In this document: piece by piece, positions 1-40,086 of the stretch | Layout of the letters: each line of letters begins with the position of its first letter | Numbering within the stretch: position 1 is the stretch's first letter | NCBI GenBank assembly: GCA_945861465.1 | Contig: CAMAVB010000040.1 | Coordinates: 1 to 40,086, forward strand | Direction of reading: 5' to 3' | Origin: Candidatus Kuenenia stuttgartensis | GTDB lineage: Bacteria > Planctomycetota > Planctomycetia > Planctomycetales > Planctomycetaceae | DNA: 40,086 bases | Notes under the pieces: model-generated | Database searches by the model: none | What the model was told of the DNA's origin: nothing | What the model saw: the letters and a program-made list of their open reading frames with translations, nothing else | Made by a program: the position numbers and the translations under genes

Positions 1-438
1 TCGCACATGAAAAATTCTACAGATTTCACTGACGATTGCATCCCCAACGGGCCGGCCATTCGGCATGCACTGGAGATGAACTGCCGACCCGTTGGGCCTG
101 GACGTTGGTTTGGTGGCGATTTCCCTGGCCCGCTGGGCCAGGCTATCTGAACTGCTGGCCCTTTGGGCCGAAACACAACAACGCCGTTCGGCCCGACTTA
201 GCAAAACCTTCGCCACAGGACGCGGCGACTGTGATTTGATTGGGTTGATTGGGTTGCGGGCGAAGCCCACGCCAGGAATTCATCAAGCATTCTTATTTCG
301 TACTCGCTTCCAGCGGTTCATTCCCCGAGGCGGGCAACTTTCGACGAGTCGTCTACAATGCGCGAGTGGCGACGCGAGGGTGGCGACACATGACACAGTC
401 GAAACAATTCACAGCATTTTGTTGGCGCACAGAGTTTC
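1..438. other. Non-coding region upstream of uvrA
   Basis: I see no supported gene here. Short open frames exist, but none has a recognisable domain or a convincing ribosome binding site. The stretch holds the palindromes listed separately and a short GATTGGGTT duplication near 237-255. It presumably contains the uvrA promoter, which I could not place. Confidence 0.6.
43..141. repeat. Two GGCC-rich palindromes
   Basis: CCCAACGGG at 43-51 pairs perfectly with CCCGTTGGG at 88-96. CTGGCCC at 125-131 pairs with GGGCCAG at 135-141. A further GGCC-rich arm follows near 155-170. These resemble the dispersed palindromic elements seen elsewhere in the window. No T-tract follows, so they are not obvious terminators. 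Confidence 0.6.
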
Positions 439-3400
439 ATGGCAAGTTCGGATATCGTGATTCGAGGAGCGCGGGAGCATAATCTTCGCAATATCAGCCT
501 GTCGCTGCCTCGCAATAAATTGATTGTGATGACCGGTGTCAGCGGTTCGGGCAAGAGTTCGCTCGCGTTTGATACGCTGTATGCCGAAGGACAACGACGG
601 TACGTGGAATCGCTGTCGACGTACGCGCGGCAGTTTCTGGGACAGATGCCGAAACCGGATGTGGATTCCATCTCAGGGCTGGCACCGTCGATTTCCATTC
701 AGCAGAAATCCACCAGCCGGAACCCACGCAGCACAGTCGGTACGATCACGGAGATCTTTGACTTTCTGCGCGTGCTCTACGCTCGAGTGGGTCAGGGGTA
801 TTGCTACGTCTCGGGCAAGCCGATTAAAGCGCAATCAACCGATCAGATTATTGACAGTCTGCTGAATCAGCCTGCCGGGACCAAATATCAGATTCTCGCA
901 CCCATTGTGCAGAATCAGAAGGGGGAGTTTCGCGATCTGTTCGAAGACCTCCTGAAACGCGGCTATCTCAGAGCGAGGATTGATGGCGAGATCGTAAACA
1001 TCAGCGACGCTCCGACGCTTCGCAAACATCATAAACACAACATTGAAGTTGTGATCGATCGACTGGTTGCCAGTGCAAGCCAGCGGACGCGCGTGGCCGA
1101 GGCGGTTGAGCAGGCATTGAAGCTGGCGGATGGGCGGTTGATCTGCAGTGTTGATGATTCGACGAGCGGCGGGCGTCAGCCGTCGAGTACAACTGCGATG
1201 CCCGCCGCTGAACGTAGGGTGGGACAAGGAGCGAAGCGACGACGGCCCACCGCTGAACCAGACATGGTGGCAGAATCGACCATCGACATAGACGCAGAAT
1301 CAACCAATGACATGGACGCAGAATCGGTGGGCCGGCGCGGCTTGTCAGCCGCTGGTCCCACCCTACGGCAAACGGATCGTCTCTACAGCGCGGACTATGC
1401 ATGTGCGGAAAGCGGGATGAGCTACGATCCGCCGAGTCCGCAGCTGTTCAGCTTCAACAGCCCGCTCGGGATGTGTCTGGACTGCAATGGTCTCGGCATG
1501 CGGCACGGGTTTCCGATGCATCATCTCGTGGCCGATGAGAGTAAATCGATTCAGAAGGGTGCCATGCTGCTGATGCCCGCATGGACGAAGATCGGACGGT
1601 GGCCGCGGCACTTGCTTGTCGGGGCTGCGAATGCGATCGAACAGGACTGCGGCCTGCCGGTTGACTCCCTGCTCAAGATGAAGTGGAATGAAATTCCCGA
1701 GGCCGCGAAGCAATTATGGCTCTACGGGACCGGCGAAAGACATGTTACGTTCACGTGGAAAACTCGGGCCGGCGCCTGGAAGCACGGCGGCAAGTGGGAA
1801 GGCTGGGCGAATCGCCTGCTGGAAAGTTATCGCACCGCCAAGAATCCAATGCGACGTCGGCAGCTCGAAAAGTACATGGAAGTCGCCGCATGTCCGTCAT
1901 GCCACGGCGAACGATTGAATCGTCAGGCACGCAACGTCCGGCTCCGCACGACGAGCAAGCGATTTGCGGCGCGGATCGGCGAGCGGCAGGGCGTCAGCCC
2001 TCCGTGTCAAACGTCATCGCGAACGACTCAGTCGAAAGGAATTGCAAACACGGAGGGCTTACGCCCAACCGCTCGCCGTTCTACGGAATTATCCCTGCCA
2101 CAGGTTTGCGCACTGTCGATTGAAGAATGCGCGGAGTTCTTTGATTCACTGAAGCTCGATGCGACTCAACAATTGATCGCGGAAGAAGCGTTGAAGGAAA
2201 TCCGTGGACGGCTGGGATTCCTGCTCCAGTGTGGGTTGAACTATCTGTCGCTTGATCGCTCGGCACCGACGCTTTCGGGGGGTGAATCGCAGCGGATTCG
2301 CCTCGCGGGACAAATCGGGTGCGGGCTGGTGGGAGTCGTCTATATTCTGGACGAACCGTCAATCGGACTGCATCCACGGGACAACACGATGCTGCTGGAA
2401 AGCCTGCAGCGATTGCGGGATCAGGGCAACACGGTGATCGTCGTCGAGCACGACGAAGAAACCATGCGAGCCGCAGACCATGTCGTCGATTTCGGGCCGG
2501 GCCCGGGAGTTCTGGGCGGCGAAGTTGTTGTCGAAGGAACGGTTGAGGATGTACTGAAGAGCGAACGCAGTGTGACGGGTGCGTTTCTGTCGGGGCGTCA
2601 GAAGATTGAGATCCCAAAACTGCGACGTAACCCGGATCGTGGCTCAATCGTTGTCCACAAAGCAACGCACAACAATCTCAAGGACGTGACGGTTCATTTT
2701 CCGCTCGGACGTTTGATCAGCGTGACGGGTGTGAGCGGTTCGGGCAAGAGTTCCGTCGTCAATGATATCCTGTGGCAGGTCGTGAACCGCGATATCAACA
2801 AAGGCGTCGGGGATCCCGGGCAGCACAAACACATCGACGGTCTGGAACTCATCGACAAGGGGATTGACATCGATCAGTCGCCGATCGGTCGCACGCCGCG
2901 GTCGAATCCTGCGACGTACGTCAAAGTCTTCGACGAGATCCGCAAGCTGTTCACGCAATTGCCGCAGTCAAAGATGCGCGGCTACAAAGAGGGGCGTTTC
3001 AGCTTTAACGTCGCCGACGGTCGCTGCGAAGCCTGCGAAGGACATGGCGCGACGAAGTTGAACATGGATTTTTTGGCGGACATCTGGATTCCATGCAATG
3101 TTTGCGAAGGACGGCGGTTCAATCATGAAACATTGGAGGTTAAGTTCCGCGATCACAGTATTGCGGACGTCCTGGATCTGGATATCGGCGAAGCCCTGAA
3201 GTTGTTCGAGAGCTTTCCGAAAATCCATCGCATGCTCCAAACGCTGTGCGACGTGGGTCTGGATTACATGCAACTGGGTCAGGCGTCACCGACATTGTCC
3301 GGCGGGGAAGCCCAACGCGTGAAACTGGCGCGAGAGCTGGGAAAACGATCAACGGGACGGACTCTCTACCTGCTGGATGAGCCGACGACGGGCCTGCATT

Positions 3401-6400
3401 TTGCCGACGTGAAGAAGCTCATCGAGGTGCTGCAGGGATTCGTCGAGGCTGGCAACACGGTCATCGTGATTGAACATAATCTCGACGTGATCAAGACTTC
3501 AGACTGGATCATTGACATCGGTCCCGAAGGCGGTGCGGGTGGCGGGCGGATTGTGATCGAGGGGACTCCGGAAGAAGTTGCGGCGTGTGATGAATCTTAT
3601 ACGGGGATCGCCCTGCGGACAGTACTGCCGGGCTTCAAACGAAATGGTGGAACGAAGAAGGGCAGTAGGGTGGGACAAGCGAGGCCGGCAAGCGCTGGCC
3701 CACCGAGTGTTCAGGTTGGCGATGGTGGGCCGGCGCGGCTTAGCAGCCGCTTGTCCCACCCTACATTCAGTGCAACAAGTAGTATTCGGATCGTGGGTGC
3801 AGCGCAGCACAATCTGCAGGGCATTGATCTTGAAGTGCCGCGTGAGCAAATGAGCGTCTTCTGTGGTCCGAGCGGCAGCGGCAAGACGTCGCTGGCCATG
3901 GACACGTTGTACGCCGAAGGCCAACGGCGATATGTTGAAAGTCTGTCCTCCTATGCAAGGCAGTTTCTGGGGCAGATGCCAAAGCCGCGAGTTGAGAGTA
4001 TTCAGGGTTTAAGTCCCGCAATTGCGATCGAACAGAAGACAGTCGGATCCACGCCACGTTCAACAGTCGGCACGGTGACGGAGGTCTACGACTATTTGCG
4101 CATTCTGTTCGCGCGTCTGGGCGACATGTATTGTCCGGAATGCCACGTGCCAGCCGTGCAGCAGACGACTGATCAGATCGTTGACAGTGTGATGAAGGTC
4201 GGAGCAGGTGCAAAGCTGCTGTTGCTGGCTCCGATGGATGTTGATCGAGCGACACCATTTAAGAGGGTGTGGGATCGCCTGCGGGCGAACGGGTTTGCTC
4301 GGGTTCGCGTCGATGGCAAGACGTATGGGATCGATGAAGTGCCGGAGATCGATCATAAGCAGGCCCATAATGTTGCAGTGGTTGTGGATCGAATTTCTGT
4401 GGATTCTAAACAGCGAAGTCGCATCGCCGATTCCATCGAAGCGGCGTTGGATCTGGGCAAGGGCATCATTCACGTCGCGGTCGCAGATGTTACAACGGAT
4501 GAGCCGCAATGGACTCAACACCGATACAGCCTCCATCTGTCATGCAGCAAATGTCAGCGTTCTTTTGAAAGGCAGACTCCGCAGAAGTTTTCGTTCAACA
4601 GCCCGCTCGGCTGGTGTCACGCATGCGAAGGCCTGGGAACTGAATTCGGTGCCAATCAGGCGTTATTGGTGACCAGTCCCGAACGCAGTCTGCTGGATGG
4701 GGCGATCGGAGCGTGGCCAAGCCCAAGGACCAATGTCCCGTTTCGCATGATGCTGGACGCCATTTCGACGACATTTGGTCTGCCGCTGGATCAGCCGTGG
4801 TATTTGCTGAGTCCCCCGCTGCAGCGGCTTGTTTTGTTTGGCGATGACAACACTTGGGTTGAAGTCGCTCCGGCGAGCGGTGGGCGTCAGCCCTCCGGTA
4901 CAAGTGACGTGGCGGTGACAGGGAACAGGAAAACATCAGGGAAACGGAAGAGTGCTGGTACGCCGACGGTTGAGATGGATTCGAGTGAGCGATCGGAATC
5001 TCAGTCGGCAGAGCGACTGAGCTACGGGACTTTCCGTTTCAAGTACAAGGGGCTTTATCCGGCTATTGAAGCGGCGTCACGGTTGTCATTTTCTCATCGC
5101 AAGTCTTTGATCGAAATGGCAGGCCAGCGCGACTGCACCAGGTGCCACGGCAGCCGGTTGGAGGCTGAAGCATCTGCCATGCGGCTGCGAAATCTCACGC
5201 TGCCTCAGTTGTGTCGCATGCCGCTGTCTCAATCGCTCGCGTTTCTGCTGGGTCTGAAGTTGTCAAAAGACGAAAAAAAGATTGCCGGCGATCTGCTCAA
5301 CGAGGCCACTCATCGCCTGAATTTCCTTGTCGAAGTGGGGCTGGATTATCTGACGCTGGATCGTTCGATGCCGACGCTGTCCGGGGGCGAATCGCAGCGC
5401 ATCCGCCTGGCAGGTCAGGCCGGGCGATCGCTGACCGGCGTGTTGTACGTGCTGGACGAACCAACAATCGGGCTGCACCCCCGCGATAACGGACGATTGC
5501 TGATTGCGCTCAAGCGACTGCGGGATCTTGGCAACACAGTGCTGCTGGTCGAACACGACAGGGAAGTTCTGAACGCTGCGGATCGGCTCTATGACTTTGG
5601 ACCTGGTGCCGGTCGGCTCGGCGGGACCGTTGTGGCTCAGGGAACACCGGCGGAGTTGAAGAAGAACAAAGCTTCGATGACAGGAGCGTATCTGGGTGGC
5701 ACGCGGTGCATTCCGGTGCCATCTGTGAGACGAATGGAATCCACTCTCCCCATTTCAGGGGGAGAGGGCAAGTCGGTGTCAAACCCCCTCATCCGGCCTT
5801 CGGCCACCTTCTCCCCCGATCTCGGGGGAGAAGGGCCATCACATGACTGGGTCGAGCTCCTGGGAGCACAGCAGCATAACCTGCAGAACGTTGATCTGCG
5901 GATTCCGCTGAAGACGTTTACCTGCATCACGGGCGTCAGCGGCTCGGGCAAGAGTTCGCTGATTATGGACACGCTGGCTCGAGCGGTAGCGCGGCGATTG
6001 AACATCATCGCGGATGCTCCTGGAGTATTTCGAGAACTCAAGGGAGTCGAACATCTGAGCAAGATCGTGCTGGTCGACCAGAATCCGATTGGCTCAACGC
6101 CTGCCTCCAATCCTGCGACGTATACCGGAATGTTCGATGAAATCCGTGAACTGTACTGCCGGATGCCCGAAGCGAAAGTACGCGGCTACCGCCCGGGACG
6201 TTTCAGCTTCAATCGTGCAGGAGGTCGCTGCGAAGACTGCGAAGGCATGGGTCAGCAGAAGATTGAAATGCACTTCCTGCCGGATGTCTGGGTCGAATGC
6301 CCGACTTGCCGGGGTCGGCGGTTCAATGCCGAAACTCTGACCGTCAGGTTCAACGACTGCAGTATTGCCGATGTGCTGGAAATGTCGATCAGTAAGGCCC

Positions 6401-8034
6401 TGGAACTGTTTTCCAACGTGCCCAAAATTCGCGGCCCGCTGGCGACCCTGGCAGCCATTGGTCTGGGATATCTGACGCTTGGCCAGTCTGCGCCCACACT
6501 CAGCGGCGGTGAGGCTCAACGCATCAAGTTAGCGGCGGAATTGTGTCGCCCGAATCGTGGCCGGACTTTGTATCTGCTCGATGAACCCACAACCGGCCTG
6601 CACTTTGACGACATCCTGAAACTGCTGAGCGTACTCAACAGCCTTGTTGAACAGGGCAACACGGTCGTTGTGATCGAACACAATCTCGACGTAATCAAGA
6701 CCGCTGACTGGATCATCGACCTCGGCCCGGAAGCCGGTGCCGGCGGCGGACAGATCGTCGTCCAGGGAACTCCGGAAGATGTCGTCGCCTACGCCACAGT
6801 AGGCGGATCTGGCTCAGATCCGCATTCGGCTGTCGCCTTACAGGCACTTCCTCAAGCCAACGCGAAACGCGCGAATCGCAGAATGCCAAAGTCTCGTGCC
6901 GCTGAGTTGGACGTAAATGTTGTCGATGTGCGGAGCGGAGATGACGCCGACCTGGGCCAGGTCGGCCTGCGATCCTGGACGGGCGAACTCCTGGCACCCG
7001 TCCTCGCGGAATCCTCGCGCGGTGCGATCGAGACATTTGACGCCGCCGCTGTGGCCGCGAAGCAAAAGGGTGATGTCAGCATCGAAGAACTCGGTCGATC
7101 CGCGAAATTGCCCTGGGAAGTCGATGGCTGCAAGTGGCACACTCAGGATCGCATCGCATACACGGGCCAGCCCTGCCGGTGGGAAGGACAAGCGTTGAAG
7201 TATGTGATCGAACTGCTGGAGAAAGAGACCGATCTCGCACCAACGAACTGGAAAGATCGAGCCACCGTCGAGGTCCGTGCCGACAAGGGACTCGGCTGGT
7301 TCCTGCATGCCCGCAGCGGTTTTGAATGGCTGTTGTGCTTGTGTTTTCGAGTCCGGAAGGACGCATTTACGACCGAAGAACTTGACGCCAGTCTGGGCTT
7401 AAAGCCGCTCGACGACATGGAGGACGTGCAGGCCTACGGTCGCGACCCTCGAGTGAAAACGCGGAACCTGAAAACGGCATGGCAGGAAGTGACCGTCAAG
7501 ATCTGGAACAAGTCGGAGGTCGATACACCCGCGTTTCGCCAGTTCCTGAAGCAGGCGCTGAAATCGTATCTGACTTTGTCAAAGGCAGAAGCGACAAATC
7601 CGGAAGACCTGATGCCGTGGAAACAACTCGGGCGCAAATGGCACTTGATGAAGAAGGGTGTGCCGGCAACCGGTCGCGGAGTCTGGGATATCCGGATAGT
7701 GGAGCGTCTGTTGCCTGTTGTGGAAATGCACCTGGAAAAATGCGACGTGGACTACGGAATCCGCAGCAAGATCAACTGGACAGAATCGAAGAGCGGCAAA
7801 CCGGTCGCCGAGCTGCACACCAAGCGATCCGACGGCGTTGATTTGGTTCTTTATTTTCCATCCGGAAAAGTCACCATCGGAGCCATCGCAGCCATGGGCG
7901 AAAGCCAGGAGATTCAGCCAGCCCGCAACGGGCAGGACGCAGTGCGGATTCGATTTACAAAGTTTGAACAACTCGGAGACACTGACCTGATCAGCCTGAT
8001 CATTGAATGCCGACGGAGCGGCTCGCCTACGTAG
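439..8034 (+). CDS. uvrA: Double UvrA (tandem-fused excinuclease ABC subunit A) with C-terminal extension
   Basis: UvrA is the damage-sensing ATPase of nucleotide excision repair; it normally works as a dimer of about 940-residue subunits that loads UvrB. Here one 2531-residue chain carries two complete UvrA units. Unit 1 spans about residues 1-1060: Walker [10 protein letters not shown] near 33 and 764, signatures LSGGESQR near 612 and LSGGEAQR near 953, Walker B ILDEP and LLDEP. Unit 2 spans about 1113-2117: Walker A near 1143 and 1832, signatures near 1647 and 2021. Zinc motifs CPSCHG, CEACEG, CTRCHG and CEDCEG are present. The insertion-domain zinc site of unit 1 has Ser325 where unit 2 has a Cys. 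Residues about 2140-2531 match no family I recognise. Several low-complexity segments coincide with palindromic DNA repeats. The start is supported by the typical UvrA beginning ([14 protein letters not shown]); the ribosome binding site is weak. Confidence 0.95.
1160..1366. repeat. Composite palindromic element inside uvrA (R1), in frame
   Basis: Two nested palindromes lie within the coding sequence. AGCGGCGGGC at 1165-1174 pairs with GCCCGCCGCT at 1200-1209, and GTAGGGTGGGAC at 1214-1225 pairs with GTCCCACCCTAC at 1355-1366. The 40 bases at 1327-1366 are almost identical to 3725-3764 (R3). It encodes about residues 241-309 of UvrA, a segment absent from the matching place in the second unit. 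Confidence 0.85.
1977..2078. repeat. Palindromic element inside uvrA (R2), in frame
   Basis: CGGCGAGC at 1977-1984 pairs with GCTCGCCG at 2071-2078, followed inward by GGCGTCAGCCCTCCGTGT against its near-complement ACACGGAGGGCTTACGCC. It encodes about 35 residues between two conserved motifs (RLR and LSLPQ) that are adjacent in the second UvrA unit (RLRNLTLPQ). Half-copies of the same family lie at 4871-4901 and 34751-34777. Confidence 0.85.
3665..3764. repeat. Palindromic element in the linker between the two UvrA units (R3)
   Basis: GTAGGGTGGGACAAGC at 3665-3680 is a perfect 16-base complement of GCTTGTCCCACCCTAC at 3749-3764. It is read through in frame as a Gly/Pro/Ser/Arg-rich linker, about residues 1076-1109, between UvrA unit 1 and unit 2. 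It belongs to the same family as the second half of R1. Confidence 0.9.
4871..4901. repeat. Half-palindromic repeat inside uvrA (R4)
   Basis: The 31 bases starting CGGCGAGCGG and ending CCCTCCGGTAC match the left half of R2. They open a 49-residue hydrophilic insertion (about residues 1479-1527) in the second UvrA unit. The right half is no longer a clear complement, so this looks like a decayed copy. Confidence 0.65.
5743..5833. repeat. Palindromic CTCTCCCC/GGGGAGAG element inside uvrA (R5)
   Basis: CTCTCCCC at 5744-5751 faces GGGGAGAG at 5759-5766, and TTCTCCCCC at 5809-5817 faces GGGGGAGAA at 5824-5832, with a CCGGCCTTCGGCC hairpin between them. It is translated in frame as about residues 1768-1799, between the signature lobe and the second nucleotide-binding domain of unit 2. 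The same core occurs outside genes near 18038-18062. Confidence 0.85.
6790..6843. repeat. Palindromic element after the second UvrA unit (R6)
   Basis: GCGGATCT at 6803-6810 pairs with AGATCCGC at 6816-6823, with outer arms GTAGGCG and CGCCTTAC. It is translated in frame as a Gly/Ser-rich stretch (about residues 2118-2135) exactly at the junction between UvrA unit 2 and the C-terminal extension. Confidence 0.75.
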
Positions 8035-8060
8035 GTCCGCCGCTCCGTCGGCGGACATTT
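8009..8060. terminator. Palindrome spanning the uvrA stop codon (R7), possible terminator
   Basis: GCCGACGGAGCGG at 8009-8021 pairs perfectly with CCGCTCCGTCGGC at 8040-8052. The uvrA stop codon TAG (8032-8034) lies in the loop, so the last seven or so residues of the protein are encoded by the repeat. A short T-run (8058-8062) follows the stem, so it could end transcription. It may equally be another dispersed palindrome that supplied the stop. Confidence 0.6.
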
Positions 8061-8131
8061 TTCGGCATGTCGGCAGAACTGAGCGATGAAACCCGTTACT
8101 CGCTTTTCTGACACAAAGTCAGCCTCTATCA

Positions 8132-8213
8132 TACCGAGAACTCGGTCCCCGCCTTGGGGACAGCAATTTCGGAGCGGTTTTCAAAAGCGTGTAGCAGAGT
8201 TCGTGAGAACTCT
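8132..8213. promoter_or_regulatory. Cluster of three small hairpins upstream of fabI
   Basis: Three perfect inverted repeats lie in the 269-base gap between uvrA and fabI. ACCGAG/CTCGGT is at 8133-8146, TCCCC/GGGGA at 8146-8160, and AGAGTTC/GAACTCT at 8196-8213. None has a T-tract. They could form a structured leader or be operator-like sites for fabI; the function is unknown. Confidence 0.35.
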
Positions 8214-8303
8214 GGAGTGTTGCAGCATGTGCATGGCGTCCCGAATTCTGACGAATCCGGCGACAAATAGTCCACTATCCAGTTTCAGAAGCAGAGACGA
8301 CAA

Positions 8304-9131
8304 ATGGGTTTATTTCAAGGAAAAAAGGGCATCGTCCTTGGCGTCGCCAACGATCGATCGATCGCATGGTCGATTGCAGAGCATCTGCATCGGGAAGGCG
8401 CGGAGATCGGATTTACGCACCTTCCGGACACCGGTGACCGTCCGAAGAATCAAAACAAAGTCGCCAAGCTGGTGGATCCGATCGGCAGCAAATTTTTGAT
8501 GCCGATGGACGTCTGCAACGATGAACATATTGCCGCCGTAATTGAAAAAGCAGTCGCAACATTTGGCAAGATCGACTTCATCGTTCACAGCATCGCGTTC
8601 GCTCCACCGGCTGATCTGACCGGGCCAACCTGGGCGTGCAGTCGAAATGGCTTTAAGTCGGCAATGGAAATCAGTGCGTACAGCTTGCTGGCGGTCGCCG
8701 GTGCAGCGAAGAAGCAGGATGCACTCAGCCCGGACTGCAGTATCCTGACACTGTCCTACTTTGGCGGTGAAGAAGTCATCCCTGGCTACAACCTGATGGG
8801 CATTTGCAAGGCGGCATTGGAATGCTGCGTTCGGTATTTGGCAAGTGAACTTGGGCCTTTCGGCACGCGCGTCAACGCGATCAGTGCCGGGCCGCTGCGG
8901 ACCGTCAGCTCCAGCGGCGTGGGCGACTTTGACAAAATGCAGATTGTGAATGCCACCATTTCTCCGCTGCGTCGTAATCTGGATGTCGATGAAGTCGGCA
9001 GTATGGGCATGGTGATGCTCAGCAGGCTTTCCAGCGGAATGACGGGTGAAGTCGTACATGTGGACTGCGGATTCAATATTATGGGCGCGCCGCCTGCCGA
9101 CTTGTTGAGCAAGGTTTCTGCAGCCAGGTGA
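8304..9131 (+). CDS. fabI: Enoyl-[acyl-carrier-protein] reductase (NADH), FabI
   Basis: This cytosolic short-chain dehydrogenase/reductase performs the last reduction of each fatty-acid elongation cycle, converting trans-2-enoyl-ACP to acyl-ACP with NADH. The 275-residue length is close to the FabI norm of about 260. The N-terminal nucleotide-binding motif GVANDRSIAWSIA (13-25) is the FabI-specific variant of the Rossmann glycine motif. The catalytic pair fits Tyr162-x6-Lys169, with SYFGGEEVIPGYN ahead of it as in FabI proteins, and the segment SAGPLRT (194-200) leads into the substrate loop. The gene stands alone after uvrA, with hairpins in the leader. The start matches the usual FabI N-terminus, although the ribosome binding site is weak. 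Confidence 0.95.
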   Translation: MGLFQGKKGIVLGVANDRSIAWSIAEHLHREGAEIGFTHLPDTGDRPKNQNKVAKLVDPIGSKFLMPMDVCNDEHIAAVIEKAVATFGKIDFIVHSIAFAPPADLTGPTWACSRNGFKSAMEISAYSLLAVAGAAKKQDALSPDCSILTLSYFGGEEVIPGYNLMGICKAALECCVRYLASELGPFGTRVNAISAGPLRTVSSSGVGDFDKMQIVNATISPLRRNLDVDEVGSMGMVMLSRLSSGMTGEVVHVDCGFNIMGAPPADLLSKVSAAR

Positions 9132-9159
9132 TTTCGGATACTTCCGGAGTCGCAGCCAA

Positions 9160-9195
9160 TGTACACTTTTCTGTACACTGCTCTGTACGCTCTTC
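9160..9195. promoter_or_regulatory. Three 12-bp direct repeats upstream of the epimerase gene
   Basis: TGTACACTTTTC, TGTACACTGCTC and TGTACGCTCTTC follow one another with exact 12-base spacing, ending 18 bases before the start codon at 9214. The constant part is TGTACRCT. The first two units contain the palindrome TGTACA. Phased repeats in this position suggest a binding site for a regulator, but no regulator is encoded nearby. Confidence 0.45.
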
Positions 9196-9213
9196 TTTCA
9201 AGGATTCTGATTA

Positions 9214-10062
9214 ATGAAATATGGCATGAATCTTCTTCTCTGGACCGCCGGAGTCACCGAAGATCACTTTCCGCTGCTGAACAATCTGAAGCGTTGGGGC
9301 TTTGACGGTGTCGAGCTTCCGATGTTCGACTTCGATGTTAACCAGTATGTGAAGATTGGTGCGGAACTGAAGAACTGCGGCATGGAATCGACCGCCGTCA
9401 CCGTGTGCCCGGTCGATCAGAATCCGATCTCTCCCGATGCCGCCATTCGAGCCGCCGCACTGACCCGTTTGAAAAAGGCGATTGACTGCTGTGCCGCAGC
9501 CGGATCGACGCATCTCTGCGGTCCCATCCACTCGGCACTCGGAGAATTTTCCGGTGCCGGGCGGACAGCGGACGAATGGAACCGCGCCAAGGAAATTCTG
9601 TCGCAGGCGGGAGACTACGCGCAGGCCAACGGCGTGACTCTGGTAGTAGAGTATCTGAACCGCTTTGAATGTTACTTTCTCAACTGTGCCGCTGACGCAG
9701 CGTTGTTCTGTCGTGAACTGGGTCACTCACATGTGAAGACCATGTATGACACATTTCATGCGAACATTGAAGAGAAATCGATCACGCAGGCAGTCAAGGC
9801 CTGTGCCGATCAACTGGTTCACGTTCACATTTCCGAAAATGATCGTTCGACGCCCGGTGATGGCGGAGTCAACTGGGACGAATCCTTTAAGGCTCTCAAA
9901 GGTGTCGGGTACGATGGTTGGTTGATGATCGAAGCCTTCGGACTTGCCTTGCCGGATCTCGCCGCCGCAACTCGAATCTGGCGCCGCATGTTTCCATCGG
10001 AAGAGTACCTTGCGAAGAACGGATTGAAATTTATGAAGTCCAGCTGGGAAGGCCGGACGTAG
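9214..10062 (+). CDS. Sugar phosphate isomerase/epimerase family protein (tagatose/allulose 3-epimerase-like)
   Basis: This is a 282-residue TIM-barrel protein of the xylose-isomerase-like superfamily. Four residues are spaced like the metal site of ketose 3-epimerases: Glu146 (VVEYLNRFE), Asp179 (MYDTFHANIEE), His205 (HVHISENDR) and Glu240 (MIEAF). The intervals 33, 26 and 35 equal those of the Agrobacterium D-psicose 3-epimerase site as I remember it (150, 183, 209, 244). It probably epimerises a free ketose or a related sugar acid in the cytoplasm, but the substrate cannot be read from sequence. AAGGA at 9200-9204 supports the start. A heptamer repeat separates it from the DUF1080 gene, a pairing common in planctomycete carbohydrate loci. 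Confidence 0.85.
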   Translation: MKYGMNLLLWTAGVTEDHFPLLNNLKRWGFDGVELPMFDFDVNQYVKIGAELKNCGMESTAVTVCPVDQNPISPDAAIRAAALTRLKKAIDCCAAAGSTHLCGPIHSALGEFSGAGRTADEWNRAKEILSQAGDYAQANGVTLVVEYLNRFECYFLNCAADAALFCRELGHSHVKTMYDTFHANIEEKSITQAVKACADQLVHVHISENDRSTPGDGGVNWDESFKALKGVGYDGWLMIEAFGLALPDLAAATRIWRRMFPSEEYLAKNGLKFMKSSWEGRT

Positions 10063-10067
10063 GTCTG

Positions 10068-10116
10068 TGGTAATTGGTAACTGGTAACTGGTAATTGGTA
10101 ATTGGTAACTGGTAAC
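10068..10116. repeat. Seven tandem copies of a 7-bp unit (TGGTAAY)
   Basis: The unit TGGTAAT or TGGTAAC repeats seven times without interruption immediately after the epimerase stop codon. It is a minisatellite-like array in the short gap before the DUF1080 gene and probably varies in copy number between strains. Confidence 0.9.
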
Positions 10117-10185
10117 TGAAACAGGTCCATACCGATCCAGGACGCGCGAGTCACATCACATTCATCTCACCGGGAGTTCCGTACT

Positions 10186-11175
10186 ATGAAACTGATCCAC
10201 TTATCCGCCGCGATTGCCATGATTTGCGGTAGTGTCGTCGCCGATGATGCGAAGGATCCAAAGAAAGCGTTCCTCACCAGCGAAGAGGCCGGGCCGGAGT
10301 TTGCCGTTCAGGGGGAGTACACCGGAACGGTCAAGTTGGGCGATAACGAAGCCAAACTGGGTGTTCAGGTTATTTCGGAAGGCAACAACAAACTGGCATG
10401 GGCCGCATACATTGGCGGTTTGCCTGGCGATGGCTGGGACGGCAACCCGCCGATACGCGGCGCAGGTGAGGTGAATGGCAAGACCGGCGTGCTCAAGAGC
10501 GAAACGGGACAAGGCGACATCAAGGACGGAAGCCTGGTGATCACCAACGCCGACAAAGTGCGGTTGGGTGAAATCTCAAAGACAATTCGCGTGTCATCTA
10601 CGATTGGACGCAAGCCGCCGGAAGGTGCCGTCGTCCTGTTCGACGGATCTTCGGCTGATCATTTCGAAGGCGGAAAGCTGAGCGAAGACAAGTTGCTGCT
10701 GCCGGGCGTGACGAGTAAAGAGAAGTTCGGCAGTTTCGAACTGCATGTCGAGTTCATGCTGTCGTACATGCCAAACGCGCGCGGACAGGGTCGCAGTAAC
10801 AGTGGCTGTTACATGCAGGGACGTTATGAAGTCCAGATGCTGGACTCCTTTGGCCTGACGGGCGAAGACAACGAATGCGGCGGGATTTATGAAATCCGCA
10901 AACCCAATGTCAATATGTGCTTTCCGCCACTGAGTTGGCAGACATACGACGTCGAATACCACGCAGCAAAATTCGACGCCGCCGGCAAGAAGACCGATGA
11001 CGCATGGATGACCGTTAAACACAATGGTGTGGTCATCCACGAAAAAGTCAAACTCCCACGCGGCACACGCGCAGCCCCGGTTGCCGAGGGACCGGACGAC
11101 GGCCCGATCTATCTCCAGGACCACGGGGATCCTGTGCGTTACCGCAATATCTGGATCAAGGCGCTCGCAGGCTGA
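10186..11175 (+). CDS. Secreted DUF1080 (3-keto-disaccharide hydrolase-like) protein
   Basis: This 329-residue protein has a signal peptide (KLIHLSAAIAMICGSVVA, cleaved before about residue 20) and so acts in the periplasm or outside the cell. The first 140 residues are an uncharacterised beta-rich part. From about residue 145 comes the DUF1080 concanavalin-like fold: VVLFDGSSADHFEGG, then GSFELHVEFML, NSGCYMQGRYEVQMLDSFG and GPIYLQDHGDPVRYRNIWI at the end, all typical of the family. DUF1080 proteins are greatly expanded in planctomycetes and some have been linked to cleavage of 3-keto-glycosides; the substrate here is unknown. GGGAG at 10172-10176 supports the start. It probably belongs with the upstream epimerase. 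Confidence 0.88.
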   Translation: MKLIHLSAAIAMICGSVVADDAKDPKKAFLTSEEAGPEFAVQGEYTGTVKLGDNEAKLGVQVISEGNNKLAWAAYIGGLPGDGWDGNPPIRGAGEVNGKTGVLKSETGQGDIKDGSLVITNADKVRLGEISKTIRVSSTIGRKPPEGAVVLFDGSSADHFEGGKLSEDKLLLPGVTSKEKFGSFELHVEFMLSYMPNARGQGRSNSGCYMQGRYEVQMLDSFGLTGEDNECGGIYEIRKPNVNMCFPPLSWQTYDVEYHAAKFDAAGKKTDDAWMTVKHNGVVIHEKVKLPRGTRAAPVAEGPDDGPIYLQDHGDPVRYRNIWIKALAG

Positions 11176-11296
11176 ACTACGGTTCATCGACAAATGAGGT
11201 GCGCCGCTTCTCCTGGATGACCTTCGCCAGCACTGAATCGTAACCCACAGCGTCAGCGAGGGAATGGAATTTGTCGTTGGATAGGCAGACTTTATT

Positions 11297-11734
11297 ATGA
11301 GACCTCGATTTCACCACATTCTTGTTCCCATCGATAGTATGGCGAAGAACAACTCTGCGACGGACATCGCGTTTGAGCTCGCCGTTCAGAATAAAGCAAC
11401 CACATCCCTGCTGCATGTTGTGCAGGAGATTGATTCCGAGGGGGATGCTCCGGACGAGGAAACGACGGAGTTTTACGAACATATTCGAGCCCGTGCGGAA
11501 TCGGAACTGGAACGCATTTCGCAGCGATTTCTGGACGCTGACATCGGTTGTGAAGTGAAAGTGCGAATCGGCGATCGTCTGCGGGAAATCGTGGAATTTT
11601 CCCGCCAGCATCAAGTTGACCTGATTGTCATGTCATCCCACCGCATTGATCCGGATCATCTCGCCGAGACATGGGGAACGCTCAGCTACAAAGTGTCGGT
11701 CATTTGTGAATGTCCGATTCTGTTAGTGAAGTAA
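11297..11734 (+). CDS. Universal stress protein (UspA family)
   Basis: The 145-residue length fits a single Usp domain. The N-terminus FHHILVPIDSMAKNN and the central LLHVV strand are typical of the Rossmann-like Usp fold, as is the end HQVDLIVMSSHR...ISYKV-like segment before VICECPILLVK. The ATP-binding form of the family usually has G-x2-G-x9-G(S/T) here; this protein reads SSHRIDPDHLAETWGTLS, so the first glycines are missing and it may be a non-ATP-binding type. Its role is probably in stress survival in the cytoplasm. It stands alone, convergent with ppk2, with a palindromic element between the two. Confidence 0.85.
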   Translation: MRPRFHHILVPIDSMAKNNSATDIAFELAVQNKATTSLLHVVQEIDSEGDAPDEETTEFYEHIRARAESELERISQRFLDADIGCEVKVRIGDRLREIVEFSRQHQVDLIVMSSHRIDPDHLAETWGTLSYKVSVICECPILLVK

Positions 11735-11762
11735 CGCCAATCATCAAACGTGAAGCGTCTGC

Positions 11763-11916
11763 TAAGGCGAGCGGCAGAGAAGAATTTACCTCCTGTACGA
11801 CGGACATCCTTGTCCGTCGTTTGTTTCGGCTGTACGACGGACATCCTTGTCCGTCGTTTGTTTCGGCGGACTTGGAAGTCCGCTGTACGGTAAGAACTTG
11901 TCCGCCGCTCGCCTTA
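11763..11916. mobile_element. MITE-like palindromic element with TAAGGCGAGCGG termini (copy 1)
   Basis: The left end TAAGGCGAGCGGCAG (11763-11777) is matched by the inverted right end CCGCTCGCCTTA (11905-11916). Inside, a 37-base hairpin unit containing ACGACGGACA...TGTCCGTCGT is duplicated exactly (11794-11830 and 11831-11867). The same termini bound the elements at 28239-28380 and 28783-28909. It has no coding capacity. The right end supplies the TAA stop of ppk2 (complement of 11914-11916). Confidence 0.85.
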
Positions 11917-13125
11917 ATGGCTCGAAGCCGGTTGTCCGTGATGTTCATCTTTTTCAAATACTACCTGAGCGCGGCCAACCAGCAGCGGGTCCACGACACC
12001 GATTCGCTGTGAGTCTTTGCCATCATAGTCCAGTTGATGCAGGATGTGCCGCATTGCGTTGAGGCGAGCGCGCTTCTTGCAGTCGGACTTGACCACCGAC
12101 CACGGAGCATCTGCCGTATCGGTATGGAAGAACATCGCTTCTTTGGCTGTGGTGTATTCATCCCATTTGTGCAGCGAGGCCGTATCGATGGGCGACAGTT
12201 TCCATTGCTTCAGCGGATGTCGCTCACGTTCACTGAACCGGCGCAGTTGTTCTTTGCGGCTGACGGAAAACCAGAACTTGAACAGGTGAATTCCGCTGCG
12301 GCAAAGATTGCGTTCGAACTCCGGTGCCTGTCGCATGAACTCGCTGTATTCATCCTGCGAACAGAAATTCATGACACATTCCACGCCCGCTCGGTTGTAC
12401 CATGATCGGTCAAACAACACGATCTCACCTCGAGTCGGCAGATGTTCCACGTAACGCTGGAAGTACCATTGTCCTCGTTCCGCCTCGGTTGGCTTTTCCA
12501 ATGCCACGACTCGTGCACCACGTGGATTGAGGTGTTCCATGAGTCGTTTGATCGTTCCTCCTTTTCCGGCTGCATCGCGACCTTCAAACAGGATGACAAT
12601 TCTTTGTCCCGTCCGTTTGACCCAGGCCTGAAGTTTCAGTAACTCGACCTGCAGGCGATATTTTTGTTTCTCGTACGACTTGCGAGACATCAGAAACTTA
12701 TAGGGGTAGCCGCCATGCTGCCAGTCATCCGACAGCAGAGTGTCAGTTTCCGTTCCGCTCGTCACCTCATCCAGTGTTGCCGTCTTCAGTAACACGGTTC
12801 GCAGCAACTCGACGTCGTCCGGCGAAGTGCCGCCGATGATGGCGGTCAGAACTTTCGCAAGTGTATCGGCATCATGGGGCGGAATAGCGTGCATGATATC
12901 GATAATGGCGTTGATCTTTGCCGCTTGCGCTGCTGCCACGGACTCCTGAACGGTGTGTGCCTGAATGCCGATCTCTGTTGCTGCGGCAGTGACATCTCCC
13001 AGGGAGGTCCGGCGGGCATGCCCATTGACGGTGGTGGTGGATCGTGCTGGTTTGGGTAAAGCTTTCCTGACCACTTTGGACGCGGGATTTCTCTTCCTTG
13101 TTTCGGTGCTGCGTTTTTGATTCAT
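11914..13125 (-). CDS. ppk2: Polyphosphate kinase 2 (PPK2 family)
   Basis: PPK2 enzymes transfer phosphate between inorganic polyphosphate and nucleotides. In this 403-residue protein the kinase domain starts near residue 135: Walker A FEGRDAAGKGG (180-190), Walker B FDRSWYNRAGVE (238-249) and the lid RRFSERERHPLKQWKLSP-like helix (295-312) are all clear. The combination resembles single-domain class I PPK2. The first 130 residues are an extra region, basic at the start (RKRNPASKVVRK) and then Ala-rich and helical; I do not recognise it. CTTTCCT on the plus strand (13133-13139) gives an AGGAAAG ribosome binding site for this start. The stop codon lies in the terminal repeat of a palindromic element. 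It shares its strand and the region with a PP2C phosphatase. Confidence 0.93.
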   Translation of the reverse strand: MNQKRSTETRKRNPASKVVRKALPKPARSTTTVNGHARRTSLGDVTAAATEIGIQAHTVQESVAAAQAAKINAIIDIMHAIPPHDADTLAKVLTAIIGGTSPDDVELLRTVLLKTATLDEVTSGTETDTLLSDDWQHGGYPYKFLMSRKSYEKQKYRLQVELLKLQAWVKRTGQRIVILFEGRDAAGKGGTIKRLMEHLNPRGARVVALEKPTEAERGQWYFQRYVEHLPTRGEIVLFDRSWYNRAGVECVMNFCSQDEYSEFMRQAPEFERNLCRSGIHLFKFWFSVSRKEQLRRFSERERHPLKQWKLSPIDTASLHKWDEYTTAKEAMFFHTDTADAPWSVVKSDCKKRARLNAMRHILHQLDYDGKDSQRIGVVDPLLVGRAQVVFEKDEHHGQPASSH

Positions 13126-13269
13126 GTATCAGCTTTCCTGATGAAATTGCAGATTCGGCAAAGTGCCTGAACAAGGTCCCAATGGACTGCTGGAATCCAG
13201 ATATTCCCCAGCGTACCAGCCCCTGAAAGGTTTGTCCAAATACTGATCTTCACTTTTTGCGATGCGACG

Positions 13270-14208
13270 TCAAATTCCGACTGCGACTTCTGTCGCCATT
13301 GAACGGTTCACCGCTGGAGTTCCTGCGACCCTGCCGCTTCCCACTGTCTCCGATTTCGCTTTCAATTCCGGCCCGAAAGTGTCTGTAAAGTGTGCCAGGA
13401 CAACAGTGACATTGTCCTGACCGCCAGCATCATTCGCCGCCTCGATCAACAGACCGCACGCTTCCTCTGACGACAGATCAGCAGCCAGCAACGCAGCGAT
13501 CTTATCATCGGTCAGCTGCGATGTGAGTCCATCGGTGCATAAGAGCAATTTATCGTGCAGCGACAGCTTGAATTGACTGACTTCCGGAACGAGTTGCCGT
13601 GGATTGCATCCCACAAGTCCGGAGAGCACATGCCGAAGCGGTGATTTCCGAACCTCCGTCTCCTGCATCAGTCCGGCATCGACGAGTGCCTGAGCATAGG
13701 TCTGATCATGCGTCAAATGAATCATTTCCCCGCCACGAAACACGTATGCTCGACTGTCGCCAACATGGACCAAATAAACCTGGGGCCAGACAATGTACGC
13801 AAGTGTAATCGTTGTTCCCATCAGCTGATCCATCGGAACAGTTTCTGCATGTTGACGGAACTTTTCCTGCGTAAACGTCAATGCTCCTTTCAAGTCGTCC
13901 AGGAAGGCGTCCTCGCGACCATCGTTCAGTCGGAACAGCCAATGCATCGTGTTGAGCAAATACTGCACGATCCCCTGCACTGCCATGCGACTGGCACGGT
14001 CTCCACCCGGGTGACCGCCAACGCCATCAGCAACCAGCAGCAACTGTGCCTGCGATCCACCAAGGAGATGCGTTTCATCGTCGTACGACAGGCTGGTCTG
14101 ATGGATGATGACGGACTTTTTCAAATCCGCGATCAGGAACTGATCGTCGTTTCTTTCGCGCACGAGCCCGATGTCTGTCAAACCAAAAGTATCCATACGG
14201 CCCGTCAT
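13270..14208 (-). CDS. PP2C-family serine/threonine protein phosphatase
   Basis: This 312-residue metal-dependent phosphatase removes phosphate from Ser/Thr residues of proteins in the cytoplasm. The motifs appear in order: VRERNDDQ (16-23), LLLVADGVGGHPGGD (56-70) with the metal-binding Asp-Gly, VYLVHVGDSRAY, LLLCTDGLTSQL and AGGQDNVTVVLAHF. The last 40 residues are an Ala/Thr/Val-rich tail outside the domain. The domain is soluble, with no membrane segment. AGGGAG lies just upstream on the coding strand. Planctomycetes encode many Hanks-type kinases, the usual partners of such enzymes, but none is in this window. Confidence 0.93.
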   Translation of the reverse strand: MTGRMDTFGLTDIGLVRERNDDQFLIADLKKSVIIHQTSLSYDDETHLLGGSQAQLLLVADGVGGHPGGDRASRMAVQGIVQYLLNTMHWLFRLNDGREDAFLDDLKGALTFTQEKFRQHAETVPMDQLMGTTITLAYIVWPQVYLVHVGDSRAYVFRGGEMIHLTHDQTYAQALVDAGLMQETEVRKSPLRHVLSGLVGCNPRQLVPEVSQFKLSLHDKLLLCTDGLTSQLTDDKIAALLAADLSSEEACGLLIEAANDAGGQDNVTVVLAHFTDTFGPELKAKSETVGSGRVAGTPAVNRSMATEVAVGI

Positions 14209-14774
14209 GATTGGCTCCCTGTCAAACTTGTTCGATTCAGGCGTTCAACCGACGACAATCTGCCGGCGACCACGACTGAATTATGCGCGACCTGACTTAC
14301 TAACGGTTCAACCACACATGCTGTGCGCGGCATGGAATGACGCAGCCACCTACGCCTGAAATGCTTTGGCAATACCGCCAAAGGTAAATTTCACGTCGCC
14401 TCCGCGCCAAACGCCGCCACAGGTCCGTCAGCATTCATCGTGTGTTTGTCCCTTGGCAGGATACCAGAGTCGCGATGGCCGCGCCCTTTCGGGCACGTCA
14501 GTATAGGATTTTTCTTCAGAAAAATGGCGAGTTGGTCAACGACGTTCCGAGTGAGTTCGGGTGGAGTTTCAGCCACGGAGCGGACGCAAGTTGTCGTCCT
14601 GTTGGGACTGAATCGCATTCACTCAGCGAAATCTGATGAACACTGCGCCAAGGTTATGGCGCGAGAAATGTCGTCGCCGCGTTGCTGTTCACGAAGCTGA
14701 TTTCCTGGGCCGGTGGAACTGATCTCACCCACATCTTTGAGACCCCAGTGTCAACCTTCCCTCGGTTGATTTCC
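14209..14774. other. Intergenic region, no gene recognised
   Basis: About 566 bases between two leftward-reading genes. Open frames here have no recognisable domain and no good start site. One hairpin, TTTGGC/GCCAAA, lies near 14363-14380. I see nothing else of note. Confidence 0.5.
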
Positions 14775-15551
14775 TTACGCGACCGCCCTCGGCGACAGTT
14801 CACTCATCACGGCGGCGATCGTCTCAGACGTGATCGGTATTTCCGGCGACGTTTCGTGCAGAACTGCGATCAGTTCACAGACACGCGACATGCGTGCCGT
14901 GTTGCCTCGGCTCAGATCGTAGATCGCCCGGACGGCACTGTCATCTATACAGACGGCTGGAACATTATGACGTCGGACGAGCGAACGGACAAAATCCGAG
15001 GACTCGGCCGCATTCAGCGGACTCAGGCGAATCTGCAACAGCGATTCCAGTGACAGACCGTTGGCAAGAGGCCGGTCGGACGTCACCAGGACGGTCAGTT
15101 TCCCGTGGTTGCCGGAATTGCAACTCCCGGCATTCAACGCTGTCATCACGCGCAGAAGCGATTCCAGGTCGGTCTGAGCGCGATGCAGATCGTCGATGAG
15201 GATGACTGTGTGTACGCCGCAGTGCATGCGTCCGGCCATTTCATCCCGCAGGAGTGACACGAATTCATGTCGGGCCATACCGCGTCGAGCAGAGGATGAC
15301 ACGGAAGAAGTCAGCTCCGCAAGTGCCGTATTTTCATCAAGGCCCGCTACATTCAGCGAGACCACGAGCTTTCCCATTCGCTCAACTTCCTGCCGCAGTC
15401 GAGTCAGAAGCCGGGTTCGACCGCTGCCGTCCGGGCCACAAATCATCCCAAAAGGTTCGCCGACCTCAATCAGATAAAGCAGGCGACTCACTGCTTCCAG
15501 GTGGACCGTGCTGTCAAAAAACCAAGCTGTTTGCTTCTTCTGACCGAACAT
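14775..15551 (-). CDS. ExeA/GspA-like AAA ATPase
   Basis: This 258-residue protein has the single AAA_22-type domain of ExeA-like ATPases, which in other bacteria drive assembly of secretion or transposition complexes. Its N-terminus (FFDSTVHLEAVSRLLYLIEVGEPFGMICG) is typical of that group, where the motif is often FF.S..H.EAL..L. The P-loop reads GPDGSGRT (39-46), with Arg45 where Lys is expected, so ATP hydrolysis is doubtful. Walker B VILIDDLHRA is at 116-125, and VLVTSDRP may be sensor 1. No peptidoglycan-binding or membrane segment follows, unlike full-length ExeA. AGGAG precedes the start. No type II secretion gene is adjacent. Confidence 0.75.
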   Translation of the reverse strand: MFGQKKQTAWFFDSTVHLEAVSRLLYLIEVGEPFGMICGPDGSGRTRLLTRLRQEVERMGKLVVSLNVAGLDENTALAELTSSVSSSARRGMARHEFVSLLRDEMAGRMHCGVHTVILIDDLHRAQTDLESLLRVMTALNAGSCNSGNHGKLTVLVTSDRPLANGLSLESLLQIRLSPLNAAESSDFVRSLVRRHNVPAVCIDDSAVRAIYDLSRGNTARMSRVCELIAVLHETSPEIPITSETIAAVMSELSPRAVA

Positions 15552-15779
15552 TCACACCGCTCCTGTTGGACCGTCACCAGACCAGACGACATGCCACATC
15601 GGGAAATCGGCAGAATCGGCATAATTGGGTTAGTCAAATCCTGGCAAACTTAACCAGCCCCAGGAATGGCAATTCAAAACTCTGCAGTACCGTGCGACTC
15701 CAGCGACTTGACAGTAGATTCGGCAGGTCGTGCAATTCAACCGTTCCGTTTCCCACACATGCGTTCATGGTTAAGTGAC

Positions 15780-16835
15780 ATGTCTGAACTGACGTACCGT
15801 TCTGCTGGTGTAGACCTTGAGCTTTATGAACAAGCGATGCAAAAACTGCCGCGGCTGATGCAGCGGACATTCACACCCGGCGTGATGGAGCTCCCAGGCG
15901 GTTTTGCCGGACTGTTTCGCCTGAACGGGACGAAACAGTGGAAAGACCCGGTGTTGGTTTCGGGAACCGATGGCGTAGGCACAAAAATCAAGGTCGCGAT
16001 TCACGCCCAGAAGTATGACAGCATCGGCATCGACCTGGTCGGGATGTGTGTCAATGATGTCCTCTGCCTCGGTGCCACACCGCTGTTTTTTCTGGACTAT
16101 ATCGCGATGGGAAAGGACAACCCGATGCTGCTGGAGCAACTGGTCAGTGGTGTGAGCGACGGATGTCGGCAGGCGAAATCGGCGTTGCTCGGTGGCGAAA
16201 CTGCCATCATGCCGGATTTGTATGCCGTCGGCGATTTCGACATGGCTGGTTTTTCAGTGGGAGTGGCTGAACGTGATGAACTGGTGGATGGCAGGTCCCG
16301 GGTCCAACCCGGCGATGTGCTGATCGGAATCCCTTCGTCCGGCTTTCATTCGAATGGCTACAGTCTCGTTCGGAAGGTCGTGTTTGAACATGCAGAAATG
16401 CACGTCACAGATCATGTTGTGGAACTGAATTGTTCTGTCGGCGAAGTCCTGTTGCGGCCCACGCGGATTTATGCACAAATCGTTGCGGCAGCTCTGGAAG
16501 CCGCAGGCAATGCAAATCTGCACGGGATCGCACACATCACGGGCGGCGGAATCGCGGACAACTTTGAACGCATTTTGCCCACACATGTCCAGGCTGTAAT
16601 CAGTCGCTCCGCATGGACGGTTCCGCCTGTGTTCCAATGGCTGCAACGATTGGGGAATGTCGCGGAAACAGAAATGTTCAGTGTGTTCAACATGGGAATC
16701 GGCATGATTATCTGCGTGCCATCCGCCGCAGCGGACAGAGTCCACTCGGCCTGCTCGACGCCGGAGTATCCCGCGATGCGATTAGGAGAAATCCGATCGC
16801 AGCAAGCGGAAGAACCCACCGTGGCGCTGGTGTAA
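15780..16835 (+). CDS. purM: Phosphoribosylformylglycinamidine cyclo-ligase, PurM (AIR synthetase)
   Basis: PurM closes the imidazole ring in de novo purine synthesis, making AIR from FGAM with ATP. The chosen start gives 351 residues beginning MSELTYRSAGVDLE, matching the usual PurM beginning; an in-frame extension to 15666 exists but has no family resemblance. Conserved segments: VLVSGTDGVGTKIKVA, the central GIDLVGMCVNDVLCLGATPLFFLDY, the ALLGGETAIMP loop, and FDMAGFSVGVAER. Later come GIPSSGFHSNGYSLVRKV and HITGGGIADNFERILP. All expected catalytic-loop elements look intact. It is a lone gene here, divergent from the AAA ATPase, with no other pur gene in the window. Confidence 0.95.
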   Translation: MSELTYRSAGVDLELYEQAMQKLPRLMQRTFTPGVMELPGGFAGLFRLNGTKQWKDPVLVSGTDGVGTKIKVAIHAQKYDSIGIDLVGMCVNDVLCLGATPLFFLDYIAMGKDNPMLLEQLVSGVSDGCRQAKSALLGGETAIMPDLYAVGDFDMAGFSVGVAERDELVDGRSRVQPGDVLIGIPSSGFHSNGYSLVRKVVFEHAEMHVTDHVVELNCSVGEVLLRPTRIYAQIVAAALEAAGNANLHGIAHITGGGIADNFERILPTHVQAVISRSAWTVPPVFQWLQRLGNVAETEMFSVFNMGIGMIICVPSAAADRVHSACSTPEYPAMRLGEIRSQQAEEPTVALV

Positions 16836-17141
16836 GTTGCGGTAGGGAATCATGATCGTAATTGCTTCGTCTCCAGTGTCGCACGACAAATATTTTGATG
16901 TATCGCAGGATAAGAGACCGAGCTGTGGGTTGAAAATATACCCGGACAACAGCATAATCGAATGCGGGAATTTCAGCCCATCAGGATCGTCCTCTGGTGT
17001 GGCGTAAAGTGAATCGGGAGGTAGTTTACTGAGTTGGCAAGCCGTCACTGTGATCTGCAGTTGTGAACGGGGTGCAACTGCAAGTAGGCAATCGGCGCTG
17101 ACTTTTGTTGGCGCACCGTCTGTTAAATCCACAAAATCCAC
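16782..17141 (-). CDS. Possible small hypothetical protein antisense to the purM end
   Basis: A 119-codon leftward frame fills most of the 361-base gap after purM and overlaps its last 54 bases. It opens with MDFVDLTDGAPTKVSADCL and contains an odd near-duplication, LLSCDTSKY followed by YLSCDTGDE. I recognise no domain, signal peptide or convincing ribosome binding site. It may be a real lineage-specific gene, a remnant, or chance. Confidence 0.25.
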   Translation of the reverse strand: MDFVDLTDGAPTKVSADCLLAVAPRSQLQITVTACQLSKLPPDSLYATPEDDPDGLKFPHSIMLLSGYIFNPQLGLLSCDTSKYLSCDTGDEAITIMIPYRNLHQRHGGFFRLLRSDFS

Positions 17142-17196
17142 GGAACGGCAACGAGCACGTTCCCGTCTGTGGACGACATTTTTCCGGAGAATTTCA

Positions 17197-17901
17197 ATGT
17201 TGCAGCGTAAACCTCGAACAAGAAAGCCGTCGACAAAGAAGGCTCCACCATTGACTGAGTTTGAACAGCCCAGGAAGCGGAAGCCATTTACGGTTTTTCT
17301 GGTCGAAGATGATCAGGTTGTCCGCCCCGCTCTGGTTGAAGCACTGACGCAATTGAAGATCACCGTGAACGACTATATGACCGCAATGGAGTTTTATCGG
17401 GACTTTCGCGTTTCAGTGCCCGGTGTACTTATTCTGGACCTGCGATTGCCTGGTATGTCTGGAATTGAACTCCAGGATAAGCTGACAGAAGACGGTTTCG
17501 AATTGCCAATCGTCATGATTTCGGGGCACGCCGACGTACCGACGGCTGTCCGAGCTATGAAGAATGGTGCATTTGATTTTCTATGCAAGCCCGTCAAAAC
17601 TGATGCGTTGGTGGCCGCAATCGCTCGAGCATACGCTTACTACTACGAAGTTGATGCCGACGTTTTCGAAGCAGAACTTGCGGAAACCGAAGACAGTATA
17701 ACCCGGTTGACCGGTCGTGAACGTGAGGTACTGGATCATGTGGTGGATGGTATGTCCAGCCGCGAAATCGCTGATGAGTTGGGTGTAAGTACCAAGACTG
17801 TCGAAGCCCATCGTGCCCGCATCAACGACAAAATGCGTGCCGACAATGTGTCGCACCTGATTCGGATGTGCTTCGCCTACAATGAAGAGCACGGATCGTA
17901 G
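17197..17901 (+). CDS. FixJ/NarL-type response regulator (REC + LuxR HTH)
   Basis: This 234-residue protein is a two-component regulator. A basic N-terminal tail (about 1-30, Lys/Arg/Pro-rich) precedes the receiver domain, with acidic pocket Glu37-Asp38-Asp39, phospho-acceptor Asp81 (LILDLRLPGMSG), Ser109 and Lys131 (CKPVKT). The C-terminal LuxR helix-turn-helix covers about 168-225 (LTGREREVLDHVVDGMSSREIADELGV, then STKTVEAHRARI). The arrangement is like FixJ. No histidine kinase is adjacent, so the signal is unknown. GGAG about 10 bases before 17197 selects this start over an in-frame one at 17050. A strong terminator follows the stop. Confidence 0.92.
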   Translation: MLQRKPRTRKPSTKKAPPLTEFEQPRKRKPFTVFLVEDDQVVRPALVEALTQLKITVNDYMTAMEFYRDFRVSVPGVLILDLRLPGMSGIELQDKLTEDGFELPIVMISGHADVPTAVRAMKNGAFDFLCKPVKTDALVAAIARAYAYYYEVDADVFEAELAETEDSITRLTGREREVLDHVVDGMSSREIADELGVSTKTVEAHRARINDKMRADNVSHLIRMCFAYNEEHGS

Positions 17902-17941
17902 TCAGGTCAAAGGCATCGGTGGATGTTCAGGAATTTCCCCG

Positions 17942-17970
17942 GGGCTCGAAAGAGCCCTTTTTTGTTTTTT
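17942..17970 (+). terminator. Rho-independent terminator after the response regulator
   Basis: GGGCTC (17942-17947), loop GAAA, GAGCCC (17952-17957), followed at once by TTTTTTG and a second T-run. It is the cleanest intrinsic terminator in the window and ends the regulator transcript. Confidence 0.9.
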
Positions 17971-17987
17971 CCTGAATGAGCGATTTC

Positions 17988-18094
17988 CTTAGGACCGCTC
18001 GAGAAATAACTGTCTCTTTTTATACCCCTCACCCTGCCCTCTCCCCTTCCAGGGGAGAGGAGGATGCGGTCAATTATTTCTCGAACGGTCCTTA
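17988..18094. mobile_element. MITE-like palindromic element, CTTAGGACCG/CGGTCCTTA termini
   Basis: The left end reads CTTAGGACCG...TCGAGAAATAA and the right end TTATTTCTCGA...CGGTCCTTA, giving imperfect terminal inverted repeats of about 20 bases. The middle carries CCTCTCCCC/GGGGAGAGG, the same core as R5 in uvrA. There is no coding capacity. Its last three bases are the stop codon (on the minus strand) of the next gene. Confidence 0.8.
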
Positions 18095-19270
18095 CCAATC
18101 TCCTGCAGCACCGTCGCGGTAGAACACCCGCTGCGGAAGTTCCTGTTGAAACGGGTGCTTCCGAACTTCCTGTTCGTTGATCGTAATTCCCAGACCCGGT
18201 CGCTTATTGGGAGCAACGGTGCGGGTTCCGACATCAATCGTGAATCCTTCCTCAACGACGTCCTGTCGCCAAGGCACATCGTTGTGGACTGTTTCGCAAA
18301 TAATGTAGCTCGGTTGGGAGAAACCAAATTCCAGCGACGCAGCGGTGCTGACCGGCCCCTGCGGATTGTGCGGTGCCAACGCAATTCGATACGCATCCGC
18401 CAGGGCAGCCACACGGCGTGCTTCCGTGAAGCCGCCGCAGTGCGTGATATCCATCTGACAGATTTCGCAGCCGCGTGCCGCGAACAGGTCACGAAATGCA
18501 GCCAGATGTGTGCCACGTTCGCCAGTAGCGATCGGCGTCGTCACTGCCGCATTGATGGCTGCCAGTCCTTCGACACTTTCCGGCCAGCAGGGTTCTTCCA
18601 GAAAGTACAGTCCAAAAGGATCGAGCGCCCTTGCGAACTGCAGCCCCATGGCCGGCGATGGTCGAGCATGGCAATCGACCATGATATCGATGTTGTCACC
18701 CACCGCATCGCGCATTGCCGCGACACAGGCTTCAGCAGCCTTGACTGGCTTGCGGCCCTCAATCGGCATGGTGGGAGGGACGGCCATGGACTTGAACGCT
18801 GTAAAACCATCCGACACAGCTTTCAGAGCCAGTTCGGCAAACCGCTTCGCGTTATCAACAGGCGTCTCGTAAAAACTCTCCATGTCGCCACCGCCAAGGT
18901 GACAGTACAACCGGATTGAATCGCGCACCGGGCCACCCCAGAGTTTATGGCATGGAACACCGTGGATCTTTCCCACGATATCCCATAGCGCCAGATCGAT
19001 TCCGGCAATCGCGGTGGAACGCACGATTCCGTTTCCGTGCCAAAAATGCTGTCGCCACATCATCTGCCACAGATGTTCGACTCGCGTGGGATCCTCACCA
19101 ATCAACAACTGCGCCAGGTCCTCAACCGATCCCACGACTCCTCGTGTGTGCCATTCCAGCGTCGCTTCACCCCAACCAAACAGTCCCGGCTGATCCGTCA
19201 GCACTTTGACAAAGATCCAGTTACGCATCCGCGCATGACAGACAAGCGTTTCAATCGCAGTAATTTTCAT
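18092..19270 (-). CDS. Enolase-superfamily (mandelate racemase/muconate lactonising) sugar-acid dehydratase, galactonate dehydratase-like
   Basis: A 392-residue enzyme likely to dehydrate a sugar acid such as D-galactonate to a 2-keto-3-deoxy acid. The N-terminal capping domain covers about 1-125, then the barrel. Metal ligands are Asp199 ([11 protein letters not shown]), Glu225 ([10 protein letters not shown]) and Glu251 (IATGERGTH); general acid/base candidates are His201 and His301 ([11 protein letters not shown]). The spacings 26, 26 and 50 equal those I recall for E. coli DgoD (183, 209, 235, 285). Galactonate is therefore a reasonable but untested substrate. AGGGAG precedes the start. 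The TAA stop is the end of a palindromic element. No sugar transporter or KDPG-type aldolase is nearby. Confidence 0.88.
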
Positions 19271-19427
19271 GGGAGTCTCCCTGGTTGCGGCTGACAGGCC
19301 GCGTCCTTAAAACTGAGTCGTTGTTGCGGTGAAGAATACTGAACGCCCAGCGAATCGCCAACCACACGGCAGCGGTCTCAACTTTCACCCCGCTCGAGAA
19401 TACACGGAAGAGCGTGAAAGAGGTTTT

Positions 19428-19499
19428 GACCACGGATTTCGCGGATTTCACAGATAAGCACACTTTGACTCATCCGTGCCATCCGTAATCTCCGTGGTC
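19428..19499. repeat. Palindrome GACCACGGA...TCCGTGGTC
   Basis: GACCACGGA at 19428-19436 mirrors TCCGTGGTC at 19491-19499, with further related CGGATTTC and CATCCGT motifs inside. From memory, a very similar dispersed sequence is common between genes in planctomycetes and related phyla; I could not search for it. Confidence 0.75.
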
Positions 19500-19547
19500 G
19501 AATACTGCAATTGAAATCAGGCTGTAAATTCCCGGCGACAGTTTTGA

Positions 19548-19631
19548 GATCTTTGCGTTCTTTTGCGGCTAAAACCTGCTGCCCCGTGACGTGTTTTTTA
19601 ACTCATGAATGGCCGCAAGAGATCGCAAAAG
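19548..19631. repeat. Palindrome with TTTGCG-TTCTTTTGCGGC arms
   Basis: GATCTTTGCGTTCTTTTGCG near 19548-19567 is an imperfect complement of GGCCGCAAGAGATCGCAAAA near 19611-19630. It is an imperfect inverted repeat of about 84 bases, a second dispersed-type element side by side with the first. Confidence 0.7.
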
Positions 19632-19913
19632 GAAACACAGTTTTTGACCACCGAGGACCCGGCGGGCGCTTCGCCAGCAACTCACTGTGGCAGCCTGAAC
19701 TCAGTATGTCATTTCCACAGAAACAGCACTGGAAAATCTTCGCGGCGCAACAGGAATTGAACTGTTAGCAGTACACTGAGCTTGGTATCCCGTGAATTTG
19801 GCTCCTTGGTTGCTCTGCGGACGGTCTCTGCATACCGTACTCATCCGCAGACACGCTCACATGTCGGCGTCGGTACCATTTGTAATTGTCTCTTTTGTTG
19901 GAGCTGCCCGATC

Positions 19914-22900
19914 GTGCCTCACGTTTTTTGCCGGATTTTGGTTGTTGCAGGATTGCTGTTGACGAGTCTGAGTGGCAACGTGATGGCTCAGGGGCCGTCG
20001 AAGGAATTGGCGATCAAGCTGATGTCGCTATCGCCGCGGCCCAAACGCCCGGACCTGCCTGCCAGCAAACTTCCACTGGAATTTCTGCAGGGTGAACGAA
20101 TCGCGTTTCTCGGTAACTCACTCGCCGAACGCATGAATCTGTTCGGGCACTTTGAGACGTTGCTGCACACTCGGTTCCCGAAAAAGGAACTCGTGATTCG
20201 CAATTTCGCGCGACCTGCCGAAGAGGTCGGCATTCAGCAGCGTTCCGCCGACTACACGGCGCTGGACGATCCGCAATTGGCCTTTGGTGCCGACACGTAC
20301 TTCTGCTTCTTTGGATTTAACGAATCGTACGCTGGCCCTGAAGGGATCGATGGCTTCAAGGAGCGTTATGGCAACTATCTGGACACGATGGCAAATCGCT
20401 ATCCGCGCGATGAAACCAACGCTCCGCCGCGTTTCATGCTTGTCTCACCGATTGCATTCGAACCCACTGGCGATCCATTGTTGCCGGATGGCTCCCAGGA
20501 AAATGAAAACCTGAAAATGTATTCCGTCGCCGTCGCAGAAGTTGCTGCCGCGCGCCAGCTGGCATTTGTCGATGTGTTCGATGCGTCCGAGAAAATACTC
20601 AGCGGCAAGCCGGGATTGCAATACACCATCAACGGTTGTCACCTGAACGATGCCGGTGATCGCGAAATCGCACGACTGCTGGATGAGAAGACATTCGGTT
20701 CCGCGTCGTCCGCCAGTTTCGGCAGTCCTGTGTACGAAACATTGCGCTCGGCCATCAACGACAAGTCATGGGTGCATCTGCAGGACTATCGGATGCTCAA
20801 CGGCTGGTATGTTTACGGTGGCCGACGAACGTTTGACACCGAAACCTTCCCGCGCGAATACATCAAGATCCGCAAAATGGCCGAGATCCGCGATCGATTG
20901 GTCTGGGATCTGGCTCAGGGCAAACCTGTGTCCGACACACCGGACGATGAAGGAACTGGCGACCTGATAGTCCCGGACACTCGTTTCGGAGAGCCAGGTC
21001 AGGATTATTCGGAAGCTGAGGAGCTGCGATATCTCACGCCACAGCAGTTGATCGCCGAAACTAAAGTTCCGGAAGGTTTTGAGATCCAGGCGTTCGCCGA
21101 CGAGACAATGTTTCCGGAACTCGCGAAACCAGTGCAGTTGAACTTCGACAACAAAGGACGCTTGTGGGTTTCCTGCATGCCGACGTATCCGCAGTGGAGG
21201 CCAGGCGATCACAAACCAAATGATCGACTGCTGATTCTGGAAGACACGGATCACGACGGCAAAGCCGATTCCTGCAAAGTCTTTTATGACAAGCTGCACT
21301 GTCCGACTGGTTTTGAATTCTGGAACGGGGGCGTGCTCGTCGTCGATCAGCCGCGCTTACTATTTCTGAAAGACACGGACGGCGACGACAAGGCCGACGA
21401 AGTTGTGCATCTGCTTGACGGCTGGGCCTCCGACGATACCCACCATACGTGCGGTGCGTTTGAATGGAGTCACTCGGGAAAGCTGCACATGCTGGAAGGT
21501 ATCGCCACGAGCACGACTCTGGAAACACCATGGGGGCCGCATCGTAGTCAGGGTGCCGGCGGCGCGTATGTCATGGATCCTCGCTCGCTGAAAATTCGCC
21601 AGTTTTCTTTGCCCGGTCAGTACAACATGTGGTGTTACGTCTTCAACAACTGGGGACAGGGCATCGTCGGTGACGGTACGACAGCAAACCATGCCTGGGA
21701 TACACCTTTGTCCGGAGCGCAATTCGGAGGCCGCACGGGCCTGAATTTCGTGTTCAATAACGAAGGCATGCGCCCCGCGCTGGGCAGTGAATTCCTGGTG
21801 AGCCGCAATTTCCCGGAAGATGTTCAGGGACAGTTCACATACGCCTGTGTCATCAACATGAACGGTTTGCCCCGGTTCACTATGCATGACGATGGAGGCG
21901 GATTCCAGGGTGCTCGACTAAAGAACGCGGACGGCAGCCCCGATGATCTCATTCGTTCCACCGACAAGCATTTTCGGCCTGCCGATCCGCAAATCGGCCC
22001 TGACGGCGCGCTGTGGTTTGGCGACTGGGCGAATGCTCTGATCGGTCACATGCAATACAGTCAGCGCGACCCGAGTCGTGATCATACCCGCGGTCGTATT
22101 TATCGCCTGGTTTACCCGAGTCGTCCGCTGGTCACACCGGCGACTCAGTTCGGGAAACCTGTTCCGGAAATCCTGGAACAGCTTCGCGAATACGAATGGC
22201 GAACGCACTACCGTGCCCGGCGTGAACTTCATGATCGACCGGCCGACGACGTGCTTCCACAAGTGGCGGCGTGGGTGAAGGGGCTCAAAGCCGACGATCC
22301 GACATACGATCGTCTCCGCACTGAAGCATTGTGGATTCAACAGGCGCATCATCAGATCGACGCCGATCTGCTGGCAGATGTGTTGCAGGCATCAACGTCT
22401 GATGCGCGCGCGGCTGCTGTTCGGATTGTTTCGGACGAACGTGAATCAATTGACGATGCTCAGGCCATCCTCACCGCTGCGGCAAAAGACGAACATCCGC
22501 GCGTGCGGACTGAGGCGGCTCGTGGATTAAGCTTCTTCGACAACATCGATGCGCAAACGGCTTTGCTGGCGATGACTAGTTTTCCTGCCGACTACTGGGT
22601 CGATTACACCGTGCAGCATGCGCTTGGAGCCAATGAAAAGATCTGGCGAGGTGACTACATTGCAGGCAAGATCCCGGACCTGAGTTCGCGTGCAGGTGAG
22701 ATCGTTACGAAACTGATGGAAGCATCGAAATCCGGGGCCGTGGCGTTGCCATTTCTGCAGACACTGATGTCGCAGCAGCCGAAGCCGGAGGAAGAACGCA
22801 ACAAGGCGATGACGGCTTTGTCAGACCTGAAAGGCGATGTCAATCGTGGTCGCGAAGTGTTTGTACGGAACTGCACGGCGTGTCACCGAGTCGGCAACGG

Positions 22901-23258
22901 TGAAGGTCGAGAATTCGGACCAAACCTTGCCGGCGTGGCGAAACGCATGAACAAATTCAAGATTGTGCAGTCCGTGGTGGACCCGAATGTCGAAGTGGCA
23001 GAAAAATATCGCTCGACGCTGATCGTCACGAAGGACGGCATGCCGACGGCGGGACTTGTGGTCGCTGAAAATGACGTTGAAGTCGAACTCTTCGACGGCA
23101 AGGCCCTTCGAAAAATCGCCAAAGCCGACATCGAAGAACGCGTCACTCAGCAGCAAAGCAGCATGCCCGAAGGTGCTCCGGCAACTCTGGCTCCGTCAGA
23201 ATTTGTCGATCTGATGGAATACCTCGGATCACAGAACCAGGACGTGGCACCAAAGTAG
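19914..23258 (+). CDS. Secreted SGNH hydrolase / PVC-type beta-propeller / cytochrome c fusion
   Basis: With the GTG start at 19914 the protein has 1114 residues and a good signal peptide (PHVFCRILVVAGLLLTSLS, cut after about AQG). An SGNH-hydrolase-like domain covers about 60-260: block I IAFLGNSLAERM (Ser69), Asn136 in GFNES, and His243 in NGCHLNDAG. From about 380 comes the PVC-type dehydrogenase/propeller region, with aspartate-rich turns EDTDHDGKADS and KDTDGDDKADE; helical HEAT-like repeats follow at about 800-940. A cytochrome c domain near 980-1090 has heme motif Cys987-Thr-Ala-Cys990-His991. The protein probably oxidises or cleaves carbohydrate outside the cytoplasm and passes electrons to the chain; the substrate is unknown. 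GGAG near 19900 supports the start; the in-frame TTG at 19782 is less likely. Confidence 0.9.
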   Translation: MPHVFCRILVVAGLLLTSLSGNVMAQGPSKELAIKLMSLSPRPKRPDLPASKLPLEFLQGERIAFLGNSLAERMNLFGHFETLLHTRFPKKELVIRNFARPAEEVGIQQRSADYTALDDPQLAFGADTYFCFFGFNESYAGPEGIDGFKERYGNYLDTMANRYPRDETNAPPRFMLVSPIAFEPTGDPLLPDGSQENENLKMYSVAVAEVAAARQLAFVDVFDASEKILSGKPGLQYTINGCHLNDAGDREIARLLDEKTFGSASSASFGSPVYETLRSAINDKSWVHLQDYRMLNGWYVYGGRRTFDTETFPREYIKIRKMAEIRDRLVWDLAQGKPVSDTPDDEGTGDLIVPDTRFGEPGQDYSEAEELRYLTPQQLIAETKVPEGFEIQAFADETMFPELAKPVQLNFDNKGRLWVSCMPTYPQWRPGDHKPNDRLLILEDTDHDGKADSCKVFYDKLHCPTGFEFWNGGVLVVDQPRLLFLKDTDGDDKADEVVHLLDGWASDDTHHTCGAFEWSHSGKLHMLEGIATSTTLETPWGPHRSQGAGGAYVMDPRSLKIRQFSLPGQYNMWCYVFNNWGQGIVGDGTTANHAWDTPLSGAQFGGRTGLNFVFNNEGMRPALGSEFLVSRNFPEDVQGQFTYACVINMNGLPRFTMHDDGGGFQGARLKNADGSPDDLIRSTDKHFRPADPQIGPDGALWFGDWANALIGHMQYSQRDPSRDHTRGRIYRLVYPSRPLVTPATQFGKPVPEILEQLREYEWRTHYRARRELHDRPADDVLPQVAAWVKGLKADDPTYDRLRTEALWIQQAHHQIDADLLADVLQASTSDARAAAVRIVSDERESIDDAQAILTAAAKDEHPRVRTEAARGLSFFDNIDAQTALLAMTSFPADYWVDYTVQHALGANEKIWRGDYIAGKIPDLSSRAGEIVTKLMEASKSGAVALPFLQTLMSQQPKPEEERNKAMTALSDLKGDVNRGREVFVRNCTACHRVGNGEGREFGPNLAGVAKRMNKFKIVQSVVDPNVEVAEKYRSTLIVTKDGMPTAGLVVAENDVEVELFDGKALRKIAKADIEERVTQQQSSMPEGAPATLAPSEFVDLMEYLGSQNQDVAPK

Positions 23259-23278
23259 ATCATCGCAGGATCTTTTAT

Positions 23279-23388
23279 TCGTTTAACCGCGTGGGCAACG
23301 CCCCTCGCTTTGAATTTTCAAATCTCAAATCTCAAATATGAAATTTCAAATAGAACAATCGCGGCCCGCTGGGCACGCGGTTAAACGA
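23279..23388. repeat. Palindromic element with TCGTTTAAC/GTTAAACGA-type ends
   Basis: TCGTTTAACCGCGTGGGC starts at 23279 and GCCCGCTGGGCACGCGGTTAAACGA-type arms end at 23388; the outer 14 bases pair almost perfectly. The middle contains AAATCTCAAATCTC repeats of the kind found at 25026 and 25898. The same outer ends bound the element at 33694-33762. Confidence 0.8.
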
Positions 23389-23451
23389 GCCGATGCTAAC
23401 CGCGTGCGGTAGAGCGCCGTCGGCTCAGGATTTGAAAATCCACGCTGACCA

Positions 23452-24702
23452 TCACTCCACCGCTGCGATGTCCGGTGTCCCGTTCTCATCCGCATCCAGC
23501 GCTTTCAGATCCAGAAACACTGACGGACGTTGATAAGCTTCGCGGTCACCTTTGGCGTACGTCACCCACATTCGCAATGCGGTCGCGTCGTACACGACGT
23601 TCACCACATTGCCGCCTTTGATCGGGATCGTGTTCGCCAGCGCCACAAGTTTTTCGCCGTTCAGTTTTCCGGTTTCTCGCTTGAGCGTCGGAAACGCACC
23701 GCGCCCTTCGTCGTTGTAAACACAGCACGCCATGATGTTCGGAGCGAATTCGTCGGTCGGATCGTTGTCCTTCCAGATCGCCACGCGCTGGCCTTCGGGT
23801 TCCGGCGAATGTGCGAGAATTTTGACGGCGCGATTGTCCGTCTGCCCGTCGCCGAACACAAAGTGATAACGTTTTGTCATTGGCTGCGCTTCGAAGATAT
23901 CGATCGTCTTCGTCAGCGAATCTGCGTCATAGAGCATCGTGCGAAAGAAAACCGTGAAGTGTGGAGCGTGGACAAAATAGGGTGCTTCCTTTCCTGAAGC
24001 ATCACCCATTTCAGCCAGCGCGATACCTTTCACATTCATGCCAGTATGCGCACCGATGAAACCCGCAAACGTCGGCAGCACATGGGGAATCCCGTGATCC
24101 GGTAAATAGACCACGACCACTGGAAATTCATGCGCGCCGATTTCCATGCTCCAGTCCAGGTTCCGAGTCTGATACAGATGCCCGTCTTCGGTCGCGTCGC
24201 CCCATGCAGCGATGCTGCTGCAGGAATACGGCATCAGCAGCGGCACGGCGTGAACAGCCTGCAGCGTTGAGAGCGGCACACCGGAACCATCTGCCATGCC
24301 CAGCATTTCCTGCTCGACGCGATCATCCGCATAGGCCGCAGTTCTGGCCCACACGTTCTGCAGATCCTCGATGCTCACTCCCAGTTTTTGCGAAACTCCC
24401 TTCAGCGTCGCCGGGATAAACGCTCGTATTTCGTCCTGCATCGCGACTCCGAGCTGACGACCCATTTCGTACGGCGTGCCGCGCACGACCAAAAGCGGAA
24501 CTTGAACTTCCCCTTCAGTCAGCATCGTGCGCGATGCCTTGCCGAGCGATGCTGGCCGCGTAAACATCTTGCCCACGGCTTGCGTATTCGTCGGCGATTC
24601 ACCAGCCGCAATGGCGGTGGCCTTGTCGTCACCAAAGCCAGTCTGCCCCACATTCAAAAGAGCGGTTGTCAGGATCAGCAACCGGTAAATATGGATCGGC
24701 AT
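23452..24702 (-). CDS. Secreted C45-family (acyl-coenzyme A:6-APA acyltransferase / phospholipase B-like) hydrolase
   Basis: This 416-residue N-terminal-nucleophile-type protein has a signal peptide (MPIHIYRLLILTTALLNVGQTGFG). The family core follows: GTPYEMGRQLG, then Cys161 in PYSCSSIAAWGDATEDGHLYQTRNLDW, where the cysteine becomes the catalytic N-terminus after self-cleavage in family members. GHLYQTRNLDW and HTGMNVKGIALAEMG are also typical. It probably hydrolyses an amide or ester bond outside the cytoplasm; the substrate is unknown. The ATG at 24702 is preceded by GGAG at a good distance, so it is preferred over the GTG nine bases upstream. The gene is convergent with the cytochrome fusion and stands alone. 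Confidence 0.85.
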   Translation of the reverse strand: MPIHIYRLLILTTALLNVGQTGFGDDKATAIAAGESPTNTQAVGKMFTRPASLGKASRTMLTEGEVQVPLLVVRGTPYEMGRQLGVAMQDEIRAFIPATLKGVSQKLGVSIEDLQNVWARTAAYADDRVEQEMLGMADGSGVPLSTLQAVHAVPLLMPYSCSSIAAWGDATEDGHLYQTRNLDWSMEIGAHEFPVVVVYLPDHGIPHVLPTFAGFIGAHTGMNVKGIALAEMGDASGKEAPYFVHAPHFTVFFRTMLYDADSLTKTIDIFEAQPMTKRYHFVFGDGQTDNRAVKILAHSPEPEGQRVAIWKDNDPTDEFAPNIMACCVYNDEGRGAFPTLKRETGKLNGEKLVALANTIPIKGGNVVNVVYDATALRMWVTYAKGDREAYQRPSVFLDLKALDADENGTPDIAAVE

Positions 24703-24876
24703 CTCAGACACTCCATGATTGACAGAATCAAAGTTCGTTTCTTTTCACAAGGACGCAGTGTTTGATTCTGCAGTGACTCTGTCAACTCGAATGACAGTAT
24801 GCCTGTTCATTGGGGTGCAGTTTGTAAATTTGCAGGGCGTGACAATCTACTGCGGAGGCACATCATCCTTCCGAAA

Positions 24877-25153
24877 ATGCACGCCGAAAACCAGTTCTTT
24901 CGCGAAGCGCATGTGCGACTCTATCGCCACCTCTGTGCGCCGCCGCCGCCGGACAGGCTCGACGCCCCCCTCCTCACCAACGCCTTCGACCACTTGCCTT
25001 TGGGCCGCACCGCGATCGACGCGGCGATCCTCAGGAAATTTGAAATTGGAAATCTCAAATCTCAAATTTCAAATTTCCCGCGCCGCGTTCGGCCTCAGCC
25101 GCAGCTGCCCAGACGCGGAACGGGCATTGCTTGCCGAAATCCAATCGTCCTGA
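24877..25153 (+). pseudogene. Possible gene remnant split by an A/T-rich repeat
   Basis: From ATG 24877, about 50 codons (MHAENQFFREAHVRLYRHL and onward to PLGRTAIDAAIL) show strong G/C bias at third positions, as in real genes here. The A/T-rich repeat at 25026-25078 interrupts it. Beyond the repeat a second G/C-biased stretch (RAAFGLSRSCPDAERALLAEI, ending TGA at 25153) continues in a different frame. This suggests a short gene broken by insertion of the repeat. I recognise no family, and the call rests on codon bias only. Confidence 0.25.
25026..25078. repeat. A/T-rich repeat AAATTTGAAATT...CTCAAATC (copy 1)
   Basis: It begins ATCCTCAGGAAATTTGAAAT and continues with AAATCTCAAATCTCAAATTTC, giving an imperfect palindrome of AAATTTGA and TCAAATTT arms. 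The first 20 bases recur exactly at 25160. Confidence 0.8.
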
Positions 25154-25159
25154 GCGGCC

Positions 25160-25201
25160 ATCCTCAGGAAATTTGAAATCCCAAATTTGAAATTTCAAAT
25201 T
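25160..25201. repeat. A/T-rich repeat (copy 2)
   Basis: It shares the 20-base start ATCCTCAGGAAATTTGAAAT with copy 1, then CCCAAATTTGAAATTTCAAAT. The shared flank upstream of the A/T core shows that the duplicated unit is larger than the A/T core itself. Confidence 0.8.
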
Positions 25202-25337
25202 GGCTTCGTTGTATTCGCTCTTGCCCGGATCGCGAAAGAGATGCTAATGAACGATAACCCACCACCTGCATCACTTACGGCACGAGGCCGTTGGGGGGAA
25301 ATCAATCAGTCGAATCTATATCTCACCAGGCTCAAGC

Positions 25338-25871
25338 ATGATTGTTACTGACCGATTGACATTGGTGCCACACACTGTCGAGTTGTTGCGCGCTGAGATT
25401 CACGATCATCAGGCGCTTGCCCGGATGCTTTCGGCGACTGTTCCAGAGAACTGGCCGCCGGAATCAACCGTTGATGCTTTGCCGATTTTCCTCAGCTTTG
25501 TGGAATCCGCGCCAGACCAGGTTGGCTGGTTTGGTTGGTATGCAGTGACCACGAAAACGGATCAAACCAATCCCATCCTGATTGGCGGAGGAGGCTTTAT
25601 GGGACCGCCGGTGGAAGGCCTGGTCCAAATGGGATATTCTGTGATCGAGCAGCACAATCGCAAAGGATACGCGACTGAAATGGTCGGTGGGCTGGTCAGT
25701 TGGGCGTTTGCGCATCCAGAATGCACCGTTGTATCCGCCGAGACGGAATGGGCCAATCCGTACTCTGTGCGTGTGTTGGAGAAGAATGGCTTTATTCGAG
25801 TTGGACCTGGCTCGGTCGCCGGCGGGTCGAAGTACGAACGCTCAGTTTCTACTTTACTCCGCCGGGCCTAA
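25338..25871 (+). CDS. GNAT-family N-acetyltransferase (RimJ/RimL-like)
   Basis: This 177-residue protein follows the pattern of RimJ/RimL-type acetyltransferases, which move acetyl groups from acetyl-CoA to amines. It opens VTDRLTLVPHTVELLRAEI. The acetyl-CoA-binding stretch is VQMGYSVIEQHNRKGYATEMVGGLVSWAF, with a weakened R/Q-x-x-G-x-G/A loop (HNRKGYA). The fold ends with ANPYSVRVLEKNGFIRVG, the typical region for neighbouring Asn and Gly residues. The substrate could be a protein terminus, an antibiotic or a small amine and cannot be read from sequence. It is a lone gene in a repeat-rich region; its ribosome binding site is weak. Confidence 0.85.
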   Translation: MIVTDRLTLVPHTVELLRAEIHDHQALARMLSATVPENWPPESTVDALPIFLSFVESAPDQVGWFGWYAVTTKTDQTNPILIGGGGFMGPPVEGLVQMGYSVIEQHNRKGYATEMVGGLVSWAFAHPECTVVSAETEWANPYSVRVLEKNGFIRVGPGSVAGGSKYERSVSTLLRRA

Positions 25872-25897
25872 GATGAAACTTTTCCGAGCACGGAAAA

Positions 25898-25953
25898 TTT
25901 GAGATTTGAGATTTGAGATTTGAGATTTGAGATTTGAGATTTGAAATTTGAAA
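25898..25953. repeat. Eight tandem 7-bp units (TTTGAGA/TTTGAAA)
   Basis: Six perfect TTTGAGA units are followed by two TTTGAAA units. The array starts 27 bases after the acetyltransferase stop. It uses the same sequence vocabulary as the A/T-rich repeats at 23310-23358, 25026-25078 and 25160-25201. Confidence 0.9.
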
Positions 25954-26059
25954 GCAAACTCGCTGACGCTTCGGGTTTATGTCACATTCAACGGAGGCGG
26001 AAAATCCGAAAACCGAAAACAAACTCGCTCTTTCCCGAACTCTGGTTCCCGCAAAGCAC

Positions 26060-26869
26060 TTAATCAGTTGTCGGGACAGTCAGTTCCAACAACATGCCGG
26101 GTAGAAAAATCTCCGGCAATTCATCCAGAGATCGTTCGTCCAGTTGAGTGAACTGCAGGCGATGCTGTTGTGCGAGCATTTCGATTCTGCGGATCGCACT
26201 GACGCAGCCATAGGCCAGCCACATTCGTCCGTTCGGTCGCAGTCGCTTGCGAACTCCGCTGACCAACGAATCGAGCAACGCAAAATCGGGATCATAGAGT
26301 GCAAATTCCTCAACTGTTTTCGGCTTATCGTTCTCCCACGGCGGATTCGAAATAATGAAATCGAAGCGCTCATCAGGTTTGATCACCGACCATGCGTCCG
26401 GGTTGCGACGCGGAACAAGTCTCGCCTCAAGGCGATGGTGGTCGGCATACTTCTCAGCGTTGAATCGCACGTTCTGGACAGCTTTTGGATTTAAATCCGT
26501 GGCAACCACTTGCGCGGCTCCTGCCTGAAGGCAACACAACGACACAAGGCCGGAGCCTGTGCCGATTTCCAGAACGTGGCTTCCTTTGAGATTCGGCGTA
26601 TTCCAGATCAGCGCTCGCAAACTCTCGGTGTCGGCCGGCTCCCAGAAGACGGTCTCCATGATCGCGACGTCGTGGGTCAATGGCGGCACGGCTTCCCAAC
26701 GCACGATGCCTGGCAGTGTCGGCGTTGCGGGCAGCGATTCGATCGGAGCGATGTCCGATTTAACGGCCCTCGATTTCGGTGCTGTGGGCGAGGTTGGTGA
26801 ATGCCCGTCCGGAACGTTCGGTTTTGAACAACCAGCGAACAGCACGGCGATCAGGATGACGACTCGCAT
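26060..26869 (-). CDS. SAM-dependent methyltransferase with a lipoprotein-like N-terminus
   Basis: This protein of about 269 residues has a class I methyltransferase core. Motif I is HVLEIGTGSGLVSLCCLQAGA, the acidic loop is VVATDLNPKAVQ, and motif IV is FIISNPPWEND, as in N5-glutamine or small-molecule methyltransferases. It begins MRVVILIAVLFAGCSKP, which reads as a signal peptide with a lipobox (FAG-Cys14). That is odd, because SAM is cytoplasmic. Either the protein is a membrane-anchored lipoprotein, or the true start lies further in. No ATG occurs until METVFWEPAD, which would leave an unusually short N-terminus. Its ATG overlaps the stop of the upstream propeller gene by one base (TGATG), so the two are probably translationally coupled. 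Confidence 0.8.
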   Translation of the reverse strand: MRVVILIAVLFAGCSKPNVPDGHSPTSPTAPKSRAVKSDIAPIESLPATPTLPGIVRWEAVPPLTHDVAIMETVFWEPADTESLRALIWNTPNLKGSHVLEIGTGSGLVSLCCLQAGAAQVVATDLNPKAVQNVRFNAEKYADHHRLEARLVPRRNPDAWSVIKPDERFDFIISNPPWENDKPKTVEEFALYDPDFALLDSLVSGVRKRLRPNGRMWLAYGCVSAIRRIEMLAQQHRLQFTQLDERSLDELPEIFLPGMLLELTVPTTD

Positions 26870-28200
26870 CACTCACCGATGCAATACAAAATTTCCTGTC
26901 GTCGCCCATCGATGTCCAGGGCAACACGCTGGTAGATTCTGCTGCCACAGATGGCCGGTGTCGAGAACACGCTGTTGCCCAATTGATTAGTGGCGACAAT
27001 CTCCAGTTCCTCCCTGGATGCCTTGAACACAAATGTCTGACCCTCTTCGTTGGCAGCGTAAATCAGGTCGCCAATCAGCACGGGCGAACTGCTGAAAGTC
27101 CCGCTCAAACGACCTTTCCAGACTTCTTCCCCTGTATCGCTCTTCCAGCACATTGCGATCCCGGCATCCATCACGGCAAACAAATATCCGTCGCGTGTCA
27201 GCAGTGATGGGACATAACTTCGGGTCGGATTCTCCCAGACGATCTTGCCTGTCCCATCAGCAGCAACGGCTCCGACATGATTCTTCGGATATCCGCCACT
27301 CGTGAAAATCCGGTGGCCGTCGGTCACGGTTGTCGTCACGCATTCGGTCGTGGCACCTGCGACTTCCCAGAATGTCTCGCCGGTGCTCGGATTCAGACTT
27401 GTGACGAGATCGCACCCAATCAGGAAGAGCTGATCTTTTCCTTCGACGTGGAAAATCACCGGGGATGAGTAGTTTGGCTTAGCAGGTCTCACCTTTTGCC
27501 ACACGATGTCTCCCGTCGCCCGGTTCATCGCCACAATAGCGCCACCGCCTTTGTTGTCAGAAACGCCGATGACCAGATCCTGATACAACAAGGGTGACGA
27601 TCCGAAACCCTGATGATTGATGTATGTTGACAACGTCTTCTGCCACAGTTTCTTTCCCTGCCGATCCAGGGCCGTCATGTAGACCGAATCGCCATTAAGA
27701 AAATTGACGAAATATCTGTCGCCATCGCATGCAGCGGCAGCAGACGCCATGGACGATTTTTCATTGTTCTTCACGTCCAGACCTTTCTCATGCACGACGG
27801 TCTCCCAAAGCTGCCTGCCCGTCTTGCGATCAAAGCACAGCACCGTCTGAACGTTGCGATCACTGTCGGCAGCAGTCAGAACTACCTGATCACCCACGAC
27901 GATCGGAGACCCATGGCTGCGGCCCGGCAGATTGGCCTTCCAGATGATATTCTCAGAATCGCTCCATTTCACAGGCGGATGCTGATCCGGGCTCGCGATT
28001 CCGTCATGGGTTGCCCCGCGCCACCATGGCCAGTCCTGCGACAAGTCAACATGGATCGCTGAGGGACTCACGTCGGTTGCAACTGACCCTTTGTCGCCAG
28101 CTGCAGCGCGACCGGTGAATCCCGCAAGCAGCATTGTCGCAGCCGTCAGCACGGTAAGTGGTTTCAGACGGCAGCGATATGAAGAAACGAAAATGGACAT
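26869..28200 (-). CDS. Secreted PQQ-like beta-propeller (BamB-like) protein
   Basis: This 443-residue protein has a signal peptide (about residues 1-35, ending GRAAA). After it come WPWWRGATHDGIAS and a series of PQQ-type blades: FDRKTGRQLWET, LDRQGKKLWQK, MNRATGDIVWQK, LNPSTGETFWEV and WKSDTGEEVWKG. This is the outer-membrane-protein-assembly or PQQ-like WD40 fold common among planctomycete secreted proteins. The DxxTGxxxW repeats are structural and show no cofactor residues that would make it a dehydrogenase. Its role is unknown; it may be a scaffold. It is the first gene of a two-gene unit with the lipoprotein-like methyltransferase. A palindromic element starts 39 bases upstream. Confidence 0.88.
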   Translation of the reverse strand: MSIFVSSYRCRLKPLTVLTAATMLLAGFTGRAAAGDKGSVATDVSPSAIHVDLSQDWPWWRGATHDGIASPDQHPPVKWSDSENIIWKANLPGRSHGSPIVVGDQVVLTAADSDRNVQTVLCFDRKTGRQLWETVVHEKGLDVKNNEKSSMASAAAACDGDRYFVNFLNGDSVYMTALDRQGKKLWQKTLSTYINHQGFGSSPLLYQDLVIGVSDNKGGGAIVAMNRATGDIVWQKVRPAKPNYSSPVIFHVEGKDQLFLIGCDLVTSLNPSTGETFWEVAGATTECVTTTVTDGHRIFTSGGYPKNHVGAVAADGTGKIVWENPTRSYVPSLLTRDGYLFAVMDAGIAMCWKSDTGEEVWKGRLSGTFSSSPVLIGDLIYAANEEGQTFVFKASREELEIVATNQLGNSVFSTPAICGSRIYQRVALDIDGRRQEILYCIGE

Positions 28201-28238
28201 AACTCAAGCTTTCGTAAAGGTAGAAGCTCACAGGCATT

Positions 28239-28380
28239 TAAGGCGAGCGGCAGGATAGAACTTACCATTCGCAATTTGTACGACGGACTTCCAGTCCGTC
28301 GAGTAGCACCATGCGACGGACTGGAAGTCGACGGACTGGAAGTCCGTCGTACCGGTATATTCATTTCTGCCGCTCGCCTA
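28239..28380 (-). mobile_element. MITE-like element with TAAGGCGAGCGG termini (copy 2, inverted)
   Basis: It starts TAAGGCGAGCGGCAG at 28239 and ends CTGCCGCTCGCCTA at 28380, with inner hairpins built from ACGGACTTCCAGTCCGT. Read on the minus strand it matches copy 3 base for base, apart from a 15-base tandem duplication (CGACGGACTGGAAGT unit) and one substitution near the left end of the minus-strand copy. Length 142. No coding capacity. Confidence 0.9.
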
Positions 28381-28782
28381 AGCGGACTGCAATCAGGCGA
28401 TGATATCAAGTGCGGTCCTGCGTGGCGATCATTTCGAGTCGATGCGCAGGGTTGGGTGTAATCCTTGATGCAGTGCGAAGCTTCCGTTTCCGTTGAGCCG
28501 CGCGAATGACCCAAATGTCGCCTTTCAAATGCAGCAATCCCGACGCCAATCAGCATCAACTGCAAAATCACGGCAAATCCGCTGAACCATGACCATGAGC
28601 TTCGTAAATTGTGCTAAAACTCCTGACTTTTTCCCGGTAAAGATGAGCCAGGCAGAATCGACCTACCCAAACTGCTGCCCGGCAGGTATCAGAATCCTGC
28701 AAAGAACCGAAGTCAGCGTCTGCACACTGTCTTGAGCGTCAACCGTAAAAGCGATCCGCAGGCAAGGCTTGTGTGACTATGA

Positions 28783-28909
28783 TAAGGCGAGCGGCAGAAA
28801 TGAATTTACCGGTACGACGGACTTCCAGTCCGTCGCATGGTGCTACTCGACGGACTGGAAGTCCGTCGTACAAATTGCGAATGGTAAGTTCTATCCTGCC
28901 GCTCGCCTA
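28783..28909 (+). mobile_element. MITE-like element with TAAGGCGAGCGG termini (copy 3)
   Basis: It starts TAAGGCGAGCGGCAG at 28783 and ends CTGCCGCTCGCCTA at 28909. It is 127 bases long and almost identical to the reverse complement of 28239-28380. It lies directly upstream of bioD, so it may carry or disturb the bioD promoter. Confidence 0.9.
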
Positions 28910-28932
28910 AAGCAATGATTGAATGGAACAGA

Positions 28933-29640
28933 ATGCAGACGATTTTTGTCACCGGAACTGATACCAACGTAGGTAAAACGTATGTGTCCTGTCTGCTGAT
29001 TCGAAAACTGCGGGCGGCTGGATTTACGGTCGGAGCCTACAAACCCGCGTGCAGCGGGGCCGAATTTGAAGCCGATGGCCGTCCATTCTGGTCTGACATT
29101 GAGGCACTGCGGTCGGCTGTGGGAACAGAACGGTCGCTCGATCTCATTTGTCCACAGCGATTCCTCGCGGCGGTCGCACCGAACGTTGCGGCAGAACTTG
29201 AAGGGGCAACCGTCTCAGGTGACTTGCTGCTGCATGGATTTGCCGCATGGGAAGATAAAGTCGATGCATTGATCGTGGAAGGTGCTGGCGGCGTCTTTTG
29301 CCCGCTGTCCGATCAAATCACCGTCCTGGAACTGGCAACGCAAATTCAGGCACCCGTGATTGTTGTGTCGGCAAATCGTCTCGGCGTCATCAGCCACACG
29401 CGAATGACCGTTGATCGACTTCGGCAGAGTGGACTTGATGTTGCGGCTGTGATCCTTAACGAAACGCACGTCACGGACGCAGCGGATCCTGCAATCTCGA
29501 CAAATGCCAGACAACTGTCCCATTGGATTCCAGATGTCGCAGTTCTGCATGTCGCATTTCGTGGTGAAGCGATCCGAGTCCTGTACTGCGGTCAGCTGCT
29601 GACGAATGCACTGCTGAACCAAATCGTTGAGCCGACCTGA
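28933..29640 (+). CDS. bioD: Dethiobiotin synthase, BioD
   Basis: BioD closes the ureido ring of dethiobiotin from DAPA, CO2 and ATP, the next-to-last step of biotin synthesis. The chosen start gives 235 residues beginning MQTIFVTGTDTNVGKTYVS, with the P-loop at about residues 7-16, as in the family; an in-frame ATG six codons upstream (28915) is also possible. Later come the conserved Lys of AYKPACSG, the VEGAGGVFCPL loop that binds ATP and DAPA, and VVSANRLGVISHTRMTVD. All major motifs are intact. No other bio gene is in the window. The 127-bp element copy 3 ends 23 bases before the start. Confidence 0.95.
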   Translation: MQTIFVTGTDTNVGKTYVSCLLIRKLRAAGFTVGAYKPACSGAEFEADGRPFWSDIEALRSAVGTERSLDLICPQRFLAAVAPNVAAELEGATVSGDLLLHGFAAWEDKVDALIVEGAGGVFCPLSDQITVLELATQIQAPVIVVSANRLGVISHTRMTVDRLRQSGLDVAAVILNETHVTDAADPAISTNARQLSHWIPDVAVLHVAFRGEAIRVLYCGQLLTNALLNQIVEPT

Positions 29641-29667
29641 CCAGGCACGATGCAGGTCACACTGTGG

Positions 29668-30615
29668 TCAGCCCGGATGCTGTTGATGATTCAGCAGTGC
29701 TTCCAGATGCACTTCGACGCAGTCAGCAAGGCGATCGACGTTGTAGCCACCTTCCAGAATACTCACCAGTCTTCCGCCGCAGTGTGTGTCCGCCACTTGC
29801 AGCACGAGTTCCGTGAGCTTTGAAAAGTCCTCAGTCTCCAGACCAAGCGACCCCACCGGATCATCTGCGTGCGCGTCGAAGCCAGCGCTGATGATAATCA
29901 GTTCGGGTTTGATCGAATCGGCGGCGCGCGTCAGCATATTTTCAAAGGCCGACAGATAGTCGAGTCGGGGAATTCCGAATGCCAGCGGCAGATTGTACGT
30001 CGAGCCGAGACCGGAACCGTGTCCGGTTTCCGACTTGCGACCGGTCCCTGGATAAAACGGAAATCGATGAGCCGAGAAAAATCCGACCTGTTCGTCTTCG
30101 TAAAAAACCTCCTGCGTCCCATTGCCATGATGCACATCCCAGTCGACAACCAGCACACGGTTCAGACCGAGCCGCTGAACGGCGGTTCGCGCGGCGATCG
30201 CGGCGTTGCCGAGGAGACAAAATCCCATCGGGACGTCAGGGAGTGCATGATGACCCGGCGGTCGGACCAGACATAACGCCGTGGAATCGCAGCCACTGAC
30301 CACTCTTGAAACAGCATCCACCGCCGCACCAGCCGCGAGAATTGCAACTTCGGCAGACGCAGGACTCATCTCGGTATCGACTTCGATTCGCCCCCCGCCT
30401 GCATCTGCAAACTCACGAATGCGATCAAGATGACATGCCGGATGGACGCGCAGGAGATCATCATCAGTCGCCGACACGACGGTCTGCTGCGTGCAGCGTG
30501 GGAGCAGACCGGACTGATCAAGTCGGGCGTGAATTGCCTGCAGCCGCTGAGGACATTCCGGATGAGAACCGGTCTGATGCAGCAGAAAACGATCATCGCG
30601 ATAAAGCAGAGTCAT
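29668..30615 (-). CDS. Histone deacetylase family protein (AcuC/acetylpolyamine amidohydrolase-like)
   Basis: This is a 315-residue zinc-dependent deacetylase of the arginase/deacetylase fold. The expected motifs are RPPGHHALPD (118-127, with the charge-relay His122-His123), VVDWDVHHGNGTQ (156-168, zinc ligands Asp160 and His162), SAGFDAHADDPVG (243-255, zinc ligand Asp247) and LEGGYN (288-292, Tyr291). All catalytic residues are present, so it is probably active on an acetylated lysine or polyamine in the cytoplasm. Its start codon overlaps the stop of the AroD-AroE-like gene (ATGA, four bases). This makes it the third gene of a coupled operon and ties its expression to a putative pseudoenzyme and a membrane glycosyltransferase. 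Confidence 0.93.
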   Translation of the reverse strand: MTLLYRDDRFLLHQTGSHPECPQRLQAIHARLDQSGLLPRCTQQTVVSATDDDLLRVHPACHLDRIREFADAGGGRIEVDTEMSPASAEVAILAAGAAVDAVSRVVSGCDSTALCLVRPPGHHALPDVPMGFCLLGNAAIAARTAVQRLGLNRVLVVDWDVHHGNGTQEVFYEDEQVGFFSAHRFPFYPGTGRKSETGHGSGLGSTYNLPLAFGIPRLDYLSAFENMLTRAADSIKPELIIISAGFDAHADDPVGSLGLETEDFSKLTELVLQVADTHCGGRLVSILEGGYNVDRLADCVEVHLEALLNHQQHPG

Positions 30616-32057
30616 TCCGCCAGTCCCCTCGCAAACGCATCCTCCGGAAGATCACGGCCCGTCAGTTGACGAAACTGAAGATTCAGCTGAACGGCAAAGA
30701 CCGAGGTCGGATCAAGGTACCGCGCGCCGCGGGCATGTGCTTCGTCAGCAAAAAGCGACCCACGCAATCCAACCGTCAGATCGACCACCGTCATCCGTTC
30801 ACGAATCATCATCGGGTTCACCTGCCCTTTCGCCAGACCGCACTGCATTCCGAAGTCTGCCAGAACGAGCGTGTCAGTTCGCAGATCATGCACTGCGTTC
30901 CAGCCAACATGACGTACCCCGATTGCGCGTGCCATTGAGGCAGCGGAGTTGTCGGACGGACCTGCGATGCTCACGGCCGCTCCCTTCTGGCTGAAGAAAA
31001 TCGCCGCCCCTCGCGCTCTCGGACTATTGCCGATGACCGTGACGGAACCACGCGACGCCCATTCAGCACTGCCGGTGAGAGCCTCGCCGGCCTTTTCGAT
31101 GGCTGCAAATGTCGTGCAAATCCCCGTCCAGCCGCCGGTGCCTTCCTTGAGCACATCAATCCGATCTGACGCCGTGGAAAACTCGTCGCGAGTTGCGGCA
31201 AGTGTCGTCAGATTTCCATCGTAGCCCGGATCGACGATCAGCCCGTTGATTTTCATCTTTTCCAGCATCTTCGGAAACTTTGAAAGATCGCCAGGCAGCA
31301 ACGGAAGACAACGAATGGGTTTTCCCATCGAAGAAAATGCAACATTGAAAACTCGCGCGGCGATGTTCTCCGAATCTCCCTGACCGATGATTCCCACAAA
31401 GCGAGTTTTGGAATTGATTTCTTCGCAGCGATAATCTTCATGCAACTGCCAGACGGTCGCTTGATTCGCAAATGCTTCCATACCCCGTTCCAGCGCCGCA
31501 TAAATCCACGGCGAACCGTACTTGCGGCCCAGGAGCGAAAAAGTCACTCCGGATCGACCAAAGCCAATTCCCACAATGGGTACTTCCCGAGGTTTTGTCA
31601 CTGCCGCCAGCAGTGGCCAGGCTCCATCGAGGTCTTCCGTGAGCCATGTGAACTTGACGACATCGGCCTTTGCTTTGCAGCATTGAGCAAAAATCTCGTC
31701 GATCTTCGAAAGCGGACGATTGAGGTTTGTGTATGCGACCACTCGTTTCGTCTGACCGAAGCGAGGGATTTTTTCGGCCATTTCCAGGTCGAGTTCGACA
31801 TACGCAGGGCCTGCCACAATCGCTTCCCGCAGCAACTGCATCCGTTGTGATTCGCTGCCCTTCCATTTTCCGCCATCCTGCTCACGGCGGCAGGAAACCA
31901 GCATCGGTTTGTCCACCATTCTGATTAATTCGCCGACGTTTGGTTCGGCAATAAAGTGATCAAGACACAATTCGATGAGGTCGCACTTCCGCGATGCGTT
32001 GAGCAGATCTGCAGGAGCCAACGTACGCGAAGTCGGAGTCACGGAGATACAGATCAT
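30612..32057 (-). CDS. Diverged AroD-AroE fusion protein (putative pseudoenzyme)
   Basis: The 481 residues align along their length with the planctomycete fusion of type I 3-dehydroquinate dehydratase (about 1-215) and shikimate dehydrogenase (about 216-481). In the first half DLIELCLDHF has Cys31 where the family has Arg. The stretch RVVAYTNLNRP has Thr110 where the family has the catalytic His (SYHNF or SYHDF). Position 174 has Ser where Arg is expected. Only the Schiff-base Lys135 (DVVKFTW) remains. In the second half the substrate motif reads GQGDSENIAARVFN, the NVTxPHK motif with its catalytic Lys reads LIVDPGYDG, and the NTD motif reads GICTTF. The nucleotide loop is VIGNSPRARG. Both active sites therefore look dead, yet the frame is clean. 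Four-base ATGA overlaps couple it to both neighbours. Confidence 0.85.
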   Translation of the reverse strand: MICISVTPTSRTLAPADLLNASRKCDLIELCLDHFIAEPNVGELIRMVDKPMLVSCRREQDGGKWKGSESQRMQLLREAIVAGPAYVELDLEMAEKIPRFGQTKRVVAYTNLNRPLSKIDEIFAQCCKAKADVVKFTWLTEDLDGAWPLLAAVTKPREVPIVGIGFGRSGVTFSLLGRKYGSPWIYAALERGMEAFANQATVWQLHEDYRCEEINSKTRFVGIIGQGDSENIAARVFNVAFSSMGKPIRCLPLLPGDLSKFPKMLEKMKINGLIVDPGYDGNLTTLAATRDEFSTASDRIDVLKEGTGGWTGICTTFAAIEKAGEALTGSAEWASRGSVTVIGNSPRARGAAIFFSQKGAAVSIAGPSDNSAASMARAIGVRHVGWNAVHDLRTDTLVLADFGMQCGLAKGQVNPMMIRERMTVVDLTVGLRGSLFADEAHARGARYLDPTSVFAVQLNLQFRQLTGRDLPEDAFARGLAE

Positions 32058-33400
32058 GTTCCTGGCCCGGTTGACGCTTTGGAGGTGAAATTGGAAGAGA
32101 CAAAAATGAACATCGACCGCCAGCCGACTGCGGCAATGATGCAGATGAATGGCATCACCGGAGTCCGCATTCGGGTGTCAGTCCAGTAGACAGAATGCAG
32201 CAGCATGAATGACAAAACGATCATCCACAAGTCTGAAAGGCTGTGGACTGAATGAATGCGACTTTCTGAGCGAATTCCCGGCATTCCACGCAAGACTGGA
32301 ATCGATCGGCCAATTGCCGCCGCGAGACCGATCCAGATAAGGCCATACCACACGGCAATCAGAGTTGTGCCAAATCGCGGCAGCCCCCCGTCGGAGCCTG
32401 GCGTAATTGCAAAGAATCTGCGCAAACGCAGCAGACACGATTTGAAAAAACTCATGGGCTGCGCCTTGATCGAAGCGACGGCCTGCTGATAGTACCACGC
32501 ATCCTGAGCCGGTTCGCTCGCGACCGGAATACCTTGCGCCAGCGCATCAGCGATCATTCTTTGCTGCCACGCATCCAACTGCGGCCCCGGCCACGGGAAT
32601 GGAAGGTCGCCGTCAACCACGTCGCGATAAAAGTCCGGATTGTTTCCCAGCGCGAGTGTGTACCCACCGTGCGTCGTCGCTGGAATGAACGTCCGAAACT
32701 GCACAGCATTCCGCATGATCCACGGCGAAATCGCTACGATTGCTGCGATCATCGGCAGAATCGAGATCGTAATATTCCTGCGAAAATTCCTGCCGCCTCG
32801 CAGACTTACCATCAGCCGTGGCAATACCAGCATCGCACAGGACACCAGCAGGATCGGTCGCACCAGCGAACCCAGACCGAAGAGCACACCTGACAGTATG
32901 CAAAATGCGTGCCGATGCTCGCCAGGCAGATTGCGACTCAGATCGGCAGCTTTCAACGCCACCACGGCTCCAATCAACATCGCCGCAGCAGGGACCTCTG
33001 TCATCGGCAGTATTGTGTAGCGAACCAGCAGCGGGTCGAAAGTTGTGATTGCGGTTGCGATGACCGAAACTCCCGGTGGCAACTCAAGCTGGCGGCACAG
33101 TATCCATGAAAGCCAGACAATGGCGATGCTGCACAAGCCATTGATGATCGCGACACTCGCCCAGTCCGGTACTCCTGACACTTGCAGTCCCGCGAGTGCA
33201 ATCGGGTAGGCAGGCGGACGAAAAGCCGTCGGACGATGCGAATGTGGCCCGGCAAACCCGTCTCCAGTGGCGACCATAACTGCGTGTGCCAGGTAGCCAT
33301 CGTTGTCGGCAGTCAAATCCGAGGGGCGAATCCACCCTGCGCCAACGCGCACCGCGATCGCAAGAATCAGCAGAATCATCAGGACAGTTGACGTTCGCAT
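32054..33400 (-). CDS. Membrane glycosyltransferase (GT39/ArnT-like, PMT_2)
   Basis: The chosen start (ATG, 33398-33400) gives 448 residues beginning MRTSTVLMILLILAIAVRVGA, a first membrane helix. Many further hydrophobic segments follow: AIINGLCSIAIVWLSWIL, AAMLIGAVVAL, ISILPMIAAIVAIS, LIAVWYGLIWIGLAAAI and MPFICIIAAVGWRSMF. The loop after helix 1 has acidic residues (DLTADNDGYLAHA), as in lipid-phosphosugar-dependent glycosyltransferases that add sugar to proteins or lipids in the periplasm. A longer in-frame extension up to 33676 lacks family features. It is the first gene of the operon with the AroD-AroE-like protein and the deacetylase. Its stop overlaps the next start by four bases (ATGA). 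Confidence 0.8.
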   Translation of the reverse strand: MRTSTVLMILLILAIAVRVGAGWIRPSDLTADNDGYLAHAVMVATGDGFAGPHSHRPTAFRPPAYPIALAGLQVSGVPDWASVAIINGLCSIAIVWLSWILCRQLELPPGVSVIATAITTFDPLLVRYTILPMTEVPAAAMLIGAVVALKAADLSRNLPGEHRHAFCILSGVLFGLGSLVRPILLVSCAMLVLPRLMVSLRGGRNFRRNITISILPMIAAIVAISPWIMRNAVQFRTFIPATTHGGYTLALGNNPDFYRDVVDGDLPFPWPGPQLDAWQQRMIADALAQGIPVASEPAQDAWYYQQAVASIKAQPMSFFKSCLLRLRRFFAITPGSDGGLPRFGTTLIAVWYGLIWIGLAAAIGRSIPVLRGMPGIRSESRIHSVHSLSDLWMIVLSFMLLHSVYWTDTRMRTPVMPFICIIAAVGWRSMFIFVSSNFTSKASTGPGT

Positions 33401-33847
33401 GGTGTGGAGTCTTAGCGGACTAAGGCAGGAAGGGCAATGGATGTGGTTGAGGCATCTCGCCTGCACTGCCAGCTGCCAGCTGCCTGGACTGCGTATTCCG
33501 GAAATCCCGCCGACCGGAAACTGACCTGCAGTCAATCCGTCAAAATGACAATTCACATGATCACTGGAATCGGCCTGTTGCTTTTTTTCATCATTCAGCA
33601 GAATACACCCCTGCTCGGCGAGGTATGTTGTCTGACGGAGGACGAATGGAGCACACGAGTCGGGCGTTGCCGCCACGCGGGTTGTAGATTTAATCGTTTA
33701 ACGGCAAGCCGCAAGCGTCGGCATACCTTGGCAACATTCGCCTGCGGCTTGCCGTTAAACGAAAACCTGATCCGAGTGCCCAAATCAACAGACCGGATGC
33801 CAGGCTGGATGTTCTTCTTGAATCTGCGTTGTACCGGAGATTTCTTC
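33401..33847. other. Intergenic region between divergent genes
   Basis: About 447 bases with CTGCCAGCTGCCAGCTGCC near 33464 and the palindrome at 33694-33762. An open frame runs in phase into the DedA gene from 33437, but it crosses the palindrome and lacks family features, so I treat it as untranslated. Confidence 0.5.
33694..33762. repeat. Palindromic element with TCGTTTAAC/GTTAAACGA ends
   Basis: TCGTTTAACGGCAAGCCGCA starts at 33694 and the complementary TGCGGCTTGCCGTTAAACGA ends at 33762; the 20-base arms pair perfectly around a 29-base loop. The outer ends match the element at 23279-23388. Confidence 0.9.
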
Positions 33848-34528
33848 GTGAAAGAGTCGCTTTCGAAATTGATTGATCTCGTGTTGCATCTTGATAAGCA
33901 TTTAGCGTCGATGTCCAATTCGCTCGGCGGTTGGCTGTACCTGATCCTGTTTGCTGTCGTTTTCTGCGAAACGGGACTGATCGTCACGCCATTTCTTCCC
34001 GGCGACTCGCTGCTGTTTGCGGTTGGAGCTCTTGTGGCATTGCCGGGAACCGGTCTCAGCCTGCCGCTGATGTTTGTCCTGCTGACCGTCGCTGCAATTC
34101 TGGGTGACGCAGTGAACTATCGCATTGGCAGGATGATCGGGCCAAAGATTTTCCGCAGCGATAAATCAAGGCTACTCAACAAGGATCACCTGTTGAAAGC
34201 ACAGTTGTTCTACGAACGACACGGAGGCATGGCCATCTTCCTCGCGCGTTTCGTTCCCATCATACGCACATTTGCGCCATTCGTGGCAGGTGCGGGTAAG
34301 ATGAACTACATGCGATTCTGGATGTTCAATGTCAGTGGAGCCATCATTTGGGTGGGCCTGTTTCTGCTCGGGGGCTATGTGTTTGGAAATCTCCCGATCG
34401 TGAAAAAATATTTCTCACTCGTCATGCTTGGCATCATCTTCGTCTCAGTTCTCCCCATTGCCTTTGAATGGTGGCGCGACAGAAAACAAGCTAAGAAAGC
34501 GGACGCATCCCATTCCGCCAGTGTCTGA
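33848..34528 (+). CDS. DedA-family membrane protein
   Basis: With the GTG start at 33848, preceded by GGAG at a normal distance (33836-33839), the protein has 226 residues, a usual DedA length. DedA proteins are inner-membrane transporters, some of them flippases for lipid carriers such as undecaprenyl phosphate. The sequence shows the conserved re-entrant segment ETGLIVTPFLPGDSLLFAVGAL. Then come GDAVNYRIGRMIG, the signature FLARFVPIIRTFAPFVAGAGKM, and the later helix FWMFNVSGAIIWVGLFLLGGYVFG. An earlier in-frame start at 33437 would add 137 residues that cross a palindromic element and is less likely. It lies next to, and divergent from, a lipid-sugar-type glycosyltransferase; a shared role in lipid carriers is speculation. 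Confidence 0.92.
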   Translation: MKESLSKLIDLVLHLDKHLASMSNSLGGWLYLILFAVVFCETGLIVTPFLPGDSLLFAVGALVALPGTGLSLPLMFVLLTVAAILGDAVNYRIGRMIGPKIFRSDKSRLLNKDHLLKAQLFYERHGGMAIFLARFVPIIRTFAPFVAGAGKMNYMRFWMFNVSGAIIWVGLFLLGGYVFGNLPIVKKYFSLVMLGIIFVSVLPIAFEWWRDRKQAKKADASHSASV

Positions 34529-34676
34529 AATCGCTCCAGCTGAAACGTTGCAGGCTGCGTCTGATATCAGTGTTGACTTACGCTTCGGAAAATGGACCAC
34601 AGAAACTCTGCAACCTCATGGCATTCTGGCCTCAGAAAATCCCCGCGAGCTCTATTTGTTGATAAACCAGAACAAG

Positions 34677-34714
34677 AAAAGCCCTTCGAGGCTTACGCAC
34701 TTCGAAGGGCTTTT
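34677..34714. terminator. Bidirectional intrinsic terminator
   Basis: GCCCTTCGA (34681-34689) pairs perfectly with TCGAAGGGC (34702-34710). AAAA before the stem and TTTT after it let it work in both directions, which suits the convergent DedA and metalloprotease genes. Confidence 0.85.
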
Positions 34715-34750
34715 GAGAGCACAATTCTCGACACGGTCGGGAACAAGTCA

Positions 34751-34777
34751 CGCGAGCGGACCGGCGTGAGCCCTCCG
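34751..34777. repeat. Half-copy of the GAGCGG...GGCGTNAGCCCTCCG repeat
   Basis: CGCGAGCGGACCGGCGTGAG followed by CCCTCCG matches the left arm of R2 (1977) and R4 (4871) in uvrA. The complementary arm is missing. This shows the family also exists outside genes. Confidence 0.7.
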
Positions 34778-34863
34778 ATACCTCGTTGCTGTGCTGGCAA
34801 GCTGATACGTGCCGCGCGTCATTTATTCTGATTCATGCCCGCGCGGAATTTCTTACAACCAAC

Positions 34864-37779
34864 TTACGGTTCAATCGGGACAACCTGGTCCTGTATAATC
34901 TCACCAGATTTGCTGTCCTCCATGATGAACCGAACTGATCCGCCGGAGGAGCCGCCGGACCTGCTCGGGTTCAGGATATAGTCCGCATCGAGGGCCTTGG
35001 TGATGCGTTCCTTGACCTGAGCCAGGTGAGCTGTCGTGTACGGATCGTGCTTATCGGCAGATGCCGCCTGGGCAGCTTCGATCTTCTTGACAACGCCTCG
35101 CAGCTGTTCAGCGGAAAGACTTGAGATCGCTCGACCTGCCGCACCGGACGATCCGCCTGGCAGAGTCAGATCGATCAAACGTTCAACGTGTTCCCGCTGG
35201 ATGTTGCGACGCAGACTGGTAATCAGCGGTTTGCGGGCGGAGTACTCGCCTTCGGCTTTAGCGTCCAGTTCTGTCCAGATTGAACCAGTCACCGTGGTCA
35301 GCATTTCAGGAAGTGTCATGCAGTCCTGATCGGCTGGAACACGGGTCTCATTGTCATAGACCCTCTTCAACGTGGTTGGATTCATCAGGTTCGTCAGCAC
35401 CGATGCCTGAATGCCCATGATCCGATCGTGGATCGGCCATGTTGATTCTTCCATCATGGATGATTGGTTGTCAAACCACTTGTCCAGACCCATCGCGGTC
35501 GTCAATTCCGGTGTCAGACCGAACGACTCATCCTTGAAGGCGTTGGCCGTCACGAAATTGAGTGCTTTTCGCTGTTGTTCGACCGGAACAACGACAATCG
35601 GGCTTCGTCCATTCGGATCGCCTTTCTTGTCACGATTCACAAACGCTCCGCCCACCCAGCTGGACATCATGGACAACGATCGCGTCTGCAGTGACAGCAC
35701 CAGTTCGTAGCCGTAGCGAATGCGATCCCAACTGTCACCGTCCTTGATAAAGGTTGTCAACAGGCGTTCACGGTGATGTTTTGCCAGTCGCAGCTGTTCT
35801 TCTGCAAAATCCAGCGGATCTTTTGAGAAGTCATAGCGGCGCGCCAGTGGATCGGGTCCTCCGGTGTCTTCATCGGTCGCGAAGACAAGTTGCGGCTCGG
35901 CGACTCGAGCCAGCACGGGTTTCAGGTCACCGAATGTGTAGCCGTATTCAATGGCCCACATGTCGTACGGTCCGACGCCACTCATGCAGTAATCACCCTG
36001 AATCGCTCCGGAATCCAGCCGGATGTTCGCACCGATATAGTCCATGACCGATCCGGCCATTTGCTGCTTACCTTTGACGGCATCGCTGTTGATTTCCGCC
36101 AGCGAGTGAACACTCGACGCCTTAAAGTTGTGTCGCAGACCCAGTGTGTGTCCCACTTCGTGTGCTACCAAATGAGCAACAAGCGGCCCTACGAACGATT
36201 CCGGCATTCCGTCGAGCATCTGCTCCTTCGGCTCTTCCTTTTTCTTTTCTTCTGTTTTCTCTTCCGGCTTCACAACTTCATCGGATGCGTCGGCCTGCAG
36301 CATGTCGAATGTCATCCGCATCACAGCCAGATCGAAGGAGATTCCTTCGGCGGCAAGGCACATGCCATTCACCTGGCTGGATCGTCCCACGAGTCCATCG
36401 AATTCGTCATCACCCAGCATCCGGGTATCGACATTGGACATCGGATGGCCGGCATACGGCAGTTCGGACTGCAGCGCGATCTCGCGCGAAATGGACTTCC
36501 GCATTGACGGAGGAGACATGCGGATTCGAGGATCCCAGTCAGGATGATCGGCTAGCCATGCCAGCGTATCAGGTCCATAGCCTTCCATAGCAACTGCAGG
36601 TAGTGATTCCGAAAACTGCTTCTGATAATGTCGAATCCAGCCGTCCGTCAGGACGATGTCGGCATCGAGAATCTGTCCGGTGAGCGGATGCACGCGACTT
36701 GGTCCGATGGCCGTTCCAATATCGTTGTTCAGCCATCGCACAAAGTTGTAATTCACATCTTCCGGGTCCTTGTCCATGTGCGCGCCAGACGCGGCGTCCT
36801 GATAGTAAACTTCGATCGCCTCGGAAATGCCGATCTTCTCGTAAGCTTTGTTCCAGGACAAAATGCCTTCACGCACCCAGCGACGGTATCGCACGGGAGT
36901 TGTGTGTTCGATGAAGAATACGATCGGCTTCTTCGGTGGACTCAACTGCAGCTTCGGATCTGCTTTTTCCAGATGCCAGCGATTGATGTAACGAATCCGA
37001 GTCTCCCGGTCATCGTACTTTGCCAGATCTGTATAGGTTGTTGTGAAATAACCGACACGACTGTCGGCAGCACGAGGCGTGTAACCGGTGCTGTCCGGAA
37101 TGTCACTGATGGAATAGTGCAGGATCTTGAGGACACCTGCATTATCGGGCACTTCAAAAGCGATCTCGACGTTGTTTTCGAACGCCTTTGCGGTGTGAAT
37201 TGAGTACACACCACTCCGAGTCAAACCATAGTTGACCGCAGCAGGTGAGAAACTCAGCGATGGATTGTTCACAAGCATCGCATCGACATCAATCACGGGA
37301 CCGCCGCTCGGTCCCATCGTGACGATCGGAACTTCCATCAAAACTCGATCTGTGAATAGTCGCTTAACAGACGATTCGGCCTCTTTGTCGCCCGCCGCGC
37401 GATACTCGATCATCGGAGTCAGCAACGCCAAATGCTTGTCATATTGTCTCCAGTACACGTACACATCGCCGGCCTGCAGCCCAGCGTAAGTGTCGCCGCT
37501 GGCGACCGTTGTGGCGATAAAATACTTCTTCTGGGCAAATCCACGGGGAAGTTCGGCAAACATCTGGCCGTCTTTTTGGCGGGTCCACAGCGTGTACATC
37601 GGTTTGATGTTCGCTTTGGTCACGACTTTTTCGTAGCCCTCCAGGATTTTGTCTGCAGGTGGGTAGTCGGGCTTTGGAGGCTCTACTTTTGCCGGTTCCT
37701 GAGCCGCTGCCTGAGCGCCCAGCAGAGCGAGCATTGTGATGACAGCCAGACGCTGCCAGTAAGAAAAATAACGCCGCAT
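34864..37779 (-). CDS. Secreted zinc-dependent metalloprotease (DUF5117/DUF5118 type)
   Basis: This 971-residue protein has a signal peptide (MRRYFSYWQRLAVITMLALLGAQAAA, cut before about 27). The region to about residue 300 is typical of the DUF5117 family (QRYWRQYDKHLALLTPMIEYR-like strands, then WHLEKADPKLQLSPPKKP). The zinc site is metzincin-like: HEVGHTLGLRH at 540-550 (ligands His540, His544, His550; catalytic Glu541), preceded by a Lys/Glu-rich insert at about 503-520. The C-terminal 400 residues are mostly helical. Such proteins probably degrade or process proteins outside the cytoplasm; the natural target is unknown. The gene stands alone between two repeat-rich gaps; its ribosome binding site (GAAGAAAG) is weak. 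Confidence 0.93.
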   Translation of the reverse strand: MRRYFSYWQRLAVITMLALLGAQAAAQEPAKVEPPKPDYPPADKILEGYEKVVTKANIKPMYTLWTRQKDGQMFAELPRGFAQKKYFIATTVASGDTYAGLQAGDVYVYWRQYDKHLALLTPMIEYRAAGDKEAESSVKRLFTDRVLMEVPIVTMGPSGGPVIDVDAMLVNNPSLSFSPAAVNYGLTRSGVYSIHTAKAFENNVEIAFEVPDNAGVLKILHYSISDIPDSTGYTPRAADSRVGYFTTTYTDLAKYDDRETRIRYINRWHLEKADPKLQLSPPKKPIVFFIEHTTPVRYRRWVREGILSWNKAYEKIGISEAIEVYYQDAASGAHMDKDPEDVNYNFVRWLNNDIGTAIGPSRVHPLTGQILDADIVLTDGWIRHYQKQFSESLPAVAMEGYGPDTLAWLADHPDWDPRIRMSPPSMRKSISREIALQSELPYAGHPMSNVDTRMLGDDEFDGLVGRSSQVNGMCLAAEGISFDLAVMRMTFDMLQADASDEVVKPEEKTEEKKKEEPKEQMLDGMPESFVGPLVAHLVAHEVGHTLGLRHNFKASSVHSLAEINSDAVKGKQQMAGSVMDYIGANIRLDSGAIQGDYCMSGVGPYDMWAIEYGYTFGDLKPVLARVAEPQLVFATDEDTGGPDPLARRYDFSKDPLDFAEEQLRLAKHHRERLLTTFIKDGDSWDRIRYGYELVLSLQTRSLSMMSSWVGGAFVNRDKKGDPNGRSPIVVVPVEQQRKALNFVTANAFKDESFGLTPELTTAMGLDKWFDNQSSMMEESTWPIHDRIMGIQASVLTNLMNPTTLKRVYDNETRVPADQDCMTLPEMLTTVTGSIWTELDAKAEGEYSARKPLITSLRRNIQREHVERLIDLTLPGGSSGAAGRAISSLSAEQLRGVVKKIEAAQAASADKHDPYTTAHLAQVKERITKALDADYILNPSRSGGSSGGSVRFIMEDSKSGEIIQDQVVPIEP

Positions 37780-38701
37780 GTTTTGCTTTCTTCAGTCGAA
37801 TTGTTGGATTCTGAGTGCTCGCTTGATCTGTTGTTGCCCCGACAGATTTAAGACACTCAAAGGAAAGAGTCAAGGTACGCAACAGTCCCAATCGCCACGG
37901 TTCGCGCAGTCACGCAAACCACCGCATGCACCAAGGACTCCCCCGCGCAACAATGCCTCCAGATTCTCAATAATACACGGATTTGGATAAATAGGAAACG
38001 TTCTCAGCACGACTTGGGCAGTTCTGGAAAAATCCTGCCCCAGGTTTTGCTCCAACTCGTCCACCACTCTGATACACCCCAGCCGACAAACTCGACCCTG
38101 TCGTGACAGACGCCAGACTCCGCAGGGCCACATGTGACGTGTAACCGGATTCGTTAGAATTCGGAGCCCCGTATGATTCGCAATCTGTGAGAAACAGTTC
38201 GAATTAATGGCTTCTTTATTTGGAGCGACCGTTTCTGGTTCGTGGAGCCGGGATCGGGGCACGAAAAAAGACGATCGATTCGAATTTTCCTCACGCGGGT
38301 TTTGCCCGGAGCCCAAAGTTGCCCGACACTCCGTGGCGGGAAGACTCGCGTCGGAGACACGAGCAACTATGATGCCCGACCATCGGTCGGCCCCACTGGC
38401 CTCGTGCCAGTGGACTGCGGGTTTGACAACTCGCTGCGACGTATCAAAGGACTATGGTTGCTCAAACCTGCGTTCCACCGGCATGAAGCCGGATGGGGAC
38501 GAAAGGGTGAAATGGAAGCGTTCTTAGTTTTCAAACCTCGATCCCACCGGCGTAAAGCCGGTTGGGGTCGCCGAAATTCAAAACTTGACTCATCTGCAAT
38601 ATGTTTCGAAAAGTAAGCGTAGCTAACATCCCTAACCTTTGAGTGCCTGCCATACTGTCATTACTGAACACTGAAAACCCATCTGACTATCTTACCCTTG
38701 A
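37780..38701. other. Long intergenic region, no firm gene
   Basis: About 920 bases between the divergent metalloprotease and moeA genes. It holds a pair of hairpin direct repeats (38463-38570), a CCACTGGC/GCCAGTGG hairpin near 38390-38412, and a leftward open frame of 148 codons (37870-38316) whose Cys-rich sequence (GACGGLRDCANRGDWDCC at the end) I do not recognise. I do not call that frame a gene. Confidence 0.5.
38463..38570. repeat. Two direct copies of a 39-bp hairpin repeat
   Basis: Units at 38463-38501 and 38532-38570 both read CAAACCT...CCACCGGC...GCCGG.TGGGG. In each, CCACCGGC and GCCGGNTGG form a stem with a 4-5 base loop. Spacing from start to start is 69 bases. Confidence 0.85.
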
Positions 38702-38710
38702 GTGACCACC

Positions 38711-39946
38711 ATGCTGTCTGTCATTGATGCACTCGCAATCGTGCTTTCCAAAGCACTCCCAGTGATTTCAGAATCCGTGGCACTCACAGCGGCATTGAAT
38801 CGGGTGCTGGCGGTGGATCTGCTCACACCCCACGATTCGCCGCCTTTCCACAAATCCCTGATGGATGGCTTCGCCGTCACGACTTCAGCAGCTGATGATC
38901 AGGAAATGATTCGACTTGCCGTTGTGGAGACAATCACGGCTGGCATGGTGCCGTCAAAAGCCGTGACGACGAAGAATGCCGTTCGCATCATGACGGGAGC
39001 CACGCTGCCTGCCAATTGCGACTGTGTTGTGCCGATCGAACAGGTCCAGTTCGACGAAGACGCCCCCGATCACGTGGTCATTCCGCGAGACTCCATTTTC
39101 GCTGAGGCCAATCTGATGCGTCAGGGCAGTGCCGCACGAAAGGGAACACAATTACTGACTGCCGGGACACAACTTCACCCGCAGCAGATCGCGGCACTGG
39201 CGGAATTCGGACAGTCATGCGTACCGGTGTACCGCCGACCGACTGTCGCAGTCCTGGCGACCGGCGATGAATTGATTGCCTGCGATCAGCCTCTGCGACC
39301 CGGCGCAATTCGGAACTCTAACGAACCCATGTTAATGTCGCAGGCGGCGACCTGCGGTGCATGTCCGGTCTCGCTGGGTGTTGCGCGGGACACTGTTGCC
39401 GAACTTTCACTGGGAATTCAGCAGGGACTGGAACACGATGTGTTGTTGCTGAGCGGCGGAGTTTCGGCTGGCACACTAGATCTGGTGCCGCAACAACTGG
39501 CAGCGGCCGGAGTCGAACAGATCTTTCACGGTGTGAATATGAAGCCGGGGAAACCGCTGTGGTTTGGAACTCGACATCGCGAATCACGCACGACGCTGGT
39601 GTTTGGATTGCCAGGGAATCCCGTGAGCAGCCTCGTCTGCTTTGAACTTTTTGTCCGGCCAGCTTTGAGAAAAATCTCCGGGAGCACCAGTCAGAATCCA
39701 TCAGGTCTGGCGGCGCGGCTCAGTCAATCGTTTGCCGTCAAAGGCAGCCGCCCTGTTTATCAGCCCGCCGTGATTTCCATCCACGACGGGCAAATCCTTG
39801 TTCGTCCGGTCGCATGGAATGGTTCCTCAGACCTGAAAGCCACAGTTGAAGCAAACGGCATGGCGCTACTGTCATCCGCTCATGGCCCGTATACTGCTGG
39901 TGACTTGGTTCCGGTCTGGTTCTGGGGCGATGGCCGCATCGGCTGA
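38711..39946 (+). CDS. moeA: Molybdopterin molybdotransferase, MoeA
   Basis: MoeA inserts molybdate into adenylated molybdopterin in the last step of molybdenum cofactor synthesis. The chosen start gives 411 residues, the usual MoeA length; a GTG three codons upstream (38702) is also possible. The family pattern is clear: SPPFHKSLMDGFAV early on, RIMTGATLPANCDCVVPIEQ, then VAVLATGDELI and RNSNEPMLMSQA. After these come the MoCF_biosynth fold with LLLSGGVSAGTLDLVP, HGVNMKPGKPLWFG and VFGLPGNPVSSLVCFELFVRPAL. All catalytic stretches look intact. No other moa or mob gene is present, so the pathway must be completed elsewhere. The following zinc-ribbon gene starts 24 bases downstream and could share its transcript. 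Confidence 0.95.
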   Translation: MLSVIDALAIVLSKALPVISESVALTAALNRVLAVDLLTPHDSPPFHKSLMDGFAVTTSAADDQEMIRLAVVETITAGMVPSKAVTTKNAVRIMTGATLPANCDCVVPIEQVQFDEDAPDHVVIPRDSIFAEANLMRQGSAARKGTQLLTAGTQLHPQQIAALAEFGQSCVPVYRRPTVAVLATGDELIACDQPLRPGAIRNSNEPMLMSQAATCGACPVSLGVARDTVAELSLGIQQGLEHDVLLLSGGVSAGTLDLVPQQLAAAGVEQIFHGVNMKPGKPLWFGTRHRESRTTLVFGLPGNPVSSLVCFELFVRPALRKISGSTSQNPSGLAARLSQSFAVKGSRPVYQPAVISIHDGQILVRPVAWNGSSDLKATVEANGMALLSSAHGPYTAGDLVPVWFWGDGRIG

Positions 39947-39969
39947 TCGCGTTCACTTGGAGTTCGCAG

Positions 39970-40086
39970 GTGCGTCGATGTTGTCTGAAATGCGGTTTCC
40001 CCGTGACTGAGTCTGACAGAGCCTGTCCAAAATGTGACTCGCCACTGGGATCCCAGACTGACGGGTCCACCACAACCCTGGACATC
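39970..40086 (+). CDS. Zinc-ribbon protein, N-terminal part only (cut by window end)
   Basis: An open frame from GTG 39970 runs off the window after 39 codons. It is preceded by GGAG (39959-39962) at a good distance. It encodes CLKCGFPVTESDRACPKC, a CxxC-x10-CxxC zinc ribbon, followed by a polar stretch (SPLGSQTDGS). Zinc-ribbon heads like this are common on small or membrane proteins of many families, so the function is unknown. It lies directly after moeA on the same strand. Confidence 0.6.
   Translation, partial: MRRCCLKCGFPVTESDRACPKCDSPLGSQTDGSTTTLDI

Follow-up and report, generated by a model that had tools for sequence, protein, structure and literature searches.

In-frame palindromic repeats of several families within a fused uvrA gene of a planctomycete

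Insertion of palindromic repeats in frame into genes is not new; for REPs it was described in 2013 in other phyla, and in Rickettsia earlier. The Rickettsia elements were reported as palindromes of about 100 bp lying in frame in conserved proteins, with orthologues carrying elements of distinct groups at about one position, an excinuclease ABC subunit among them, and the cited parts of those accounts describe them without a link to RAYT genes (PMC2229807, PMC3767692). Intragenic GTAG-type REPs were described as palindromes in inverted dimers that also flank RAYT genes; both uvrA genes of Opitutus terrae carry double insertions of them, uvrA of Thioalkalivibrio contains them, and they occur inside other repair, helicase and tRNA synthetase genes, while REP termini can provide TAG stop codons (PMC3733652). 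In Pseudomonas REPINs, inverted REP pairs are the apparent mobile unit and are RAYT-linked, as here for one family, and they are almost wholly extragenic, with 14 of 1,067 16-mers overlapping genes (PMC3116915). The host protein is known as well: fusion of two uvrA genes into a double UvrA is a planctomycete trait, reported in a work whose section on it makes no mention of repeats (PMC8567305). A preliminary description of the present locus likened its inserts to the Rickettsia elements and knew of no planctomycete equivalent; there is precedent, since GTAG-type REPs had been reported from Planctomycetes alongside the uvrA cases of other phyla (PMC3733652, 2013).

The window, the whole stretch of 40,086 nucleotides that was analysed, belongs to a draft genome of Candidatus Kuenenia stuttgartensis (474 contigs, contamination 3.71%), whose genes (n = 1264) were predicted with a home-made gene finder, with uncertain start positions. 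The uvrA product (439-8034) exceeded the cut-offs of the UvrA models TIGR00630 and NF001503 in a profile search. A UvrA match was present in all 59 genomes searched, the own genome counted, and the own genome also encodes a second, single UvrA-type frame. At least four palindrome families (A, B, C and L), each repeated elsewhere, have in-frame members in the fused gene, whose features were as follows.

439-8034, plus strand: fused double UvrA of 2531 aa, a single open frame and the host gene of the insertions
1161-1190, plus strand: decayed family B unit of site 1, by comparison with L030, a relative whose copy there is intact
1214-1252, plus strand: family A unit with GTAG foot, left half of the site 1 pair, by pattern match
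1326-1366, minus strand: family A unit, right half of the site 1 pair, by pattern and alignment
1977-2078, unstranded: family B inverted pair of site 2, residues 513-547, hairpin score 22
3665-3764, unstranded: family A inverted pair of site 3, in the linker joining the two UvrA units, by repeat pattern
4872-4901, plus strand: single family B unit of site 4, exact match to the strict B pattern, and by alignment
4995-5026, minus strand: GTAG-footed family L unit of site 4, by repeat scans and family count
5743-5833, unstranded: family C (CCCTCTCCCC type) palindrome of site 5, by alignment and by motif and hairpin scans
6790-6843, unstranded: weak palindrome of site 6, below score 12 and unsupported as a repeat element
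8009-8052, unstranded: palindrome spanning the end of uvrA, by its arms and the frame end at 8034

The preliminary description had proposed five palindromes and one decayed half inside uvrA. Four of the palindromes (1160-1366, 1977-2078, 3665-3764 and 5743-5833) were recovered, the partial element near 4871-4901 proved to be the single B unit of site 4, and two near-identical stretches of about 40 bases (1326-1366 and 3724-3764) both belonged to family A. At site 1, the linker segment between the two inverted A units was also found in relatives, and the site 3 pair was predicted to fold as a single long hairpin. The fifth palindrome, 6790-6843, was rejected as a repeat element, as its best stem was 9 bp and under the score threshold of 12, its core motif had only 5 matches in 2.36 Mb, and the homologous stretch exists in the relative L020 but is not the same palindrome. 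The proposed single class of repeat gave way to at least four families.

The palindromes might have arisen in place from linker sequence, by local duplication or codon bias. Linkers are generally variable, and several hairpins of distant uvrA orthologues consist of short tandem units, so that such an origin is possible for those orthologues. The A, B, C and L palindromes of the window, however, have copies elsewhere in the genome, and codon shuffles produced almost no such palindromes: inverted repeats scoring at least 12 numbered 4 in the real uvrA and 1 across 8 shuffles combined, and one shuffle of each of 58 planctomycete uvrA ORFs gave 3 hairpins in total. We therefore regard an origin in place as highly improbable.

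Family A gave 350 matches genome-wide (control 0), and 12 of 107 matches in the sample lay within predicted genes (control 2), the high-copy, mostly extragenic distribution of REPs. Consensus and fold indicated that a single unit is an imperfect hairpin with an unpaired GTAG at its foot, again as in REPs. The units formed 44 inverted pairs and 19 singles with the recurring spacing of REPINs, the commonest lengths of pairs outside genes being 78 bp (13/39) and 77 bp (7/39). Units of this family lie on both sides of a RAYT gene on contig C309, as expected of REPs, and its product scored above the cut-off of model NF047646 (E 4.5e-55) and matched TnpArep, PDB 4er8 (E 1.3e-38). Across the Y1 loci, family A units adjoined 2 of 19, and RAYT-like frames other than that on C309 fell under the NF047646 cut-off.

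In the genus set of 18 genomes, close RAYT orthologues were confined to congeners carrying family A: RAYT matches at 83-85% identity occurred in G014, G004 and G003 and the own genome, with 92, 29, 15 and 350 family A matches, respectively, and no RAYT match at E 1e-20 was obtained in the 11 genomes where family A matched 0-2 times. Family A matched 35, 15 and 8 times in G015, G012 and G017, respectively, none of which has a close RAYT orthologue (the match in G017 reached 51% identity only), and all three assemblies are incomplete. These findings indicated that family A is probably a RAYT-linked REP/REPIN of the GTAG superfamily, and from the co-occurrence we infer that the RAYT may mobilise it.

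The units of family B start GGCGAGCGG and lack the GTAG foot of REPs, and the family is classed only as a palindromic repeat that may work like a REP. It was the commonest family in genes, with 25 of 98 hits by a looser pattern in 2.36 Mb; the strict pattern, which the commonest B form does not fit, matched the own genome only 6 times for that reason (control 0). Among the 19 Y1 loci, no RAYT flanked by the genic form of family B was found; B-like variants only adjoined 2 of the 19, where the RAYT-like genes fell below the curated cut-off. Family L had 32 hits in the sample, self-complementary units being counted on both strands, or 21 elements (control 0). Recurrence outside genes, as first described, was seen for a B-like element at 34751-34777 and a C-like one at 18038-18062, both outside predicted genes. 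Of the six possible frames, 2.90 were open per inverted pair for A, 2.48 for B, 1.81 for D and 1.45 for F, and pairs inside predicted genes numbered 5/44 for A, 8/29 for B, 0/42 for D and 0/22 for F, where the labels D, F and K denote different patterns in this pair analysis than in the hit count. The relation to open frames was uneven, as A leaves more frames open than B but has fewer copies in genes.

Within the protein, the inserts at sites 1, 2, 4 and 5 have no such counterpart in a solved UvrA or in the other UvrA unit, consistent with the earlier observation that each falls where the other half lacks sequence. In phmmer alignments to 9gxk, unit 1 broke at 238/313 and 500/553, and unit 2 at 366/420 and 658/692 (unit 2 numbering; add 1108). 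The inserts were located in stretches with pLDDT below 50 in a moderate structure model (mean pLDDT 64.4, pTM 0.46), in which 13 segments fell under 50, some of them conserved (e.g., 51-98 and 607-622). The inserts, low-confidence loops in this model, may add surface segments to UvrA, as first proposed.

Comparison with orthologues showed the inserts present or absent as units at sites 2 and 3, and a different family at site 5. At site 2, 22 of 30 aligned ORFs (including at least two same-genome pairs, L042/L106 and L027/L114) were gapped over residues 513-545; the 33-residue segment was missing in both closest relatives by alignment identity, L030 and L020. At site 3, the A pair was common to the window and L030 at the same position and absent from L020; this insertion was not clean, the 100-bp element corresponding to a net gain of 75 bp. 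Site 5 holds family C in the window, whereas L030 has a family B pair there. The outcome that would have spoken against insertion, identical segments of conserved protein in every orthologue, was not observed. In-frame palindromes in a conserved protein that orthologues lack, at linkers and with unit-like presence and absence, agree with the resemblance to Rickettsia elements first proposed, although the inserts can only be said to work like those elements, a likeness by description and not by sequence. The draft state of the assembly and its contamination could point to a chimera or binning artefact; palindromes at the same sites in separate assemblies, and the presence of this A pair at an identical position in L030, make this highly improbable.

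Strong hairpins in the 58 planctomycete uvrA ORFs (57 of 72 ORF rows plus the window; 15 were dropped, being the window itself, duplicates and pieces) lay within six variable sites in 47 of 52 cases, and these sites make up 14.7% of the protein. Between species, the same uvrA joints host different repeats. Genome-wide, repeats avoided genes: 29 of 711 elements in 2.36 Mb lay deep inside genes (17 in number), although 75.3% of the sample was predicted coding. This count leaves out 18 elements at gene edges and includes one low-complexity GGT repeat (C33) and two weak 22-nt hits. Lengths divisible by 3 were not clearly enriched (9/13 A and B pairs in genes vs 29/60 outside), and genic enrichment of frame-preserving lengths was dropped as an argument.

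We consider it very probable that RAYT-type scatter brought REP/REPIN-type and related repeats into uvrA, and that selection spared copies that are stop-free, keep the frame and lie in disordered linkers. Family A would then be non-autonomous elements spread by host RAYT (Y1 tyrosine) transposases, and other families may be spread by RAYTs too. Most genic insertions would be purged; survivors would have no stop in the host frame, an intact overall frame and a location in disordered linkers or loops, and would subsequently decay to ordinary linker sequence. The fused UvrA has several long linkers and would therefore accumulate repeats, with species differing in which repeats fill a given linker. 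The segments are presumably translated, with the RAYT as the putative mover and an effect on the protein that would be near neutral. Some observations weigh against this reading: the missing GTAG foot of family B and the lack of a flanked RAYT among the loci examined for it, the three genomes with A matches but no close RAYT orthologue, the uneven relation to open frames, the unclean insertion at site 3, the lack of clear enrichment of lengths divisible by 3 and the moderate quality of the structure model. A further one is G024, which has 59 strict B matches while its uvrA (L028, assigned by equal frame length) lacks a strong hairpin.

Selection might instead have favoured the insertions, for tuning of repair or for mRNA hairpins that pause ribosomes at domain boundaries. 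Hairpins scoring at least 15 had a density of 0.117 per kb across 35 uvrA loci, 0.045 across the 118 ORFs that flank uvrA in these loci and 0.011 across 856 own genes, and deep elements outside the window were also found in mutL, helicases, ileS and valS. A similar bias was reported in other bacteria, with speculation on altered repair (PMC3733652). Four of 9 strict B matches of G014 lay inside its uvrA, a figure biased by the strict pattern having been drawn from window copies. However, many genes with deep elements are unconnected to repair (cyclase-like, ABC exporter-like, WD40, NB-ARC, efflux and TPR), and 34 of the 58 uvrA ORFs had no strong hairpin. The linkers also appeared free to change, with a dN of 0.351 at site 1 vs 0.035 in the core (window vs L030).

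The arms of the hairpins gave a divided picture. The arms of site 3 were unchanged, but divergence, low in the right arm, stayed low into the adjoining coding sequence. IleRS in the same genus showed similar repeat turnover at its linkers; there, element 3 differed at 1 of 72 positions while 4-fold sites differed at 114 of 473 between the same two species, with a divergence dip centred on the element, and element 1 showed no dip. As these cases disagree, hairpin-arm conservation was dropped as proof of selection. Favoured insertion is considered unlikely. An equally doubtful proposal is that Planctomycetota UvrA linkers are a preferred long-term home, in which unrelated families succeed one another at the six linkers under selection because hairpins or supplied linkers help the giant fused protein, for instance through translational pauses between domains or adjustment of repair.

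Scatter by RAYTs followed by tolerance at linkers remains the preferred reading. Compared with the REPs of PMC3733652, as described there, our case differs in its planctomycete host, in the several families found in a single gene and in orthologues that bear differing repeats at shared linkers. The study extends in-frame REP insertion to a planctomycete, ties one repeat family to a specific transposase gene, and documents, over many species, that fixed linkers in a single conserved protein carry differing repeats. This provides a comparative system for testing whether REPs target or favour repair genes or are merely tolerated there.

Two items in the uvrA region were absent from the preliminary description. 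One was the family L unit at 4995-5026. The other was the palindrome at 8009-8052, whose end 14-mer occurred 17 times in 1.64 Mb and whose central GTAG provides the TAG stop codon of uvrA.

The window's single long open frame at 439-8034 (2531 aa) is a planctomycete fused double UvrA: UvrA family models scored above their cut-offs on it, a UvrA match was found in 59 of 59 genomes searched (own genome counted), and, according to excerpts of PMC8567305, such a planctomycete fusion is already published. The genome also has a second, single UvrA-type frame (L242:7515-8999, contig C171). The palindromes listed by the preliminary description were present within the fused frame, with 6790-6843 excepted as a repeat; four inverted repeats scoring at least 12 were found in the window's uvrA, compared with one in eight codon shuffles pooled. 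The palindrome at 6790-6843 was weak and belonged to no repeat family, and was rejected as a repeat element, its core motif J having 5 matches in a 2.36-Mb sample. Two features had been overlooked:

4995-5026, minus strand: GTAG-footed unit of family L, from repeat scans
8009-8052: palindrome across the uvrA end, its GTAG supplying the stop codon

The left arm of the latter encodes the last UvrA residues, and the stop is the TAG of its central GTAG.

Sequence matches showed the uvrA palindromes to be members of genome-wide repeats, 6790-6843 excepted. The pattern of family A, which has a GTAG foot, matched 177 times forward and 173 times in reverse in the 8.22-Mb genome (control 0), and ten motifs were counted in the sample.

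Repeat motifs in the 2.36-Mb sample (48 contigs, window among them), both strands, self-complementary motifs possibly counted twice: matches; reversed-sequence control; matches within predicted genes
A: 107; 2; 12
B: 98; 0; 25
K: 84; 0; 11
N: 68; 4; 1
F: 61; 0; 0
D: 58; 1; 1
L: 32; 0; 2 (one element)
C: 19; 0; 2
M: 11; 0; 6
J (core of 6790-6843): 5; 0; 4

Other palindromic repeats of the window, outside uvrA (28236-28910, 11760-11916, 25034-25201, 23279-23388, 33694-33762), had motifs with many copies in the sample.

Comparison with orthologues showed that the uvrA palindromes are insertions. In this comparison, which the preliminary description had proposed, the site 2 and site 3 segments were present or absent among relatives; 30 ORFs were aligned, with residues inspected for the first 22 and DNA for eight of these and the window. 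The site 2 segment (1977-2078; residues 513-545, 33 residues) was covered by a gap in 22 of the 30 orthologue ORFs, and both closest relatives, L030 (91% identical) and L020 (90%), were among those without it. The site 3 segment (3665-3764) was common to the window and L030 and missing in L020, while site 5 (5743-5833) held a family C palindrome in the window, a family B pair in L030 and neither in L020. At site 1 (1160-1366), the stretch AEPDMVAE..., also present in relatives, was bracketed by two family A units in the window. The phmmer alignment to the solved UvrA 9gxk broke at inserts (238 to 313 and 500 to 553; in unit 2 numbering, 366 to 420 and 658 to 692). The AlphaFold2 model of unit 1, the first UvrA half (mean pLDDT 64.4, pTM 0.46), had 13 segments below 50, three of them inserts (241-310, 517-547, 1068-1108); conserved stretches, e.g. 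51-98, were likewise low. Foldseek with this model gave UvrA chains as best matches, at TM-scores near 0.37 when normalised to the query length.

Across 58 uvrA ORFs, 52 hairpins of score at least 13 were found, several overlapping within one gene and not all separate events; 24 ORFs had at least one, and codon shuffling, once per gene, yielded 3. Forty-seven lay in six variable sites set from the window's uvrA and spanning 373 of 2531 residues (site 1, 12; site 2, 4; site 3, 5; site 4, 12; site 5, 10; site 6, 4), and 5 lay elsewhere. At a score of at least 15, hairpins numbered 28 across the 239 kb of 35 uvrA loci, 13 of which had any. Flanking ORFs, some of them possibly spurious, gave 8 over 179 kb, and the genome's own genes of at least 300 aa gave 17 over 1514 kb. 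In distant species, many uvrA hairpins were made of short tandem units. Four of nine strict family B matches in the congener G014 fell inside its uvrA, a share biased by a pattern drawn from the window. IleRS showed similar linker turnover in the genus: at one linker the window and G014 had family B, the congener G011 had a C-type stretch by peptide, and several other congeners had just a short linker.

In-frame REP insertion was already known. Excerpts of PMC3733652 report GTAG REPs within both Opitutus terrae uvrA genes, in Thioalkalivibrio uvrA and in further repair, helicase and tRNA synthetase genes, record REPs in Planctomycetes, and doubt chance as the cause of repair-gene REPs. Rickettsia elements act similarly, in behaviour resembling the uvrA insertions here (PMC3767692, in part). 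Because of these precedents, the insertion is of a known kind, and a literature search on planctomycete or intragenic REPs gave no further paper on this case among the matches listed in the one library searched. The point of interest here is the recurrence at fixed linkers.

Repeat elements avoid genes. With 1264 genes called by a home-made gene finder (75.3% of the sample), 611 of 711 elements lay outside genes, 53 across a gene end, 18 at a gene edge and 29 deep in 17 genes. The window was picked for its uvrA, where 5 of the 29 lie; with it set aside, 24 remain in 16 genes. Family matches placed mutL and valS above cut-off, and ileS (three elements) and purL below it, being fragments cut by the fetched stretch. 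Further matches were two helicases (presumably one Lhr-like and one HrpA-like), cyclase-like, ABC exporter-like, WD40, two NB-ARC, efflux, sulfatase-modifying-factor-like, DUF7133 and TPR genes; one case was low-complexity. Near-identical family K peptides (TETEISGARFHRA...HV...KTTVISA) occurred in unrelated predicted proteins at loci L180, L218 and L220 (a helicase, an outer-membrane efflux protein and a TIR/NB-ARC protein), and close to predicted gene starts on contigs C6 and C3. Inverted pairs of A and B had 2.90 and 2.48 open frames of 6, with 5/44 and 8/29 in predicted genes; F and D pairs, by patterns specific to this comparison, had 1.45 and 1.81, with 0/22 and 0/42. The relation is not smooth, because B exceeds A; a similar contrast of open and stop-rich forms, resembling A and B against F and D, is described for Correia elements in part of PMC2229807.

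Tolerance is our main explanation for the uvrA repeats, with selection left as the alternative. Between the window and L030, core uvrA had a dS of 0.514 and a dN of 0.035; the site 1 dN of 0.351 is what a free linker should show. The shared site 3 arms were unchanged, and low divergence at the right arm carried on into adjoining coding sequence. In IleRS, a divergence dip was centred on element 3, and none was found at element 1.

The own genome had 19 Y1 transposase matches, with A units near 2 and B-like variants near 2. The gene on contig C309 was a REP-associated tyrosine transposase (RAYT; NF047646, E 4.5e-55, above cut-off), closest among solved chains to TnpArep 4er8 (E 1.3e-38) and bracketed on both sides by family A units, and we infer movement of these repeats. 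Three further frames scored under the NF047646 cut-off. In the 18-genome genus set, RAYT matches of 83-85% identity occurred in congeners G014, G004 and G003, which had 92, 29 and 15 A matches (own genome, also with RAYT, 350). No such orthologue was found in G015 (35 A matches), G012 (15) or G017 (8; best RAYT match 51%), and in the remaining 11 genomes the A pattern matched 0 to 2 times and the RAYT search at E 1e-20 found nothing. Other genera have more remote RAYT relatives (45-58%). Upstream of the family A RAYT, L243:101-671 is a repeat array of about 179-bp spacing with A units in both orientations per repeat. On contig C202, the 5' part of a RAYT-like frame (L246:3024-3800) contains a palindrome of family K, a repeat within or just ahead of a transposase gene.
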